This document shows, piece after piece, positions 1 through 64,000 of a DNA stretch of 64,000 nucleotides. This stretch comes from Methanoculleus frigidifontis. Lineage in GTDB: Archaea > Halobacteriota > Methanomicrobia > Methanomicrobiales > Methanoculleaceae. The notes beneath the pieces are model-generated. The model was not told the origin of the DNA. It saw only the letters and a program-made list of their open reading frames with translations, and did not search any database. Numbering within the stretch: position 1 is the stretch's first letter; every line of letters starts with the position of its first letter. The stretch spans positions 372,001 through 436,000 of the forward strand of contig NZ_VCYH01000001.1 in assembly GCF_030464345.1 (NCBI RefSeq), read 5' to 3'. The position numbers and the translations under genes were made by a program.

Positions 1-212
1 TTCTGATCGCTGACCTGCTCCTGGCCGACGCCGACGACATGGTGCAGAAAGGCTACGGGTGGCTCTTAAAAGAGGCGAGCAGGAAGCACCGGGACGAGGT
101 CTTCGCGTACGTGATGCAGAAGAAGCGGGATATGCCACGGACGGCGCTGCGCTACGCCATCGAGCTGATGTCGAAAGAGATGCGGGCGGAGGCGATGAAG
201 AAGGACTGGTGA
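1..212 (+). CDS. DNA alkylation repair protein, AlkD-like (3' end only)
   Basis: The reading frame is open from the left edge of the window (first full codon at 3) to a TGA at 210-212 and gives 69 C-terminal residues. The segment contains DMVQKGYGWLLKEASR followed by MPRTALRYAIEL, the typical end of AlkD-type HEAT-like DNA glycosylases, which remove bulky or charged alkylated bases without base flipping. Only the last two or three helices are visible, so the catalytic residues cannot be checked. The family call rests on the conserved VQK-WLL and PRTALRYAIE motifs. Confidence 0.75.
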   Translation, partial: LIADLLLADADDMVQKGYGWLLKEASRKHRDEVFAYVMQKKRDMPRTALRYAIELMSKEMRAEAMKKDW

Positions 213-298
213 GCGGCTCCGTCGTCCCGCTGTCCGCGACGGTATCCGGAGCTCGGGCGATCGCATGTATTCATGATCCCGGAGGGCAATTCTCCACC

Positions 299-816
299 AT
301 GGATGTCATTGCGGCTCTCTGCCTGTTCCTCTTACCGATTGTCGCCGCAGCAATCGTGTTCATCCATATTCGCTGGAAGAAGATCGCCGGTTGGCAGGCG
401 ATCGGCACCGTGCTGATGTGGCAGCTCGCCGTCGGGCTGGGGCTCGGTCTCATCCGGGGAGGAATCGGGCACCTCCTGAGCCTGACCGGGTTGCTGCGTC
501 GATCGGCTGGGCGGCAGGAAGTCCGTTCCAGCGCGAGGTCGGGATGTGGAACCTCGGCCTCGGTATCGTCGCCGTCCTCTGCCTGAAGTCCTGCAGCAAA
601 GGGTTCTTCGCCGCGACCATCATCGGGACCGGGGTGTTCTTCGTCGGCGCCGGCCTCGGCCATCTCTATGAGCTCGTTGTGCACGGGAATACGGCGGCCA
701 ACAACGCCGGAGCCGGAATGTACCTGGATATCTTCTACCCGTTCGTGCTTGCAGCCCTGCTCGTCCTGTACCACATCCGAAGAAAGGAAGCAGGGGCTAC
801 AGGCGCGGCCGTATGA
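299..816 (+). pseudogene. DUF6790-type membrane protein, single frameshift
   Basis: An ATG at 299 opens a frame coding for two hydrophobic segments (residues about 1-22 and 32-52) and then GGIGHLLS. The family-like continuation, PDRVAASIGW, SPFQREVGMWNLGLGI and two more membrane helices, is found in another frame that ends at 816. The switch is at about 484-490, where one extra C would restore a continuous protein of about 172 residues. The layout of four helices with an FQxEVG motif resembles DUF6790 membrane proteins, whose function is not known. A GGAGGG lies 13 bases before the ATG. The shift could be real inactivation or a sequencing error; the flanking code looks otherwise intact. Confidence 0.6.
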
Positions 817-961
817 GACCGCGTAGGGTGATCGGTCTACCTGATTGCTCCGGATCTCTTTTCCGGGCAGCTGTGGCGTGTGCTGCCGTGAGCACGCCCG
901 GGAACCGGGCATGGGCAAGGTATATATCCCATGCGGCAGGGAAAGGGGCGAGGTGAGAAGA

Positions 962-1216
962 ATGCTGTTTGTCCTGTGGTACCAGTTCGAGCCTGAGCAT
1001 ACGCACCGGGTCCTGGAACTCTGGAAACACTTCCAGTTTCCGTCGGACGTAAAGGTGCACCATCGGTTTGTCCTGATCGGGAGGCACATGTCGGTAGCGG
1101 TCTTCGAGGCCGACGACGAGAAGTCCATCATGCGGATCACCGCACCGTTCAGCTCCTACGGCGTGGCGCACGTCGCACCCGCCATGTCGATCGAGGAAGC
1201 CGTCAAGATGGTATGA
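962..1216 (+). CDS. DUF3303 family small protein
   Basis: This 84-residue protein begins MLFVLWYQFEPEHTHRVLEL and resembles the DUF3303 family, small single-domain proteins of alpha/beta ferredoxin-like character with unknown role, frequent in Methanomicrobia. The start at 962 is chosen because a GAGGTGAG sequence lies just before it at 950-957; an in-frame ATG at 845 has no such site. No membrane segment or metal motif is visible. It is followed by about 200 bases without a gene that hold the promoter of the next kinase. The family call comes from the N-terminal pattern and the length. Confidence 0.6.
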   Translation: MLFVLWYQFEPEHTHRVLELWKHFQFPSDVKVHHRFVLIGRHMSVAVFEADDEKSIMRITAPFSSYGVAHVAPAMSIEEAVKMV

Positions 1217-1390
1217 TGCACGGGGGCGGAGAAAAGCCCACTCATTTTTCGAAGGTGAACGGCGGGAGCCGGAGGGTTCGGGGCGTCGTCAATGAAGGGT
1301 GAATAAATTTTCTTCATTTCAGCATAAAGGGGATATATATTGCTGATTCTTTAAAAGAAGGTTCAAGAATCGATACAAAAAAGCAAATCG

Positions 1391-1398
1391 TTTATATA
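1391..1398 (+). promoter_or_regulatory. TATA box of the 7TM sensor kinase
   Basis: TTTATATA sits with its centre 26-27 bases before the GTG start at 1421. That is the usual archaeal TATA-to-start distance, so the transcript probably begins at or next to the start codon. The surrounding 1217-1420 stretch is AT-richer than its neighbours and has no other gene. Confidence 0.6.
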
Positions 1399-1420
1399 AT
1401 GGTGTTCCCAGAAGTGATCA

Positions 1421-3106
1421 GTGGTTCCCTGGTACGAACTCCTGACCCTGCTCTTCTTCATCGCCGCCGCTGCCGTGGCGCTCCTTGGGGCATTCGTACT
1501 CGGAAGAGATCCCGGCAGCCGCCTGCACCAGGTCTTCTTCCTTTCCTCGATCACCGGGTCGCTCTGGGCGTTCAGCGAGTTTATGCGGCTTGCACTGGAG
1601 AGTCCGGCCACTGCCGCAGGCTGGGCCGCGATGGGAGCTGTCTGGCCTGTTGATACCGCCCTTGCCCTCCACTTCATCCTCCTGTTTACCAGGAATCCGT
1701 ATCTTCGCGGGCTTCGGGCTCCCTGGACGCTTGCTGCCCTTTACATGCCCGCCGTGGCGTTTACGTTTGCAGCATACTTCATGGGCACCGGGTACACCGA
1801 TATACCTGCTGTCATTCTCCTGGCCTACGTCTGGACGCTCGTCTGTGCCACGCTTGCCTGGCTTCTCTGCATCCGGTATATGCTGCGGATTCCCGACGGG
1901 GCCGAGCGCCGGCAGGCCAGGCTGATCGCCATCGGCATTACCGTCCCGCTGCTCTCTGGCTTCTCTTATCTCGCATCAGACGTGGCGTCGTTCTTTGTAT
2001 ACTTCGAGCTTCCTGCGGTCACCGCGCTCTGGTATACGATCTTCGTCGGGTACGCCATCTGGAAGTACGGGCTCTTCGTCATCACCCCGGAGACGACGGC
2101 GGATACCATCGTCTCCACGATGAACGACGGTTTGATGCTCCTCGACGATGAGAACCGCATCGTCGAGACGAACGCCGCACTGACGGCGATGCTCGGGTGC
2201 GGCCGCGACGGGTCGGCCGGTGCTCTGGCAGGCACGCTCTTTGCCGACCCCGCAGAGGCCGCGAAGATACTCTCAGCCGTCCGGACGGACGGATCGGTTT
2301 CGGACTGCGAGACCGCTCTTGCGCAGCGGGACGGCCGGGTGATCCCGGTCAGCCTCTCCGGTGCAGGCATCCGCAGCGACGATGGAGCGTTTGCCGGCGC
2401 CGTGGTGATCCTCCGGGACATTGCAGAACGGAAGATGCACGAGAACGCTCTCCGGGAATCGAACAGAAAACTCGCTCTCCTCTCGAGCATCACCCGGCAC
2501 GATCTCTTAAACCAGGTCATGGTCATCCGCGGCTACCTCTCCTTTGCGTCGGAGGATGCCCGGGATCCCGTTCTTCTCGACCGCCTCGCAAAATGCGACG
2601 CTGCGGCCGTGACCATTCAGCAGCAGGTCGAGTTCACCCGCGACTACCAGGACCTCGGCCAGCAGTCGCCGGTCTGGCAGAACATCTGCGCCGTCGTGGA
2701 GAGGGAGGCTGCTTCGTTTCGGAACTACCCGGTGACGATCCGCGCCGATACCGGTGGTGCACAGGTCTATGCCGATCCCCTCTTCTCCCGGGTCGTCTAT
2801 AACCTCATCGACAACGCGCTCCGCCACGGCGGGGACGTGACCGCGATCACCTTCTCTGTCAGGCACGATAACGGCAGCACGTTCCTCTGCTGCGAGGACA
2901 ACGGACTGGGGGTGCTGCCGGAGGAGAAAGACGGGCTCTTCCGGTGGGGCGTCGGCAGAAACACCGGTCACGGCCTCTTCCTCGCGCGCGAGATCCTCGC
3001 CATCACCGGAATGACAATCCAGGAAACCGGCTCGCCCGGCGAGGGGGCACGGTTCGACATGCGGGTTCCGGACGGCAACATCCGGCATGAAGGGGAAGAC
3101 ACCTGA
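1421..3106 (+). CDS. Sensor histidine kinase, N-terminal 7TM region, PAS, HATPase
   Basis: This 561-residue protein starts with seven hydrophobic helices in about residues 5-225, like the histidine kinase 7TM sensory region. A PAS domain follows (about 230-340, NDGLMLLDDENRIVETN), then an H-box with ITRHDLLNQ (phosphoaccepting His expected here) and a C-terminal ATPase with N-box NLIDNALRHGG, G1 CEDNGLGV and G2 NTGHGLFLAREI. It should autophosphorylate and pass phosphate to an unlinked response regulator, as no regulator gene is adjacent. The GTG start at 1421 fits a leaderless transcript from the TATA box at 1391; the ATG at 1399 is out of frame. The ligand is unknown. Confidence 0.85.
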   Translation: MVPWYELLTLLFFIAAAAVALLGAFVLGRDPGSRLHQVFFLSSITGSLWAFSEFMRLALESPATAAGWAAMGAVWPVDTALALHFILLFTRNPYLRGLRAPWTLAALYMPAVAFTFAAYFMGTGYTDIPAVILLAYVWTLVCATLAWLLCIRYMLRIPDGAERRQARLIAIGITVPLLSGFSYLASDVASFFVYFELPAVTALWYTIFVGYAIWKYGLFVITPETTADTIVSTMNDGLMLLDDENRIVETNAALTAMLGCGRDGSAGALAGTLFADPAEAAKILSAVRTDGSVSDCETALAQRDGRVIPVSLSGAGIRSDDGAFAGAVVILRDIAERKMHENALRESNRKLALLSSITRHDLLNQVMVIRGYLSFASEDARDPVLLDRLAKCDAAAVTIQQQVEFTRDYQDLGQQSPVWQNICAVVEREAASFRNYPVTIRADTGGAQVYADPLFSRVVYNLIDNALRHGGDVTAITFSVRHDNGSTFLCCEDNGLGVLPEEKDGLFRWGVGRNTGHGLFLAREILAITGMTIQETGSPGEGARFDMRVPDGNIRHEGEDT

Positions 3107-3160
3107 AGGTTCCGGGAAGATATATCCGGGCATCCGTCCTCTCCCTGTGGGTGATGATGT

Positions 3161-3337
3161 GTGAAGGCATGGGACGCAGCGATCCTCGGAACGGCGATCA
3201 TCTGGGCGGGAACGATTGTTGCCGCGGCGCTCCTGCTTGCCGGGACGGACTGTTTCGGTCCGCTCATCCCGATCCTCGGCGGCGGGGCGGCAGGGAACCT
3301 CATCGTTCTTGCAGGAGCGAGGAGCGCAGGAGAGTAA
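3161..3337 (+). CDS. Small two-helix membrane protein
   Basis: A GTG at 3161, preceded by GGTGATG at 3150-3156, opens a 58-residue reading frame that ends with TAA at 3335-3337. The protein begins VKAWDAAILG and consists of two hydrophobic stretches (about residues 7-27 and 31-50) separated by DCFGP, so it is probably a small integral membrane protein with a hairpin layout. It lies 54 bases after the sensor kinase and 55 bases before fdhD on the same strand. I do not recognise the family. Confidence 0.55.
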   Translation: MKAWDAAILGTAIIWAGTIVAAALLLAGTDCFGPLIPILGGGAAGNLIVLAGARSAGE

Positions 3338-3392
3338 GCCCGCGGCCGCCGACCCTGGAGGCGACATATCCCAAGAGTTACTGGAGCGTGCA

Positions 3393-4136
3393 GTGAGAAT
3401 GGCAGCAGAAAAGATCCCCTGTATCCGTATCGACGGTGCATCGCGTGAAGAATCGGGAGATGAAGCCGTCGAAGAGATGCCGGTGGCGTTCTTCGTCAAC
3501 GGCCGGCATGCAGCGACGGTGCTGACGAGCCCGCATTACCTCGAAGAGTTTGCCACCGGCTACCTCTACACCGAGCAGATCATCAGAAGTCCTGGCGAGA
3601 TCGAGTCGATCCGGGTCGAGAAGAACCGGATCAGCGTCCTGACGAAGGACCCGTTCAGGATCACCGGGCGGAAAAAGACCGTCCTCTCCGGCTGCGGGGG
3701 CGCCGTCTCCTATATCGATACGGAGAAACTCGAAAAGATCCGATCCGACTTCACCGTGACCCCCGCAGCCCTTACTGCCGCAGCATCAGGCCCCGCGGCG
3801 GGCGGGGATCTTGAGACGGTCTCCCTCGCCGGCACCGAGGGCGTGATTGCCTCGTTCGAGGACATCGACCGGCATACCGCTCTCGACCGGGTCATCGGCT
3901 ACGGCCTGCGTGCGGGGATAGACTTTTCCGCGACCTTCGCCGTCACGACCGGAACCGTAACCTCTGAGATGGTGCGAAAATGCCTCGTCGCCGGGATTCC
4001 GATCCTCGCATCGACGGGCGGCGCGAGCGGCCTTGCGATCGAAATCGCGGAAGCGACGGGGCTCTGTCTCATCGGGCGTATCAGCGAAACCGGGTTGGTG
4101 GTCTACACGCACGACGAGCGGGTGGCGGAGCCCTGA
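3393..4136 (+). CDS. fdhD: FdhD, sulfurtransferase for formate dehydrogenase
   Basis: This 247-residue protein matches FdhD, which moves sulfur from a cysteine desulfurase to the molybdenum or tungsten cofactor of formate dehydrogenase. Visible features are LTSPHYLEEFATGYLYTEQI near the N terminus, the sulfur-carrying loop VLSGCGGAVSY (a single Cys here, not the CxxC of the E. coli protein) and the C-terminal ILASTGGASGLAIEIAEATG nucleotide-like loop. GGAG at 3383-3386 favours the GTG at 3393; ATG at 3399 is an alternative. It converges with a desulfurase fusion gene 6 bases away, a sensible partner. Formate dehydrogenase is expected in hydrogenotrophic methanogens. Confidence 0.92.
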   Translation: MRMAAEKIPCIRIDGASREESGDEAVEEMPVAFFVNGRHAATVLTSPHYLEEFATGYLYTEQIIRSPGEIESIRVEKNRISVLTKDPFRITGRKKTVLSGCGGAVSYIDTEKLEKIRSDFTVTPAALTAAASGPAAGGDLETVSLAGTEGVIASFEDIDRHTALDRVIGYGLRAGIDFSATFAVTTGTVTSEMVRKCLVAGIPILASTGGASGLAIEIAEATGLCLIGRISETGLVVYTHDERVAEP

Positions 4137-4142
4137 AGACTG

Positions 4143-6773
4143 TCAGGCGCCCCGGGCAATCTCACCGACGGCGGCGATGAGAAGATCGATCTCCTGCTCG
4201 GTGGTGTAGAGCGCGATGCTCGCCCGCACCGCGCCATCGGGAAGCCCGAGGTATTCCAGGAGCGGCTGGCAGCAGTGGTACCCTGACCGCACCAGGATGT
4301 CTGCTTCCTCATCGAGGTGCTGGGCGATCTCGTGCGGGTGGAAGCCCTCGACGGTGAAGGAGACGACGCCGATGCGGGATGCCGGATCGGCGGGCGCGTA
4401 GACCCGGACACCGTCGATCGCGGAGAGCCCCCCGATGAGCCGCGTCGTCAGGCGCTCTTCGTGCCTGCGGATCTTCTCCATACCGATCTTCGAGAGGTAG
4501 TCTGCCGCAACCCCGAGCCCGATCCCGCCGGAAATATTCGGCGTCCCTGCTTCGTAGCGGCCGTAACCTTCCGCCGGGACGTAGCCGTCCTCCGTGACGG
4601 CCTCGACCATCCCGCCGCCGAGCATAAGCGGCTCGAGGTTCGGTTCGCGCATCCAGAGGACGCCGGTGCCGGTCGGCCCGAGCATCTTCTGTCCTGAGAA
4701 GCAGAGGAAGTCGCATCCGATCCGGGAGACGTCGACCGGCATATGCGGGACGGACTGCGCGGCATCAACGAGCAGCAGAACCCCGCGATCCCGGCAGATC
4801 CGGCCGATCTCCTTGATCGGGGCGACGACGCCGATGGCGTTCGAGGCGTGGGTGACGGTGACGAGCCGGGTCGTATCGGTGACGGCGTCTTCGAGCGCGG
4901 CGAGATCGAGTGAGTAGTCCTCGTTGATGCCGACGACGTCGAGCGCCACGCCCTGCCGGGCGAGCGCCCGCCATGGCAGCAGGTTCGAGTGGTGCTCGAG
5001 AACCGTGGTGATCACCCGGTCGCCCGGCTTCCAGCAGAGCCCCTGCGCGACCATGTTGATCGCCTCGGTCGTATTCTTCGTAAAGACCGTCGTCCCGTCT
5101 TCTCCGCCGATGAACCGCGCAACCTTCTCGTGGGCGTGCCAGTAGCGCTGCGTGGCGATCCGGGTGAACCGGTGCACGCCCCGGCCGACGTTGGCCCGGT
5201 AGCGGTGCTCGAACTCAACCTGCGCTGCTACGACCGGCTCGGGCGCAAAGCTCATCGCCGCCGAGTCGAGGTAGACGACGTCTCCGAGGATCGGGAAGTC
5301 CTTCCTGACGGCGTCGACGGAGAACTCCCCGGTATCGGTCGGGACTGCCGGTGCGGCGGGTTCGGGCTTCGCCGGCGCCTCCCGCCGCTCTTCTTCCGGC
5401 AGGGGACGCAGGGTGTAGTCGTCGTTGACGGCGATACCCTTCTCCCTGCAGACCTCGCGCATCTTCGGCGGCAGCGCCCGCCACCGCCAGAGCCCCCAGG
5501 TGCAGTAGGCCTCGGGCATCCCGGTCTTCGCCGCCCATCTCTCGAGGAAAGCGTCCCAGCGCCGGGTGAGGTCGGGGTGCATCACCCGGAGAGCCTCGTA
5601 CTCGCTCTCGAGCATTGCCGGGCAGAGGAAGCACCCGATCCGCTCGAGCCCCTTCTCGTAGAGGGGGTTGATCGGAACCTTCCGCCACCAGAGGTAGAGG
5701 AAGACTTCGAGTGCCCGCCAGCTCCGGATCGGGGAGACGTTCAGCTGCAGGGGGTTCGCCGGGTTCTGGCTCGTTTCATCGAGGTCGGCGCGGTTCCAGG
5801 ACTCGTACCACCGGTTCCCCTGCATCGTGACCGAGGGGCCGATCTCGGCGAGGTAGATCTTGAGCGGGTGGAGCTTTAAGAGTTTGCAGCACCAGCGGTG
5901 GTCCTTTCCGGGAGGGCCGACCTTCTCGACCGCCTGGAAGAAGTCTCCGGCTTTCCGGACGATCTCGACGCCCTGCGATTCGATGTACTCGAGCGTCTCG
6001 GGAAGTTCGATCCCGGTGTCGATGAAGAACGCTTTCGTAACACCGGCTTTCCGGGCGAGGTGGAGGACGGCGGCGCTGTCCTTGCCGCCGGAGAAGGATA
6101 CGTTCGCGTTCGGCCGGTCGTGCATGTGCTGGCGGATGGTGCGGACGGCGGCCCGCTCGAGGTTTTTGAGGTGATAGCGGTTCCGCTCGACGGCAAGGCT
6201 CCAGTCCGGGTCTCTGAAGGTCTCCGGGGTCACCGGCGAGAGTTCCTTCACCTTGATATGCCCCTCCCGAACAATGCCGGTGCCGACTTTGCCCCGGTAG
6301 GTCACGATCACCGTCCCGTCGGGCGCCGGGGTTTGCAGGGGAAACCGTTTGCCGCCGATCCGCACCTTTCCCCTGCCGGCATCGAGGTGCTCCTCGAGGG
6401 CGACGATGCCGCGTGTTGCGTGCGGCAGAATTGAGAGGAGCGCCTCGGGCGCGATGTCGAGAGAGAATCTCCGCTCGACCGGGTCGAACGTGAGCCAGCC
6501 GAAGCGGTTCCCGTTCAGGATCACGAGGTCGGCGCGATCGGTGCCCCCGGTCTTGTTCAGGAGCACGATCTTCGGCAGGGGGACTACGCCGAACCGCTCG
6601 CGGACGAGCCGCGTGATGAGGTCCATGTCCGCTTTCAGTGCCGGGCGGAGATCGTAGGGTTGCAGGAGCGGGATCTGCCTTCCGTCAGCCCCGCAGCCGC
6701 ACCGGCGGCCGATGAGGGGGACGTTGCAGGTATCGCACCAGTAGAGAACTTTTTTTACGGCCGGTTCACGCAT
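4143..6773 (-). CDS. PP-loop (PAPS reductase-like) / class V cysteine desulfurase fusion
   Basis: This 876-residue protein joins two sulfur enzymes. The N terminus holds a CxxC...CGC zinc-ribbon-like segment (WCDTCNVPLIGRRCGCG) and a PUA-like stretch. A PP-loop ATPase domain follows with VSFSGGKDSAAVLHL and cysteines in WCCKLLK and GCFLCP that could hold an Fe-S cluster. After a Pro/Ala-rich linker near residue 470, a class V aminotransferase fold runs to the end with the PLP-lysine motif CFSGQKMLGPTGTG and the persulfide loop RSGYHCCQP, as in SufS/CsdA enzymes. ATG at 6773 is chosen because a TATA-like TTCTTATTG lies about 29 bases upstream; TTG at 6803 is possible. The desulfurase may feed the PP-loop domain and the neighbouring FdhD. 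Confidence 0.85.
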   Translation of the reverse strand: MREPAVKKVLYWCDTCNVPLIGRRCGCGADGRQIPLLQPYDLRPALKADMDLITRLVRERFGVVPLPKIVLLNKTGGTDRADLVILNGNRFGWLTFDPVERRFSLDIAPEALLSILPHATRGIVALEEHLDAGRGKVRIGGKRFPLQTPAPDGTVIVTYRGKVGTGIVREGHIKVKELSPVTPETFRDPDWSLAVERNRYHLKNLERAAVRTIRQHMHDRPNANVSFSGGKDSAAVLHLARKAGVTKAFFIDTGIELPETLEYIESQGVEIVRKAGDFFQAVEKVGPPGKDHRWCCKLLKLHPLKIYLAEIGPSVTMQGNRWYESWNRADLDETSQNPANPLQLNVSPIRSWRALEVFLYLWWRKVPINPLYEKGLERIGCFLCPAMLESEYEALRVMHPDLTRRWDAFLERWAAKTGMPEAYCTWGLWRWRALPPKMREVCREKGIAVNDDYTLRPLPEEERREAPAKPEPAAPAVPTDTGEFSVDAVRKDFPILGDVVYLDSAAMSFAPEPVVAAQVEFEHRYRANVGRGVHRFTRIATQRYWHAHEKVARFIGGEDGTTVFTKNTTEAINMVAQGLCWKPGDRVITTVLEHHSNLLPWRALARQGVALDVVGINEDYSLDLAALEDAVTDTTRLVTVTHASNAIGVVAPIKEIGRICRDRGVLLLVDAAQSVPHMPVDVSRIGCDFLCFSGQKMLGPTGTGVLWMREPNLEPLMLGGGMVEAVTEDGYVPAEGYGRYEAGTPNISGGIGLGVAADYLSKIGMEKIRRHEERLTTRLIGGLSAIDGVRVYAPADPASRIGVVSFTVEGFHPHEIAQHLDEEADILVRSGYHCCQPLLEYLGLPDGAVRASIALYTTEQEIDLLIAAVGEIARGA

Positions 6774-6842
6774 CTCATAGATGAGGTACGCTGTATCAGA
6801 CAATAAGAAGACCGGTGATTCAGGGAGGGAGCGGCTGCTCCG

Positions 6843-7730
6843 TCACATCCTCGCCTCCATCCTTCGTCGGAGGATCAGCCCCTCCAGGACCAGCGAGAAC
6901 CCGAAGAGCAGGGCGATTGCGCTCACGACGTACACCAGCAGTTCCTCGACTGCATCCGGGGCTACGAGGATGAAGTGGGCGAAGATGAGCGAGGTGACGC
7001 CGATGCCGAGGCGTTTGTAGAACCCCTCCGGGACGGCGAGGCGGCCGTGGATGGTGCGCTTCAGCGACACGATGGCGCTTGCAAGCGCCCACAGCGCCAG
7101 AAGCAGGACGAAACTGGAGGCGACCCACTCAAGTTCGAGCGAGAACGAGATGAGTCCGACGATGAGGATACAGAGTCCGAGGAGCACTCTCCCGCCGGAC
7201 ACGACTCTGAGCGGCTGAAAGTGCAGCCCTCTCCCGATGACGACGAGAGCAAGCCCGAGAAGGCTCATACGGACGGCGAAGATGACGATCTCCTCGAATG
7301 ATGAGAGCGGGTCGACGCCGATCAGCACCCCGATCAGCATCATGCAGAACCCTGCGAGGACCAGGACCTGCCAGGCCGCCGTCTGCGCCCGAACGCGTGA
7401 GGAAGTCTCCCCGCGAAGGGCGCTCTTCATATCCGTAATGACCGCAAGGAACGTGCCGCTGATCATAAAGACAAGCGGGGCGTCGTCGACCAGGTGGAGC
7501 ACGGGGTGGCTTTTCGGGTCGTAGCGGTCGAGGTGCACCCGCCACTCGGCCGCTGTCTCGTGGACGTGGTACTGGCCTTTCCGGTAACTGGCGATCGTTC
7601 CCGGCGTCGGGAGATTGAGGGCGGACTTTGTCCAGCCGTCGTCCAGCAGCTCGGTCACCGAATCCTTCGCTACAGCCACTTCCCAGACGCCCTGGTGCAG
7701 CGGTTCGAGATAGTCGTCAAGCCGGGTCAC
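6843..7730 (-). CDS. Multipass membrane protein with soluble N terminus
   Basis: This 295-residue protein has a soluble N-terminal part of about 90 residues (MTRLDDYLEPLHQGVWEV) and then about seven or eight hydrophobic helices: LVFMISGTFLAVIT, VLVLAGFCMMLIGVLIGV, IVIFAVRMSLLGLALVV, VLLGLCILIVGLISF, SFVLLLALWALASAIV and two near the C terminus. The end is basic (RRRMEARM). The GTG start at 7730 is backed by GGAGGGAGGAG 9 bases upstream. I do not recognise the family and no catalytic motif stands out. It lies 69 bases upstream of the PP-loop/desulfurase gene on the same strand and could share its transcript. Confidence 0.6.
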   Translation of the reverse strand: MTRLDDYLEPLHQGVWEVAVAKDSVTELLDDGWTKSALNLPTPGTIASYRKGQYHVHETAAEWRVHLDRYDPKSHPVLHLVDDAPLVFMISGTFLAVITDMKSALRGETSSRVRAQTAAWQVLVLAGFCMMLIGVLIGVDPLSSFEEIVIFAVRMSLLGLALVVIGRGLHFQPLRVVSGGRVLLGLCILIVGLISFSLELEWVASSFVLLLALWALASAIVSLKRTIHGRLAVPEGFYKRLGIGVTSLIFAHFILVAPDAVEELLVYVVSAIALLFGFSLVLEGLILRRRMEARM

Positions 7731-7834
7731 CGTCTGCTTCTCCTCCCTCCGGAATGCTGTTTACATGGTGCGGGGGCTATCCGGATAGCCCTTTCGAAAT
7801 CCGACCGCTCCTGGGCGGCCGGTAGCGCGGATCT

Positions 7835-8389
7835 CTATGCGGATACCTGCCAGAAGAGCCGGGCGATCTCCCTCCCCAGGTTTCGCATCGTCTCGATTCC
7901 CCCGGTGCCTTTCCTGACGACTGCTCCGTTCCGAAGATCGCTGGATTCGGTGCCTCTCCTCTCCGCATAAACCGCCACATGCCGTTCAGTGCCGGAGATC
8001 GGATCTAGCGCGGTGAGGATCAGTTCTCCTCCGGGCAGTTCCGCTGAGGGTATCGCGCCGCTGAAGTGCCGGACTGGATCATCGGATTGTACGTCTGTGT
8101 CTGGCAGAATACGGTATGTTCCGATGATTGTCTTCTCTGGGGCGCTGTAGAGCGATACCTGGATAGCCTCCGGAGGCAGATACGGGCTTTGTGTCCTGCT
8201 CCACAGGACGGACACCTCCAGAGATTCGCCGGGAAGCAGCGTATCGTTTGCTACGGACAGGGTGAGCTCCGGGTTGAGTGGAGGAGTGGATCCCGATACA
8301 ATATGCGGAACGGCCGGAAGTATGAGGAGGAGTGCCACCGTGAGGAGAAGGGAAGGACTGTGACCTCGCCACCTTCCGATCGGCGCCAT
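7835..8389 (-). CDS. Secreted protein with a flavoprotein-like C-terminal tail
   Basis: This 184-residue protein has a signal peptide (hydrophobic LLLTVALLLILPAVPHIV after a basic start) and a beta-rich extracytoplasmic part of about 120 residues. The last 25 residues, GGIETMRNLGREIARLFWQ, closely match the end of the iron-sulfur flavoprotein gene 1.2 kb away (EGIRTMQNLGRNMAWLLRK), in both protein and DNA. That tail belongs to a cytoplasmic flavodoxin-fold family and makes no sense on a secreted protein, so the gene probably arose by a deletion that joined two genes. A TATA-like TTTACTATTGAT about 25 bases upstream suggests a leaderless start at 8389. The function is unknown. Confidence 0.55.
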   Translation of the reverse strand: MAPIGRWRGHSPSLLLTVALLLILPAVPHIVSGSTPPLNPELTLSVANDTLLPGESLEVSVLWSRTQSPYLPPEAIQVSLYSAPEKTIIGTYRILPDTDVQSDDPVRHFSGAIPSAELPGGELILTALDPISGTERHVAVYAERRGTESSDLRNGAVVRKGTGGIETMRNLGREIARLFWQVSA

Positions 8390-8472
8390 GAAGGGGGATT
8401 GTCTCTATCAATAGTAAACCTTTTCTGCTCTCCTGCTCCGACGGTGCTCCGGCGCAGAACCGGGTGCGCTCC

Positions 8473-8991
8473 TTACCACCGCTCGTATCGCACCAGATCG
8501 GAGAGGTCCTTCCTCACCTTTTCCCCGGGCTGGTCTGCCGGATACCCGAGCGGCGTGAAGACGACCGGTTCGGCGTCCTTTGGGATGCCCAGTACCTCAC
8601 GCGCCGCGCCGGCATCGAATGCCGCAACCCAGTGGGTGCCGAGTCCGAGGCTTGCAGCAGCAAGGGTCATGTGGTCGACGGCAATGGCCACGTCAACATC
8701 GCTGTAGTTCTTCCCGTCCGACCGTCTCCATGCCCGGGCGGGAACGGTGCAGGCGCAGATGAGTATGGGCGCCTCCCAGAAGAACTCCTTTCCGTAGATC
8801 CGCCGGATCTCCTCCTCCCTCCCGGCGGTGCGGATCACGATGAACCGGAAGGGCTGCCGGTTTGCCGCGGTCGGCGCGAGGCGAGCCGCTTCCAGCACCT
8901 GCCGGAGTGCATCCTCTTCGACTGCATCCGGCCGGAACGACCGGACACTGTAGCGTCTCTTGATAAGGTCGAGGACATCCGTCGATTCCAT
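8473..8991 (-). CDS. Nitroreductase family protein
   Basis: This 172-residue protein fits the FMN-binding nitroreductase family: VLDLIKRRYSVRSFRPDAV at the N terminus carries the RxSxRxF phosphate-binding pattern, LEAARLAPTAANRQPFRF is the second flavin motif, and AAASLGLGTHWVA and FTPLGYPADQPGEK lie near the C terminus. The family reduces nitro compounds, quinones or flavins with NAD(P)H; the substrate here cannot be told. The ATG at 8991 is chosen by homology of the N-terminal motif; the frame is open much further upstream without protein-like sequence. It lies 91 bases downstream of the iron-sulfur flavoprotein gene on the same strand, so the two may be co-expressed. Confidence 0.88.
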   Translation of the reverse strand: MESTDVLDLIKRRYSVRSFRPDAVEEDALRQVLEAARLAPTAANRQPFRFIVIRTAGREEEIRRIYGKEFFWEAPILICACTVPARAWRRSDGKNYSDVDVAIAVDHMTLAAASLGLGTHWVAAFDAGAAREVLGIPKDAEPVVFTPLGYPADQPGEKVRKDLSDLVRYERW

Positions 8992-9082
8992 GCAATCCTC
9001 ATTGGTGCACGATGTATTGAGAGTATCGCGTCGGCAGGCGTGCAGGTCTCTCCCCGGCAACCGGAAGAGGTGCGCGATACCG

Positions 9083-9658
9083 TCAGGCACGGATCTTCCG
9101 GAGGAGCCAGGCCATATTCCGGCCGAGGTTCTGCATCGTCCTGATCCCCTCGGCGTCCTCTTCGACGTCGCCGGGCTCAAGGCCGATCCCGATGTTCCAG
9201 TAGGAGGAGCCCACGGTGAACATGTTGCTGATCCCGAAGAAGTGGTTGATTGAGTCGAAGGCGTGGACTGCTCCGGCGCGCCGGACAGCGACGACGGCAG
9301 CCCCGACCTTCCGGGTATAGAGCCCGCCGTTCGCGATCCCGACGTAGCCCGCCCGGTCGATGAGCGCCTTCGTCTCGGGCGAGAGATCAGCGAAGTAGGT
9401 CGGCGAGCCGATGATGATCCCGTCCGCGGCGATCATCTTCTCGATGCAGTCGTTGACGAAATCATTCCCGATGATGCAGCGGTTGTCCAGGTTTTCGAAG
9501 CATTTCTGGCAGGCGGTACAGCCGTGCACTGTTCTGCCCCCGATATGGACGAGTTCGGTCTCGATCCCCTCCTCTTCGAGGACGGCGAGGGCGCATCGGA
9601 TCAGCTGTTCGGTGTTTCCTCCTGCTCGCGGACTGCCGTTGAATGCGACGACATACAT
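9083..9658 (-). CDS. Iron-sulfur flavoprotein (NADPH-dependent FMN reductase fold)
   Basis: This 191-residue protein starts MYVVAFNGSPRAGGNTEQL, the FMN phosphate loop of flavodoxin-fold reductases. It then has GCTACQKCFENLDNRC, a CX2CX2CX7C cysteine cluster typical of archaeal iron-sulfur flavoproteins, which hold FMN and a 4Fe-4S cluster and can reduce oxygen or hydrogen peroxide. IIIGSPTYFADLSPETKAL is the second flavin loop. A TATA-like CTATACC lies about 29 bases before the ATG. The divergent intergenic region contains a palindrome resembling the MsvR box, which fits a redox-stress role. A stray copy of its last 25 codons ends the secreted protein at 7835. Confidence 0.88.
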   Translation of the reverse strand: MYVVAFNGSPRAGGNTEQLIRCALAVLEEEGIETELVHIGGRTVHGCTACQKCFENLDNRCIIGNDFVNDCIEKMIAADGIIIGSPTYFADLSPETKALIDRAGYVGIANGGLYTRKVGAAVVAVRRAGAVHAFDSINHFFGISNMFTVGSSYWNIGIGLEPGDVEEDAEGIRTMQNLGRNMAWLLRKIRA

Positions 9659-9733
9659 GCTCGAAGTATCGGCAATCGGGATGGTATAGTTACCTGTGCC
9701 GATTCACATGCAATCCGTAAAGTATACAAACTC

Positions 9734-9751
9734 GTTCGTATATATGCGAAC
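9734..9751. promoter_or_regulatory. MsvR-box-like palindrome in a divergent promoter
   Basis: GTTCGTATATATGCGAAC is an almost perfect inverted repeat. It fits the pattern I recall for MsvR binding, TTCGTA-N4-TACGAA, with one mismatch. It lies just before the ATG at 9754 and within 80 bases of the oppositely oriented iron-sulfur flavoprotein start at 9658. A TATA-like AGTATACAAA at 9721-9730 would place transcription start inside the palindrome, a repressor-like position. An msvR gene is present in this window at 50124. Confidence 0.5.
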
Positions 9752-9753
9752 AT

Positions 9754-10068
9754 ATGCCCTCGCGATGCGTCAACAACCTCGGTGGCCGGGTCATCCTGAA
9801 GGATGCAACCGTCGACGAGGTGAACAGGTATGTTGCGATGAACTCAAAGGAGCAGTACATCCTCGTTCCGGACTTCGTCTTCCGGGACATCCGGGTGCTG
9901 CTCAAAAGCCCGATGCTGCTCGGGCTGAAGATCCGCAGGCAGAAAGTCCTTCTCCCTTTCACAAAGCCGTGCCCCGGCTACGGCACCGTCCTCTACGAGA
10001 TCAATGCGACCGAGGACGATTTTGCGTACCTGCGTGCAAACCTGGCACGACCGGTGGAGGGCGAGTAA
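9754..10068 (+). CDS. Conserved small protein of unknown function
   Basis: This 104-residue protein starts MPSRCVNNLGGRVILKDATV and is soluble, with alternating charged and hydrophobic stretches (YILVPDFVFRDIRVLLKSPM, then IRRQKVLLPFTKPCPGYG). I do not recognise the family. It has two cysteines and no clear cofactor motif. The short distance between its promoter and start suggests a nearly leaderless mRNA, and the palindrome at 9734-9751 overlaps the expected transcription start. By position it may belong to the same redox regulon as the divergent flavoprotein gene. It ends 17 bases before the convergent kinase gene. Confidence 0.6.
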   Translation: MPSRCVNNLGGRVILKDATVDEVNRYVAMNSKEQYILVPDFVFRDIRVLLKSPMLLGLKIRRQKVLLPFTKPCPGYGTVLYEINATEDDFAYLRANLARPVEGE

Positions 10069-10084
10069 GGAGGGACACCCCTTC

Positions 10085-11395
10085 TCACGCTTCCCGCTCT
10101 GCGGCGATGCGGATCACCTCTGCCGGGCAGGCGATCTCGAATCGGGCGCCTCCGTCGGGAGAGCCGGTTTCGCGGATTGTTATCCCGGTGATGGCGAGAA
10201 CCTCCCGCGCAAGGAAGAGCCCGAGCCCGGTGTTCTTTCCGGATCCATACGCGAAGATCTTCTCCTTCTCGCCCTCCGGGACGCCGACGCCGTTGTCCTC
10301 GCAGACGATGCGGCCGACGCCTCCCGTCTCTTCGAGGCTGAACCGGATGGCGGTGATCGTCTCCCCGTAGCGAACCGCGTTCTCGATGAGATTGACGAAG
10401 ACCTTCTCGATGAGCGGGTCGGCGTAGATCTCGACTCCTGCAGGGACGGCGTTCTCAAGAGCGACCGTCCCAAGCGGCGTATACATCCGGGAACGCTCTA
10501 CGACGTCCCGTATCTCGTGCCAGACAGGTGATGCCACGCCGATCTTCTGGTACTCCGCCGCAAACCGGATGGTGCGCGTCATCCGGTCGACGGCATCCTG
10601 TGCATTCGATACAAACTTCCAGGAGGTTTCAGGGTCAGAGTCCCGGGAGCCCGCGGCGAGCTCGAGGTATCCGTTCATCGCCATGAGTAGATTGAGAAGA
10701 TCGTGCCGGGTGATGCTCGCCATCAGCTGGAGTTTTTTGTTCGCCTCAGAGAGCGCCTTCTCCACGCGCCTCCGCTCAGCGTTTTCCTGCGAAAGATCGT
10801 CGTTCGCGCGCTCAAGATCGGCAACTGCCCGCTGCAGCTCCCGGTTCACTGCATTGAGCCGCTCCTGCGCCTCCTGCAGCTCGACATTCTTCCCGACGGC
10901 GATCTCGTAGGTGGAGAGGAGGGTGTTGAGAATCTGCCGCCTGCCGGCGGACAGGGTATACATTCGGCCTGCAAAAAAGACCTCCATGCCCGGGTCGGTG
11001 CCGTCGGATCCTGCTCTGTCTGCCGTTCCGAGGATGCTCTCGAGCCGGGAGCGCACGAGGTCCGCCTCGCAGGGTTTGATGATGAAACTGTCTGCCCCCG
11101 CTTCAAGCCCTCGCATCACATCGGCAGGATCGGAGAGATGGGTGACCAGAATGACGGGAATGTCGCTGGTTGCTGTATCCTGCTTGATCCTGCGGCAGAG
11201 ATCGTAGCCGTCCATCTCCGGCATGACGATGTCGGTCAGGATGACGGCCGGTCGATCGGCTGCAACCGCCTCCAGAGCAGCACGCCCGTCCGGTGCCATG
11301 CCGACCCGGTAGCCTTCCTTCTCGAGAATGTGGCGGAGATACTCGGCCTGGGTGCGGCTGTCTTCCACGACCAGTATCTTCATGCCCGGTGTCAC
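10085..11395 (-). CDS. REC-histidine kinase hybrid
   Basis: This 436-residue protein begins with a receiver domain (MKILVVEDSRTQAEYLRHIL, phosphoacceptor Asp in ILTDIVMPEMDGYDL, conserved Lys in FIIKPCE). A coiled linker around residues 155-225 leads to an H-box with ITRHDLLNLLMAMNGYL and a C-terminal ATPase (NLIENAVRYGE, CEDNGVGVPEGEKE, NTGLGLFLAREV). The GTG at 11395 is preferred because GGAGGAG lies 6 bases before it; ATG at 11428 would overlap cheA and has no such site. It lies 19 bases downstream of the cheA hybrid and is the last gene of the sensory block. CheA could phosphorylate its receiver and so control its own kinase. No membrane segment is visible. Confidence 0.85.
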   Translation of the reverse strand: MTPGMKILVVEDSRTQAEYLRHILEKEGYRVGMAPDGRAALEAVAADRPAVILTDIVMPEMDGYDLCRRIKQDTATSDIPVILVTHLSDPADVMRGLEAGADSFIIKPCEADLVRSRLESILGTADRAGSDGTDPGMEVFFAGRMYTLSAGRRQILNTLLSTYEIAVGKNVELQEAQERLNAVNRELQRAVADLERANDDLSQENAERRRVEKALSEANKKLQLMASITRHDLLNLLMAMNGYLELAAGSRDSDPETSWKFVSNAQDAVDRMTRTIRFAAEYQKIGVASPVWHEIRDVVERSRMYTPLGTVALENAVPAGVEIYADPLIEKVFVNLIENAVRYGETITAIRFSLEETGGVGRIVCEDNGVGVPEGEKEKIFAYGSGKNTGLGLFLAREVLAITGITIRETGSPDGGARFEIACPAEVIRIAAEREA

Positions 11396-11414
11396 GTTTT
11401 GCTCCTCCATATCA

Positions 11415-13688
11415 TCAGTGTCTGCCACGCATCAGGCTGTCTATGATGTCCAGGAGATCCGGCTGCTTGAAGCCGGCCTTGACGATATATGCATCCGCCC
11501 CGATGGCAATGCCGTGGTCGCGGTCTTCCGGAAGATCGAGCGAGGTGACCAGCACCACCGGGAGCCGTGCAAGCCGGGGATTCGCCCGGATCTTCTCGGT
11601 GAGCGTAAACCCGTCCATCACGGGCATATCCACGTCAGAGATGACGATATCAAACTCATGCTTCTTAAGGATTGCGAATCCTTCCATGCCGTCGGCGGCC
11701 GTCTCAACATAATATCCCGCCCGTTCAAGGAGATTTTGAAGAAGAGACCGAGATGTTACCGAATCTTCGACGACAAGAACCGACCGGCGGACCTTCCCGG
11801 TAGGCCCGGCCGGCAGGGGCGACCGTTCGGCCGCAAGCGCCTCCTGAACGAGTTCGAGGGGGTCGAGAACCAGTGCCACGTTCCCGTTGCCCAGTATCAC
11901 CGCGCCCTCGATAAGCCTCACGCACCGGAGCTGGCTGCCCAGCGGCCTGACGACGATCTCCTGGACGCGTATCACCTCGTCGACCATACACGCGATCCGG
12001 CCGGCACCGTGGGAGAGAATGACGACGGGAATCTGCTCGTGCCGATCGGAGAGGGGCGATGCACCGGCCGCTCCCAGGGCTTCATGCAGTCGAATCGCTT
12101 CTATCACTTCGCCCTGGAACCGGATCGCCGGCCGCCTGTCCTGCTGCAGGATGGCCTCCCGCCGCACCCGCGACACCTGCCGTACCGACTGCATGGGAAC
12201 GACGTAGATCTGCCTCCCGGAGCGGACGACAACCCCGCGCAGGGTTGCAAGGTTCACCGGCACCGCCAGGGTGAACGTCGTCCCCTCACCGACGGTCGAT
12301 ACAACACCGACCGTTCCGCCCAGGCGGGTGACGCTCTCCTCGACGATCGACAGGCCAAGCCCTCTCCCCGAGATCTCGGTTACGAACGGGCTTGTGGAGA
12401 GCCCTGACCGGAAGATGAGCCGCATCGCCGCATCTTCGGTCAGTTCCCCCGCTTCATCGGCACCGATAAGGCCTTTTCCAACGGCTGCACGCCTGACCAC
12501 CCTGCCGTCGATACCTCTGCCGTCGTCTGCGACCTCGATCCGGACGCTGCTTCCGGTAAGGGGGGATATCCATATCCGGATGGTGCCGGCCGGCGGCTTT
12601 CCGTGCTGTACCCGGGTTTCCGGGCGCTCGATCCCGTGGTCGATGCTGTTGCGGATCAGGTGGCGGAGCGGGTCCGCTACGGCCTCGAGGATACGGCGGT
12701 CGACCTCGACCTCGCCCCCTTCGACGATAAACTCCACTGCTTTTCCGGAAGTGCGGGAAAACTCCCTGACAAACCCGGAGAATGGCGTGAGTATGCTTGC
12801 GATCGGCACCAGGACGGCATCGTGGATCAGGTCGGAGATCTCCGACGTGCTCGCCTCGAGCGCAGACCGGTCGAGCTCGGTTCCGCGCATATGCGACCCG
12901 AGGTCGTGCTGCAGGAGGCGGACGAACTCCCGGTTATACTCCAGAAATTCCATTGTCCGCTCGAGCGGGAGGACGAAGGCTGGTGGGAGGGCCGCCCCCG
13001 TTGTTTCGGACGTGGCTTCGCGCAGCTGGCGGAGGTCATGACCGACCTGGGCGTAGTTCCACTGCCAGAGAGAGAACCGGGTGAACATATCCTCGAGTTC
13101 GAGCATCCGCTGCGTGAGGAAAAGCCGGGTCGTGAGGAGGGCGTCCGCCCCGGCGATCAGCCGGTCGAGTTTATGGGCGGCTATCCTGACCGTTCCCCGT
13201 TCTTTCGGCTCCGGAGCCGTATCTTTTTGTCCCGGATGAGCCATCTGCCCGGGCGACGGTCCTGCTGCCGCACCGACGGATTTTCCCCCGTCGAGGAGGA
13301 GGCGGGATTCGCGGAGCATGGCGATCACCTCCGTCGTCGGCACCGACGGGTCGTCCGCCCATGCAAGAAGCATCCTCACGACCGTTACCGCCTGGTGGAG
13401 GCGATCGTAGGTCTCCGCATCGGGCGGTGTCCCGCCCTGCTTCATGAGCGCAAAGATGTTCTCAATGTTCTGGCAGACGGACTCGATAGTCCGGAGATTG
13501 ACCGCGCGGGCAGCCCCCTTCAGGCTGTGGGTCTTGCGGTATACCGACTCGATCAGCGGCAGCCCGGCCGACGCCCCCGCCCGCTCGAGCTCGACGAGGC
13601 CTTCGGTGATCGCATCGAGGTATTCCTCCGCCTCTTCACGGAAGGTCTCAAGGAGCCTTCTCTCGAATTCTTCGTCGGATCCGGTCAT
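11415..13688 (-). CDS. cheA: CheA-type chemosensory kinase with C-terminal receiver
   Basis: This 757-residue hybrid has an N-terminal Hpt (P1) domain with the phosphorylated His in YRKTHSLKGAARAVNL, a variable region, a CheA-type ATPase (LRHLIRNSIDHGIERPET, VADDGRGIDGR, GRGLGLSIVEESV), a CheW-like coupling domain (VNLATLRGVVVRSGRQIYVVP) and a receiver (SVLVVEDSVTSRSLLQNLL; Asp in IVISDVDMPVMDGF). No separate P2 CheY-binding domain is obvious. It begins 12 bases after the transducer gene. The built-in receiver and lack of cheY, cheB or cheR nearby suggest a pathway with a non-flagellar output, as in alternative-function chemosensory systems. The coupling partners are probably the two CheW proteins upstream. 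Confidence 0.92.
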   Translation of the reverse strand: MTGSDEEFERRLLETFREEAEEYLDAITEGLVELERAGASAGLPLIESVYRKTHSLKGAARAVNLRTIESVCQNIENIFALMKQGGTPPDAETYDRLHQAVTVVRMLLAWADDPSVPTTEVIAMLRESRLLLDGGKSVGAAAGPSPGQMAHPGQKDTAPEPKERGTVRIAAHKLDRLIAGADALLTTRLFLTQRMLELEDMFTRFSLWQWNYAQVGHDLRQLREATSETTGAALPPAFVLPLERTMEFLEYNREFVRLLQHDLGSHMRGTELDRSALEASTSEISDLIHDAVLVPIASILTPFSGFVREFSRTSGKAVEFIVEGGEVEVDRRILEAVADPLRHLIRNSIDHGIERPETRVQHGKPPAGTIRIWISPLTGSSVRIEVADDGRGIDGRVVRRAAVGKGLIGADEAGELTEDAAMRLIFRSGLSTSPFVTEISGRGLGLSIVEESVTRLGGTVGVVSTVGEGTTFTLAVPVNLATLRGVVVRSGRQIYVVPMQSVRQVSRVRREAILQQDRRPAIRFQGEVIEAIRLHEALGAAGASPLSDRHEQIPVVILSHGAGRIACMVDEVIRVQEIVVRPLGSQLRCVRLIEGAVILGNGNVALVLDPLELVQEALAAERSPLPAGPTGKVRRSVLVVEDSVTSRSLLQNLLERAGYYVETAADGMEGFAILKKHEFDIVISDVDMPVMDGFTLTEKIRANPRLARLPVVLVTSLDLPEDRDHGIAIGADAYIVKAGFKQPDLLDIIDSLMRGRH

Positions 13689-13700
13689 TACACCCGCACA

Positions 13701-16085
13701 TCAGACATTGTACTGCTGGGAGATCTTCTGTAAGCGGACGCCGAGTTCGTGCAGATCCTCTGCCGTGTTCTCTGCTTTTTTGGCAATTTCAAGGTTATTC
13801 TGGGCGGCATCGCGGATGTTCTCCATCGCAAGCGAGATCTGGTCGACCCCGGCGACCTGCTCCTGGGTCGAGGCCGCAATCTCGACCGCTTCGTGGGAGG
13901 AGTCGGCGATCGACCGGGTGAGCACCTCGATCGCCTCCCGGGCATCGCTGGTCAGGCTGACGGCGTTCGCCATAGACCGCGCGCCCTCCTCGGTCGAGGT
14001 CATCGTCGAGGAGACGCCCCGCTGGATGTCGGTGAGGATGACCCTGATGTTTGCGGTGGCCTTCTTCGACTGCTCGGCGAGGTTATGGATCTCGTTTGCG
14101 ACGACGGCGAAACCCCTGCCGTACTCGCCGGCCTTCGCCGCCTCGATGGAGGCGTTCACCGCAAGCAGATTGGACTGTTCGGAGATGTCCGTCACCGTGG
14201 CGATGATCTCCCCGACCGCCTGGCTCTGCTCGGAGAGCTTGATGACGTTCATCCTGATAGTGTCCATCTGCCGCTGGATCTGGGTGATGCCGTTCATCAA
14301 TTCCCGGATCGACTTCTGGCCGTCCTTCGAGACATCGAGTGCGGTCATCGCCTTTTCAGAGACCTCCTTTGTCTTCTGGTTCACGACATCGGTCTTTTGC
14401 CTGACGCCCTCGACCGCCTCAGAGGTCTCGTTCACGGTCGTTGCGGTCTGTGAACTGGCCTCGGAGAGCTGGGCGGTGACCTCGAGGATCTCGCTCGATG
14501 CCGACGAGAGGACAGAAATTCCCTCGTACAGCTCTTCGGTGATCAGTTTCATCAGCCGCGAGAGTTCGATGCCGACGGTGTTGAGTGCGTCGCGGTAGGC
14601 CACAAACTCACCGGCGACCGGGATCGTCTCGTCGAACCGTGCGGTGAAGTCGCCGGAGGCGTAGTACTTGGCAAGCCGCATCGCCTCGTTCACCGGTTCG
14701 GTGATCGTCTCGAGCGTCTTGTTGAACCCGGCGATGATCATCCTGTATCCGCCGTGGAACGCATTTTCGTCCCCGCGCACCGAGAGGTCACCGGCACGGG
14801 TGGCGTTGGTGAGTTTGATCGTCTCTTTGTGGAGGTGGTCGAGCGACTGGACCATCATCTTCAGTGCCGGCCGGATCTCGTCGCGCTCGTCGGTGACCGG
14901 GAACTCCTGGACGTATTCGCCCGCCGCTATCTTTCTGATGTTCCCGACGACGTTGGTCTGAAGGTCCTCGGCGAACTCGTCCATCGTTGCCGCCATGATC
15001 CCGATCTCGTCCTGCCGGTTGATGTTGAGCCGGGTCGAGAGATGGCCGTTCCGGAGATCTTTGAGCATCACCACGACCCGCTGGAGGGGGTCGGAGATCG
15101 AGCGGCCGAAGAGGACGGCGATAAGCGCGCCGATCGCGATAAACGCCGCGACCACGATCAGTATGGTGTCCCTGATGGTGTCGATGGGGCCGGCAAAGTC
15201 GGAGAGCTCTGCACGCGAGACGATGTACCAGTCGAGCGGCTCGTAGTAGGTGTAGGCATCGATGATATCGGTTTCGTCCACCCGGTGCGGGATGGTGCCG
15301 ACTTTGTCTGCAAACATCTCCTGGATGTAGCCTTCCCCTGCCCAGTTCTCGCCTTCACTTGACGGATGGATGAGCACCTCGCCTGCGCTGTCGACGACGT
15401 ACATATAGCCGTGCTGGCCGATCACCGCGTCCCGGATGCTCTCCTTCACGACGTCCAGAGTCTCCTGCTCCTCCGTGCCGACGTAAAGGACACCGATCGT
15501 CCTTCCGCCGGCATCTTTTATCGGTTCGTATGCAGTGACGTATTTTGTCCCGAAGAGGTCCCGCGTCCCGTAGTACGTCTCGCCCTGGTTGACAACCACG
15601 TCGTAGACGTTGTACTTCAGCTCCGTTCCGGCAGCCCTGGTGCCGTCGCTTCCGATGACGTTGGTTGAGATACGGACGGCGTGGTTGCCGTCATAGACCT
15701 GGAAGATCGTCGCCGTGCCGCCGACGAGGTCCTGGACCTGATCGACGATCTCGAAGTTTTCGTTGACCACGTACCGCTTTCCGTCCGCGTCCACCAGCGT
15801 GAGGTTTCCGTCGATGATCACGGGCGTACCCCGTGCGTAGAAGTTCTGCCGCAGGACATTGAGATCGCTGTTCACCTTGTTGAGGGTGAGCTTGTAGACA
15901 TCGTTGGTCCACCCCTTCACGTCGTGCACCTGCGTCTCGAGCAATGTCTCGATCTGATCGTTGATGACACCGCTCGCACTGGTGTATGCCACCAGCCCGA
16001 GCAGGAGCGTCGGGATGATCGCCAGGAAGAGGCTGATGACAAGGATCTTTGTCCCGACTTTCATATTGGAGAAGAATTCGAACAT
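13701..16085 (-). CDS. Methyl-accepting transducer with dCACHE sensor
   Basis: This 794-residue transducer has a membrane helix at about residues 14-32 ([19 protein letters not shown]), an extracellular dCACHE-like region to about residue 305 (including [19 protein letters not shown] and [19 protein letters not shown]), a second helix ([20 protein letters not shown]), HAMP segments and a long cytoplasmic coiled coil. Its signalling tip reads [20 protein letters not shown] then [19 protein letters not shown], the conserved CheA/CheW-binding hairpin. It is more likely a receptor for a small molecule than a pure rhodopsin transducer, because it has its own large sensor domain. It starts the mcp-cheA-kinase group, after a terminator-like palindrome. 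Confidence 0.92.
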
Positions 16086-16148
16086 GGTCTGATCCGTCCC
16101 ATCCGGTCGGCGCGTGCGTTGATAGTAGTCTGATTATCTTCTCGCGGT

Positions 16149-16167
16149 AAAAAAGGATCCTTTTTTT
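16149..16167. terminator. A/T-flanked GGATCC palindrome, bidirectional terminator
   Basis: Six A, GGATCC and six or seven T form a perfect palindrome between the second cheW and the transducer gene. On the minus strand the T run follows the cheW pair and could end its transcript, so the transducer probably has its own promoter in 16086-16148 (GATAATC is a weak candidate). Confidence 0.5.
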
Positions 16168-16225
16168 CTGGGCGTTTTGAGTGGCGCTCCATTAAATTCT
16201 GGGGATATTCCGGCAGATTTCCCGA

Positions 16226-16774
16226 TCACTGTCGGGAATCGTCGATTACCATCCGCGGATCTGCGAGGATTGCTGCGGCGTCGAGGACGGTGAGCTGCCC
16301 GTCCGCAACACCCATGATGTACCGTTCATCGATGAGGTCTTCTCCGGGCTCCGCCGGGGCGAGGTCGTCCGTCGGCACCGTTCCGATGTCGGTGATGTAG
16401 TCGGCGAGGATGCCGAAGGTGATCCTCCCGTCGGTCAGCACAATGACCCGGTTCAGGTCGGTCAGCCCCTTCTGTGGAATGGCAAAGAGGATCCGCAGGT
16501 CGACGAGCGAGACGATTTCACCCCTGACCGCACAGATCCCGGCGATGTACTCCGGCGTCCCGGGAACCGGTGTGATCTCCCGGATGATGAAGACCTCCCT
16601 GATGTACTTCATCTCAAGAGCGTATCTTCGGTGGGCAAGCCGGAAGATGAGGATATCCGCGAGCACGGCCTCGCGCGGTTCTTCCTCCGGCAGGGCGAGT
16701 TTCGCCGCCCGCTCCGCCAGCACGGCCATGACCCGCTCGGCGTCCTCCCCATCGCCGCCGGAAGGAACCGTCAC
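16226..16774 (-). CDS. cheW: CheW-type coupling protein (second copy)
   Basis: This 182-residue protein has an N-terminal helical extension of about 40 residues (AERVMAVLAERAAKLALPEE), then a CheW fold: ILIFRLAHRRYALEMKYIRE, ITPVPGTPEYIAGICAVRGE, IVSLVDLRILFAIP and VIVLTDGRITFGILADY. CheW links transducers to CheA. The GTG start at 16774 overlaps the stop of the upstream cheW in a GTGA arrangement, which signals translational coupling. The extension is unlike E. coli CheW and could mediate a special contact. Confidence 0.88.
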   Translation of the reverse strand: MTVPSGGDGEDAERVMAVLAERAAKLALPEEEPREAVLADILIFRLAHRRYALEMKYIREVFIIREITPVPGTPEYIAGICAVRGEIVSLVDLRILFAIPQKGLTDLNRVIVLTDGRITFGILADYITDIGTVPTDDLAPAEPGEDLIDERYIMGVADGQLTVLDAAAILADPRMVIDDSRQ

Positions 16775-17235
16775 CTGCCGCCCTCCGCTGCCCCGGAACT
16801 CCGGCGGACGGCAGCCCGGAGAGTCTCTGCATCTGCCTCTGCGAGGAACGCGCCGATATCGCTGATGATGACCGTCCCGCCCTCGGTCACCGCCGCACCG
16901 GGGACGGCGATCTGCTCCTGTCCGTTCCCGAGCCCGACGTTTCCCCGGACGCCGGAGGTCTCGTCCACCCAGAGGGCGGCACGCCCCCGGCCGTGCCGGA
17001 CGACGATCAGGGCATCGGTGAGCCGCGGGGGGCGCTCCGCAGACCCGAAGCGTGCCCGGAGCGAATAGACCGGAACGGGACTGCCGTGAACGTCGATGGC
17101 TCCGACCTCGCCCCCATGGCAGTCCCATCCCGGGATGAACTGCACCATTCTGACGACGGCCTGGGTTGCGGCAAGCGGGATTGCGCACTCGATCCCCTCG
17201 ACGAAGAAGAACAGGAAATGCTCGCGATGAACCAT
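16771..17235 (-). CDS. cheW: CheW-type coupling protein (first copy)
   Basis: This 154-residue protein starts MVHREHFLFFFVEGIECAIP and continues AVVRMVQFIPGWDCHGGEVG, AIDVHGSPVPVYSLRARFG and ALIVVRHGRGRAALWVDETS, a divergent CheW fold. It overlaps the next cheW by four bases. The start at 17235 is set by the ATG in front of the conserved first strand; a TATA-like CCTAAATAGG about 32 bases upstream may be its promoter. Sequence identity to the second copy is low, so the two may couple different receptors, such as the rhodopsin and the dCACHE transducer. That split is inference. Confidence 0.82.
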   Translation of the reverse strand: MVHREHFLFFFVEGIECAIPLAATQAVVRMVQFIPGWDCHGGEVGAIDVHGSPVPVYSLRARFGSAERPPRLTDALIVVRHGRGRAALWVDETSGVRGNVGLGNGQEQIAVPGAAVTEGGTVIISDIGAFLAEADAETLRAAVRRSSGAAEGGR

Positions 17236-17262
17236 CGGATAGTGGAAGATTGGCAGGAACTT

Positions 17263-17272
17263 CCTAAATAGG
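17263..17272 (-). promoter_or_regulatory. Possible TATA box for the cheW pair
   Basis: CCTATTTAGG on the minus strand is centred about 32 bases upstream of the ATG at 17235. If used, the cheW pair could be transcribed independently of the rhodopsin gene, which ends 71 bases upstream of the cheW start. Confidence 0.35.
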
Positions 17273-17306
17273 TTGTGGAGTGTGGCCGCCCGGGCGCGGG
17301 ATCCCG

Positions 17307-17948
17307 CTACCGGCGAGGAAGAACTCGCACCGTGATCCAGAGGCCGAAGACGATCTTGGTGATGACGTCGAGGATGCCGTAGAGCACCGCCCCGACGGGG
17401 GTGGTAATGATCCCAAATCCGGTCGGCGCCAGGATCCAGACGACCGGAAAGAGCGTCCAGAATATCAGGATGAACCACATGACCGGCCTCATGCCCGGCT
17501 CCGTCCTCCCCGTCCCGGCGAAGAGGGTGTAGAGGAGGCCTGCATATGCTGCGCTGCTGAAGGCAAAGAACCACCACCGCTCCGGTCCGGTGAGGAAGCT
17601 TGCCAGGAAGCCGCAGAACATGACGAGCCCGGTGAAGAGCGCGACCTCGAGTTTGGTCAGTATGGGCTTGCCGGCGAGATAGGCCACGTCGAGCGTCAGG
17701 ATGCTGCAGCTTGCGATGTAATAAAGCCACCGTGTCCAGTATATCGGCTGCCCGTCCGCCGCGACGGACGTCCCGAGGGCGAGCGCCATCGTGACGTACG
17801 AGATCGTCGTGATAAAGCAGACGAAGATATCGGAGCCGTATAAGACCTCGTACCCGGGCCTGCGCACGTTGAGCACCACAAAGAGCAGGGTGGCAAGCCC
17901 GAAGATCACCGCCCCGGCCCAGAAGACCAGCATCTCTTCACCAGCCAT
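17307..17948 (-). CDS. Microbial (type I) rhodopsin, sensory-like
   Basis: This 213-residue protein has seven membrane helices and aligns with bacteriorhodopsin without gaps in helix C (PIYWTRWLYYIASCSI), F (FWTLFPVVWILAPTG) and G (GILDVITKIVFGLW). The Schiff-base lysine is kept (K198, bR K216), as are D194 (bR D212), R73 (bR R82), D87 (bR D96), W164, P168 and W171. The main counterion and proton acceptor bR D85 is Y76, next to Y77 (bR W86), and T89-T90-P91 reads S-C-S. Proton pumping is thus unlikely and a sensory role is inferred, supported by the cheW, transducer and cheA genes directly downstream. ATG at 17948 is chosen for the GGTGA 6 bases before it; ATG at 17954 is possible. No retinal synthesis gene is in the window. 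Confidence 0.88.
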   Translation of the reverse strand: MAGEEMLVFWAGAVIFGLATLLFVVLNVRRPGYEVLYGSDIFVCFITTISYVTMALALGTSVAADGQPIYWTRWLYYIASCSILTLDVAYLAGKPILTKLEVALFTGLVMFCGFLASFLTGPERWWFFAFSSAAYAGLLYTLFAGTGRTEPGMRPVMWFILIFWTLFPVVWILAPTGFGIITTPVGAVLYGILDVITKIVFGLWITVRVLPRR

Positions 17949-18058
17949 GACCATTCACCGCATGCATCATGCCTGCCCGGCCAGATAAGGATAGCGGCTA
18001 CCGGTGCCGCCCGCATCTGACCGGCTGATTGATACGGTCCGGGCACCATACGGCACCT

Positions 18059-18850
18059 ATGAAGGTGCTGGTCGTCATGGGCAGCCCGCGGAAAGGCAAC
18101 ACTTACCGGGCGGCGGAACGAATCCGGGAGGCGATGCAGTCGTCCGCATCGCCGGTCGTGTTCGAGTACCTGATGCTGAAGGATGCCGATCTTGCACAGT
18201 GCCTGGGCTGTTTTCTCTGCTTTGAGAAGGGCGAGGAGCGCTGCCCCCACAGGGACGACGCGGCGGCCATCGAAGCGAAGATGCACGAGGCCGACGGCGT
18301 GATCTTTGCATCTCCGGTCTACGGGATGAACGTTTCGGGGCTGATGAAGGTCTTCATCGACCGGCTCAGCTACATCTTCCACCGCCCCCGCTTCTTCGAC
18401 AAGCATGCGCTCCTCCTCGTGACCACCGGCGCGCTCGGGGAGAAGGACGTCCTCGACTATCTCAATCTTGTCGCCGGCATATGGGGTTTCTCCGTCGCCG
18501 CCCGTGTCGGGATTGTCACGTCGCCGGTCATCGCCGCGCGGCAGGCGCGGAAGAACGAACAGAAACTTGAAAAGGCCGCACAAGCATTCGCGGGCGCCCT
18601 TGCCCGCAAAGCGCGGCCGTCGCCCGGGCTGCGGGACGTCATCGTCTTCCACGGCCAGCGGGGAACGTTTGCCGAGCTCCGGGAGCACGCGCCGGTTGAT
18701 TATGCCTACTGGAAGGATATGGGCTGGCTCGAACCAGGAAGGCGCTACTTCGTCGATGTACCGATCAACCCGGTCTACGACGTGATCGGCCGCGTTGTGG
18801 AGTGGCAGGCCCGGCGGCAGGTCAGGCGGAGCCTTGCGGAGGCGGGGTGA
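18059..18850 (+). CDS. Iron-sulfur flavoprotein-like NAD(P)H:FMN reductase
   Basis: This 263-residue protein starts MKVLVVMGSPRKGNTYRAAE (FMN phosphate loop), has AQCLGCFLCFEKGEERC (CX2CX2CX7C, the compact cluster motif of iron-sulfur flavoproteins) and VIFASPVYGMNVSGLMKVF (second flavin loop). It is longer than the other two such proteins in this window because of a helical C-terminal extension (residues about 175-263) that ends in a basic segment. It is divergent from the rhodopsin gene with 110 bases between the starts. The electron donor and acceptor are unknown; the family is linked to oxygen and peroxide reduction. Confidence 0.85.
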   Translation: MKVLVVMGSPRKGNTYRAAERIREAMQSSASPVVFEYLMLKDADLAQCLGCFLCFEKGEERCPHRDDAAAIEAKMHEADGVIFASPVYGMNVSGLMKVFIDRLSYIFHRPRFFDKHALLLVTTGALGEKDVLDYLNLVAGIWGFSVAARVGIVTSPVIAARQARKNEQKLEKAAQAFAGALARKARPSPGLRDVIVFHGQRGTFAELREHAPVDYAYWKDMGWLEPGRRYFVDVPINPVYDVIGRVVEWQARRQVRRSLAEAG

Positions 18851-18854
18851 CCGG

Positions 18855-19360
18855 TCAGAACACTGCCCTGCAGACGTCGGTGCGGTCGCTCTCCGGTGAA
18901 TACTCGTTCTCCTGCTTCGGTGAAAGGCCCTCTGCCCTGAGCGTCATGTCCAGGTATTCGATCCGGACTGGCGTGACGCGGATACCATAGAGTGTCTCCG
19001 GGATACTGCGGGCATCCAGTCCTTTTCGCCGCCGGCACGCCTCCACGCCCTCGCGAAATATCGCCGACCCGTGCCTGCCTATCTCGCCGATCCCGGTCAC
19101 CTGCATCCCATTGATCTTCTCCCAGCCGATGAACCGGGTGTGAATCGCCACCGAGACCGCCGGGTTCCGGCTGATCTTCTCGACCGTTCTCCCTCCCTCG
19201 GTCAGGATGTAGAGCGTCGTTCCCGCCGGAAAGAATTCGGGCTGCAGATGCCCGCGGGATGTTCATCGAACAGGTGGCAATGACGCACATCCCCTGTGTT
19301 GCCAGAAAGTCGACGATCCGCTTCTTCGAGGTCGGCAGGGGAGAGTGTCTGCGGTGTCAT
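18855..19360 (-). pseudogene. Pyridoxamine 5'-phosphate oxidase-like protein, frameshifted
   Basis: Three reading frames must be joined to get a PPOX-type flavin-binding barrel. From 19360 the frame reads MTPQTLSPADLE, then another gives KKRIVDFLATQGMCVIATCS and NIPRASA, and a third gives FFPAGTTLYILTEGGRTVEK, RNPAVSVAIHTRFIGWEKIN and the C terminus to 18855. The breaks are near 19325 and near 19240. Two independent shifts in about 165 codons suggest a decaying gene rather than a single error. Intact relatives bind FMN or F420 and act on small molecules. It overlaps nothing and converges with the flavoprotein gene at 18850. Confidence 0.65.
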
Positions 19361-19393
19361 AGCAGGGGCATCAACGCCCGGATGGGTGCAGAG

Positions 19394-19954
19394 TCAGCCT
19401 TCCCGGCTACGGTGTCTCCGGGCTATCATGAGCAGTTCGTGGAAGAACCGGTCGCGGATCTGCTCCAGGCGGAGGGCTTCGCTGATACCGACGGGGCAGG
19501 TGTCCTGCAGCCTGCACCGTGCCGGCTCCACCTGCAGGACGTAGGTATTGATGCGCTGCTCCCAGAACCATCCGGCGCTCCCATGCTGGATGTACGGCGG
19601 ATCGATGGCGGCGACGCTCCGGAGATCGCGCTGCAGTGCACGACCGGCCTCGCTCTTCCGGATACAGACCGCCAGATACGCGATACGGTATAGAACGTCG
19701 CTGAGCGTGTCTGCATAATCTGCCAGCGGCTCGAGATTGTGCAGCTCCGGCTGCCGTTCGTGCACGAAATGACCGTAGCAGCTCTGCAGGGTAAAGCAGT
19801 GGGGGACGAGCGAGAACTCCCAAAGGAGCCCGATCAACGGCGGGTCGATCGATCCGTCGCCCATTGCGGCGCGGAGCCCCGCTTGCGCAATCTGCCGCTC
19901 GGTGTCGTACGCCGGGTCGTCGGTGAGCGGCCTGGCCTCCTCGAAGGTCTCCAT
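19394..19954 (-). CDS. Conserved hypothetical protein
   Basis: This 186-residue soluble protein starts METFEEARPLTDDPAYDTER and contains FTLQSCYGHFVHERQPELHN, ADTLSDVLYRIAYLAVCIRK, PPYIQHGSAGWFWEQRINTY and a helical basic C terminus. The pattern of conserved-looking aromatic, Cys and His residues (QSCYGHF, IQHG, WFWEQR) hints at an enzyme or metal site, but I do not recognise the family. Base composition is like its neighbours. It is followed downstream by the PPOX pseudogene on the same strand. Confidence 0.55.
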   Translation of the reverse strand: METFEEARPLTDDPAYDTERQIAQAGLRAAMGDGSIDPPLIGLLWEFSLVPHCFTLQSCYGHFVHERQPELHNLEPLADYADTLSDVLYRIAYLAVCIRKSEAGRALQRDLRSVAAIDPPYIQHGSAGWFWEQRINTYVLQVEPARCRLQDTCPVGISEALRLEQIRDRFFHELLMIARRHRSREG

Positions 19955-20019
19955 AGTATATGAAAGAAACGCCGTATCCGGTAAAAAACCTGTTTAGCGC
20001 AGCAGGCCTGGAGTTCCGC

Positions 20020-20026
20020 AAAAAAA
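20020..20026 (-). terminator. T-run terminator of the small membrane gene
   Basis: Seven T on the minus strand follow the stop codon at 20032 by 5 bases, which fits archaeal oligo-T termination. Confidence 0.45.
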
Positions 20027-20031
20027 GAGGA

Positions 20032-20328
20032 TCAGGATTCTACGTCCAGATCGACCTCGATGCCGCCCGAGGCGGCGAAGACGAGGTTGTAGATGAACGC
20101 CGCGATTGCGCCTCCGATGAATCCGCCGATCGCCCAGACGATCACCGAGACGATGATGCCGAGGATGCCCGCCCCGATAGCAACGAGGATGCTGGCGTCA
20201 ATTGCCGGCGCTGCTCCAATCACGGCCAGAATTCCGGCGATCAGCCCGTACAGGGCGCTCAGAATGGCAAAGAACCAAGCGACCGACCACACACCGAGAT
20301 GTTTTACCTTTACTCTCTCTTTCGTCAT
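20032..20328 (-). CDS. Small membrane protein (four-helix, Gly/Ala-rich)
   Basis: This 98-residue protein begins MTKERVKVKHLGVWSVAWFF and has three or four membrane helices, including SALYGLIAGILAVIGA, ILVAIGAGILGIIVSVIVW and GGFIGGAIAAFIYNLVF, and then an acidic end (IEVDLDVES). The layout resembles archaeal DUF3566-like membrane proteins of unknown role, a weak match. The ATG at 20328 is chosen because GGTGAT lies 6 bases before it; earlier in-frame starts overlap that site. An AT-rich TATA-like region (GGTATTATAAAGC) lies upstream at about 20365-20380. Confidence 0.65.
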   Translation of the reverse strand: MTKERVKVKHLGVWSVAWFFAILSALYGLIAGILAVIGAAPAIDASILVAIGAGILGIIVSVIVWAIGGFIGGAIAAFIYNLVFAASGGIEVDLDVES

Positions 20329-20337
20329 CTGCATCAC

Positions 20338-20816
20338 CTTATGGACACTCGCAAAACATATGTCCGGTATTATAAAGCTATCTGAATATTTGTGAGGGTC
20401 GCGTGCCGCGTCAGATCTGGTGCGGTGGTCTTCCGTTCCATCGTGGCATGGTCGTGTGCGTCTACGGTCGCTCCCGGTTCAAGAAACTGCAGGGGCGATC
20501 GCGGGTACTGCTCCAGCATATACCTGATACTTGATCTCAGAGAATCCGACCGAAATTACGGTATCCACCAACCCGCGTTCATGACAAAAAACGCCTATGA
20601 GGCCGCGTTCGGCCACAGGCTCAACCGATGAAAATACTCATCTCGTTATAGCCCAAGCCGAGGGCGTGGGCAGAGGAGGTTGAGGGTATTTTAGGACCTG
20701 GATCCTGTCCAAAAAACTAACGCATTTTGCCATTGAAGGCCATACTGTGTCACGAACACGGATGTGAAATTGACCTTCGAGGCAATCCCTCTGTCCACAT
20801 CCCTGTGTGATGACGT
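20338..20816. other. Gene-poor region with left flank of the first IS110 element
   Basis: No convincing gene is seen in these 479 bases. The last 175 bases, directly upstream of the first transposase, contain an imperfect hairpin around 20694-20710 (GGACC...GGATCC...GTCC). They end in a leader that resembles the leader of the second element (CCTTCGAGG...TCCACATCCCTG against CCTCCGAGG...CCCACATGGAGG). In IS110-family elements the non-coding end next to the transposase encodes a structured guide RNA, so this stretch may hold one. The exact left end of the element is not resolved. Confidence 0.35.
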
Positions 20817-22052
20817 ATGAGAGAAAAAGCCTGTGGATTAGATCTCCACAAGAAGTTTATCGTCGCCGCTGTTGTCGATCAGGACGGTACAGTGGCAGAA
20901 CAGCGATTCAGCCGGACGCAGACCGATTTGCTTCTGCTGAAGGACTGGGTCAGTTACCACGGCTGTGAGGTTGTAGCCTGTGAATCCACCAGCGATTACT
21001 GGGTACAGGTCTACGACCTGTTTGCAGGGCAGATCCCGGTAATCGTCGGAAATGCCCGGGATATCAAGGCACTCTCGCACAAGAAGACGGACAGGATCGA
21101 TGCCGTCTGGATCGCCAAGTTGGCACTGCACGACCTCATTCCCGCCTCCCGGGTTCCCGACCGGGAGCAACGAGATCTTCGCGCGCTGATCCGGTTACGG
21201 AAGTTTCTGGTTGAGAAACGAACCGATCTCAAGAACCAGGTGCACCATATCCTCGACTCCTGCCTGTTCCAGCTCGCAAAGGTCTTCAGCGATATCTTCG
21301 GCGCAAGCGGAATGGTTGTCCTGACCGGCATCACCGAAGGGAAACCTGTCGAGGAGATCCTTGCCTCTCTTCCGAAACGAACCCAAAAGCGGGGTGAAGA
21401 GATCCGCCGTGTTCTGGAGACAACCCTGTCAGAAACCGCGATCGTCCGGCTGCAAACCTGTCTCGCTCTCATCAAAGAGATGGACAGCCAGATCGCGATC
21501 ATCATGCAGCTGGTGCACCAGTGTGTCACCGGAAAGAAGCGGCTTATCCGGATCCTGACCTCAATGCCCGGGATCGGGTACCTCGCCGCGGTGACTCTGA
21601 TCGCCGAGATCGGGGACTTCACCGACTTCTCATCCGGGGACAAACTCGCCAGCTGGGCGGGACTCGTCCCGACCGTGCATCAGTCGGCCGATCATCTCCG
21701 GATGGGATCGATCACCAAACGGGGCTCCCGGACGCTTCGGTGGATCTGTGTCGAGATCGCTCACGCGGCAGTTCGAACCCGGTCGTCACGGTTTTACGCG
21801 TTCTTCACCAGGAAGGTCGGGCAACTCGGGTTCGGTAAGGCGATTGTTGCTGTGGCGCGCAAGATCCTCACGATCCTCTGGCATCTGGTGGTGAACGACG
21901 AGGAATACGAAGAGCAGGAGGGGAACCGGAAACGGGAGATCCGGATACCAAAAGCGAAACAACCGAAGTTTCTGACACTGAACGAGATGCTCAAAGTGCT
22001 TGCCGAGGCGAACATCTTCCTCAAACAATCAGATCCGCATGGAGGTGGGTGA
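20817..22052 (+). CDS. IS110-family transposase (first element)
   Basis: This 411-residue protein starts with the DEDD RuvC-like domain of IS110 recombinases (GLDLHKKFIVAAVVDQDG with the first catalytic Asp, ACESTSDYW with Glu, KTDRIDAVWIAKLA with two Asp). It ends with the transposase_20 domain (LTSMPGIGYLAAVTLIAEIG, LASWAGLVPTVHQS and the conserved Ser region GSRTLRWICVEIAHAA). Both halves are intact, so the enzyme could be active. It shares fold and gene order with the transposase 240 bases downstream but is clearly a different protein. Family knowledge: these enzymes use a bridge RNA to choose target and donor. Confidence 0.93.
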   Translation: MREKACGLDLHKKFIVAAVVDQDGTVAEQRFSRTQTDLLLLKDWVSYHGCEVVACESTSDYWVQVYDLFAGQIPVIVGNARDIKALSHKKTDRIDAVWIAKLALHDLIPASRVPDREQRDLRALIRLRKFLVEKRTDLKNQVHHILDSCLFQLAKVFSDIFGASGMVVLTGITEGKPVEEILASLPKRTQKRGEEIRRVLETTLSETAIVRLQTCLALIKEMDSQIAIIMQLVHQCVTGKKRLIRILTSMPGIGYLAAVTLIAEIGDFTDFSSGDKLASWAGLVPTVHQSADHLRMGSITKRGSRTLRWICVEIAHAAVRTRSSRFYAFFTRKVGQLGFGKAIVAVARKILTILWHLVVNDEEYEEQEGNRKREIRIPKAKQPKFLTLNEMLKVLAEANIFLKQSDPHGGG

Positions 22053-22113
22053 CACCCTCCGTCGTATTTTCATGTGAACGGCGATGTGCCGGCCGGTCGG
22101 CACAAGCATACCA
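22053..22113. other. Spacer between the two IS elements, with hairpin
   Basis: The stretch after the first transposase holds GTGCCG-GCCGGT-CGGCAC at 22086-22103, a strong hairpin that could be a terminator or part of the element end. The right boundary of the first element probably lies here but no terminal repeat is obvious. Confidence 0.3.
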
Positions 22114-22129
22114 ATGTAAATAGGGCAGG
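22114..22129 (+). repeat. Left inverted repeat of the second IS element
   Basis: ATGTAAATAGGGCAGG is an exact inverted match to 23559-23574. Two further outer bases (CC at 22111-22112) also match. Confidence 0.85.
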
Positions 22130-22293
22130 CACCCACCGCCATCACGGGGAGGAAAGGCCGGGAATTTTCTGGGACTCCGATCCCGATCTGTGAACATGGC
22201 CCATCTCTCAACCGGAGGCATACGTGCGTCCCCGAACGCGGCTAGGAAAGTGCCTCCGAGGTTGACAGTTCCTCCCCACATGGAGGTCGAACG

Positions 22294-23556
22294 ATGAGGT
22301 CGAACGACAAAGTAGTCTGTGGCGTTGACGTTCACAAAAAGTTTCTTGTCGCTGCCCTGATCACCGCCGACGGAGACAGCATCTTCGGACGCTTCACCAA
22401 CAGCCAGTCCGGACTGCTGGAACTGCTCCAATGGCTGCTGCAGTATGGCTGCCAGCTCGTTGCCGCTGAATCGACCGGCGTCTACTGGTATCCCCTGTTC
22501 CTTGCGCTAGAGGATCACATGGAGGTCATAATTGCCAACCCGCGCCAGATCAAGGCAATCCCGGGCAGGAAGACCGACCGGAACGACGCCCAGTGGATCG
22601 CGGAGCTTGCCCGGAACGGTCTGATCAAACCGTCCCGGATCTTTCGGCGGGATGACCGGGAACTGCGCAAACTCACCCGGGCACGGCACAAACTCATTCA
22701 GGAGAGAACCGATCATGTCAACCGCGTTCACCAGATCCTCGAAGCGGTGGGGATCCATCTGGCATCGGTGGTCTCCGATATCTTCGGCAAAGCAGGGCAG
22801 TTTATCCTGCGCAGCCTCCTCGATGGAGTCGCGATCGAGGAGATCGTGGAACGCATCCCTGTTGCCCGGATCAAAAAGAAGAAGGAAGCTCTCCTTGATG
22901 CACTGCACACCCATCTCGGCCCGGTCGACCGAGTTCTGCTTGAACAGCATCTGGAGATCATTCAGGTGATCGATGCAAAGGTGGCGGAGATCGACACCGA
23001 AGTGATCGCCGGGTTCGTCGATCGGCGAGATGACCTTGAGATCCTCATCTCGATCCCGGGGATCGGGGTCACCTCCGCGGTCACCATCCTTGCCGAGATC
23101 GGGAACTACCGTGACTTCCCCTCTGCAGAAAAACTCGCAGCCTGGTGCGGGATTGTTCCTTCTGTTTACCAGTCTGCCGACACTCTCAGGACAGGGACGA
23201 TCACGAAGCAGGGTTCCCGGCAGCTGCGGTGGATCCTGGTGGAAGTTGCACACGCGGCAGCACGAACCAAGCACTCCGCATTGCACCGCTACTTTATGCG
23301 GTTGAAGCGGCGGATCGGCTACCTCAAAGCAATTGTCGCCCTTGCCCATAAAATTCTCCGCCTGCTCTGGCATCTTTTGATGAACCGGGAATTCTACGAG
23401 GAGTCGCATCGTCCGGAAAAGGTGAAGGGGGATCTCCTTGAGGACAAAAACCTGCACCGGCGGGAGCGCAGTGCGATTGCCCTCCTGACTCGACTGAATT
23501 ACGTGATCACAAAGCCCCGGAACGACATTGAGTTTAAAGGAGTGCAGGGAGGCTAA
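22294..23556 (+). CDS. IS110-family transposase (second element)
   Basis: This 420-residue transposase has the DEDD domain (CGVDVHKKFLVAALITADGD, AAESTGVYWYPLF, RKTDRNDAQWIAELARNG) and the C-terminal transposase_20 domain (SIPGIGVTSAVTILAEIGNY, AAWCGIVPSVYQSADTLR, GSRQLRWILVEVAHAA). All segments are complete. The ATG at 22294 follows a GGAGGT at 22282-22287. The C-terminal tail (after residue 370) is charged and differs from the first transposase. The gene is bracketed by 16-base inverted repeats. Confidence 0.93.
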   Translation: MRSNDKVVCGVDVHKKFLVAALITADGDSIFGRFTNSQSGLLELLQWLLQYGCQLVAAESTGVYWYPLFLALEDHMEVIIANPRQIKAIPGRKTDRNDAQWIAELARNGLIKPSRIFRRDDRELRKLTRARHKLIQERTDHVNRVHQILEAVGIHLASVVSDIFGKAGQFILRSLLDGVAIEEIVERIPVARIKKKKEALLDALHTHLGPVDRVLLEQHLEIIQVIDAKVAEIDTEVIAGFVDRRDDLEILISIPGIGVTSAVTILAEIGNYRDFPSAEKLAAWCGIVPSVYQSADTLRTGTITKQGSRQLRWILVEVAHAAARTKHSALHRYFMRLKRRIGYLKAIVALAHKILRLLWHLLMNREFYEESHRPEKVKGDLLEDKNLHRRERSAIALLTRLNYVITKPRNDIEFKGVQGG

Positions 23557-23558
23557 TC

Positions 23559-23574
23559 CCTGCCCTATTTACAT
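23559..23574 (-). repeat. Right inverted repeat of the second IS element
   Basis: The complement of 22114-22129 lies directly behind the transposase stop codon. Confidence 0.85.
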
Positions 23575-23760
23575 AGGAAATAACCTGGGGAGAAGATATC
23601 CGTTATCGGGCTCTGGTGAAGCCCTATTCCGGCTGTCATGCTTCCCGGACGAGATTGGTGCCTGACCTGGCCGGTTCCCGAAGTTTTCTCACGCATGCCC
23701 ACATGCCGTGGACCGTGGCGGCTATCGCCATGGGGGTGGGGCTGACGGGGAGGTGTTTTC

Positions 23761-23889
23761 CCCTCCCCTGTCTCCCGCGAAGATCCACAGACATCGTCAA
23801 CCCCACCCCACCCGGCCTCCGGCCTCCTCCCCCTCCCCCGCCCCCAGGGGCGGGGGCAGTCATGGCGATACCCAATGGGAAGCCGTGCT
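23761..23889 (+). repeat. Direct repeat copy A with GC hairpin
   Basis: The segment has two conserved blocks. The first (23761-23793) starts CCCTCCCCTGTCT and contains GAAGATCC. The second (23837-23889) starts with the perfect stem CCCCGCCCC-CA-GGGGCGGGG and continues GCAGTCATGGCG, TACCCAATGG and AAGCCGTGC. Copy B lies about 217-257 bases downstream. About 40 C-rich bases separate the blocks here that are absent in copy B. Confidence 0.6.
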
Positions 23890-24017
23890 CCCGAATACTC
23901 CGGATTGCGGTCATCCGGAGCAAGAGATGGGACCTCATCAATTGCCTGGACCCCCCCCGATAGCACCAGGAATTTCGGTGCGCCCATAGGACACGGTAGC
24001 GTGTATGGGGGCTTCCT

Positions 24018-24106
24018 CCCTCCCCTGTCTTACGCAAAGATCCGCATACTTCACCCGCCCCCAGGGGCGGGGGCAGTCATGGCGCTACCCAATGGAAAGC
24101 CGTGCC
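24018..24106 (+). repeat. Direct repeat copy B with GC hairpin
   Basis: Both blocks of copy A are present (24018-24050 and 24054-24106), closer together, with about three mismatches in the 53-base hairpin block. A weaker third echo of the first block (CCTCCTCCCCTG then ATGAAGATG) occurs at about 24200-24232. The function is unknown. Confidence 0.6.
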
Positions 24107-24476
24107 CCGGGGTGCAATCAATCGGGAACTCCCGGACGCGATCGCAACAACGGGAGTATCAGTTGTTTCGTAGGGCGCTACCCGATCGCGTCGGGGGATA
24201 CCTCCTCCCCTGAACCACCCATGAAGATGTCCCGCACGCATTCTCAAAAGCAGTACCGCAAATATGGTCGGACTTTTCCGAAAGACAGTGTCAGTCCTCG
24301 TCCGAGCACTCCCCTGCTCCCTCTGCATATTTTTCACCAATTCATGGAGGCATCTCCTGAAAGCATCGGGTCTGCATTATTTGCATCGTATATCTCCAAA
24401 GCAATGAAAATTCTCCCGGGAGGAAAGGGATATATGTCAGGTAATTTAATTATCGCCTGCTGCCAACATTCAGTCA

Positions 24477-24740
24477 ATGAAAGGGAATTCTCTGATGTAT
24501 GCGCTGCAATTTGTAACGGGGGCGATGATCATTCAAATGCTGATTCTTGCCGTTCCTGCACAATTCGCAGCGCTTCCCCTGCCCGGCATTGCCCCGGGCA
24601 TTCTGGGAAACCCGTTGAACGTCCAGAGCCTCACGGCGGTTCAGGCTCTCCTTTTTCTGATCTTCGACATCGCCGGGGGACTCGGGTTCATTGCTCTCGT
24701 CAATAAAAATGGGGGCGATCTCTTTCAGAGCGGGGTGTAG
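24477..24740 (+). CDS. Small membrane protein, hypothetical
   Basis: This 87-residue reading frame has two hydrophobic segments (FVTGAMIIQMLILAVPAQFA and ALLFLIFDIAGGLGFIALV) and a short polar end. A second ATG at 24495 would give an 81-residue version. A TATA-like GATATATG lies about 45 bases upstream. Codon use is less biased than in the core genes around it, so it may have been acquired together with the neighbouring mobile DNA or may evolve freely. I do not recognise the family. Confidence 0.45.
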   Translation: MKGNSLMYALQFVTGAMIIQMLILAVPAQFAALPLPGIAPGILGNPLNVQSLTAVQALLFLIFDIAGGLGFIALVNKNGGDLFQSGV

Positions 24741-24844
24741 CCCCTCTTCCGCTCCCTCTCCCGTGAGGGGGGCGATACCGCAGGGTTTCCGGAGAAAAAA
24801 CGATCCCTATTTGCGATAGCAGACACAACACTCTGGTGATTATC

Positions 24845-25474
24845 GTGGGAATCAAGGAATGGGTTGTACCGCAGGATCGGATCTTTTTTGACCTCCTGGA
24901 CCGGCAGGCGGAGACGGTGACACAGGCGGCGGCTCTCCTGGTCGATATCGTCGAGAACTACACGGACGTCAAAGAGAAGGTTCGGCGGATGAAGGATATC
25001 GAGCACGCCGGTGACGAGATCACGCACGAGATCTACGAACACCTGAACCGGACGTTCATCACGCCGCTTGAGCCTGAGGAGATATCCCGCCTTGCCTCGG
25101 CGCTGGACGACATCCTGGACTACATAGACGGCACCGCCCAGCAGATGTACATGTACAGCATCCCCGAGACGGACGAGGCGATGGTTGAGCTTGCAAAACT
25201 GATCCAGCTCAGCGCCGTCGAGGTCGAAGGAGCCGTCAAGGGCATCAGGACGATCAAGGATCCGAAAGGGATTGAGGAGCGGTGTATTGAGGTGAACCGT
25301 CTCGAGAACATCGCGGACGGGGTACTCGGGCGCGCCATCCGCGACCTCTTCACGACGAAGGACGCGATCACCATCATCAAGCTCAAGGACGTCTACGAGA
25401 ATCTCGAGGTCGCCACCGACAAGTGCGAGGATGCGGCCAACACCCTGAGCGACATCGCTATCAGGCATTCCTGA
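24845..25474 (+). CDS. PhoU-like DUF47 protein
   Basis: This 209-residue all-helical protein starts MGIKEWVVPQDRIFFDLLDR, which is nearly the family consensus of DUF47 (PhoU-related) proteins. It contains RRMKDIEHAGDEITHEIYEH and a second DIEH-like repeat ending in YENLEVATDKCEDAANTLSD, the metal-binding (E/D)xxxD motifs of the PhoU bundle. The GTG at 24845 is chosen because GGTGAT lies 4 bases before it; the GTG at 24836 overlaps that site. The stop is 5 bases before the PiT permease start, so the two form an operon for phosphate uptake and its control. Confidence 0.92.
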   Translation: MGIKEWVVPQDRIFFDLLDRQAETVTQAAALLVDIVENYTDVKEKVRRMKDIEHAGDEITHEIYEHLNRTFITPLEPEEISRLASALDDILDYIDGTAQQMYMYSIPETDEAMVELAKLIQLSAVEVEGAVKGIRTIKDPKGIEERCIEVNRLENIADGVLGRAIRDLFTTKDAITIIKLKDVYENLEVATDKCEDAANTLSDIAIRHS

Positions 25475-25479
25475 TACCT

Positions 25480-26655
25480 ATGGAGATTGTTATCCTCGTA
25501 GGAGTAGCGCTTGCACTGCTCTTCAACTTCGCCAACGGGCTCAACGATGCCGCGAACTCCATCGCCACCATCATCGCCACCAAGGCGCTCACGCCGATTC
25601 AGGCGGTGGTGCTGGCGGGTGTCTTCAACCTCGTCGGCCCCCTGCTCTTCACGACGGCTATCGCAAAGACAATCGGAAAGGGCATTGTTGACCCGACGTT
25701 CCTCACCCCGCCGCTCATCCTGGTTGGGCTTATCGGCGCGGTTCTCTGGGTGCTCATCACCTCGTACTTCGGCATCCCGGTCTCGAGCAGCCATGCGCTC
25801 ATCGGCGGTCTCCTCGGCGCAGGGATAGCCGGTGCCGGGGTATCGGCGATCCTCTGGCCAACCGCAGAGGCCGTCGAGCTCGTTGCCGTTTACGGCCTTG
25901 CCGGTGCAGCGCTCGGGGCGGTCGTTCTCGCGGCCCTTGCGCTCCGCCACGGGGAGAAGGTTGGCACATACGTCGGCCTCGGTATCCTGATCGGGCTGAC
26001 GCTGACGTTTCCGCTCCTCATCGCCACCGGTGTCCTGGAGATCAGCGGGATTCTGGCCGTCCTCATCTTCATCGTCGTCTCGCCGATGCTCGGCCTGATA
26101 TCGGCGTTCGTCTTCTCCCTCGTCGTCGTCCGCACTGTCCGGAATCACCCGCCCCGGCGGCTCGGCGGTATCTTCCGCAACCTCCAGATCTTTTCGGGCT
26201 CGTTTCAGGCGATCGGCCACGGGAGCAACGACGCCCAGAATGCCATGGGGATCATCACGGCGCTGCTCCTGGCCGGCGGGCTGCTCACCGAGTTTACCGT
26301 GCCGCTCTGGGTCATTCTCGCCTCGTCCCTCGCTATCTCGCTCGGAACGCTCCTCGGCGGGTGGCGCGTCATCGATAAGATGGCGAAGAAGATCACCAAA
26401 ATCCGGCCCTACCAGGGGTTCTGCGCCTCGACGTCCGCCGGTGCCGTCCTCTCGCTGATGACCAGCTTCGGCGTGCCGGTCTCGACGACGCACGCCACGA
26501 CCGGTGCGATAATGGGTGTCGGTGCGAGCCGCGGCTACTCTGCAGTGAAATGGGGCATCGTCCGCGAGATCGTCGCGGCATGGATCCTGACGATTCCGGC
26601 GGCGGCGATCGTCGCCGGGCTCTGTTTCCTGGTCTACCAGGCGATCTGGCTATAA
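25480..26655 (+). CDS. pit: PiT-family inorganic phosphate transporter
   Basis: This 391-residue membrane protein has the two PiT signature repeats: LLFNFANGLNDAANSIATII near the N terminus and SFQAIGHGSNDAQNAMGIIT after the central loop, plus the GVPVSTTHATTGAIMGVG and GIPVSSSHALIGGLLGAG pairs. Ten to twelve helices are present. PiT proteins carry metal-phosphate with protons or sodium. It follows the DUF47 gene by 5 bases and converges with endonuclease III 8 bases downstream. The length is normal. Confidence 0.94.
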   Translation: MEIVILVGVALALLFNFANGLNDAANSIATIIATKALTPIQAVVLAGVFNLVGPLLFTTAIAKTIGKGIVDPTFLTPPLILVGLIGAVLWVLITSYFGIPVSSSHALIGGLLGAGIAGAGVSAILWPTAEAVELVAVYGLAGAALGAVVLAALALRHGEKVGTYVGLGILIGLTLTFPLLIATGVLEISGILAVLIFIVVSPMLGLISAFVFSLVVVRTVRNHPPRRLGGIFRNLQIFSGSFQAIGHGSNDAQNAMGIITALLLAGGLLTEFTVPLWVILASSLAISLGTLLGGWRVIDKMAKKITKIRPYQGFCASTSAGAVLSLMTSFGVPVSTTHATTGAIMGVGASRGYSAVKWGIVREIVAAWILTIPAAAIVAGLCFLVYQAIWL

Positions 26656-26663
26656 GCCGGATT

Positions 26664-27323
26664 TCAGGACTCTTTTCCTTTTACTTCTTCCCGGTAGTAG
26701 CGGCAGAGGTCGCACAGAAAACACTCCTCGTGCTTCGGGTTTCGCGCCGTGCAGATCGCCCGGCCGTGCCGGATGAGGAGATAGTTCATCTCCCCCCAGG
26801 TCTTTTCCGGAAGCAGCGCCATCAGGTCGCGCTCGATGATATCCGGGTTTTTGCTGTCGGTCATGCCGAGGCGGTGGGAGACGCGCCTGACGTGCGTATC
26901 GACGGCGATCCCGACATTGATCCCGAATGCGTGCGAGAGGACGATGTTCGCGGTCTTCCTCCCGACGCCGGGCAGCGACCGGAGTTCCTCCATCGTCCGG
27001 GGAACCTCACCGCCGAATTCCCGGACGATCCTCTGCGCGGTCGCGACGATGTAGCGGGACTTGGCGTGGTGGAACCCGAGGGTGCGGATGATCTGCTCCA
27101 CATCCTCGGGCGCCGCCTCTGCGAGCGCTTCGGGCGTCGGATAGCGGGAGAAGAGCGGTTCACGGATGGCGATGACGGAGGCGTCGGTCGTCTGCGCCGA
27201 GAGGATCGTCAGGATGAGGGACTCAAAAGGGTTATCAAAGGGGATGAAATTCGTCCTGCCACCCTCTATCGGGTACTGCGCAAGAAGGCGGCGGTGGATT
27301 GTGCGAGCCGTATCCGCATCCAT
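26664..27323 (-). CDS. nth: Endonuclease III with altered Fe-S ligand set
   Basis: This 219-residue DNA glycosylase/AP lyase removes oxidised pyrimidines. The helix-hairpin-helix LPGVGRKTANIVLSHAF contains the catalytic Lys, and the catalytic Asp is in VDTHVRRVSHRLGM. The C-terminal cluster region reads CTARNPKHEECFLCDLC. Compared with E. coli (CX6CX2CX5C), the second Cys is His, and an extra Cys sits inside the last spacer. The cluster may thus use His or a shifted Cys. The start at 27323 is chosen from homology; a tRNA gene ends 9 bases upstream, so the mRNA may be released by tRNA processing. Confidence 0.92.
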   Translation of the reverse strand: MDADTARTIHRRLLAQYPIEGGRTNFIPFDNPFESLILTILSAQTTDASVIAIREPLFSRYPTPEALAEAAPEDVEQIIRTLGFHHAKSRYIVATAQRIVREFGGEVPRTMEELRSLPGVGRKTANIVLSHAFGINVGIAVDTHVRRVSHRLGMTDSKNPDIIERDLMALLPEKTWGEMNYLLIRHGRAICTARNPKHEECFLCDLCRYYREEVKGKES

Positions 27324-27332
27324 GGTTCCAGA

Positions 27333-27407
27333 TGGGGTAGGGCAGATTCGAACTGCCGTCAAAGCGTCCCAAACGCTCTAGGATGGACCAGGCTACCCTA
27401 CTACCCC
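27333..27407 (-). tRNA. tRNA-Pro (anticodon TGG)
   Basis: A 75-base cloverleaf can be drawn. The acceptor stem GGGGTAG pairs fully with CTACCCC, the D stem is GGGT/ATCC with one G-U, the anticodon stem is GAGCG/CGCTT around TTTGGGA (anticodon TGG) and the T stem GGCAG/CTGCC holds TTCGAAT. The discriminator base is A and CCA is not encoded. No intron is seen. It lies 9 bases before the endonuclease III start on the same strand. Confidence 0.93.
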
Positions 27408-27464
27408 TGTGCTCATATATGTTGAACTGGCCGGCAAAAATAGTTGCCGCCTGGAGAGAGTCAC

Positions 27465-28169
27465 TCAGACCGGCAGCGGGCAGGCCTCGCCGGTCCCGAC
27501 CAGCGTCCCCATATACTGTCCTTCGAGAACCGCCCGGGAGAGGTTCTCGGGGTCGCGGCCGTCCAGCACCAGCAGCGGAACGCCGCTCCGCTCGACGACC
27601 TTTCCGGCGACGATATCGAGGACGGTATTCGCGCCGGCGTCGAGGCGGCTTTGGGTGATGATATCGAGGAGTCCTGCGGGCGTCAGCCGCTCATGCCGGA
27701 CGGCGCCTGCGTCCTTCTTCGGGTCGGCGCTATAAATGCCGTCGACCGACGTGGCGTTGATAAGGAGGTCAGCGCTGACACCCTCAGCGAGCACCGCGGA
27801 GACGGCATCGGTCGTCTGGGCAGGGGTGACGCCGCCCATGACGACGATCCTGCCAGCCCCGGAAAACTCCTTCGCCTGTGTGTAGTCTTCGGCCACGCGG
27901 GGATACGCGGCCGCCCCGAGACCTGCGATCAGGAGACGGGCGTTCAGGCGGGTCACCAGAATCCCAAGCTCGTCGGAGGTCGTTTCATCGACGCCGAGCT
28001 GCCGCGCCGCACCGATATACCGGCGCGCCTCGCCACCGCCACCGACAACCACAAAAACACGGCATTTTTCAGCGATTTTTTTGAGAACAGCAACGTATCG
28101 TTCTATATTGTGCGATTCAAGCGTCGGCACCAGAACCGAGCCGCCGAGTGAGATGACGATAGTCTTCAT
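27465..28169 (-). CDS. pyrH: UMP kinase, archaeal type
   Basis: This 234-residue amino acid kinase-fold protein starts MKTIVISLGGSVLVP and contains VFVVVGGGGEARRYIGAARQ, GRIVVMGGVTPAQTTDAVSA, LLINATSVDGIYSADPKKD and NTVLDIVAGKVVERSG. These are the phosphate-binding glycine loops and the nucleotide pocket of archaeal PyrH, which makes UDP from UMP. The length is normal for archaea. It lies upstream of the tRNA-Pro gene on the same strand, with 57 bases between, and is divergent from the zinc-ribbon gene. Confidence 0.93.
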   Translation of the reverse strand: MKTIVISLGGSVLVPTLESHNIERYVAVLKKIAEKCRVFVVVGGGGEARRYIGAARQLGVDETTSDELGILVTRLNARLLIAGLGAAAYPRVAEDYTQAKEFSGAGRIVVMGGVTPAQTTDAVSAVLAEGVSADLLINATSVDGIYSADPKKDAGAVRHERLTPAGLLDIITQSRLDAGANTVLDIVAGKVVERSGVPLLVLDGRDPENLSRAVLEGQYMGTLVGTGEACPLPV

Positions 28170-28214
28170 TCTACCATATACTTTTCCTGCAGATCACTCA
28201 TATACCTGTTGAAG

Positions 28215-28361
28215 ATGCTGCACTGTCCGATCTGCAAAAGCACAGAAGTCTACACGATCGTCGGAGGCTATGCCGGAAACATCTACGTCTGCAAGCGCTG
28301 CGGCTACCGCGGGGCGCTGATCGTCGAGTGCGACGACGAAGAGCAGCGGGACGACCGGTAA
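28215..28361 (+). CDS. Zinc-ribbon small protein
   Basis: An ATG at 28215 opens a 48-residue frame: MLHCPICKSTEVYTIVGGYA, then NIYVCKRCGYRG and an acidic end. Two CxxC pairs 24 residues apart form a typical zinc ribbon. A TATA-like CATATACTT at about 28180 lies 30-40 bases upstream. It is divergent from pyrH and 60 bases before amrS. Such ribbons often bind RNA, DNA or protein partners; the role is unknown. Confidence 0.7.
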   Translation: MLHCPICKSTEVYTIVGGYAGNIYVCKRCGYRGALIVECDDEEQRDDR

Positions 28362-28421
28362 CCTCCGGCCGCATCCTACCCCTTATATACCCGGGGCTCC
28401 CTCTTCCCCATAGGTGATCCC

Positions 28422-29435
28422 ATGCACGAAGCGCGACTCTACCAGAAGCTCGAGGACGAGAAGGTGCACTGCTCACTCTGCCCGCACGGGTGCACCATCC
28501 GTGAGGGGAGGGCGGGTGTCTGCGGCGTCCGGATCAACCGGGGGGGGACGCTGTATGCCGCAACCTATGGGAAGGTCAGTGCCGAGGCGGTCGATCCGAT
28601 CGAGAAGAAGCCGCTCTTCCACTTCCTTCCGGGCACGCTGTGCTACTCGCTCGGCACCATCGGGTGCAACTTTCACTGCAGCCACTGCCAGAACTGGCAT
28701 ATCTCCCAGGCAACGCTCGAGCAGCAGATGCTCAGCGAGATCAGCCCGGAGGAGGGGGTGGAACGGGCGGTCCGCTCGGGGTCACAGAGCATCGCATGGA
28801 CCTACAACGAGCCCACCATCTGGCACGAGTATCCGCTCGCCATGGGGACGCTCGCCCGGCAGCGGGGGCTCGGCACGGTCTACGTCACGAACGGCTACAT
28901 CACCGAGGGGGGGCTGCGGGAACTCGCCGGCATGCTCAGCGCCTTCCGCGTCGATATCAAGACCTTTTCGGACGAGTTTTACAAAAAGGTCTGCGGAGGG
29001 AAGCTTGAGCCGGTCCTCAACGCCACCGCGATCGCTCACGAACTCGGGATGCACATCGAGACGGTCACGCTCGTCATCCCGGGGCTGAACGATTCGATCG
29101 AGGAGATGGACTCGCTGATACGCTGGGTGCTCGATAGCCTCGGACCCGATACGCCGATGCACTTCACCCGGTTCCACCCCGATTACAAAATGCAGGATAG
29201 GGGGCCGACGAGCGTCGCGGTGCTCGAGAAGATCTACAACCACGCAAAGGAGCTCGGGCTGCACTACCCGTACCTCGGCAACGTCTTCAATCATCCCTAC
29301 GAGAACACCTACTGTCCGTCCTGCGGAGCGCTCGCCATCGAGCGGTCAGGCTACTCGACCGTGCTGCGCGGGCTCGATGATCACAAATGCACTGCCTGCG
29401 GTGAGTATATCGCGTATGTCTCAGAGATCCGGTGA
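28422..29435 (+). CDS. amrS: AmrS-type radical SAM enzyme (AmmeMemoRadiSam system)
   Basis: This 337-residue protein has the radical SAM motif CNFHCSHC (CX3CX2C) after an N-terminal zinc or Fe-S segment (CSLCPHGCTIREGRAGVCGV) and a C-terminal CxxC pair set (YCPSCGALAIERSG, HKCTACGEYI). SAM-binding motifs include IAWTYNEPTIWHEY and VYVTNGYITEGGL. It matches the PflA-like AmrS proteins of the AmmeMemoRadiSam gene set. The other two members of that set are not in this window. It overlaps the Mut7-C gene by 20 bases, a sign of co-translation. Length is normal. Confidence 0.92.
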   Translation: MHEARLYQKLEDEKVHCSLCPHGCTIREGRAGVCGVRINRGGTLYAATYGKVSAEAVDPIEKKPLFHFLPGTLCYSLGTIGCNFHCSHCQNWHISQATLEQQMLSEISPEEGVERAVRSGSQSIAWTYNEPTIWHEYPLAMGTLARQRGLGTVYVTNGYITEGGLRELAGMLSAFRVDIKTFSDEFYKKVCGGKLEPVLNATAIAHELGMHIETVTLVIPGLNDSIEEMDSLIRWVLDSLGPDTPMHFTRFHPDYKMQDRGPTSVAVLEKIYNHAKELGLHYPYLGNVFNHPYENTYCPSCGALAIERSGYSTVLRGLDDHKCTACGEYIAYVSEIR

Positions 29436-29910
29436 AGATGCAGGTGATGTCCGTTTCCTCGCGGACAGGATGCTCGGGACGCTCACCCGCTACCTTCGGT
29501 TCATGGGCTACGACACGATGAGCGCCAACGCCCTCTCCCGCGGCAACACCCGGGAAGATACCGTCCTCCTTGAGATTGCCCGGGAGAGCGGCCGCATCCT
29601 CCTCACCCGCGACCGTGAACTCGCCCGGCGTGGGGGTGATGCGGCGCTCTTCATCCGGTCGGAGGAGGTCATCGAGCAGGTCCGGCAGCTCGTGGAGACG
29701 GGATATGTCGTCCCGGAGATCCGGATGAGCCGCTGCTCCCTCTGCAACACCCGCCTGCGCCCCGCCACGCAGAAGGAGATCCGCGAGACGCCCTACGCCC
29801 CGCGGGAATCTCCCGGGACAGACTTCTTCTGGTGCACCGGCTGCCGGAAACTCTACTGGATGGGCTCGCACGGGAGGCATATGATCCGCAGGCTGCAGGA
29901 GATCGGGTAA
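29416..29910 (+). CDS. Mut7-C RNase (PIN-like) with zinc ribbon
   Basis: This 164-residue protein has a PIN-like nuclease fold (RFLADRMLGTLTRYLRFMGY, ILLTRDRELARR with acidic active-site residues D, E and D) followed by a zinc ribbon (SRCSLCNTRLRP and FFWCTGCRKLYWMGSHGRHM). This is the Mut7-C family, inferred to be an RNase. The start at 29416 lies inside the end of amrS. It is the last gene of the amrS operon; about 300 bases without a gene follow. Confidence 0.9.
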   Translation: MSQRSGEDAGDVRFLADRMLGTLTRYLRFMGYDTMSANALSRGNTREDTVLLEIARESGRILLTRDRELARRGGDAALFIRSEEVIEQVRQLVETGYVVPEIRMSRCSLCNTRLRPATQKEIRETPYAPRESPGTDFFWCTGCRKLYWMGSHGRHMIRRLQEIG

Positions 29911-30208
29911 GGCCGATCCCGCGACTGCCTCTCCCGAAAAACGGGCATCAGCGCCATTTACCATCGATCCCGGAAACCATTATCTACTTTTGCGGTATAG
30001 GGGGAGCACCGACTGCCCGGATCTGCACCGGTAAAACGGGCAAATTTCGCCAGAATGGGTAAAATCGGGTGCTAAAAACGCCGGTGTAGAGGGCCGGTAC
30101 ATTTCCTGGATTGTTTTCCGGCAGGGGAGCCGCCATCCGGGCACCGGCTGCCGGAGGGCCGGGGATGTGAGAACCGGCGCCGGATTGAAAAATACAGAGG
30201 GGGACCAT
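29911..30208. other. Intergenic region before the glycosyltransferase
   Basis: No gene is seen. The region has a TATA-like ATTATCTACTTTTG near 29975, two copies of GGTAAAA-CGGG (30032 and 30057, the second with an extra T), and GC-rich inverted segments around 30130-30160. A GGGGG at 30198-30202 precedes the ATG at 30209. Confidence 0.35.
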
Positions 30209-31363
30209 ATGGAAAGTCTGAAGATTGCTTTTTTCTGCTGGGAATCGCTCTATTCCGAGAGAGTTGGAGGGCTTGCCAACGCGGCGACGCACCTCGCAGA
30301 AACGCTCGCCCGGGATCATGAAATACACTTTTTCACCCGCGGCACGCGGCCGAGCGAAGAGATAGGCGGGGTGCACTACCACTACTGCAACCCCTGGGGG
30401 AACGACATCATCCACTACTGCGCAAATATGAGCCACGGCATGGTCGACCGGTTCCGCGAACTGGACACCCCGTCGTTCGACGTGCTGCACTTCCACGACT
30501 GGCACGTCGTCGAGGCGATGCACCTTCTGCAGGAGCGGGATACCGTCTTCACCTATCACTCGACCGAGTACGGCCGAAGCGGCAACACTTTCGGCAACGG
30601 CTGGGCGTACCGGGAGATATCGGCCAAGGAGTGGTACGGCGGACTGATCGCACGGCGGGTTACGGCGGTCTCGGCCACGCTCAGGAGCGAGGCGATGCAC
30701 CTCTACAACGTCCCCGAATGGAAGATCGACGTTGTCCCGAACGGCGTGGTCCCGCAGGAGTACAGAGCGATCGTGAACCCGGACGAGGTGAAGACGGCCT
30801 ACGGCATCGACCCCGGGACGCCGCTCATCCTCTTCGTCGGGAGACTCGCCTGGCAGAAAGGGCCCGACATCCTCGTCGACGCCGTGCCGACACTTCTGGA
30901 GCACCAGCAGGACGGGCAGATCGTCTTCGTCGGCGACGGGCATATGCGGCCGGCGCTGGAGGCGCGGTCGTCCGCGCTGCCGGTCCGGTTTCTCGGGCAC
31001 GCATCCGACGCCGATCACCTGCAGCTCCTGAATGCCGCAGACGTCGTGGTCATCCCGAGCAGGAACGAGCCCTTCGGGCTTGTGCTCCTCGAAGCCTGGA
31101 GCGCCGAGCGGTGCGTGGTCGCCTCCGACGTCGGCGGCCTTGCCGAGAACATCGAGCACGGCACCGATGGCGTCAAAGCCTCCCCGCAGCCCGAGAGCAT
31201 CGCAGAAGGGCTCATCTCGGTGGCGGGGAGCCCGGACCGGATCGCAGCCCTCGGACGCGAGGGGCGCCGGAAGGTCGACCGGCATTTCCGGTGGGAGACG
31301 ATCGGCGCCACGCTGACGGAGACCTACAAAAAGACCGGAGAAAAACTGGCTCCCCCCTGCTGA
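30209..31363 (+). CDS. Glycosyltransferase family 4, glycogen synthase-like
   Basis: This 384-residue GT-B protein starts MESLKIAFFCWESLYSERVG and has GGLANAATHLAETLARDHEI (acceptor-side loop of starch/glycogen synthases), FHDWHVVEAMHLLQ, ILFVGRLAWQKGPDIL and VIPSRNEPFGLVLLEAWSAE with the catalytic E-x7-E pattern. The nucleotide sugar is not certain; UDP- or ADP-glucose is likely. It converges with a GalT-like nucleotidyltransferase, which fits a sugar-nucleotide or glycogen-related function. No signal peptide is seen. Confidence 0.85.
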   Translation: MESLKIAFFCWESLYSERVGGLANAATHLAETLARDHEIHFFTRGTRPSEEIGGVHYHYCNPWGNDIIHYCANMSHGMVDRFRELDTPSFDVLHFHDWHVVEAMHLLQERDTVFTYHSTEYGRSGNTFGNGWAYREISAKEWYGGLIARRVTAVSATLRSEAMHLYNVPEWKIDVVPNGVVPQEYRAIVNPDEVKTAYGIDPGTPLILFVGRLAWQKGPDILVDAVPTLLEHQQDGQIVFVGDGHMRPALEARSSALPVRFLGHASDADHLQLLNAADVVVIPSRNEPFGLVLLEAWSAERCVVASDVGGLAENIEHGTDGVKASPQPESIAEGLISVAGSPDRIAALGREGRRKVDRHFRWETIGATLTETYKKTGEKLAPPC

Positions 31364-31516
31364 GCGGGCGGGCATCCTCTCTTTTATCCCGCTCCTTTGC
31401 GATGCTCTCCACGTTCCGGTGCCTCCTGCTCTGTGCGGCACTCCATGGCCGTCCACTGAAAAATACCTCCTTGCCGGATGGAAAGAGGGAAAAGCCCCGG
31501 GAAGCAGGTGATACGC

Positions 31517-32572
31517 TCACCCGCCCGCCAGCACCGCAGCGAGGTGCTCCATCAGCCGGTAGGGGTCGGCGGAGACGACCGGTGTTCCCGCATAGAACTC
31601 CATGCCGCCGATGTCGGACGTCCGTACGGTGATGTCGCCCCGGTTGACGAGCCTGACGCAGTAGTAATCCTCTTCTTCGAGCTGCGGCATGTATGCGGCC
31701 ATATTGAAACTCAGAATGCCCATCCGCTGGTAGCAGAGCAGCACCCGGGAGAGCGCCGGAGCGAGGTCGTGCGGGGTCCGGCCGAGCACCAGCACCTCCT
31801 GCTCCTTTTTCGGGGTGAGGTGTGCCATCACCCGTGCGGTGCCGAACGTCTCGCCGAGCCCGAGCTCGGTGTGGACAGTGAAGAGGTCGTCGTAGTACTC
31901 GCTGCCGTAGGTCTTCCGATACTCCTCCCGCACCCGCGCCATCCATCCCGGTGAACGGTAGGGCTGGTGCGTGAGCAGCACCTGGGCGTGATTGTGGATG
32001 ACGCTTGCTCCCGCCCGCCAGAGGACGTTCCAGATGAGGAATGGGTATACCGCCCGGGGGTATTCGCGGTTTGCCTCCTGGCACCAGCGGATTGCGACGT
32101 TGAAGAGGTCGAGGACGGCTGCCTCGTCCGTGACGAAGAGGTCCTGTGCTTTCGAGATGATCAGCCCGTGCAGGTAGTCGTACTTGGCGATGTTGCTCGC
32201 CGTGATCCAGTACTCACCGTCGATCCTGCCGAAGGTATCCGCCGGCGTCTCCCGCAGTGGGTCTGCAAACGGCCCCTCCGGCGGTGTTTTGAGCAGGTCT
32301 GCCGCGTCTTCGGTGCGGGGTGTCATGATCGGCCGTTTTGCCCGGAGGGAGTTGTAGAGGGTGCTCTCGCCGGTCAGGGTGTTGGTCACGCGGACGACCT
32401 GCTGCGTCTCGATCCGTCCGTACTTCTCGTGCACCCAGTTTTGCATCTCGTCGGGAATGACCAGGTGCCCGGTCTCGCTGTACCAGGAATAGAACCTGGC
32501 AAAGAGTTCGGCCATCCCGGGAGGAAGCGTGTCCACGATCTCCGGCAGCCGGGTAATAGCAAGCGCCACCAT
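31517..32572 (-). CDS. GalT-like nucleotidyltransferase (HIT superfamily)
   Basis: This 351-residue protein has SVIHNHAQVLLT, corresponding to the HxHxQ motif of galactose-1-phosphate uridylyltransferases and the related ADP-glucose phosphorylases, with the nucleotide-accepting His in HNHAQ. Other parts (VRVTNTLTGESTLYNSLRAK, YPFLIWNVLWRAGA, VMAHLTPKKEQEVLVLGRTP) fit the two-lobed GalT fold. The sugar-phosphate substrate is uncertain. It converges with the glycosyltransferase and is divergent from the HEAT protein gene (214 bases between starts, with no other gene). Confidence 0.75.
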   Translation of the reverse strand: MVALAITRLPEIVDTLPPGMAELFARFYSWYSETGHLVIPDEMQNWVHEKYGRIETQQVVRVTNTLTGESTLYNSLRAKRPIMTPRTEDAADLLKTPPEGPFADPLRETPADTFGRIDGEYWITASNIAKYDYLHGLIISKAQDLFVTDEAAVLDLFNVAIRWCQEANREYPRAVYPFLIWNVLWRAGASVIHNHAQVLLTHQPYRSPGWMARVREEYRKTYGSEYYDDLFTVHTELGLGETFGTARVMAHLTPKKEQEVLVLGRTPHDLAPALSRVLLCYQRMGILSFNMAAYMPQLEEEDYYCVRLVNRGDITVRTSDIGGMEFYAGTPVVSADPYRLMEHLAAVLAGG

Positions 32573-32786
32573 GGGTCAGCGTATACCGATCTTCTCTGCG
32601 ATAAAGATTCGCCTCTCCTGTGAGGTCCGACCCGGAAGAGATGGCCGGGAGGTGTCCGTGTGGAGGAGAAATGCAACATTTATTGGCTTGCAGGAGAAAC
32701 TACCACGTAATTGTGCGGGAATTTTCCCCGCGCCGCCGCACGGATCCGCCAGGTCCGGCGGGGAGCAGCCGCGACGTGCATACACC

Positions 32787-35700
32787 ATGGCAATCTTTGA
32801 CAGGTTCAGACCGAACATCGGGCGACTGAAGGAAGACGGCGATCTCGAGGGCCTTGTGCGGGCGCTGGCGCACGATAGCCCTGATATCCGGCGAGAGGCC
32901 GCTGCAGCCCTCTGTGGGGCGGGAGCGGCCGCAGTTCCCCTGCTGGTGAAGGCGCTGAACCAGGCAGGTCCGGAAGCCCGCGGGAAGATGGCGGAAGGGC
33001 TGGCTTCGGTGGACGCATCGTCGCTGCCGCTCATTCTTTCGCTGCTCATCCAGACCACCGACGATGCCCGGTACGCCGTTGCGGACGCCGTTGCCGGCAA
33101 TGGGGATACGGCTTTTGAGGCTTTTGTTCCGGCGCTCCGTCATGAACGGCCGGTCATCCGGCTGGGTGCGGCTATCGCGCTTGCCGGAATGGGAAAGCGT
33201 GCCGTTCCGCCACTTCGGGAACTCCTGGGCGATCCCGACCGCCTCGTCCGGCGGGAGGCTGCACGGTCGCTGTCGCGACTGAAATGGAAGCCCGGTGAGC
33301 CCGATGAAGCGGCGGAGTTCTATTTTCTCACCGACGACTGGAAAGAACTCGTCAGACTCAAAAATGCAGCGTTTCCCGTTCTCAGCCGCGGCCTTGCCGA
33401 GAAGGAGGCGCGGGTGCGGCGCGAGTCGGCACGGGCGCTCGGGAGGCTCGGGTCGTCCCGGGCGGTTCCCGGGCTCGTCAAGGCGCTCGGCGACCCCGAT
33501 ACCACGGTGCGGGTTGCAGCGGTCGAGGCGCTCGGCGAGCTCCGGGACGTGCGGGCACAGCCTCCCCTCTTGCGTATCCTGGACACCGACTGCCACCAGG
33601 TGCGGATGGAGACTGCATGGGCGCTCGACAGGCTCGGGTGGCGGCCGGATACCGTGCTGCAACGGATACAGTACCTGATCGCCAAAGAGCAGTGGACGGC
33701 ACTCGCCGGTATGGGGCGGGCCGCGGTCGAGCCGCTGATCCTGGCGCTGCGGGAGGATCACTCCGGTGTCCGGGCGGGTGCGACCGAGGCGCTCAGAAAG
33801 ATCGGCGTGCCGGGCCTTGAGGGACTCAGCCGGGCGTGCCGGAGCAAAGATCCGGTTCAGAAGAAAGCGGCGGCACGGGCGCTGCTGGTGATCAAACGGC
33901 TGAACGAGGACGAGGCACGGGCACGGCCGGTCATGGAGACGTCCGACGTCTACGAGCGCGAGATAAAGGAAGGGCTGGCGATACAGCAGCGGTTCGAGAA
34001 GCGGTACGGGAAACCGACGTATCAGGCAAAGAAAAACGAGCCCGCGAAACCGAAAAAGGAGGCGCCGCCTCCCCCGACGCCCGGGGCCGCCGAGCAGCAG
34101 GCTCCGGCCGCTCCCGCCCCGCCGAAACAGGAGGACCTTGCAGATCTGATCCGACAGAACCGCAGGGCCATGGAACGCTGGGCGCAGACAAAGGGCGAGC
34201 TCCGGGAACCGGTTGCGGATGCGAAGCCGGCGATCTCCCTCGACCAGCTGATACCGCCGGAGTTCGATGAGGAGCTATTTGCAGGGGCGGAGGCAGATGA
34301 AGAGGCGGTAGAGGTTTTGGTCGATGACGCAAAACCGCAGCTGACGACCTTCGACATTCCTGAGAAAGAGCCGGCGGAAGAGGAGGTGCTGCTGCAGGAT
34401 CTGGAGCCGGAGATCGAACCCGAGTCGTCCTCAGCGCTGGAACGCTCCATCAACGCGCTGCGGGATCCGGATGAGACGATCCGGGCAGCCGCGGTCGAGG
34501 CGCTCAGGGCGATGGGCGAGGCGGCCGTCGATCCCCTCATCGGGGCGCTTTCGGACAAAGCCTACGTCGTGCGGATCGCTGCGGCCGAGGCGCTCGGCGA
34601 CATGGGCTACCAGAGAGCCGTCCCGCCGCTGATCGCCGTGCTCCGGGACACGGACCAGGACGTCAGGATCGCTGCAGCGGCGGCGCTCGGCAGGCTCGCG
34701 GACCCGCGTGCAATCCGGCCGCTGATCGCCCTCTTCGACGACCCCTACTACGGCGTCCGGAACGCGGCCGCTGACGCCCTGGCGGCGATCGGCGAGGATG
34801 CGTTCGATGCACTCGTTGCGGTGCTCGGCGACCGGCCGGTCGTCGTCCGGATAACTGCGGCACGGGCGCTCGGAGAGATGAAGGATCGCCGGGCTGTCCC
34901 GCCGCTGGTCGACCTCCTCAGCGATCCCGCAGCCGAGGTGCGGTGGGCTGCAGCCCAGGCTGTGGGCGGCCTTGGAGAGGCGGCCATCGCCCCCCTCTCG
35001 CTGGTGCTGAAGAACGGGTCGAAGAACGAACGGCTTGCGGCCATTGATGCACTCTGGAAGATCACGGACGACCGGGCGACGGAGGCTCTCATGGGCGGCC
35101 TGCACGACGAAGATGCGGACGTGCGGGCAAAGGCCTCGGAGGCGCTGAAGAAACGTCAGGTCCTCGATGTCTGGCGCAGGGCGTTCGGCGAGCAGATGGA
35201 GGAAGAGACTGCGGCGCCGAAGAAAAAGAAGAAAAAGAAGAAGACGATCCACCAGGATGACCGGAAGGCGTTCGAAGAGCACGGACAGCAGGAGATCTCC
35301 CGTCTCATCGATGCGCTGCGGGAGAAGACCTGGACGTCGCAGCTCGGGGCGGCGACCCGTCTGATCATGATGGGCCGTCCCGCCGTCGAAGGCCTGATCC
35401 GGGCGCTCAAAGATGAAGACTCCGAGATCCAGATGGCCGCGGCAAGCGTCCTCGGTGAGATGCGGGACGTCGCGGTCGACCCGCTTATGGACGCGCTGCA
35501 CGACGACGACCGTTACGTCAGAATGGTCGCGGCCCGGAACCTCGGCAAGATCGGAAACGACCGCTCCATCGAGGTGCTTGTCGGGGCACTGCACAGCGAG
35601 CGGGACGCTGAGGTCCGGGCGGTTGTGGCGGAGGCGCTCGGGTATATGGGCAAGAAGCAGGCGATCGAACCGCTCGTGCTCGCGCTCCGCGACCGTGACG

Positions 35701-36341
35701 AGGCCGTGCAGATGGCTGCCGCACGCTCCCTCGGCTACATCGGCGACCGCCGTGCGATCCGGCCGCTGATCCAGGCCTTGAACGACGTCGACGACCGCGT
35801 GCGCCGGGTGGCTCTTGAGGCTTTGCGCGACCCGGACGGCCTCGTGCAGAACCACCTCATGGAAGCGCTCATGCACGGCGATGCGGAGCTGAAGATGGGG
35901 GTCGCAGAGGCGCTGGACAGCCTCGGCTGGACGCCCTCGTCCGAGGCGGAGCAGGTCTATTACGCCATCGCGCGGGAGCGCTGGGCCGAGGTCGAGCAGA
36001 TCGGCCCGGCCGCCGTCGAGACGCTGGGCGCCGAACTTGAGAACCCGTCGACCGATGTCCGGATGAGCGCCGTCAAGACGATCGCCCGGATCGGGGGAGC
36101 CGCCGCGGCGGCCCCGCTCGTGCGGGCGCTCGCGGACGATCATATTGCCGTGCGGCGGCGTGCCGAACAGGCTCTCGTCGGGATGGGCGCAAGCGTCCGG
36201 GAATCCCTGCAGGAGGCGCTCGACGATGCTGAATCCGGGCACGCCGCAGCGCTCAGGCGGATTCTCGAGAAGATCGGCGCGGAAACGGACGAAAAGAGCG
36301 ATGAAACGGTGGAGGAGAGGGGAGGCGCGGAGAACGAGTGA
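32787..36341 (+). CDS. Giant HEAT/PBS-lyase repeat scaffold protein
   Basis: This 1184-residue protein is built of about 25 HEAT-like repeats with the pattern IRREAAAALCGAG, VRIAAAEALGDMG, VRMVAARNLGKIG. An N-terminal array covers about residues 15-370, a low-complexity linker rich in Pro, Ala, Glu and Lys covers about 390-550, and a second array runs to about 1150, split by a Lys run (KKKKKKKK) at about 815. No enzyme domain is visible, so it is probably a scaffold or an adaptor. The in-frame ATG at 32787 is chosen because the upstream 86 codons look non-coding. It converges with a flavoprotein gene 9 bases downstream. Confidence 0.85.
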   Translation: MAIFDRFRPNIGRLKEDGDLEGLVRALAHDSPDIRREAAAALCGAGAAAVPLLVKALNQAGPEARGKMAEGLASVDASSLPLILSLLIQTTDDARYAVADAVAGNGDTAFEAFVPALRHERPVIRLGAAIALAGMGKRAVPPLRELLGDPDRLVRREAARSLSRLKWKPGEPDEAAEFYFLTDDWKELVRLKNAAFPVLSRGLAEKEARVRRESARALGRLGSSRAVPGLVKALGDPDTTVRVAAVEALGELRDVRAQPPLLRILDTDCHQVRMETAWALDRLGWRPDTVLQRIQYLIAKEQWTALAGMGRAAVEPLILALREDHSGVRAGATEALRKIGVPGLEGLSRACRSKDPVQKKAAARALLVIKRLNEDEARARPVMETSDVYEREIKEGLAIQQRFEKRYGKPTYQAKKNEPAKPKKEAPPPPTPGAAEQQAPAAPAPPKQEDLADLIRQNRRAMERWAQTKGELREPVADAKPAISLDQLIPPEFDEELFAGAEADEEAVEVLVDDAKPQLTTFDIPEKEPAEEEVLLQDLEPEIEPESSSALERSINALRDPDETIRAAAVEALRAMGEAAVDPLIGALSDKAYVVRIAAAEALGDMGYQRAVPPLIAVLRDTDQDVRIAAAAALGRLADPRAIRPLIALFDDPYYGVRNAAADALAAIGEDAFDALVAVLGDRPVVVRITAARALGEMKDRRAVPPLVDLLSDPAAEVRWAAAQAVGGLGEAAIAPLSLVLKNGSKNERLAAIDALWKITDDRATEALMGGLHDEDADVRAKASEALKKRQVLDVWRRAFGEQMEEETAAPKKKKKKKKTIHQDDRKAFEEHGQQEISRLIDALREKTWTSQLGAATRLIMMGRPAVEGLIRALKDEDSEIQMAAASVLGEMRDVAVDPLMDALHDDDRYVRMVAARNLGKIGNDRSIEVLVGALHSERDAEVRAVVAEALGYMGKKQAIEPLVLALRDRDEAVQMAAARSLGYIGDRRAIRPLIQALNDVDDRVRRVALEALRDPDGLVQNHLMEALMHGDAELKMGVAEALDSLGWTPSSEAEQVYYAIARERWAEVEQIGPAAVETLGAELENPSTDVRMSAVKTIARIGGAAAAAPLVRALADDHIAVRRRAEQALVGMGASVRESLQEALDDAESGHAAALRRILEKIGAETDEKSDETVEERGGAENE

Positions 36342-36350
36342 GGCAGGAGG

Positions 36351-37046
36351 CTACTCTGTTCTCCCCTCTTCGAGCCGTTCGGGAACGGTGCCGATCGACT
36401 GCCAGTGCTCGTACTCGTGGTGCCAGCGGTCTTTGTTGGCCATGACGAGACGGCGCATCCGCTCGGCCATGGCCTCGTGCAGCTCCTCCTGTTCGGGGTA
36501 GGTGGTGCGGTCACGGATCGCCCGGACGAGTTTTCTTCCGAGCTCGTAGGCATGCCGCTCTGCAGGGACGATCGCCTCCGGATCGGGCCCGAGGACGACG
36601 CCGACCTTGCCGACGGTGTTTGCTCCTATGATCTGCAGAGTGCTGTTTAAGTAATCGGCGACCTCGTCCGCCCCGGAGCCGCCGGCGGTCGAGACGGCGC
36701 ACCCGTACTTCCCGGTGAAGATCTGGCAGTGGATGGCGTCCGCCATCCGGTCGAGGAGCGTCTTGAGCTGGCCCGTCACCGCATTGATGTAGTTGGGCGA
36801 CCCGAGGACGATGCCGTCGCTTGCGAGCATCTTCCGGTAAAGACCGGTGAAATCGTCTTTCCTGATGCACTCCCCCCGCTCGTAGCAGACCGTACACCCG
36901 TTGCAGTACTCGATCTGCAGGCTGCAGACGTCTACCTCTTCAACCTCCGCTCCCTCGCTGCGGGCACCGTCGAGCACGGCCTTCACCAGCCGCAGCGTCT
37001 GGCTCCGCGAGCCGCGCGGACTTCCGTTGATCCCGAGTATCTTCAT
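36351..37046 (-). CDS. Iron-sulfur flavoprotein (short cysteine loop)
   Basis: This 231-residue protein has the FMN loop MKILGINGSPRGSRSQTLRL, the cysteine cluster YCNGCTVCYERGEC (CX2CX2CX4C) and the second flavin loop IVLGSPNYINAVTGQLKTLL. The last cysteine spacer is four residues, against seven in the other two copies of this window. The C-terminal half continues helical to an EEL...ERM...HHEYEHW segment. ATG at 37046 is chosen because GGGTGA lies 5 bases before it. It is downstream of the lipoprotein gene on the same strand (57 bases). Confidence 0.88.
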   Translation of the reverse strand: MKILGINGSPRGSRSQTLRLVKAVLDGARSEGAEVEEVDVCSLQIEYCNGCTVCYERGECIRKDDFTGLYRKMLASDGIVLGSPNYINAVTGQLKTLLDRMADAIHCQIFTGKYGCAVSTAGGSGADEVADYLNSTLQIIGANTVGKVGVVLGPDPEAIVPAERHAYELGRKLVRAIRDRTTYPEQEELHEAMAERMRRLVMANKDRWHHEYEHWQSIGTVPERLEEGRTE

Positions 37047-37103
37047 GGTTGTCACCCTTCTTTGGTCATTCCCATACTGTTTCCTCTCCCGGTGCTGCCG
37101 GTA

Positions 37104-37547
37104 TCAGGAAATGTCGTAGGTGGTCTCGATCTCCAGGTGGTAGGAGCGGTCGCACTCACCGTTCAGATCCTTGGTGAACCGTTTCTTCTCTCCCGGCCCG
37201 AGCCTGGGCAGAAACTCGGTCTCGGTCGACCGGATGATAGTGCTCTCGTCGTCCACCAGCAGGAACCTGGCGACCACGTTCCGTCCGGCGGCGTCGCCGG
37301 TGTTGGCCACCGTCACCGTTGCCGTGTAGTAACAGGTGCCGTCGGCACGGTACGCCTGCTGCAGACCGTCGATCGACGCTGCAAGCACCGGATGGGGGCC
37401 TGACGGTGCAAGGGTCACCGGAGCGGATGCTTCTGCTTTCGCCACCGTCTCTCCTCCGCCGGTATCCGCAGGCGCCGCCGTGCACCCGGCACCGGAGGCC
37501 AGGCAGATCAGGGCAAGGACGAGTAATACGCTTGGGTATATCTTCAT
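37104..37547 (-). CDS. Secreted lipoprotein, FxLYD-like beta domain
   Basis: This 147-residue protein has a signal sequence (PSVLLVLALICLASGAGC) with a lipobox-like LASGAGC, so the Cys is probably lipid-modified and the protein anchored outside the membrane. A short Thr/Ala/Pro spacer follows, then a beta-sandwich-like domain with YTATVTVANTGDAAGRNVVA and IRSTETEFLPRLGPGEKKRF, the pattern of FxLYD or similar extracytoplasmic domains. ATG at 37547 is set by GGTGAT 5 bases upstream. The role is unknown. Confidence 0.7.
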   Translation of the reverse strand: MKIYPSVLLVLALICLASGAGCTAAPADTGGGETVAKAEASAPVTLAPSGPHPVLAASIDGLQQAYRADGTCYYTATVTVANTGDAAGRNVVARFLLVDDESTIIRSTETEFLPRLGPGEKKRFTKDLNGECDRSYHLEIETTYDIS

Positions 37548-37751
37548 CTGCAATCACCGTTCCGGCCGGGGAGCAGCTGTCTTCGGATGCCGATGCTGTG
37601 CCCACGGTCTGGAGTATGCAGTCTTCGGAATGCTGGAATATAACCGATCCGGTTCTGCCCCATTTTGCCGAAAGATCTCCCGGAGAGGAACGATCTCCGG
37701 CAGAGATTTCGCAAAATATTAATTTGTATTCATGGAAGTGTACTTCCTACT

Positions 37752-38846
37752 ATGCTGAACGACAACCCGGCTCCTGGCGCTTCCGCCGCCCCTCTCGCAG
37801 GGCAGGGCATTGACCAGAACCCGAATCCCGGCATGCTGCTCTTCCTTCTCTTCACCATCTACCAGGTGCTGAATGAATTTGAGGACGGGATCGTTCTTAT
37901 CGACCGGGAGAACCGGGTTCGGTGGGTGAACGCGGCCATGCGCCAGTTCTTCGACTTAAGTGACTGCGACGTTGCCGGGATGCCTGCCGGCGTGTTTGCG
38001 CGGACGTTCATCGCACCACTGGTCGAAGATGCGGACGGCGCTGCAACGATCATCGCCGCGCCCCGGCAGGAGGAGAGAACTGTCCGCGATCTCCCGCTGC
38101 ACCTCTGCAAACCCGGCGGCGAGGAGCACTGGCTTGAATATACGAGCCGCCCGGTGAACCTCTACCCGATGCGCCACAACAGGCTTGAGATCTACCGGAA
38201 GATCACCCGGTGGAAACTGGCGGAGCACCGCCTCTCCGAGAGTGAAGAGCGGTTTCGGACGCTCTTTAACAAGGGGAACGACGCCGTCCTCGTCTTCGAA
38301 CTCTCACCGGAGTACGTGCCGACGCGGTTTGTCGAGGTGAACGAGGTTGCCTGCAGGCGGCTCGGCTATACGCGGAGCGAACTGCTAGCCCTCTCGCCCC
38401 TGGACATCGTACCGCCCGAGAAGCTCGGAGAGGTGTCGGCGATCCTGAAACGGTTCCGGTTAAACGACCGGGTCCTCTTTGAGACGGAGCATGTCACCAA
38501 AGATGGACGCAGGATCCCGGTCGAGATTAATTCGCTCCACTTTCCCCTGCAGGGGCGGACGACCGTCCTGTCGATCTCCCGCGATGTCTCGGAGCGGCGG
38601 CGGGTCGAGGAGATCCGGAGGATGTCCTTCAAACAGATCGAACGGAACATCGAACAGTTCGCCAGCCTCGGCGACCTCGTCCGCCAGCCGCTCCAGGTGA
38701 TCGTCGGCCTCACCGCCCTGGACGACTCGCCTGTGTCGGAAGAGATACTCCGGCAGGCAGCCGTCATCGACGGTCTCGTCGACCGGCTCGACCAAGGATG
38801 GGTCGAGTCGGAGAAGGTCCGCCGGTTTCTGCGGCGGCATTGCTAA
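37752..38846 (+). CDS. PAS protein with degenerate H-box module
   Basis: This 364-residue soluble protein has a PAS-like domain at about residues 35-150 (NEFEDGIVLIDRENRVRWVN), a second PAS (about 165-285, ERFRTLFNKGNDAVLVFE, RTTVLSISRDVSERRRVEE) and a C-terminal module of about 70 residues: NIEQFASLGDLVRQPLQV, then LDQGWVESEKVRRFLRR. The module aligns with the ends of the proteins at 40493 and 58533, where the H-box has GDHVRQPLQV. Here Leu replaces His. No ATPase domain follows. It may act as a dimerising partner rather than a phosphoacceptor. A TATA-like AAATATTAAT lies about 35 bases before the ATG. Confidence 0.8.
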   Translation: MLNDNPAPGASAAPLAGQGIDQNPNPGMLLFLLFTIYQVLNEFEDGIVLIDRENRVRWVNAAMRQFFDLSDCDVAGMPAGVFARTFIAPLVEDADGAATIIAAPRQEERTVRDLPLHLCKPGGEEHWLEYTSRPVNLYPMRHNRLEIYRKITRWKLAEHRLSESEERFRTLFNKGNDAVLVFELSPEYVPTRFVEVNEVACRRLGYTRSELLALSPLDIVPPEKLGEVSAILKRFRLNDRVLFETEHVTKDGRRIPVEINSLHFPLQGRTTVLSISRDVSERRRVEEIRRMSFKQIERNIEQFASLGDLVRQPLQVIVGLTALDDSPVSEEILRQAAVIDGLVDRLDQGWVESEKVRRFLRRHC

Positions 38847-38911
38847 GCCGCCCGAGAGGGAATGGTTTATATATCTTTGAATCGGTGCTCGAGGATACGG
38901 AGACGATACCG

Positions 38912-39382
38912 ATGGAGCGCGGAGAAGCAGCGGGAAAGGCAGAACTCGTCCGCATCTACACTGTCAGGACGGGCAGCGTGGAGAGCGTCGAGAAGGTGCG
39001 AAAAACCGACGAGGAGTGGAAAGACCTCTTAACGCCGCAGCAGTTCCATGTCGCCCGGCAGGGAGGGACGGAGGCGGCGTTCACCGGCAAATACTGGAAC
39101 TGCAAGGAGCGCGGGATCTACCAGTGCGTCTGCTGCGGGACGGACCTCTTCTCATCGGAGACGAAGTTTGAGTCCGGGACCGGGTGGCCGAGTTTCTGGG
39201 CGCCGGTCTCGGAGCTGAACGTCAGCACCCGGGTCGACCGGAGTCTCTTCATGACACGTATCGAAGCCCTCTGCAGCCGTTGCGATGCACACCTCGGCCA
39301 CATCTTCGAGGACGGCCCGCCGCCGACCTACCGGCGCTACTGCATGAACTCGGCGTCGCTGCAGTTCCTCCCTGAAAAATAA
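38912..39382 (+). CDS. msrB: Peptide-methionine (R)-S-oxide reductase MsrB
   Basis: This 156-residue protein reduces the R form of methionine sulfoxide. It has two zinc CxxC pairs (YQCVCCGTDLF and LCSRCDAHLGH), the FESGTGWPSFWAP motif and the catalytic Cys in RRYCMNSASLQF. The first 30 residues (ERGEAAGKAELVRIYTVRTG) form an extension beyond the usual MsrB start. A TATA box (TTTATATATC at about 38862-38872) lies about 45 bases before the ATG at 38912. It fits the oxidative-defence theme of the window. Confidence 0.94.
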   Translation: MERGEAAGKAELVRIYTVRTGSVESVEKVRKTDEEWKDLLTPQQFHVARQGGTEAAFTGKYWNCKERGIYQCVCCGTDLFSSETKFESGTGWPSFWAPVSELNVSTRVDRSLFMTRIEALCSRCDAHLGHIFEDGPPPTYRRYCMNSASLQFLPEK

Positions 39383-39531
39383 CCCTCCGGGCGGTTCCGG
39401 GTACGCTCCTCGCCGGTACCGGCGCTGCGGCACTCTACGGCCTGCCGCGGCCGTGATACCGTTCAGACGAAGGGTGCTCTGACCCTGCGCTGCCGAACTG
39501 TTATCCGCACCCGCGCCCCATACGGAAGGGA

Positions 39532-40155
39532 GTGACGATCGATCCCTGGGATCAGGACTACCGCCGCCGCGGCAGGCGCTGGGGCGGGGTGACGGAGCAG
39601 CTCCCCGACCTGCCGGCGGGTGTCGCGGTGCTGGAGATCGGGTGCGGCGACGGCAAGACGCTCGCGGCCGCTGCTGACCGGCCGTGGGTGACGACCGCGC
39701 TCGACATCGCACCGAGCGCCGTAGGGATGAGCCGCACGCGGTTCCCGGCGCTCGGTGCGAGGATGCTCGTCGCCGATGCCCGCACCCTCCCCTTCCGTGA
39801 CTGCTGTTTCGACGCCGTCCTTCTCGTCCACATCGCAGGGCATCTCCTCGCTGCCGACCGGTTTCGGCTGGCCGCCGAGGTCTCCCGGGTTCTGCGGCCG
39901 GGCGGACTCCTCTTCTTCCGCGGATTCTCCGTGGAGGATATGCGGGCGGGAAAAGGGCACGCAGTCGAGGAGCGTACGTATCAGCGGGGAGACGGCATCG
40001 TCAACCACTACTTCACCGAAGAAGAGGCCGGCGACCTCTTCTGCACGTTCCGCCCCGTCGCGGTGCGGACGCACCGGTGGCGGATGCGGATCCGGGGATG
40101 CGATCACCCGCGGGCCGAGATCGAGGCGGTCTTTGAAAAACAGGGCGGGCGGTGA
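39532..40155 (+). CDS. Class I SAM-dependent methyltransferase
   Basis: This 207-residue protein has the SAM loop VLEIGCGDGKTLAAAA, an acidic second strand (VTTALDIAPSAV), MLVADARTLPFRDCCFDAVL and RVLRPGGLLFFRGFS, the ordered motifs of class I methyltransferases. The substrate is unknown. A GTG at 39532 preceded by GGAAGGGA at 39524-39531 is the likely start. It converges with the KENI-repeat protein gene 10 bases downstream. Confidence 0.82.
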   Translation: MTIDPWDQDYRRRGRRWGGVTEQLPDLPAGVAVLEIGCGDGKTLAAAADRPWVTTALDIAPSAVGMSRTRFPALGARMLVADARTLPFRDCCFDAVLLVHIAGHLLAADRFRLAAEVSRVLRPGGLLFFRGFSVEDMRAGKGHAVEERTYQRGDGIVNHYFTEEEAGDLFCTFRPVAVRTHRWRMRIRGCDHPRAEIEAVFEKQGGR

Positions 40156-40165
40156 TCGCCGCACA

Positions 40166-40432
40166 TCATCGTGCCCGCAGCGCCTCGATGAGCTCGTCTT
40201 TGGTCATCCGGGACCTGCCGTCGATCCCGAGGTTCTGTGCCCGTTCGTAGAGTTCCCGCTTCGTCCACGACTCATATCTGCGGGCATCCTGTGCCTTCTT
40301 GATATTCTCTTTGCGTGCCCGCTGCTGTGCCGGCGTCGGTTTTTCGAGGCCCGGCAGGGTCATCTCCCGCCGTTTCTCGTGTGCCATCCGGATGTTCTCT
40401 TTTGCGGCTTCGATCTGCTTCCGCGTCGCCAT
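40166..40432 (-). CDS. Small KENI-repeat protein with Rho-N/SAP-like end
   Basis: This 88-residue, highly charged protein has two similar segments, AAKENIRMAHEKRREM and ARKENIKKAQDARRYE, then WTKRELYERAQNLGI and SRMTKDELIEALRAR, a helix-extended-helix pattern like the Rho N-terminal or SAP nucleic-acid-binding domain. It is probably a nucleic-acid-binding protein; this is inferred from charge and motif. It lies 60 bases downstream of the PAS protein at 40493 but on the opposite side of its stop, on the same strand with its own AT-rich upstream stretch. Confidence 0.65.
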   Translation of the reverse strand: MATRKQIEAAKENIRMAHEKRREMTLPGLEKPTPAQQRARKENIKKAQDARRYESWTKRELYERAQNLGIDGRSRMTKDELIEALRAR

Positions 40433-40492
40433 ATCGACCCTCTGCTTAACCGGAGAACATATAATAGTATTCCCGCGGTGAGCGGCCGGTTT

Positions 40493-42196
40493 TTAGTCGT
40501 AGCGCTTGAGGAATTCGCGCACCTTCCGCGACTCGATCCAGCCCTGATCGAGCTCGTTGATGATGCTGTTGATCCGCTCCACCTGCTCCACGATCATCCC
40601 GCCCCATGCGTCTTCGACGAGATCGGCGACGCCGAGGAGCACCTGCAGCGGCTGGCGGACGTGGTCGCCGACGACGGCGAACTGCTCGATATTCCGGCTG
40701 ATACGGTCGTAAGCCTGCTTCTTCTCCTGTTCCATCCTCACCCGGTCGGTGATGTCCCTGCCGACGCCCTGGATGCCCGTGACGGAGCCGTCGCTGGTGA
40801 TCGGGGAGGCGTTCACCTCCACGTATGCCGTCGACCCGTCGCGCCGGGTCAGTTCGAAGATGAGCCCCTCAACGTCCCGGCCTGCACGCAGCCGCTCGGC
40901 CGCAGCAGCATACCGGTCGTGGTGCTGCGGGGTGATGTAGTCCCGCCCCGCCATGCCGATCGCCGCGGAGGGTTCGTAGCCGAGCACCCTCCGGACGGCC
41001 GGTGAGACGTAGGTGATCGTCCCGGCCGCATCGAGGGTGAAGATAATATCGAAACTGCGCTGCGCAATCTCCCGGAACATCCTCTCTCGCTCTTTCAGGG
41101 TGTTCTCTGCCCGGTGCTGCGCCGTCATGTCGTCGAAGACGGCGACGAGCTCGCCGGAGGGGAGGCGATAGATGTAGTTGTCCCGCCATCGGACGAGGCG
41201 GTCGTCCCGGTAGAGCTGCACGGGAAGCACCTCTGCTTCGCCGGTCTCCCAGACGCGCCGCAGGGCATCGGTGATGCCGAAGGACTCCGCACCCGGATAC
41301 ACCTCAGTGAGTGTCTTTCCGAGAACCTCCGCCCGTGGGATGCCGTCCATCCGTTCGGCCGCGAGATTGAAATCCTTAAAGACAAAGGTTTGTCCGCCCT
41401 CCCGTGCCTCGTAGACGGCGGCCCCGCTCTTCATGCTGTTGAAGAGCTCCCGGTAGCGATACTCATCCCCGGGCGGTCTTGAGCCTTCTCCCGCCGGGCT
41501 GATCCCGGTGCCGGAGACGGCGATGATCCGGCCGCCTGAGACCGGGGCAAAGGTGAGGGCATAGACGCACGCCTCCGTCGCAAGGTCGATCCGTTCGGCC
41601 GCTCCGCTTCCCAGGACGGCACGCAGCATCGGGATCCACGACTCCGGGAGCCGGTCCCCGACGAGGACGTTCCAGTGCGCAAGCAGCGGGGCGGCGGCAC
41701 CGTTTGCTGAGAGAATCTCACCATCCTCCGCGAGGTGCATCACCGGGCCGACCGCCGGTTCGGGTTCGGTGACGGCCTGGAATCGGAGCATCCGGGAGCC
41801 CCTGAACCGTTCATCCTCCATTTTCCGGCTTGAAACGGATAGCCACTCGTCGGGGAAGCCGTTCCGGCAGACCCTGAACCTGCAGCACGGCACCTCGCTG
41901 CCGCCGGCGAGCGCCGGGACGATCCGCGCCCCGAAGCCTTTGTCCGGCACCAGGGGGAGGACGAAGCGGTGCATGAAAGCGGCAAGATCGAGGTCTCTGG
42001 CAGACCCCGGAGCTATGCCGAAAAAGGCCTCGCAGGCTGCGTTTGCCCAGGCAATCCGGCCGTCGCGTGCCACGATGAGGATCCCGTCCTCGAGTTCGTC
42101 GAGGATCCAAAATGCCGCCGCCGTCTGCCCGAGCACGGGCGCACCCGGTGCATGCATCGGGGACGGCATTGCCCGCCCTGCTCCCTCAAAGTTCAC
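40493..42196 (-). CDS. Multi-PAS sensor with H-box module, no ATPase
   Basis: This 567-residue protein has about four PAS or PAS-like domains (ELEDGILIVARDGRIAWAN; LAEDGEILSANGAAAPLLAH; YRELFNSMKSGAAVYEAREG; AQRSFDIIFTLDAAGTITYV, ending QGVGRDITDRVRMEQEKK). It ends with NIEQFAVVGDHVRQPLQV and LDQGWIESRKVREFLKR. The H-box-like His is present, but there is no ATPase domain and only 35 residues follow. The GTG at 42196 has GGAGG 6 bases before it; ATG at 42202 is an alternative. It overlaps the stop of the upstream complete kinase, so the two are probably made together and may form one signalling unit. Confidence 0.82.
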   Translation of the reverse strand: MNFEGAGRAMPSPMHAPGAPVLGQTAAAFWILDELEDGILIVARDGRIAWANAACEAFFGIAPGSARDLDLAAFMHRFVLPLVPDKGFGARIVPALAGGSEVPCCRFRVCRNGFPDEWLSVSSRKMEDERFRGSRMLRFQAVTEPEPAVGPVMHLAEDGEILSANGAAAPLLAHWNVLVGDRLPESWIPMLRAVLGSGAAERIDLATEACVYALTFAPVSGGRIIAVSGTGISPAGEGSRPPGDEYRYRELFNSMKSGAAVYEAREGGQTFVFKDFNLAAERMDGIPRAEVLGKTLTEVYPGAESFGITDALRRVWETGEAEVLPVQLYRDDRLVRWRDNYIYRLPSGELVAVFDDMTAQHRAENTLKERERMFREIAQRSFDIIFTLDAAGTITYVSPAVRRVLGYEPSAAIGMAGRDYITPQHHDRYAAAAERLRAGRDVEGLIFELTRRDGSTAYVEVNASPITSDGSVTGIQGVGRDITDRVRMEQEKKQAYDRISRNIEQFAVVGDHVRQPLQVLLGVADLVEDAWGGMIVEQVERINSIINELDQGWIESRKVREFLKRYD

Positions 42197-44579
42197 GTTC
42201 ATCCTCCGCGGCTTCGTCCGCTTCGCTGTAGCGCGGCCGGTCGAGATCCGCCTCGACGATGCGGAGAGTGAACCTGAATGCGGCGCCGAGATCCGGCCGT
42301 CCCTCTACCCGGTTCTCCACCCAGATCCGGCCGCCGTACCGCTCGACCAGCATCCTGGCGATGTAGAGGCCGAGCCCTTTTCCGCTGCCCTGGTTCTTTT
42401 CACGGTCAAAACGGTAGAAGATCGCCTCTTTTGCGTCGTCAGCCACGCCTGGCCCGGTATCCTCCACCGAGACGACCACCTCGTCGTCGCACTCCTCCAG
42501 CCGCATGACGATCTCCGCGTCCGGGCCAGCGAACCGGATGCTGTTGTCGACGAGCCGCTCGAAGACCTCGAAGAGGAACTCATCCGCCCATACTTCTTGC
42601 GGACGGCCGCCGGAGGCGACGGTCACGCCCGGGCGGTTCAGGAGCAGATTTTTGACGACGGGATCGAGAGAGACCGGTTCGAGGGCGACGGACTCCTGAC
42701 GGATCTTTCTGATGGCGGAGACATGCCGGATGATGTCGGTCCCCTTCATGATACTGCCGCGCACCTTCTCTGCGTACTCTGCCGCCTGCCCGTCGAGCAT
42801 CTCGACCAGGAGGTCCGAGTAGAGGCTGGCGACGTTCTCGGCGTTCCGGATGTCGTGGATCATGATGTCGAGGTAGAGGTTTGCTTCGCGGTTCGCCGTC
42901 TCAAGGCGTTTGTGGAGAATGCTGCGGAGTACCCCGGCGCCTATCTCTTTGCCGATCGCCTCCAGAAGATTCTTCTCTCCCGGAGAGAAGGCCGATTTTT
43001 CCGCATCGCCGATGAAGAGCGCGCCGACGACGATCGACTCGGCGATGAGCGGGATACATGCAAGCGTGGAGACCCCATACTCCTGCAGGATTCCTGCTTC
43101 GATCATCCCGAGATCCTCCCGCTGCTCGAGGTAGCGCGCCTGTCCCCCGATGAAGACGAAGTTGTACGGCCAGTGATGGACGTTGATGGAGCGCTGCCGG
43201 GCATGCAGCGATGCAGGAGTGCCGTGGCGGCACCGGGGAAGTGCCCGGGTGCGTTCGGCGTCCAGGGCGTAGGTGATCCCGACGCCGCAGCTGAGGAGAT
43301 CGAGCGTCTTTTCAAGCGACGTCTCTAAAAGTTCGTCGAACGAAAGGGAGGATGCGGATGCGCTGATGATCTGATTGAGCATGGCAAGATGGCTGTTCTG
43401 CTTCTGAACCTCCGCTTCCGCTCGTTTTTTTCCGGTGATGTTGGTGTTGGTCTCAAGGATGGAGACGGGCGTGCCGTCATCGGCGCGCTGCAGCGCCCAC
43501 CGGCTTGCGACAACCAGCCGCGACCCGTCACGCCGCGCCTGGACGAGCTCGCCCTCCCAGCGTCCGGTTCGGAGGAGATCTGCCCTGATGGCGTCGAGCG
43601 GCCGAGGCGATCTCGTCTGCAGGAGATCATGGATCTTCTGCCCAAGCACCTCGTCACGCCGCCAGCCGTACTCTTCTTCGGCGCCCCGGTTCCAGAAGAG
43701 AATACGGTCGTCCATATCGCAGACGGTCACGGTGTCGTTGGTGAGATCGATGAGCGCCGCCTGCCTGCCGAGCGTCTCTTCGATCCGCATCCGGTCGAGC
43801 AGCCGTCCCAGCATGCCGGCGACCACCTGCAGAAGCAGGAAATCCTCTTTGCAGAACGGATCGGTCGGTTCTGCACCTCCGGTGTCCGTATAGGCGACCT
43901 CGACGGCACCGGCCCGGTCGCCGTGCACGGTGATCTCGGCCTCCGCTTTCCGGGGTGTTTCGGGGAGCGGCGATCCGTACACCGCCTCCCCGATGACGAT
44001 CCTGGCGTGCGTCTCACCGTGCGGGGCGAAGCAGCCCGGGAGCAGGCCGGCCGTCATCCTGAATATCTCCTCGGACGGGAGTGTCCCGATATCCAGCAGC
44101 CGGGAGATCTCGGCGAGGATATGGAACCTCGCTTCGCGCCCGGCCGCAGCGGAGGTGTCAGAGAGACCCGGATGCTCCTCCGTCGCTTCTTCAGGGATCT
44201 TTCGGAAGCGAACGACGATCAGGTCGGGGTAGAGCGGTACTCCCGTCTGCTGACCCGAACAGACAAATCGGCAGAGATCACCCGACGCGGTCTGGATCCG
44301 GCACTCGGAGAGGAGACTCGTCCGTCGGGCGTTCAGGAGGCTCTCCAGCTGGTGCCTGCAGGTGCGGTCCTGCAGCCTGGGCAGCAGATATTTGCCGACG
44401 GCCTGCACGGCGTTCCTGTCGATATCGGCGCTGCAGGGCATCCGGAAGATCTCCTGCAGCAGTCTGTCGGCCCAGATGGTGTTTCTGGTTCTGTCGATGA
44501 CCAGAACCCCGGTATCCGGCTCGCCCGGGACGGAGAATGTTTCGATCGGATCGAAAACGTATGACTCTGTCGTATTCAC
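42186..44579 (-). CDS. PAS/GAF sensor histidine kinase
   Basis: This 797-residue kinase has an N-terminal PAS-like part (DTGVLVIDRTRNTIWADRLL), a GAF-like part, a PAS domain (LIDLTNDTVTVCDMDDRILF with EEYGWRRDEVLGQKIHDLLQ), a second GAF (ILQEYGVSTLACIPLIAES) and a full kinase core: H-box IMIHDIRNAENVASLYSDL, N-box ERLVDNSIRFAGPDA, VEDTGPGVADDAKE and GKGLGLYIARMLVERYGG. The GTG at 44579 is chosen because a TATA box lies 24 bases upstream, which suggests a leaderless mRNA; an ATG at 44645 would precede that box. It overlaps the H-box PAS gene by 11 bases. Confidence 0.87.
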   Translation of the reverse strand: MNTTESYVFDPIETFSVPGEPDTGVLVIDRTRNTIWADRLLQEIFRMPCSADIDRNAVQAVGKYLLPRLQDRTCRHQLESLLNARRTSLLSECRIQTASGDLCRFVCSGQQTGVPLYPDLIVVRFRKIPEEATEEHPGLSDTSAAAGREARFHILAEISRLLDIGTLPSEEIFRMTAGLLPGCFAPHGETHARIVIGEAVYGSPLPETPRKAEAEITVHGDRAGAVEVAYTDTGGAEPTDPFCKEDFLLLQVVAGMLGRLLDRMRIEETLGRQAALIDLTNDTVTVCDMDDRILFWNRGAEEEYGWRRDEVLGQKIHDLLQTRSPRPLDAIRADLLRTGRWEGELVQARRDGSRLVVASRWALQRADDGTPVSILETNTNITGKKRAEAEVQKQNSHLAMLNQIISASASSLSFDELLETSLEKTLDLLSCGVGITYALDAERTRALPRCRHGTPASLHARQRSINVHHWPYNFVFIGGQARYLEQREDLGMIEAGILQEYGVSTLACIPLIAESIVVGALFIGDAEKSAFSPGEKNLLEAIGKEIGAGVLRSILHKRLETANREANLYLDIMIHDIRNAENVASLYSDLLVEMLDGQAAEYAEKVRGSIMKGTDIIRHVSAIRKIRQESVALEPVSLDPVVKNLLLNRPGVTVASGGRPQEVWADEFLFEVFERLVDNSIRFAGPDAEIVMRLEECDDEVVVSVEDTGPGVADDAKEAIFYRFDREKNQGSGKGLGLYIARMLVERYGGRIWVENRVEGRPDLGAAFRFTLRIVEADLDRPRYSEADEAAEDEREL

Positions 44580-44598
44580 GGTAATGGAATGCCCCCTG

Positions 44599-44607
44599 TA
44601 TTTTATC
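44599..44607 (-). promoter_or_regulatory. TATA box of the PAS/GAF kinase
   Basis: GATAAAATA on the minus strand is centred 24 bases upstream of the GTG at 44579. The 280-base AT-rich intergenic stretch 44646-44926 has no gene I can support. Confidence 0.45.
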
Positions 44608-44926
44608 GGTGGAGAAATATTATGGGTAATAAAATAATATTGCATCCAATAAGAGAATTATGGTCGTCCGGCGCGCAGACCCTTTCCCGGATGCACCAGG
44701 CGGTCACGGGATGGTTCACGCGCATGTGCGGGATTTTCAGGATTTCGTTCGCCGAAATACGCAGGACGGCGATGTTCGATCCCGACCGGCGGCAGAGCAG
44801 TATTCCGGCGAAACGGCCGGTTTTTGGTGAAACCTGCCTGCGCACCCCTCCGGTGACTGCCTCTTCCCCGCAGCAGGAGCGAATGAGAGCAGGTTCTTAT
44901 ATCCGCGGACGCAAATGCTTCCATCA

Positions 44927-45112
44927 ATGACGACCTGTTCGCGCCATCCCGAGAATAAAGCATCGCTGCAGTGCAGACTCTGCAGCGACGCCTGTTGTGA
45001 CGAATGCACGATGCGGCTGGGGCTCTGCTCCCGCTGCTGGTACAAAGCGCTGGTCGTTGTCGTCGTCGTGATGGTGATCGTCTCCTACACGGCATGGTAC
45101 GCCCTGCTCTGA
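44927..45112 (+). CDS. B-box-like zinc finger with C-terminal membrane helix
   Basis: This 61-residue protein starts MTTCSRHPENKASLQCRLCS and continues with CCDECTMRLGLCSRCWYK, giving C-x2-H, CxxC, CxxC and CxxC pairs that resemble a B-box zinc finger. A single membrane helix ends it (VVVVVVMVIVSYTAWYALL). The start at 44927 fits a leaderless transcript from TATA-like TTCTTATATC at 44893-44902; the ATG at 44915 would be too close to that box. It converges with the transporter gene. A membrane-anchored protein-interaction role is inferred. Confidence 0.65.
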   Translation: MTTCSRHPENKASLQCRLCSDACCDECTMRLGLCSRCWYKALVVVVVVMVIVSYTAWYALL

Positions 45113-45123
45113 GACGAGCGGGA

Positions 45124-47298
45124 TCATACCAGTGCGCTCTCGCGTGTCGAGTCACGGCAGAAGAGGCAGGTGGACCGGGTCTTCTCCACGATCGTGCGGA
45201 TCGCTGCAAAGTCGGGATCGAGGGTGAGGCTGAAGATATTCAGATCGGCCTGCGGCTCGCTGCCGAGGGCTGCGTCGAACCGGTCGTTCATCACCAGGAG
45301 GTCGGTGTGCGGGAGGCGTGCCTGCTCGAGGAGCGTCTCGAGGCTCTCGCGTACGGCAGGGGCGCGCTCCGGGTCTTCGACCGCTGCAATGACGGTGACG
45401 GCCGCATCCCAGTTGATGACGAGCTTGTAGGCGATCAGGATGGCGAGATCGCAGTTCGGCAGCTTCTTTCCGAGCGTCCACGCCATGCAGGCCTCCGGGA
45501 TCCAGAGGTTGATCTGCCTGCGGCGCCCGAGCCCTGCCTTTGGGTGGGCGGCGTAGAGGACGCCCGCCATCCGGCTCTCGGCGGCTCTCCGGATGATCGT
45601 CACGGTCTCCTCTTCCCGCTCCGCCGAGTCCGGCATCCGGAGGAAGACGATGTTTGGGGGGAATATCGTTCTTTTGAGCGCCTGCATGCTGGTCGTCACC
45701 CCGACGGCAAATGTTGCAGCCCGGACGATCGTCCAGCTCGTAAAGATGCCGTCCTGCCGGAAATCCTCTGCAAGGTACGGGATGCGGACTGCAAGGTCCC
45801 GGTCTTCGCCGCCGGTATGCACGCCGAGGATACTGACCGAACCGCTCGGGTAGGTTATATCGCGGGCGAACGCCGATACGCCCCGAAACTCCGTCGGGTT
45901 GTCGACCGGGACAAGCAGGTTCGGCCTCCATGCCCGTTCCTGTGATGAGGGAAGCGTCTGTGCCTTCTTTGCCGCCCACTCTGCCAGCGCCACGAAGAGG
46001 CTGCTCCTGACGTCGCCGTACGGGGGCGTCTCCTTCAGGTGACGCTGTATCAGGACGGCATAGAAGGCTCCGACCAGGACGACCGCAAAGAGGCTGAAGA
46101 GCGGGTTGATGACGAACATGGCAAAGAGGCAGCCGGCGGCTCCGGCGAGCGGAACCGCACGCGGGATGGTGAGGCGCGGGCGGAAGCTCACCAGGCCGAG
46201 GCTCTGCTCCACCAGGATGACGATGTTGATCATGGCGTAGGTGATCAGGAAGAACATCGTGATCAGCGGTGCGATCGCGTTGAGATCGCGGAGCAGGAGC
46301 GCCGCGACCACGATCAGGGCGGTCACCAGGAGAGCGTTTCGCGGAACCCCGGCGGCCGAGCGGCGGGTGATCCAGGCGCTCCCGGGAAGGATGTCGTGCT
46401 CGCCCATGGCGTGGAGGACGCGGGACGCCCCGACGAGAGAGTTCAGAGCCGAGGAGAAGGTCGCGGCGAGGAGCCCGGCCAGGACGAGCAGGCCGAATGC
46501 CGAGGTCCGGATCAGGATGGTGAAGTCGGATGCGAGGTCTTCGGGGCTCGCGGAACCGGCAAGCCACCCGGCAAGGGCCAGGTAGACGGCGAGGCTGACG
46601 GCGATCGCCGCAAGCGTGCCGAAAGGAATGCTCTGCCGCGGATTTTTGAGTTCTCCCGACATATTCGCGCCTGCCATGATCCCGGTCGCCGCCGGGAAGA
46701 AGACCGCAAAGACCACCCAGAACGAGAGAGGCGGCGTCGGCCTGGTGAACGCAAGTTCCGGCACCGCCGGCAGTCCGGCGGCGGCGATAGAGAGGAGCGA
46801 GGCGATGATGACGGCGAGGACGCCGTACTGGACGCGGAACGCGATCTCGGTGCTGATGAAGACGATGATGAAGAGGACGGCAAAGACGGTAAAATCGACG
46901 ACGAGCGCCGATACCTCCGGGAAGAGGTACCGCAGCCCCTCCCGGAACCCGAAGATGTACAGCGCCATCGAGAGCGCGAGCGAAAGGTAGAGCGGCACCC
47001 CGATGCTGCCGCCGATCTCAAGCCCGAGCGACCGGGTGATGATGGCATACGCGCCCCCTGCACCGATCCGGACGTTGCTGACGATCGACGAGATCGAGAG
47101 CGCCGTGGCGGTCGTGATCCCAAAAGCGATGAGGATGATCGACCAGGCGCCGAGCAGGCCGACGTTCCCGACGACCCAGCCGAGGCGCAGGTACATGATG
47201 ACCCCGAGGATCGTCAGGAGTGTGGGCACCAGCACGCCTTTGACCGTCCCGAACGTCGGGATCTCTGCTTCAGCCCGCTCTGTCATCTCCGGCGCCAT
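45124..47298 (-). CDS. Cation-chloride cotransporter (SLC12-like)
   Basis: This 724-residue membrane protein has twelve helices in about the first 440 residues, starting VLVPTLLTILGVIMYLRLGW, with SIVSNVRIGAGGAYAIITRS, IMAGANMSGELKNPRQSIPF and LVLAGLLAATFSSALNSLVG, which are hallmarks of the SLC12 cation-chloride cotransporter branch of the APC superfamily. A C-terminal cytoplasmic domain of about 280 residues follows (ILGVHTGGEDRDLAVRIPYL, RRRQINLWIPEACMAW), matching the SLC12 regulatory domain. It would couple Na, K or Cl movement. A second ATG is at 47286. It lies 36 bases downstream of the phosphoribosyltransferase gene. Confidence 0.88.
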   Translation of the reverse strand: MAPEMTERAEAEIPTFGTVKGVLVPTLLTILGVIMYLRLGWVVGNVGLLGAWSIILIAFGITTATALSISSIVSNVRIGAGGAYAIITRSLGLEIGGSIGVPLYLSLALSMALYIFGFREGLRYLFPEVSALVVDFTVFAVLFIIVFISTEIAFRVQYGVLAVIIASLLSIAAAGLPAVPELAFTRPTPPLSFWVVFAVFFPAATGIMAGANMSGELKNPRQSIPFGTLAAIAVSLAVYLALAGWLAGSASPEDLASDFTILIRTSAFGLLVLAGLLAATFSSALNSLVGASRVLHAMGEHDILPGSAWITRRSAAGVPRNALLVTALIVVAALLLRDLNAIAPLITMFFLITYAMINIVILVEQSLGLVSFRPRLTIPRAVPLAGAAGCLFAMFVINPLFSLFAVVLVGAFYAVLIQRHLKETPPYGDVRSSLFVALAEWAAKKAQTLPSSQERAWRPNLLVPVDNPTEFRGVSAFARDITYPSGSVSILGVHTGGEDRDLAVRIPYLAEDFRQDGIFTSWTIVRAATFAVGVTTSMQALKRTIFPPNIVFLRMPDSAEREEETVTIIRRAAESRMAGVLYAAHPKAGLGRRRQINLWIPEACMAWTLGKKLPNCDLAILIAYKLVINWDAAVTVIAAVEDPERAPAVRESLETLLEQARLPHTDLLVMNDRFDAALGSEPQADLNIFSLTLDPDFAAIRTIVEKTRSTCLFCRDSTRESALV

Positions 47299-47334
47299 AG
47301 AAATACCTGTCCGCTTCGAAAGAAGGCATGTCCC

Positions 47335-48021
47335 TCATCGGTGAAATGAGCTCTGGTTTTCCGTCGTTTCCCTCCGGCGATAGTGCGATCCCTCCTCGAC
47401 CGCCCTCCCGAGCGTCAGCAGGTCGGCCAGCGCCGCCATGATCTCTTCCTCATCGGCGGCTATCGCATACCGGCGGGAGAGCTCTGTCCGGATCTCCGCA
47501 AGGCTTTTGGCCTGCTCTGTGAGCACCTTCCCGGTGAAGCCCACCAGGTCTTCATGCATCGCCCAGGGATAGATCACCCACCGCCAGTCGGTGATATACT
47601 CGACGTAATAATCCGGGCTGAATGAAGAGGTGCCCTTGTGCTGGAGCACTCCCGTCCGAACCTCCCGCGGTCCAAACCCCTCGACGTACCCGGCCGCGAG
47701 CCGGAGGGTCAGGCCGGTGTCGGTGACGTCGTCGACGATCAGGACGTCGAGGTCGCGGACATTCGCCGCGAGCGGGTAGCGGATCGATGCCTCCTTCCCC
47801 TTCGAGGCCGCGATCCCCCAGTGCTCTATCTTGATGCCGGTCAGGTCATTCAGGAGGAGACTGTCGCAGACGATGCGGGCCGGGACGTAGCCGCCGCGTC
47901 CGATGGCGATCACCATCTCAGGCCGATAGCCCGCGTCCCGGACCGTCGCCGCAAGGGCGCGGGAGAGACGGACGGCACGGTCCCAGGAGACGAGGTCGCA
48001 GGTGAAGGTTTCCGGGATCAT
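47335..48021 (-). CDS. Phosphoribosyltransferase family protein
   Basis: This 228-residue protein starts MIPETFTCDLVSWDRAVRLS, with MVIAIGRGGYVPARIVCDSL and the PRPP loop VLIVDDVTDTGLTLRLAAGY, typical of type I phosphoribosyltransferases (Gpt/Hpt-like). The WVIYPWAMHEDL end of the domain resembles archaeal purine phosphoribosyltransferase-like proteins. A helical C-terminal extension of about 60 residues is present (LSRRYAIAADEEEIMAALAD). The base substrate is uncertain; xanthine or hypoxanthine is possible. The start is the ATG at 48021. Confidence 0.85.
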   Translation of the reverse strand: MIPETFTCDLVSWDRAVRLSRALAATVRDAGYRPEMVIAIGRGGYVPARIVCDSLLLNDLTGIKIEHWGIAASKGKEASIRYPLAANVRDLDVLIVDDVTDTGLTLRLAAGYVEGFGPREVRTGVLQHKGTSSFSPDYYVEYITDWRWVIYPWAMHEDLVGFTGKVLTEQAKSLAEIRTELSRRYAIAADEEEIMAALADLLTLGRAVEEGSHYRRRETTENQSSFHR

Positions 48022-48149
48022 CGTGGATGGGATGGGAGGGGCAGCATATAAATGGGTAGGGAGGGGCGTCTCTCTGGCGCAGCCGGATGCGGGCATGACG
48101 TGTAGATATCCCCGGGCTGCATCCCACCTGCGGCAGATCGTTTGTAGGT

Positions 48150-48735
48150 TGCATGCGGGGGGATCACAGAGTCTTTACGCGGTGTGCGGTTCTCCTGCCC
48201 GAGTGCATACCACTCTGCAAGCCCCGCAGCGTCGGGCTTGTAGAGGAGCTCGTAGCCGTCGCTTATTGGTTCGATGCCCGCCTTCGCCGAGGCTCTCCGT
48301 GATGATCTGTATCGCGCCGCCCCCTCCTCCGTGAGATCCGAAGGGCAGGTCCGATCTTCTTTGCCCAGAGCCGTCCCGGCCGGATGCCGTGGAGGGAGCT
48401 GAAAGGCATCCGCGACGGTTGGATACACCTCGTCCTGGATCGCGGGCGAGCACGGTTCTGGAGTCCGGGACATCGGTGACGGCGTTGCTGCAGTGGTTGC
48501 CTCGAATTTGCCGCCCCGGAGGATGCAGACCTTCACGGCCACGCCCCCGTCGAAACCGTCTGCGCCGTAAGGTCGGCCCGGGTGGTGCAGCGTGTCGGAG
48601 ACGATGGTGGCTTTGTCGTTCGAGACGCCGGTGCACCAATCCACGCAGGCGTTGAGCAGGCCGCCCACGTACGAGCGCCGGATGACCTCGTGGCCCGGAG
48701 CGATCGTGCCGATCGGGATGCCGGGATATCCTAAG
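48150..48735 (-). pseudogene. Possible decayed gene of unknown family
   Basis: A minus-strand frame gives protein-like sequence from about 48730 (GIPIGTIAPGHEVIRRSYVG, LLNACVDWCTGVSNDKATIV, YGADGFDGGVAVKVCILRGG), then a Pro/Arg-rich part, then again SDGYELLYKPDAAGLAEWYA. No good start codon lies in front of the first block and the middle looks out of frame, which suggests decay. I do not recognise the family. It lies between fprA and the phosphoribosyltransferase gene. It could instead be a gene with a poorly conserved middle. Confidence 0.3.
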
Positions 48736-48783
48736 AGTCGTCCCGGATAACGGCGCCGGGGTCCGGTCCTGCCCGGAGAGTAG

Positions 48784-48813
48784 AAAAATCGTTCCCTAAA
48801 AACGGATAAAAAA
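48784..48813 (-). terminator. T-run terminator of fprA
   Basis: Three runs of five or six T on the minus strand lie within 40 bases after the fprA stop codon, fitting archaeal oligo-T termination. Confidence 0.55.
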
Positions 48814-48819
48814 GAAGAA

Positions 48820-50037
48820 TTAGTTCCGGATCCGGTCGGCCATCGCTCTTCCGGCCTCGAATGCACGGTCGAGCTCGCTGCCGTCGGGGACGTAGAGGAC
48901 TTCCTGCGTGTCGACAACCGTGAAGCCGGCGGCGGTAAGTTCGTCGGCAACGACCTTCGCGCCGCCGCCTCTGCCGCCCATCGACCCGAACGAGAGGGCA
49001 AAACGCTCTCCCGTCCGTTTGAACTGCAGCCCTTTGAGGTAGTACATGAGATCCCCGACGCTCGGATAGGGCATGTCATTGATGGTCGGGACGCCGACCA
49101 TGACCGCCTTTGCGTCGAGGATGTGCTTGGCGATCTCGGAACGCTCGTCTTCGTGCAGGTTGAAGAGCTTTGCGTCGCACCCGCCTGCGATGACTCCTTC
49201 CGCGAGGCTGTGGGCGAGCATCCTGGTCGAACCGTGCATGGTGTCGTAGATGATCGTCACCTTGTTCTTCCTGCCGGCGCCGGAGGCCCAGTTCACGTAT
49301 GCCCCGATGACCTTTCCGGGATCCGTCCAGATCTGGCCGTGCGAGGGGCAGATCATCTTCACCTTCTCGAGAAGGCCAAGATCGGTCAGTTCCTCCGCCT
49401 TCTTCAGGAATCGCGGGGTCAGGGGCACGATCAGGTTGGCATAGAACTTCTGCGTGGCATCCATCAGGACGTGCTCGGGGATCTCCGCATCCAGCCGTTG
49501 CGGGTAGCAGAGGTGCTGACCGAATGCATCGTTCGGGAAGAGAATGCCCTTCTCGGCATAGAGCGTGAACATCGAGTCCGGCCAGTGGAGGAGCGGCGCG
49601 TCAACGAAGGCAAGCGTCTTGCCCCCGAGATCGAGTGTATCGCCGGTCTTGACGTGGTGGAAGGTCGCGCCCTCAAGGGCCGGGAAGTGCCGGAGGAGGC
49701 CGTTGTGGGCAATCTCCGTACAATAGATCGGAGCGTTTGGGAATTTTTTGTGGATCTCGACAAGGGCGCCTGAGTGATCCTTCTCGATATGGTTCTGGAC
49801 GATGACGTCGATCTCTTCCTTCTTTCCTTCCTTCGCACACGCATCGGCAATGCGTGCCCACATCTGGGCGGAGTGGCCGGGGTACACGTTGTCGATGAGC
49901 ACGGTCTTCTCACCGAAGAGGAGGTAGCAGTTGTAGGACGTTCCGTCAAGGGTGTAGCCGTGGTAGGTTCGCAGGTCCCAGTCGAGCGACCCGACCCAGT
50001 ACACACCATCTGCAATTTTATAGGATTCCGCTTTCAT
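48820..50037 (-). CDS. fprA: FprA, A-type flavoprotein (F420H2 oxidase)
   Basis: This 405-residue protein reduces oxygen to water with F420H2 in methanogens. Its N-terminal metallo-beta-lactamase-like part carries diiron ligands in [17 protein letters not shown] (HxExDH), further His/Asp in [14 protein letters not shown] and [12 protein letters not shown], and the C-terminal flavodoxin part starts [20 protein letters not shown] (FMN loop) and holds [20 protein letters not shown]. It is complete. ATG at 50037 is the start by family comparison. It is divergent from msvR with two MsvR-box-like palindromes between, as in the fpaA/msvR pair of Methanothermobacter. Confidence 0.95.
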
Positions 50038-50050
50038 GGCAACCACATCG

Positions 50051-50084
50051 TTCGGTATTAAACGAACATTCTATTTGTTACGAA
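50051..50084. promoter_or_regulatory. Two MsvR-box-like operators
   Basis: TTCGGTATTAAACGAA (50051-50066) and TTCTATTTGTTACGAA (50069-50084) resemble the MsvR box TTCGTA-N4-TACGAA. The first keeps the outer TTCG/CGAA, the second keeps a perfect right half. Both lie between the divergent fprA and msvR genes and upstream of the msvR TATA box, the expected place for control of both genes. Confidence 0.65.
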
Positions 50085-50088
50085 CATA

Positions 50089-50097
50089 CTATATATG
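50089..50097. promoter_or_regulatory. TATA box of msvR
   Basis: CTATATATG is centred about 31 bases before the msvR ATG at 50124. Because it is nearly symmetric it could also serve transcription toward fprA; a second fprA candidate is GTTTAATAC (minus strand, about 50055-50063). Confidence 0.5.
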
Positions 50098-50123
50098 AAC
50101 ATTGCGAAATACTCCTGGGAGAG

Positions 50124-50921
50124 ATGAGAAAAACCGCAAACCCCCGGAAAAAACCGGCACCGGCAGGACCGTCCCCGATCGAACTATTCTCGACGTCCTC
50201 GGGCGTCCGGGCAGTCCAGTCGCCGCCTCACACCGAGATTTTGAATTTGCTTCGTTCACGGGAACTTCCCTTCGACGAGATCGTCCGGCTCTCGGGCAAG
50301 GCGAAGTCCACGGTCTCGGTCCACCTCAAAACGATGGAGGAGGAAGGGATTGTCGGATCGAAAGGCGATCCCGGGGATTCGCGCAGAAAGATATTCTTCA
50401 TCCGTTCACCCTGCGTGGGGAACCTCTCGCAGGGACTTGCCCTGCAGGACGAGGATGCCGGAGAGCCGGTAGCCGGCGGCGACCCCTTCGCGTTTTACCG
50501 CTACATGTTCCGCACCATCCGCGTCTCGCTTCTTTCGGAAGGGATTAACATTGATCCGGTCCTGCAGAACGCCGGGTATCGTGTCGGGCAGCACCTCTAC
50601 CCGGATATCGCGGACGCTGACATTGCCGGACTCCTTGTAAACCTGCAGAAATTCTGGACCGAAAGCAATCTCGGGACTATCGAGGTTGAGAGCCTCTCGC
50701 CTCTCGTCATCAGGGTCTACGACTGTTTTGAGTGCGGAGACCTGCCCGAACTCGGCCGGCCCGCCTGTGCTTTCGATGCAGGGATCCTTCGGGCGGTATT
50801 CTCCCGGCACTTTGCGGCGGACTGCTCTGTCGAGGAGACTACATGCTATGCGATGGGCAGCGATCACTGCCGCTTTCTGATCGCCCCGAAAGAATCAGAG
50901 CAGGCGGTGACTGAAAAATAG
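50124..50921 (+). CDS. msvR: MsvR-type redox-sensing regulator (HTH + V4R)
   Basis: This 265-residue regulator has an ArsR-like winged helix-turn-helix at about residues 35-95 (EILNLLRSRELPFDEIVRLS, KSTVSVHLKTMEEEGIVGSK) and a C-terminal V4R domain (VLQNAGYRVGQHLYPDIADA) with cysteines in YDCFECGDLPELGRPACAF and CSVEETTCYAMGSDHCRF that can sense redox state. MsvR is known to bind upstream of its own gene and of the FprA operon. The divergent fprA supports the call. A GGGAGAG lies right before the ATG, so the site is unusually close. A basic tail precedes the HTH. Confidence 0.88.
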   Translation: MRKTANPRKKPAPAGPSPIELFSTSSGVRAVQSPPHTEILNLLRSRELPFDEIVRLSGKAKSTVSVHLKTMEEEGIVGSKGDPGDSRRKIFFIRSPCVGNLSQGLALQDEDAGEPVAGGDPFAFYRYMFRTIRVSLLSEGINIDPVLQNAGYRVGQHLYPDIADADIAGLLVNLQKFWTESNLGTIEVESLSPLVIRVYDCFECGDLPELGRPACAFDAGILRAVFSRHFAADCSVEETTCYAMGSDHCRFLIAPKESEQAVTEK

Positions 50922-50934
50922 CGTTCCTTCCCCG

Positions 50935-52926
50935 TCAGGCCGGGGATGACGGGCGGAAGAGGGGGAGGATCGCCTCCATGCTGCAACCGGAGGCGAGCAT
51001 GACGAGCAGATCCCCCTCGCCGATGGGGACGTCGCCGCCGGGAACGGCGACGGTGTCGCTCTCCCTCCGGATGGCGAGGACGGTCACCCCGTAGCTCCTC
51101 CGCAGGTCGAGGTCGGCAAGGGTCTTACCGGCAGCCCCTGAACCGGGGGCGACCCGGACGGTCTGGATGGCAAGGTCGGGGGCGCAGAGCCTGAGATCTT
51201 CGAGCGACCGCTCGAAATCAGACGGGCGGCGGAGCATCTGGTATCCGCTGCTCCGGAGCTCCGCGATGAGCCGCTCGATCTCGTCGTGCGGGATGAAGTA
51301 CTTGCCGAGCACCCGGGTGAATATCTCGATGGAGGACTCGTATTCTTCGCTGATCACCTCGTCGGCGCCGAGATCGATCAGCGGCGAGACCTCTGCCATA
51401 TACCGCGTCCTGGCGATGACGTAGATAGAGGGATTGAGCGCCCGCGCCGCCCGGATCACCCTGCCGATCGATGAACGATCCGAGATGACGACGACCAGGA
51501 CACGTGCATTCTCGATATCGGCGTGCTCCAGCACCTCGCGGCGGGTGGCGTCGCCGTAGAGGATATCCACCTTCCGCCCCCGCTCCGCCTTCACCGTTGA
51601 GGGGTTGCTCTCGATGACGGTGTAGCGGATCCCGGCGACCTTCGCCGCCCGGGCGACGCTCCTGCCGGTCAGCCCGAAGCCCACGACGATCAGGTGATCG
51701 GAACGCCGCTCCCTTTCTGCGGCGGCCTCGACGCCCCGGGTGCGCAGCGCTGCGGGAGCCCGCTCGTGCAGAATGTCGGCAACCCGGGGTGCAGCGCCGA
51801 TCAGGAAGGGGGTCGCGGTCATGGTAATGATCGCCGACGCCAGGAAGACCTGGTACATGTGGCCCTCGATGACGCCGAGGGAAAGCCCGGTCTCGGCAAG
51901 GATGAACGAGAACTCTCCGATCTGGCTGAGCGCCAGGCCGACCGCGACGACCGCCCGCAGGGGAAGGCCGAGGACGACTGCCGAGAGCGAGCAGGCCAGC
52001 GCCTTGATGATGAAGATCGCCGCGACGACCAGCAGGATCTCCAGGGGGTGCGCGAGGAGCTGCACGGTATTGAGGAGCATCCCGATGGAGACGAAGAAGA
52101 GCCCGGTCAGGACGTCGCGGAAGGGCAGGATGCTGCTGAGCGCCTCGATGTTGTACTCCGATTCGCCGATGATGAGGCCGGCAAAGAACGCACCGAGCGC
52201 GAGTGAGAGCCCGGCGCTCGCGGTCAGCCACGCGATTGAGAATACGGTCGCCGCGACGGCGAAGAGGAAGAGTTCCCTGCTCGCCCTGCGGGCTGCGTGG
52301 AAGAGGACGCGCGGGACGAACCAGCGGCCGCCGACGAAGATCACGGCGAGGATGAGCATGTCGTAGACCGCCATGCTCACCAGCGTCCCCGTATCGGCCG
52401 AGGCTGCTGCCCCCCCAGCCAGGAACGGGGTTACGAGCATCATCGGGATGATGATGAGGTCCTGAAAGATCAGGATCCCGAGCACCGCTCTTCCCGGGAG
52501 GCTCTCGATCTCGCCCCGCTCCTGGAAGACCTTCATGACAATGGCGGTACTCGAGAGCGAGACGAGGAACCCGAGGAAGACGGATTCTCCCCATGGGAGG
52601 CCGAGTACGAGCGAGGAGGCAGCGACGACGACGATGGTGACCGCGACCTGGAGGGCTCCGCCGACCAGAACCGTCCGCCGGGCCTCGAGGAGTTTTTCAA
52701 AGGAGAACTCAAGTCCGATGGTGAAGAGCAGGAGGATGATGCCGCCTTCGGCCAGTATCTGCACCAGTTCGATATCCCGGATCAGCCCGAGGCCGAAGGG
52801 CCCCGCGACCATGCCGATCAGCAGGAACCCGACGATGCTCGGGATATTGAACCGCTGGCAGAGGAGCAGCACCGTGACCGAGACGATGAGAATGGCGGTG
52901 ACGAGGGTGAGAATATCGAATACCAT
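50935..52926 (-). CDS. Kef-type CPA2 cation/proton antiporter with RCK domain
   Basis: This 663-residue protein has about twelve helices (start VFDILTLVTAILIVSVTVLL; SIVGFLLIGMVAGPFGLGLI; FLVSLSSTAIVMKVFQERGE), a TrkA_N (RCK) NAD-binding domain (SDHLIVVGFGLTGRSVARAA) and a TrkA_C end (VPGGDVPIGEGDLLVMLASG). Such proteins exchange K or Na for protons under nucleotide control. It converges with msvR 13 bases away. Its start is 186 bases from nadE, divergent, with TATA-like TTCTATATAG at 53013-53022. Confidence 0.93.
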   Translation of the reverse strand: MVFDILTLVTAILIVSVTVLLLCQRFNIPSIVGFLLIGMVAGPFGLGLIRDIELVQILAEGGIILLLFTIGLEFSFEKLLEARRTVLVGGALQVAVTIVVVAASSLVLGLPWGESVFLGFLVSLSSTAIVMKVFQERGEIESLPGRAVLGILIFQDLIIIPMMLVTPFLAGGAAASADTGTLVSMAVYDMLILAVIFVGGRWFVPRVLFHAARRASRELFLFAVAATVFSIAWLTASAGLSLALGAFFAGLIIGESEYNIEALSSILPFRDVLTGLFFVSIGMLLNTVQLLAHPLEILLVVAAIFIIKALACSLSAVVLGLPLRAVVAVGLALSQIGEFSFILAETGLSLGVIEGHMYQVFLASAIITMTATPFLIGAAPRVADILHERAPAALRTRGVEAAAERERRSDHLIVVGFGLTGRSVARAAKVAGIRYTVIESNPSTVKAERGRKVDILYGDATRREVLEHADIENARVLVVVISDRSSIGRVIRAARALNPSIYVIARTRYMAEVSPLIDLGADEVISEEYESSIEIFTRVLGKYFIPHDEIERLIAELRSSGYQMLRRPSDFERSLEDLRLCAPDLAIQTVRVAPGSGAAGKTLADLDLRRSYGVTVLAIRRESDTVAVPGGDVPIGEGDLLVMLASGCSMEAILPLFRPSSPA

Positions 52927-53112
52927 GGGTTGTTATGCTCCGGGAGTCGGGCTCATCCGGTCCGGCCGGCCGGAAAGCTGTCATTTCGCGTATGATATCG
53001 GCGTGGTTTCTATATAGACGTATCACCCTGCGCCGCTCCGCGGGCGCGGCAGGATGCAAAGGCATATGCGGTTTTATCGACAGAACAGTACGGGAGACGC
53101 GGGGCTACCTCG

Positions 53113-54756
53113 ATGAGACTTGCACTCCTCCAGCTGAATACGACCGTGGCCGACCTCGACGGCAACGCAGCAAAGATCGCCGCCGCCGTCCGGAGCGCTG
53201 CCGTCAACGCTCCCGATCTCATCGTCACCCCTGAGCTCGCCCTCGCCGGCTATCCTCCCCGCGATCTGCTTCTGATGAACCTGTTCGTCGGCCGGTGTCG
53301 CGAGGTGCTCGACGGCCTTGCCCGGGATCTCGCGGGGGCTCCGCCGGTCCTGGTCGGCTTTCCGGAGCGAAACCCCGAATCCGCCGGCCGACCGCTCTAC
53401 AACGCCGCCGCCCTTCTCCACGGCGGCCGTGTGGTGCAGACCTTTCGAAAGACGCTGCTTCCGACCTACGACGTCTTCGACGAAGACCGCTACTTCGAGC
53501 CCGCCGCGGGGGACGCGCAGGTTCTCCACCTCGGCGGGCATAGCATCGGGATCTCGATCTGCGAGGATATCTGGAACGACCGCGACTTCTGGAGCAGGCG
53601 GCGCTACCGGATCGATCCTATCGCCGAGCTTGTCAGGGCCGGGGCGGAGGTGATCGTCAACATCTCGGCCTCGCCCTTTACGGCCGGCAAACAGGCGCTC
53701 CGGGAGCGGATGCTCGGGGAGATGGCGCGGAAGTACGGTGCCCCGCTCGCCTACGTCAACCAGGTCGGGGGGAACGACGATCTGGTCTTCGCCGGCAGGA
53801 GTTCGGTCTTCGACGCGGCCGGGACGCTGATCGCCCGGGGAGCGGGGTTCACCGAAGATCTGGTCTGTGTCGACCTCGACCGCCCGGGGAGCGCGAGCGT
53901 CGCGGCCGACGACTTTATCCCTGAGTCCGAGATCTGGCGGGCGCTGGTGCTCGGCACCCGCGACTACGTCCGGAAGACCGGTTTCTCCTCGGTCCTGCTC
54001 GGCCTCTCGGGCGGTATCGACTCGGCGGTGGTGGCCGCGGTCGCCGCCGAAGCGGTGGGAGCGGAACGTGTCCTCGGCGTCCTGATGCCCTCGCCCTACT
54101 CGAGCGCCGGGAGCGTCAATGATGCGCAGATCCTCGCCGGAAACCTCGGGATCCGCACCATCGTCCTTCCGATCCGGGGAGCCATGGACGCTTTCGACGA
54201 TATCCTGCAGGAGGTCTTCGCCGGCCTCTCCCCTGACATCACCGAGGAGAATATGCAGGCACGCATCCGGGCGGTCATCCTGATGGCGCTCTCCAACAAG
54301 CTTGGCTCCCTGCTCCTCTCGACCGGGAACAAGTCCGAACTCTCGGTCGGCTACTCGACCATCTACGGCGATATGGCGGGAGGGCTTGCGGTGATCGCCG
54401 ACGTGCCGAAGGGGATGGTCTACCGGCTCGCCCGGTGGCTGAACCGGAATGGTGTGGTTATCCCGGAGGAGATCATCACAAAACCGCCGTCTGCGGAGCT
54501 CCGGCCGGACCAGACCGACCAGGACACCCTCCCGCCCTACGAGGTCCTCGACGCCATACTCTACCGCCACATCGACCTTCACGAGTCTGCCGCCGAGATC
54601 GTCGCGGCCGGGTTTCCGGCAGGGGAGGTCGAGCGGGTGCTCCGGATGGTCCGGAACGCCGAGTTCAAGCGGAAGCAGGCGCCGCCTGGGCTCAAGGTGA
54701 CTGACCGTGCGTTCGGGACCGGATGGGGGATGCCGATCGCCCGGGGCGAGTGGTGA
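53113..54756 (+). CDS. nadE: Glutamine-dependent NAD+ synthetase
   Basis: This 547-residue fusion has an N-terminal nitrilase-type glutaminase (Glu in LIVTPELALAGYPPRDLLLM, Lys in TFRKTLLPTYDVFDEDRYFE, Cys in GISICEDIWNDRDFW) and a C-terminal NAD synthetase with the ATP loop LLGLSGGIDSAVVAAVAAEA and the NaAD site LSTGNKSELSVGYSTIYGDM. It makes NAD from deamido-NAD with ammonia from glutamine. Length and all motifs are complete. The ATG at 53113 begins at the usual first strand of the nitrilase part (MRLALLQLNTTVADLDGNAA). Confidence 0.95.
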   Translation: MRLALLQLNTTVADLDGNAAKIAAAVRSAAVNAPDLIVTPELALAGYPPRDLLLMNLFVGRCREVLDGLARDLAGAPPVLVGFPERNPESAGRPLYNAAALLHGGRVVQTFRKTLLPTYDVFDEDRYFEPAAGDAQVLHLGGHSIGISICEDIWNDRDFWSRRRYRIDPIAELVRAGAEVIVNISASPFTAGKQALRERMLGEMARKYGAPLAYVNQVGGNDDLVFAGRSSVFDAAGTLIARGAGFTEDLVCVDLDRPGSASVAADDFIPESEIWRALVLGTRDYVRKTGFSSVLLGLSGGIDSAVVAAVAAEAVGAERVLGVLMPSPYSSAGSVNDAQILAGNLGIRTIVLPIRGAMDAFDDILQEVFAGLSPDITEENMQARIRAVILMALSNKLGSLLLSTGNKSELSVGYSTIYGDMAGGLAVIADVPKGMVYRLARWLNRNGVVIPEEIITKPPSAELRPDQTDQDTLPPYEVLDAILYRHIDLHESAAEIVAAGFPAGEVERVLRMVRNAEFKRKQAPPGLKVTDRAFGTGWGMPIARGEW

Positions 54757-54799
54757 CGTTGGGGGAAACTGTTTTGTCCCGCCTGCACCCCCAGAGCGT

Positions 54800-55114
54800 A
54801 TGCCTGACCCTGCCGTTCCCGAAGCCGTCTGGCTCTTCATCGCCCTGGGCTCTCTGCTCCTCCTGCTCCTCGGGCTGCTCGTCTGGAAGGACGCGGAGAA
54901 GCGGGGGATGCGCGGGTTCTACTGGTTCGTCCCGGTCGCCCTGCCGATGGTCGGCTTTCTCTTCCTCTTTCTCTACCTCGTCGTCCGGCAGACCGATCGC
55001 CGCGGCGGGGCGGAATCGGAGGAGGAGGCACGTTGCATGATCGAGCGCTGGCATGCCGAGGGCGAGATATCGGACGAGGAGTACCGGGCGATGCAGGAGG
55101 AGCTCGAGCGGTGA
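54800..55114 (+). CDS. Small membrane protein with SHOCT-like end
   Basis: This 104-residue protein has two helices (VWLFIALGSLLLLLLGLLVW and YWFVPVALPMVGFLFLFLYL) and a C-terminal cytoplasmic SHOCT-like motif (CMIERWHAEGEISDEEYRAM), a short oligomerisation module. The ATG at 54800 is chosen since it starts just before the first helix. Its stop overlaps the next gene in a GTGA arrangement, so both are translated together. The role is unknown. Confidence 0.75.
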   Translation: MPDPAVPEAVWLFIALGSLLLLLLGLLVWKDAEKRGMRGFYWFVPVALPMVGFLFLFLYLVVRQTDRRGGAESEEEARCMIERWHAEGEISDEEYRAMQEELER

Positions 55115-55686
55115 AGGGCATCGTCGACCGCTTTCACCGGTATGCGGACGATTACGACCGCTGGTTCGACGACCACCCGGAGGCCTACCGGCAGGAGCTC
55201 GCCCTCGTCGCCGCCGGCACCGGAACCTTCCGCCGCGGGGTCGAGATCGGCGTCGGGACAGGCCGGTTCGCCGCTCCGCTCGGGCTTTGCTGCGGTATCG
55301 AGCCGGCTGCAGGAATGGCGCGGCTCGCCCGGGAGCGCGGTATCGCGGTGATTCTGGGTTCTGCCGAATCTCTCCCGCTCTGCGACGGGGCGTTCGACCT
55401 CGCCCTGATGGTCACGGTGATCTGCTACCTCCCTAATCCGGCGCAGGCGCTCGCCGAGGCGCACCGCATCCTCGCGCCCGGCGGCCGCCTCGTGCTGGCG
55501 TTCATCGAGCGGGACGGCGCCATTGCGAAAAAGTATCTCTGCGACGGTGAAAAGTCGCGGTTCCTCTCCCACGCCCGGTTCTTCTCCCGGGGCGAGGTCG
55601 AGGCGCTGATTGCCGGGGCAGGACTTTCGTCCACGCGGTTTACGAACGCCGCAAACGGGTTCGCCGTCACCGTCTGCACGCGGTAG
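55111..55686 (+). CDS. Class I SAM-dependent methyltransferase
   Basis: This 191-residue protein starts with GTG at 55111 (VKGIVDRFHRYADDYDRWFD), overlapping the previous stop by four bases. It has the SAM loop RGVEIGVGTGRFAAPLG, EPAAGMARLARERGI, GSAESLPLCDGAFDLALMVT and HRILAPGGRLVLAFIERDG, as in UbiE/COQ5-like methyltransferases. Substrate is unknown. The end of the domain (FFSRGEVEALIAGAGLSSTR) fits the small-molecule branch. Confidence 0.85.
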   Translation: MKGIVDRFHRYADDYDRWFDDHPEAYRQELALVAAGTGTFRRGVEIGVGTGRFAAPLGLCCGIEPAAGMARLARERGIAVILGSAESLPLCDGAFDLALMVTVICYLPNPAQALAEAHRILAPGGRLVLAFIERDGAIAKKYLCDGEKSRFLSHARFFSRGEVEALIAGAGLSSTRFTNAANGFAVTVCTR

Positions 55687-55700
55687 CGGCCTGGATGGGT

Positions 55701-55883
55701 TCACTCCTTTTTGCGGTAGATGTTCAGCCCGATCTTGATCTCCTCGTGTTCGGGGACCGAGATGTTCCCTTCGGTCGATGCAATGGTGATCGATTTTCCG
55801 CTCTTCGAGACTCCGAATTCCTTCGCCAGGTCGACTCTGATCGTCAGGACGGTTCCGTCGACCGACATCTCGATATTCTTCAT
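55701..55883 (-). CDS. Small conserved archaeal protein
   Basis: This 60-residue protein starts MKNIEMSVDGTVLTIRVDLA and ends GNISVPEHEEIKIGLNIYRK. It looks like a compact beta-rich domain found as a stand-alone small protein in many methanogens, without known function. The ATG at 55883 is chosen; the frame is open further upstream without protein-like sequence. It converges with the methyltransferase gene. The 193 bases up to the next gene upstream hold nothing I can name. Confidence 0.65.
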   Translation of the reverse strand: MKNIEMSVDGTVLTIRVDLAKEFGVSKSGKSITIASTEGNISVPEHEEIKIGLNIYRKKE

Positions 55884-56076
55884 ACCCACTGCAGGGATTT
55901 CATCCGGGATATGCCCATCGATCCCGCGCCGGCGTGAAGGGGAGACGCTTCCCGGTCGTCGCTGCCGCACGGTCGGAGGACATAGCCGCCGGGCTGGTGA
56001 CATATGCACAGAAAAGAGCCCGAAAGAGAGGGGCAGTGAGGTGGGTCGGCGGCTCACTGTCCCGTGAAGAATGAGA

Positions 56077-56703
56077 TCAGGCTGGTTCTACAATGACGAG
56101 ATTATCGAAAGCTGTCGTTGTGAAACTGCCAGAGAGCGATTCGGTTCCCAGTGCTATCTTGCCTGTGCTGAAGCTCGAATCCTGAACCGTTTCCAGGCGC
56201 CAGTCATTGACGAAGAGGGTCATCTCATCACCGATGCTTTCGATCCTGACGGTATTGGTGGCATCGCGGCCCTGAACGATGTACTCGGACTCTGTCGGTT
56301 CAACGAGGGACTCGACCTCTCCACTCTCAATTTTCCGTATCTGGTACCACCCGTCGGCGCTGATTGAAAAGACATAGAACCCCTGTTCCTGGACACGCGT
56401 GAATATGTGGTACCAGTTGTCAGCATTCCCTTCAACTAGTTCTATCTCGACTGCAAGAATGAAATCGCTGAACTCCTTGTTCAGGATGGTATAGGTGAAG
56501 TTTTCATCTGTATAATCCATCAACTGAAGCGCCCCGCCTTCATACGCTATCTCGCCGTACGCCGGGTCGACATTCTCCGGATTCATCCAGGGATCCTTCC
56601 ACTCGTCCATGTCGTCTTCAAAGAGCACATCCTGGGCGGCCGCGCTCGAAACAATGACCGTGGCAAACACGATCAGGCCAATCAGAAATGCAGTAGTCTT
56701 CAT
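56077..56703 (-). CDS. Secreted concanavalin-like beta-sandwich protein
   Basis: This 208-residue protein has a signal peptide (FLIGLIVFATVIVSSAAAQ) and a beta-sandwich pattern: DMDEWKDPWMNPENVDPAYG, FILAVEIELVEGNADNWYHI, RVQEQGFYVFSISADGWYQI, NTVRIESIGDEMTLFVNDWR and GKIALGTESLSGSFTTTAFD. This order matches LamG or 3-keto-disaccharide hydrolase-like (DUF1080) domains, which bind or process carbohydrates outside the cell. A TATA-like GAATATATCG lies 27 bases before the ATG, which suggests a short leader or none; GGGAG is also near. The ligand is unknown. Confidence 0.72.
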   Translation of the reverse strand: MKTTAFLIGLIVFATVIVSSAAAQDVLFEDDMDEWKDPWMNPENVDPAYGEIAYEGGALQLMDYTDENFTYTILNKEFSDFILAVEIELVEGNADNWYHIFTRVQEQGFYVFSISADGWYQIRKIESGEVESLVEPTESEYIVQGRDATNTVRIESIGDEMTLFVNDWRLETVQDSSFSTGKIALGTESLSGSFTTTAFDNLVIVEPA

Positions 56704-56924
56704 ACGCTCCCACGCCCGGGACGATATATTCCATTGGTTATATATCTTCCTTAAAATAAATCAGACAGCTCTCCGGAGGCACTTTGACCGTTCCGTGAAT
56801 CTCATTGCAGATAAACAAGAATGTGTTTATCTGTCTCATCCGCGAAAATATGACAAATACTATTGGTATGCCAATGACATGCCGGCCGCGCAATAGCCCA
56901 ACCAGCCCCGGATCCTGTGACTCA
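56704..56924. other. Intergenic region before the RecQ pseudogene
   Basis: This AT-rich 221-base stretch holds the promoter of the secreted protein (minus strand TATA-like sequences at about 56726-56750) and TATA-like ACAAATACTATTGG near 56852 for the plus strand. I see no gene in it. Confidence 0.35.
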
Positions 56925-58487
56925 ATGACTTCAAAATACGACATTCTTGAGCGCTACTTCGGCTACACGACGTTCCGGCCGCTGCAGAAGGAGATCATCG
57001 ATGCCGTCCTCGCAGGAAGAGACGTCTTTGCGGTCCTCGCGACCGGGGGTGGAAGATCGCTCTGCTACCAGCTCCCGGCCCTCCTCCTCGGCGGCCTTGC
57101 GGTCGTCGTCTCGCCGCTCATCTCGCTGATGAAGGACCAGGTCGATGCCCTTGCGGCGAACGGCATCCCCGCCGCGACGTTCAACAGCCCGATGACCTAC
57201 GCAGAACGCGTCGCCACCGAACGGGCAGTCACGAGCGGTGCTGCCGCAGTTTCTCTCCCTCCTCTCCCGGGCAGACCTCCGGCTCATCGCCGTCGACGAG
57301 GCGCATTGCATCTCGGTGTGAGGCCACAACTTCCGGCCCGAGTACCGCAGGCTCCGGCCGCTCCGGCAGCAGTTCCCGCGCGTTCCCGTCATTGCCCTTA
57401 CGGCGACCGCCATCCCGACCGTCCAGGACGACATCGTCCGGCAGGTCGGCCTCAAAAGCCCCGCCGGGTTCTTCGGGAGCTTCAACCGGGAAAACCTCCA
57501 CTACCGCGTCCTCCCGAAGACGAACGTCTTCCGGGTGCTGCTGAAGTACCTTGCAGAGCACCGCGACGCGTCCGGGATCGTCTGCTGCCTCTCGCAGAAG
57601 TCGACGGAGGAACTCGCCGAAAAACTGCAGGCAAAGGGCTCCCGGGCAGGGAGGGACGGTGAGGCGGCCGACTGCATCCTCTTCTCCTCCCGGGGAGACT
57701 GCCGGACGATCAGGTACCTCATCGAGCGGGAGAACACGGACGCCGGACAGAAGGAGATCGCCTACCGCAAGATAGGCCGTATGCTCGACTACTGCGAGAC
57801 GACCGGATGCCGCAGGAAGTTCCTGCTCCGCTACTTCGGCGAGGTCTATCCCGGGGAGCGGTGCGGCGGCTGAGAGACGCCAGCGATGAGCTTCGACGGC
57901 ATCGGGGCGGCGCGGACGATCCTCTCCTGCGTCCGGCAGACCGGCGAGCGGTTCGGGGCATCCTACATCGCCGACGTGATCTGCGGCTCGAAGAGCGCAC
58001 GCATCCGCGAGAACGGTCACGACGCCATTCCGGCGTACGGTTCCGGGACCGGCTACACCCGCGACCAGTGGCTCCGGTTCCTGCAGGAGATGGTGCGGAC
58101 GGGCGTCGTCACCTCCACCGGTGGCCGGTATCCCGGCCTCACCCTGAACGAAACGAGTGAGGGGTGCTCCGCGGCGAGCACCCGGTACCGCTGGCAAAGC
58201 CGAAGGAGGAGGGGCTCGTCCCGGCCGAAGGCGCGGAGGCGTACGATGCCGAGCTCTTCTTCAGGCTCCGCCAGCTCAGAAAGATGCTCGCCGACCTCGA
58301 GCATGTCCCGCCGTTCATCGTCTTCCAGGACCTGAGCCTCCGGGAGATGGCGGCACGCTGCCCCCGCACGGATGCGGAGCTCCTGAAAGTTTACGGCGTC
58401 TCCGAAAGGAAATTTGCGCGCTACGGGCAGAAGTTCATCCGGACGATCGAGAAGCACTGCGCCGGACAGGAGACCTGCCGAGAATAA
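56925..58487 (+). pseudogene. RecQ helicase, multiply disrupted
   Basis: The remains of an ATP-dependent DNA helicase are clear: YFGYTTFRPLQKEIIDAVLA, motif I TGGGRSLCYQLP (Lys changed to Arg), VVVSPLISLMKDQVDALAAN, motif II VDEAHCIS and ALTATAIPTVQDDIVRQVGL. About 57235 a deletion removes the YVxPE region and shifts frame. At 57325 the conserved Trp of SEWGH is TGA. Near 57645 a deletion joins LQAKGS to RAGRDG and removes motifs IV-VI. A stop at 57871 cuts the zinc segment, and the HRDC domain (LRQLRKMLADLEHVPPFIVF) is in another frame up to 58487. An active protein is impossible. Confidence 0.9.
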
Positions 58488-58532
58488 GGCACGGCTGTGC
58501 TGTGTATCGCCGCATGGCAACGTTGATATTTC

Positions 58533-61500
58533 TCACACGAGTTCATGCCGGCGGAGGAACTCCCGGATCTCCCGTGATTCGATCCATCCCTGGTCGAGCT
58601 GTTTGACGATCTCGTTGATCCGCCTGACCTGACTGCGGATGATCTCTATCTCCTTCCTTCCGTTGCTTTCCAGGTCGACAATGCCGAGGATCACCTGGAG
58701 GGGCTGGCGGACATGATCTCCCAGGATAGCAAACTGTTCGATGTTCTGCTCGATCTGCGCGTATGCCTTCTGCCGCAGGTTCTCTTCGTGCACCCGGTCG
58801 GTGATATCCGAGATCAGCGTGATATATCCGTCCGGGCGGCTCTCGCCGGCCCGGCGTATTCCGGTGACGAGAACGTCCAGGTACCGCCGCCCGGACTGCG
58901 ATGTCCGGTAGAGGCCGCGGGCTGTGACCAGATCGAAGTCGAACTCTGCCGTATAGTGCACCGCCTCCCCCTGCTTCAGCCTGGAGCGTTCTTCTTCGGG
59001 AATGTTCGGGTCGGCAAAGAGGTTGGCTCCCTTGACGTCGCCTTTGTCCGGAACCCCGAAGATCCGCAGCGCGGCAGGGTTGATGTCGATCAGGCGTCCG
59101 TCGGCATTGTAGTAGCCGATGCCGATTGGAGACTCCTCGAAGATACTCCGAAAGCGCACTTCGCTCTCCTGCAGCGCCGCTTCCATCGCCTTCCGCCCGG
59201 TGATGTCCTCCACGACGCTGATGGCGCTCAGAGGTGTCCCTTCCGGACTCCTGAGATAGGTGACGGTTTTTCGCCCCCAGATGATCCGGCCGTCCCGGGT
59301 GATGTAGCGCTTCTCCAGTTTCTCGCGCCCTCCTCCTCCCTCCGCCATCCTCTCGTAGAGTGCGAGGGTCGCCGGCAGATCCTCCGGGTACGTAATCTCG
59401 CGGATGTTCATGCCGGCGAGCTCGTCTTCACGGTATCCCAGCATCTGCTGGAAGGCCGGGTTGCTCCTGAGGATCACGCCGTCCTGGCTGACGAGCAGGA
59501 TGCCGACCCCCGACTCTTCAAAGATGCGCCGGAACCGCTCCTCGCTCTCGCGGAGTTCCTGCTCCACCTGCTTCTGCTCCGTAATGTCGTAGATCGCACC
59601 CTGCACGTGAATCGGGGTTCCGGCACCATCGGTGACGTTCTGGATCATCTCCCGGATCCAGCGGACGTCTCCGTCCTTTCTGACGATCCGATACTCCCGC
59701 TCGGTCGCATAGCCGGGGACGCTGCGCAGTTTCTCTGAGGTCTCGGCGAGGCTTGGGGAGTCGTCGGGGTGGATCATCCGGTACCAGCGCCCGGGATCGC
59801 TGAAGAGCTCCTCCTCCGTATAACCGGTGATGGCCTCCGCCGCTCCGTAGCAGAAGACGGGGGAAAAGTCCAGGTTTGCCCGGAACGCAATCCCCTGGAA
59901 GTTCTGCAGAAAGAGACGATAACGTTCCTCGCTCTCCCGGAGCGCTTCTTCCATCGCTTTCCGTTCGGTGATGTCCCGTGCAGCCGCAAAGACGCCGGCA
60001 ACGTTCCCCTCTCCGTCGCGGTAGACGGTGGCGTTATAGAGCACCGGCATCGTATGCCCGTCGCGGTGCCGGATCTCCAGCGGGTAGTCCCGCACCTGCC
60101 CTTCCGCAAAGACCCTCCGGTAGCCTGCCCGCGCCTCTGCGGGATCGGTGAAATAATCGGAGAAGTCGGTTCCGATCAGTTCGTCGCGGGCGTAGCCGGT
60201 CGCCTGCTCGCTGGCGGTATTGACGTCGGTGATCCTGCCGTCGGGACCGATGGCGACGAGCGGGTCGGGGTTGGCCTCGATGAGGCTCCGGTTGTAGGCG
60301 CCTGCGGCCCGGAGCGCCTCTTCCGCCTGTTTCTGCTCGGTGATGTCCTGCGCGAACTCAATGAGGCCGACCAGTTCCCCCTCTTCGTCGAGCACCGGAT
60401 ACCCCCGGAGGAAGAAGACTCTCCCGTCGGGTGTCGTGATCTCCGTTTCATGGGGCGTTTTTGTCTCCCGGGCAAGGACTACCGGGCATCCTTCGCAGAC
60501 TTCTCTGCGGTTGTGCCAGATCTCGTAGCAGAGGTGCCCGACCACGTCTTCGGGCTCCCTGCCGATGACTGCAACAGCGGCGCGGTTGACCCACAGCACC
60601 CGGAGATCCGTGTCGTAGTAGGCGAACATCTCTGCCGTTGAGTTCAGGATCAGTGCCTTGTCCCGTTCCGCCTTTTGGAGCGCCTCTTCCGCCTGCTTCC
60701 GCTCGGTGATGTCCCGGGCGTTCACCACGATTCCCCGGATCTGCGGGTCGTCGAGGAGGTTTGTGATCATCGCCTCGATGACATGCGTGCCGCGCGGCCC
60801 GCTGAAGCTGACCTCAAGCGGCATGCTGCCGCCCGGCCTTTGCATCAGAGCCGACAGAACCTCCCGCGCCCGCGGCACCTCCTCAGGCTGCATCATCGCA
60901 AACGCACTTTTTCCGATAAGCGTCTCCGGCGGGAAACCGTCGATCCGTTCGATGGGCGGGCTCGCGAACCGGATCGTCATCCGGTCGTCCAGTACGAGGA
61001 TGAAGTCGGAGCTCTTCTCGATGAGGGCTCGGAACGTCTCTTCGCCTCGGCGCAGCGTCTCCTCGGCCCGGTTGCGCTGCAGAGCGATCGCTGCCAGGTT
61101 CTTGAAGGTGTCGACGGCCTCGAAGGGAACCGGTGTCCCCTCCCGGCGGGTGAGGATGACGGCGGTGCCGAAGATCTCTTCCTGCCAGGTGAACGGGACG
61201 CAGTACATCGCCCCGAGCCCACTGAACTCCTCGATCCTCCGGCAGACACCCGTCGGGATCTGCCACAGCGCCGCCGCCTCAAGCCCGCCTTCGATCTCCT
61301 CGATCTCGCCGCGAGCCATGATCTCTCTGATATTTTCGGGGAGGTTGAGCGTGATCCCGGTCAGGTTCCGGCCGAGGAGTGCGGCAATCTCCGGCAGGCA
61401 ATCGTCCATGCCGAAGAAGGCGCGAGGCGTCAGCGTCCCGGCCGGGATGTCGGCTTCGCTCACGATGACGATCGCCTCGGGCACGATCTCGTGGAGATAC

Positions 61501-62003
61501 CTGCCGATGACGGCGAAGACGTCCGCGTCCGTCGGCAGAGCGGCAAGGGCGGTTGCGGCTCCGGAGAGGAACGCGATTTCGTCAGAGCACCGGCCATGCT
61601 CTCGTTCCGATCGTTTCTGTTCGGTGATCTCCCTGAACTGGAGTATCCAGGCACCTTTCAGGGTGCCGTTCTCGACCCGGCGGCTCGTGTATGCATACCA
61701 TGCCTCGCCCGCCGGTTCGGTGATCCGGCACGCTATTCCATGCTCTTCGGTGCGGTTCCTGATCGCGGAGGTGATTGCGGCGGTGCACGGTTCATCCGCC
61801 TGCGGCAGCACCCGTTCGGCGACGAACCGGAGCGCATCGCGTCCTCTGGCGTCTGCGGCGGCAATGCCTGCGAGGCGTTCCATGGCCGGGTTGATCCAGA
61901 GCACCTCCATCTCCGGCGTTGCGATGCATGTCGCCTCCTCTGCGCCCTGCAGGAGAGCGAACATCTCAGTCCGTATTTCCGCGCTTACTTCACCTGCGTG
62001 CAT
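58533..62003 (-). CDS. Giant PAS/GAF sensor with H-box module, no ATPase
   Basis: This 1156-residue soluble protein has an N-terminal PAS (EEATCIATPEMEVLWINPAM), a GAF domain (LGAMYCVPFTWQEEIFGTAV), then six PAS domains in series, for example FRALIEKSSDFILVLDDRMT, YNRSLIEANPDPLVAIGPDG, RFRRIFEESGVGILLVSQDG and RFRSIFEESPIGIGYYNADG. One of them has an inserted Cys motif, HNRREVCEGCPVVLARE. The end is NIEQFAILGDHVRQPLQV and LDQGWIESREIREFLRR, the H-box module without ATPase. ATG at 62003 is chosen because the ATG at 62105 lies before the promoter; GTG at 62057 is also possible. Its partner kinase or output is unknown. Confidence 0.82.
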   Translation of the reverse strand: MHAGEVSAEIRTEMFALLQGAEEATCIATPEMEVLWINPAMERLAGIAAADARGRDALRFVAERVLPQADEPCTAAITSAIRNRTEEHGIACRITEPAGEAWYAYTSRRVENGTLKGAWILQFREITEQKRSEREHGRCSDEIAFLSGAATALAALPTDADVFAVIGRYLHEIVPEAIVIVSEADIPAGTLTPRAFFGMDDCLPEIAALLGRNLTGITLNLPENIREIMARGEIEEIEGGLEAAALWQIPTGVCRRIEEFSGLGAMYCVPFTWQEEIFGTAVILTRREGTPVPFEAVDTFKNLAAIALQRNRAEETLRRGEETFRALIEKSSDFILVLDDRMTIRFASPPIERIDGFPPETLIGKSAFAMMQPEEVPRAREVLSALMQRPGGSMPLEVSFSGPRGTHVIEAMITNLLDDPQIRGIVVNARDITERKQAEEALQKAERDKALILNSTAEMFAYYDTDLRVLWVNRAAVAVIGREPEDVVGHLCYEIWHNRREVCEGCPVVLARETKTPHETEITTPDGRVFFLRGYPVLDEEGELVGLIEFAQDITEQKQAEEALRAAGAYNRSLIEANPDPLVAIGPDGRITDVNTASEQATGYARDELIGTDFSDYFTDPAEARAGYRRVFAEGQVRDYPLEIRHRDGHTMPVLYNATVYRDGEGNVAGVFAAARDITERKAMEEALRESEERYRLFLQNFQGIAFRANLDFSPVFCYGAAEAITGYTEEELFSDPGRWYRMIHPDDSPSLAETSEKLRSVPGYATEREYRIVRKDGDVRWIREMIQNVTDGAGTPIHVQGAIYDITEQKQVEQELRESEERFRRIFEESGVGILLVSQDGVILRSNPAFQQMLGYREDELAGMNIREITYPEDLPATLALYERMAEGGGGREKLEKRYITRDGRIIWGRKTVTYLRSPEGTPLSAISVVEDITGRKAMEAALQESEVRFRSIFEESPIGIGYYNADGRLIDINPAALRIFGVPDKGDVKGANLFADPNIPEEERSRLKQGEAVHYTAEFDFDLVTARGLYRTSQSGRRYLDVLVTGIRRAGESRPDGYITLISDITDRVHEENLRQKAYAQIEQNIEQFAILGDHVRQPLQVILGIVDLESNGRKEIEIIRSQVRRINEIVKQLDQGWIESREIREFLRRHELV

Positions 62004-62090
62004 CTCTCTGTTGTCGCCCCGTTGGTACAGTGACGATCGATCGTCTACGATCCTCACGTATACCCTTTTGGGAGAGTAGAACAGGGCACC

Positions 62091-62100
62091 ACTATATAAA
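62091..62100 (-). promoter_or_regulatory. TATA box of the giant PAS/GAF sensor
   Basis: TTTATATAGT on the minus strand predicts a transcript start near 62070, which excludes the far upstream ATG at 62105 as the start codon. Confidence 0.5.
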
Positions 62101-62101
62101 T

Positions 62102-62842
62102 TCATGGCAGAGCGGCATGCCGTTCATCCGCGTTCACTCCCGGCCGGGAGCGCGGCGCATCCACAGGATAGAACCGACGGGAGATGTCGTGCAGGAGGAC
62201 ACCCGTGCAGATTCCCTGTCTGGCCGAACGATCCCGTCGCGATCTGCGAAACCCTTCTGCGCGGTTGCAGACTCTGCCAGGAGCCGGTTTTCCTGTGGAG
62301 GTGGGGAAGAGATCGGCGATCGCGATGAAACCGGCGGCTGCGAGTGCCGTGATAGAGGGGCAAACTCCGCGGCGCCCGCAAGGAAGAAGTAGCCGAAAGC
62401 CGCTCCTGCAAGCGTCCCGAGACTGGAGAGGGTGTCGTAGACGAACGCCTGCATCGCCGTGCAGCCGCTGCTTTAAGAGATGGCAAAGTTCCCCCTCCTG
62501 CAAAACCTCGTGGGCGATGACCCCGAATGATATGGCGATGCCCGGCGGAGTGGACGTCTCGTACGCGTCGTCCTCCTCATGGCCGTGCCGCCGGATCATC
62601 AGGTTCTCCCGGGTAAAGAAGAGGAGAACTCCTGCACGAACGGTGGCGAGAGCAGCATCGGCCGGCAGTTCCTCCAGCGTCTCGGGAATGAGCGCAAGAA
62701 ATGCGGCCCCGAGGAGCGTCCCGGCGGCGTAACCGACCCGGACGGGAACCGGCACCAGGCGGTTTTCACCCGGGAAGAGGAGACGGATCCCTGATAGGAT
62801 GACCGCCCCGGTGCTCGGGATGAGGCTGAGCGCAAACGACAT
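62102..62842 (-). pseudogene. ZIP-family metal transporter, deleted and frameshifted
   Basis: The N-terminal part reads SLIPSTGAVILSGIRLLFPG, GYAAGTLLGAAFLALIPETL and GVLLFFTRENLMIRRHGHEE, as in ZIP zinc/iron permeases. The HN-x3-D metal-binding helix expected next is missing; the frame goes straight to PPGIAISFGVIAHEVLQEGE (HEVPQE-like second metal motif). Then the frame is lost: AFVYDTLSSLGTLAGAAFGY and SITALAAAGFIAIADLFP continue the family pattern in two other frames. A deletion plus at least two shifts show a dead gene. It lies between the giant sensor and the Lon-type protease. Confidence 0.8.
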
Positions 62843-62862
62843 GTCCGCCCTCTGCCGCGCAC

Positions 62863-64000
62863 CTACCTCGCAAGCGCCTGATACTCCCGCAGCCGCTCCG
62901 CCATCTCGGAGAGCCGCCGGTTCACCAGATAGTTCACCGTCCCCTCGTCGTACGTCCCGCCCGGCCGTCGCTCCCCGGCAGGGATGCCGGTGAGGATCTC
63001 GATCCCCTCGTCGATCGTCCTGACCGGGTAGATCCGGAACATCCCCTCCTTCGCAGCCTCCACGACCTCTTCTTTCAGCATCAGGTTCTGGACGTTGCTC
63101 GCCGGTATCATCGCGCCCTGGTCGCCGGTGAGACCCTTCGCCTTGCAGACCTCAAAGAAGCCTTCCAGTTTCTCGTTGACCCCGCCGATGGCCTGGACGT
63201 TCCCGTCCTGGTCGACCGAGCCGGTGACGGCGAGAGACTGGGTCAGGGGCAGCCCGGAGAGGGCAGAGAGCAGGGCGTAGAGCTCGGTGCTCGAGGCGGA
63301 GTCGCCTTCCACCCCCTCGTAACTCTGCTCGAAGACGAGCCGTGCCGAGAGGCTCAGCGGCTTGTCCGGGGCGTACCTGGCGTTGAGGTAGCCGTAAAGG
63401 ATCATGACGCCCTTGGTATGGATCGGCCCGCCGAGCGCCGCCTCGCGTTCGATATCCACGATACCCTCCCGGCCGACGCCGATGCTCGCGGTGACACGGG
63501 ACGGACGGCCGAAAGCGAAATCCCCGGTGCTTACAACCGAAAGGCCGTTCACCTGGCCGACCCTGCTCCCCTCGGTCTCGATGATGAAGATGCCCCGCCG
63601 CATATACTCCTCGATCTTCTTCTGGATGAGATTTGAGCGGTAGATCTTCTCCTCGATCGCTTTTTTGACGTGGACTCTGGTTATCGTCTCCGTACCCTCC
63701 GCGCCGGCATAGAAGTTCGCCTCCCGGATGAGATCCGCCACCGAGGAGAACCGCGTGGAGAGTTTCTGCTGGTCTTCGGCAAGCCGCGAGCCGTATTCGA
63801 TGACCTTCGCGAGGGCTTCACCGTCAAGGTGCAGGAGTTTGTCGTCTCTGACCAGGCCGCAGACGAACTCCGCGTACTTCCGGGCATTCTCGTCGGTTCT
63901 GTCCATAACGACGTCGAAATCCGCCTTCACCTTGACAAGCTCCCGGAAGTCCGGGTCAAGGGTGTGCAGGACCTGATAGATCTGCGGCGTCCCGATCAGC
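62863..64000 (-). CDS. Lon-type ATP-dependent protease (COG1067), 3' part
   Basis: The frame is open to the right edge, so the 5' half with the ATPase P-loop lies outside. The visible about 378 residues hold the end of the AAA region (LIGTPQIYQVLHTLDPDFRE, VVMDRTDENARKYAEFVCGL) and the Lon protease domain: VEGDSASSTELYALLSALSG with the nucleophile Ser, TGSVDQDGNVQAIGGVNEKL with the catalytic Lys and GAMIPASNVQNLMLKEEVVE. This is the LonB-like COG1067 branch, not the membrane-anchored archaeal Lon. The C terminus (NRRLSEMAERLREYQALAR) is complete. Confidence 0.9.
   Translation of the reverse strand, partial: LIGTPQIYQVLHTLDPDFRELVKVKADFDVVMDRTDENARKYAEFVCGLVRDDKLLHLDGEALAKVIEYGSRLAEDQQKLSTRFSSVADLIREANFYAGAEGTETITRVHVKKAIEEKIYRSNLIQKKIEEYMRRGIFIIETEGSRVGQVNGLSVVSTGDFAFGRPSRVTASIGVGREGIVDIEREAALGGPIHTKGVMILYGYLNARYAPDKPLSLSARLVFEQSYEGVEGDSASSTELYALLSALSGLPLTQSLAVTGSVDQDGNVQAIGGVNEKLEGFFEVCKAKGLTGDQGAMIPASNVQNLMLKEEVVEAAKEGMFRIYPVRTIDEGIEILTGIPAGERRPGGTYDEGTVNYLVNRRLSEMAERLREYQALAR

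Follow-up and report, generated by a model that had tools for sequence, protein, structure and literature searches.

The closest described relatives of the protein considered here are the schizorhodopsins (SzRs) of Asgard archaea, represented by SzR1-SzR4 and LaSzR2, and the Antarctic rhodopsin (AntR, PDB 9or2), a protein of bacterial origin. For LaSzR2, inward proton pumping has been demonstrated with an absorption at 549 nm, and its D184 is presumed to be the sole counterion, with no other carboxylate near the Schiff base, while Glu81 on the cytoplasmic side of SzRs is not conserved across the family (PMC7704677). In xenorhodopsins, Asp is retained at the position of bacteriorhodopsin (BR) D85 and Pro replaces D212 (PMC7704677). 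Sensory rhodopsins I and II have the seven-helix retinal fold in common with all these proteins, retain Asp at D85 and have a dedicated Htr partner. Here, a rhodopsin of Methanoculleus frigidifontis is described from a window of 64,000 nucleotides, i.e., the whole stretch of DNA that was analysed and to which all coordinates in Table 1 refer. In contrast to the hosts of the Asgard SzRs, this host is a methanogen, whose genome contains two copies of mcrA.

Identity, integrity and distribution of the rhodopsin

The reading frame of the rhodopsin is intact on the minus strand, with the start codon at 17948 (MAGEEMLVFW...) and the stop codon at 17309-17307; a second in-frame ATG is located upstream at 17954, and the relatives start at MAGEE. 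The gene is present as a single copy in the whole M. frigidifontis genome. The protein has the features of a type-1 rhodopsin, namely a match to PF01036 (Bac_rhodopsin) as the sole Pfam match (1.1e-28, 100.7 bits with a cut-off of 24.6), seven helices in an AlphaFold model built with 8 homologues (mean pLDDT 75, pTM 0.74) and a Lys (K198) in helix G. Thus, the recognition of a seven-helix, retinal-lysine rhodopsin in a methanogen by the first-pass annotation, made from the DNA sequence alone, was indeed correct.

The sister species (G037) encodes a rhodopsin with 90% protein identity and the same key residues. Comparison of the two copies gave a dN of 0.05 and a dS of 0.44 (dN/dS ~0.11), and hence the protein is under purifying selection, i.e., is being retained. 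A sequencing artefact or frameshift, for which the first-pass annotation had allowed, is excluded by the identical key residues of the G037 copy together with this selection.

Table 1. Features of the rhodopsin locus, with positions in the window
Feature	Position	Strand	Basis
Schizorhodopsin-family microbial rhodopsin, 213 aa	17307..17948	-	PF01036, SzR4 match, tree clade
Codons 73 R (BR R82) and 74 W	17727..17732	-	alignment; DNA cgg tgg
Codons 76-77 Tyr-Tyr: Y76 = BR D85/SzR4 F70, Y77 = BR W86/SzR4 Y71	17718..17723	-	alignment; DNA tat tac
Codon 87 D (BR D96/SzR4 E81), cytoplasmic-side carboxylate	17688..17690	-	alignment
Codon 194 D (BR D212/SzR4 D184), presumed sole counterion	17367..17369	-	alignment
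Codon 198 K (BR K216/SzR4 K188), retinal Schiff-base lysine	17355..17357	-	alignment
NADPH-dependent FMN reductase-like, divergent neighbour, conserved beside G037 rhodopsin (L007 8660-9478)	18029..18850	+	PF03358
CheW-like, first gene of adjoining che cluster; rhodopsin linkage not conserved	16771..17235	-	PF01584
Remainder of che cluster	10085..16700	-	Pfam
CheW, second of che cluster	within 10085..16700	-	Pfam
Cache_3/HAMP methyl-accepting protein (MCP)	13701-16085	-	Pfam
CheA-receiver	11415-13688	-	Pfam
Receiver-histidine kinase	10085-11428	-	Pfam

The rhodopsin is found in 2 of the 40 genomes of the family, both belonging to the host's own genus (M. frigidifontis and G037). A class-level search revealed matches in 5 of 232 genomes (one of the five below the family cut-off; the match in G159, partial and below cut-off, was left out), with homologues beyond the host's family in G097 and G099, which belong to another family, and a phylum-level search added the methanogen G257. 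Homologues are therefore present in five methanogen genomes of three genera, all five with mcrA. In a public genome collection, searched by a method that detects close relatives only, the only relatives found were those of Hermodarchaeota (Asgard archaea; L003-L006), which are 53-56% identical to the M. frigidifontis protein. A search for viral homologues found none, and the search of plasmids revealed only a distant Salinibacter rhodopsin (28%). Such a patchy occurrence and the failure of our searches to find retinal synthesis genes could be accounted for by a decaying or chromophore-less relic from another archaeon, non-functional for want of retinal; however, the retention of every pocket residue, a dN/dS of ~0.11 maintained at a dS of 0.44 between two species and the conservation of neighbouring genes between M. 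frigidifontis and G037 make a relic quite unlikely.

Placement among schizorhodopsins

In a sequence search of the PDB, SzR4 (7e4g) ranked first (E 3.8e-35), followed by the Antarctic rhodopsin, with chloride pumps lower and BR lower by a wide margin, and a profile search gave the same order (SzR4 6.1e-48). SzR4 7e4g was also rank 1 with Foldseek, by a modest margin over chloride pumps and BR. In a tree of 25 rhodopsins, one clade (100/100; 11 rows) unites the M. frigidifontis protein and its methanogen homologues with SzR4, AntR and the four proteins from Hermodarchaeota. The branch that separates it from the haloarchaeal pumps and sensors has a length of 2.1 changes per site, the branching order inside the clade not being resolved by this tree. 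By sequence, fold and tree, and by its conserved pocket residues, the protein is a schizorhodopsin, being 37% identical to SzR4 with the same fold and 39% identical to AntR.

Both the family and its function are already known, and the methanogen protein is a further member. Kawasaki, Konno and Inoue reportedly described in 2021 (Chem. Phys. Lett. 779:138868) the thermostable SzRs MtSzR and MsSzR from Methanoculleus taiwanensis and Methanoculleus sp., respectively, and these may be the M. frigidifontis protein or that of its sister, in which case the protein is already published. In the papers searched, in which the 2021 study of these thermostable rhodopsins figures as a reference cited by PMC9257189, no text linking schizorhodopsin with Methanoculleus was found.

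Retinal pocket

Residues were compared in an alignment of 15 rhodopsins, comprising 10 SzR-type rows and five others. The equivalents of D194 and K198 are invariant in all 15, while the BR D85 site in the SzR-type rows is occupied by Phe (8 of 10) or Tyr (M. frigidifontis and G037) and never by a carboxylate; an eleventh SzR-type sequence, from G097, also has Phe. Every SzR-type row has Tyr at the W86, Cys at the T90 and Asp at the D212 site, and the helix C signature R-W-x-[F/Y]-Y-x-x-[S/A]-C is found in 10/10 of these rows and in 0/5 of the other rhodopsins. The M. frigidifontis protein thus shares with the described SzRs an aromatic residue at D85, Tyr at W86, Ser/Cys at T89/T90, the lone Asp at the D212 site and the Lys, and differs in having Tyr rather than Phe at the D85 site and Asp rather than Glu at the E81 site. 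Position 76 is Phe in the Hermodarchaeota rhodopsins, which have the signature in common, and in AntR, and position 87 is Ser and Glu, respectively, in contrast to the Tyr and Asp of M. frigidifontis. The SzR motif at sites F70/S74/E81 (SzR4 numbering) is Phe-Ser-Glu; these sites read Tyr-Ser-Asp here, Phe-Ser-Ser in Hermodarchaeota and Phe-Ala-Asp in G099.

The alignment also confirms the residues assigned in the first-pass annotation (R73, Y76 at D85, Y77 at W86, D194 and K198), and of the two counterion sites (BR D85/D212) only that of D194, proposed there as the only nearby carboxylate counterion, is occupied by a carboxylate. An aromatic residue at D85 with Asp at D212, as provided by Y76 and D194, is the schizorhodopsin counterion pattern. 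Xenorhodopsins are ruled out, since their pattern is the reverse, and a sensory rhodopsin would have Asp in place of Y76. None of the methanogen homologues has Asp at this position.

Judged from the sequences, the change from Phe to Tyr at position 76 would be small and conservative, amounting to one hydroxyl, and Y76 may tune the colour or the photocycle speed of the SzR pocket. Since, of the SzR-type sequences compared, only those of M. frigidifontis and G037 have this Tyr, it might be suspected of more, namely of losing its proton close to the Schiff base and thereby changing the photocycle or the ion transport in kind. This is very improbable, given the conservative nature of the replacement, the continued presence of D194 and the very low pKa that a tyrosinate counterion requires.

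Neighbouring genes and the question of a light sensor

From the missing D85, a non-pumping light sensor had been proposed in the first-pass annotation, which compared the protein only with haloarchaeal pumps and sensors. This proposal is not supported, as the tree places the protein apart from sensory rhodopsins and within the SzR/AntR clade, where an aromatic residue replaces D85 in every member seen and LaSzR2 pumps inward; hence, the missing D85 does not imply a non-pumping sensor.

A sensory role could nevertheless be suggested by the gene order. The rhodopsin gene adjoins an MCP gene, a point of likeness to sensory rhodopsins I/II, and lies 71 bp upstream of cheW-cheW-MCP-cheA-receiver genes in the same direction, so that an SzR-like protein might be coupled to this chemotaxis cluster for phototaxis, with little or no pumping. 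The protein also has Thr at the SRII T204/BR A215 position, though this Thr is common to all SzRs. However, in G037 the rhodopsin is flanked by the same FMN-reductase-like gene upstream and by FMN_red downstream, without the che cluster between them, and the G037 CheA is only a 34% paralogue of the che-cluster CheA. The latter has 58-61% identical relatives in ~20 rhodopsin-less genomes of a neighbouring genus, the MCP carries its own Cache ligand-binding domain, and the SzRs studied to date pump protons inward. Comparison of the G037 locus and of the CheA relatives thus revealed no conserved transducer partner equivalent to Htr. Because the cluster is missing beside the G037 rhodopsin and present in these rhodopsin-less relatives, it is on present evidence an incidental neighbour; a sensory rhodopsin paired with the adjoining MCP is ruled out as the leading reading, and a light sensor of this kind is unlikely.

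Several further features of these neighbourhoods were observed. The che cluster (10085-17235) splits the rhodopsin and FMN_red genes that are neighbours in G037, and so was either inserted in M. frigidifontis or lost in G037. Flavodoxin/FMN-reductase-like genes are located near the rhodopsin in M. frigidifontis (9083-9658 and 18029-18850), near the G257 schizorhodopsin (L058 7819-8271, 9337-9801 and 10498-11340) and possibly beside one Hermodarchaeota schizorhodopsin (L004 3039-3539), a recurrence that is a tally without a test against chance. In Hermodarchaeum (L003 10325-14142), the schizorhodopsin gene is near those of a DNA photolyase and a phytoene-desaturase-like protein, possibly a light-related neighbourhood. 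Two different IS110-family transposases lie side by side near the M. frigidifontis rhodopsin (20817-22052 and 22294-23556). An 886-residue fusion of a PAPS-reductase domain with a class-V aminotransferase of the cysteine-desulfurase type is encoded at 4143-6803, with an 890-residue counterpart in G037 (L007 12810-15482).

Carotenoids and retinal supply

M. frigidifontis has a carotenoid cluster (G000:C4 ~268-272 kb; L016 8090-12351), present also in the sister species (L017 6225-10507), which contains genes for CrtI, phytoene synthase, a UbiA prenyltransferase (PRK12875) and a CruF-like protein. The CrtI matches NCBIfam CrtID, a bifunctional phytoene desaturase/3,4-desaturase (687.9 bits), and the CruF-like protein matches PF04240, with the NCBIfam CruF models scoring below their cut-offs. 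This gene content points to putative acyclic carotenoids of the bacterioruberin type rather than beta-carotene. Members of the phytoene synthase family occur in 15 of the 40 genomes of the family, mostly without a rhodopsin.

Searches of the genome gave no match for the lycopene cyclase model PF18916 (controls positive; the PF05834 type was outside the search), for BCD/Blh (PF15461, a model that works, matching 57 of 394 genomes of the phylum) or for the carotenoid cleavage family RPE65 (PF03055, controls positive). The puzzle raised in the first-pass annotation, that the usual retinal synthesis by oxygen-requiring cleavage of beta-carotene is not expected in a strict anaerobe, is thus upheld. 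Scavenged retinal is the simplest answer. It is very improbable that the rhodopsin is kept under purifying selection thanks to a pathway to retinal that needs no oxygen and has escaped recognition, or thanks to another chromophore, such as a derivative of the cell's own acyclic carotenoids, to which Y76 is adapted.

Proposed function

As the counterion arrangement of LaSzR2 is retained in the M. frigidifontis protein, we infer that it is probably a light-driven inward proton pump of the schizorhodopsin type, predicted to use retinal taken up externally. The apoprotein would bind all-trans retinal at K198, with D194 alone stabilising the protonated Schiff base. Upon illumination, the Schiff-base proton would exit to the cytoplasm with the aid of the carboxylate of residue 87, which is D here and corresponds to E81 in SzR4. 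A proton from outside would then be returned to the Schiff base via the D194 side, with net inward proton transport. The retinal is probably acquired externally, since no lycopene cyclase or cleavage enzyme was detected in the genome. Three considerations count against a pump. With the known retinal synthesis genes missing, the protein could be without a chromophore if retinal does not reach it from elsewhere. For a methanogen, which depends on small ion gradients, letting protons flow inward seems wasteful. Finally, D172, proposed as the proton donor on the extracellular side of LaSzR2, is replaced by Thr182 here, yet SzR4 has Asn at this site.

The only oddity of this rhodopsin is the apparent inability of the cell to make retinal. 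Two questions are raised: what benefit a cell dependent on small ion gradients draws from an inward proton pump, and from where an anaerobe without detected lycopene cyclase and cleavage enzymes obtains its retinal. A missing D85 marks the schizorhodopsin class and not a loss of pumping, which corrects a natural misreading. At least three methanogen genera contain schizorhodopsins, and Asgard archaea have close relatives of these proteins.
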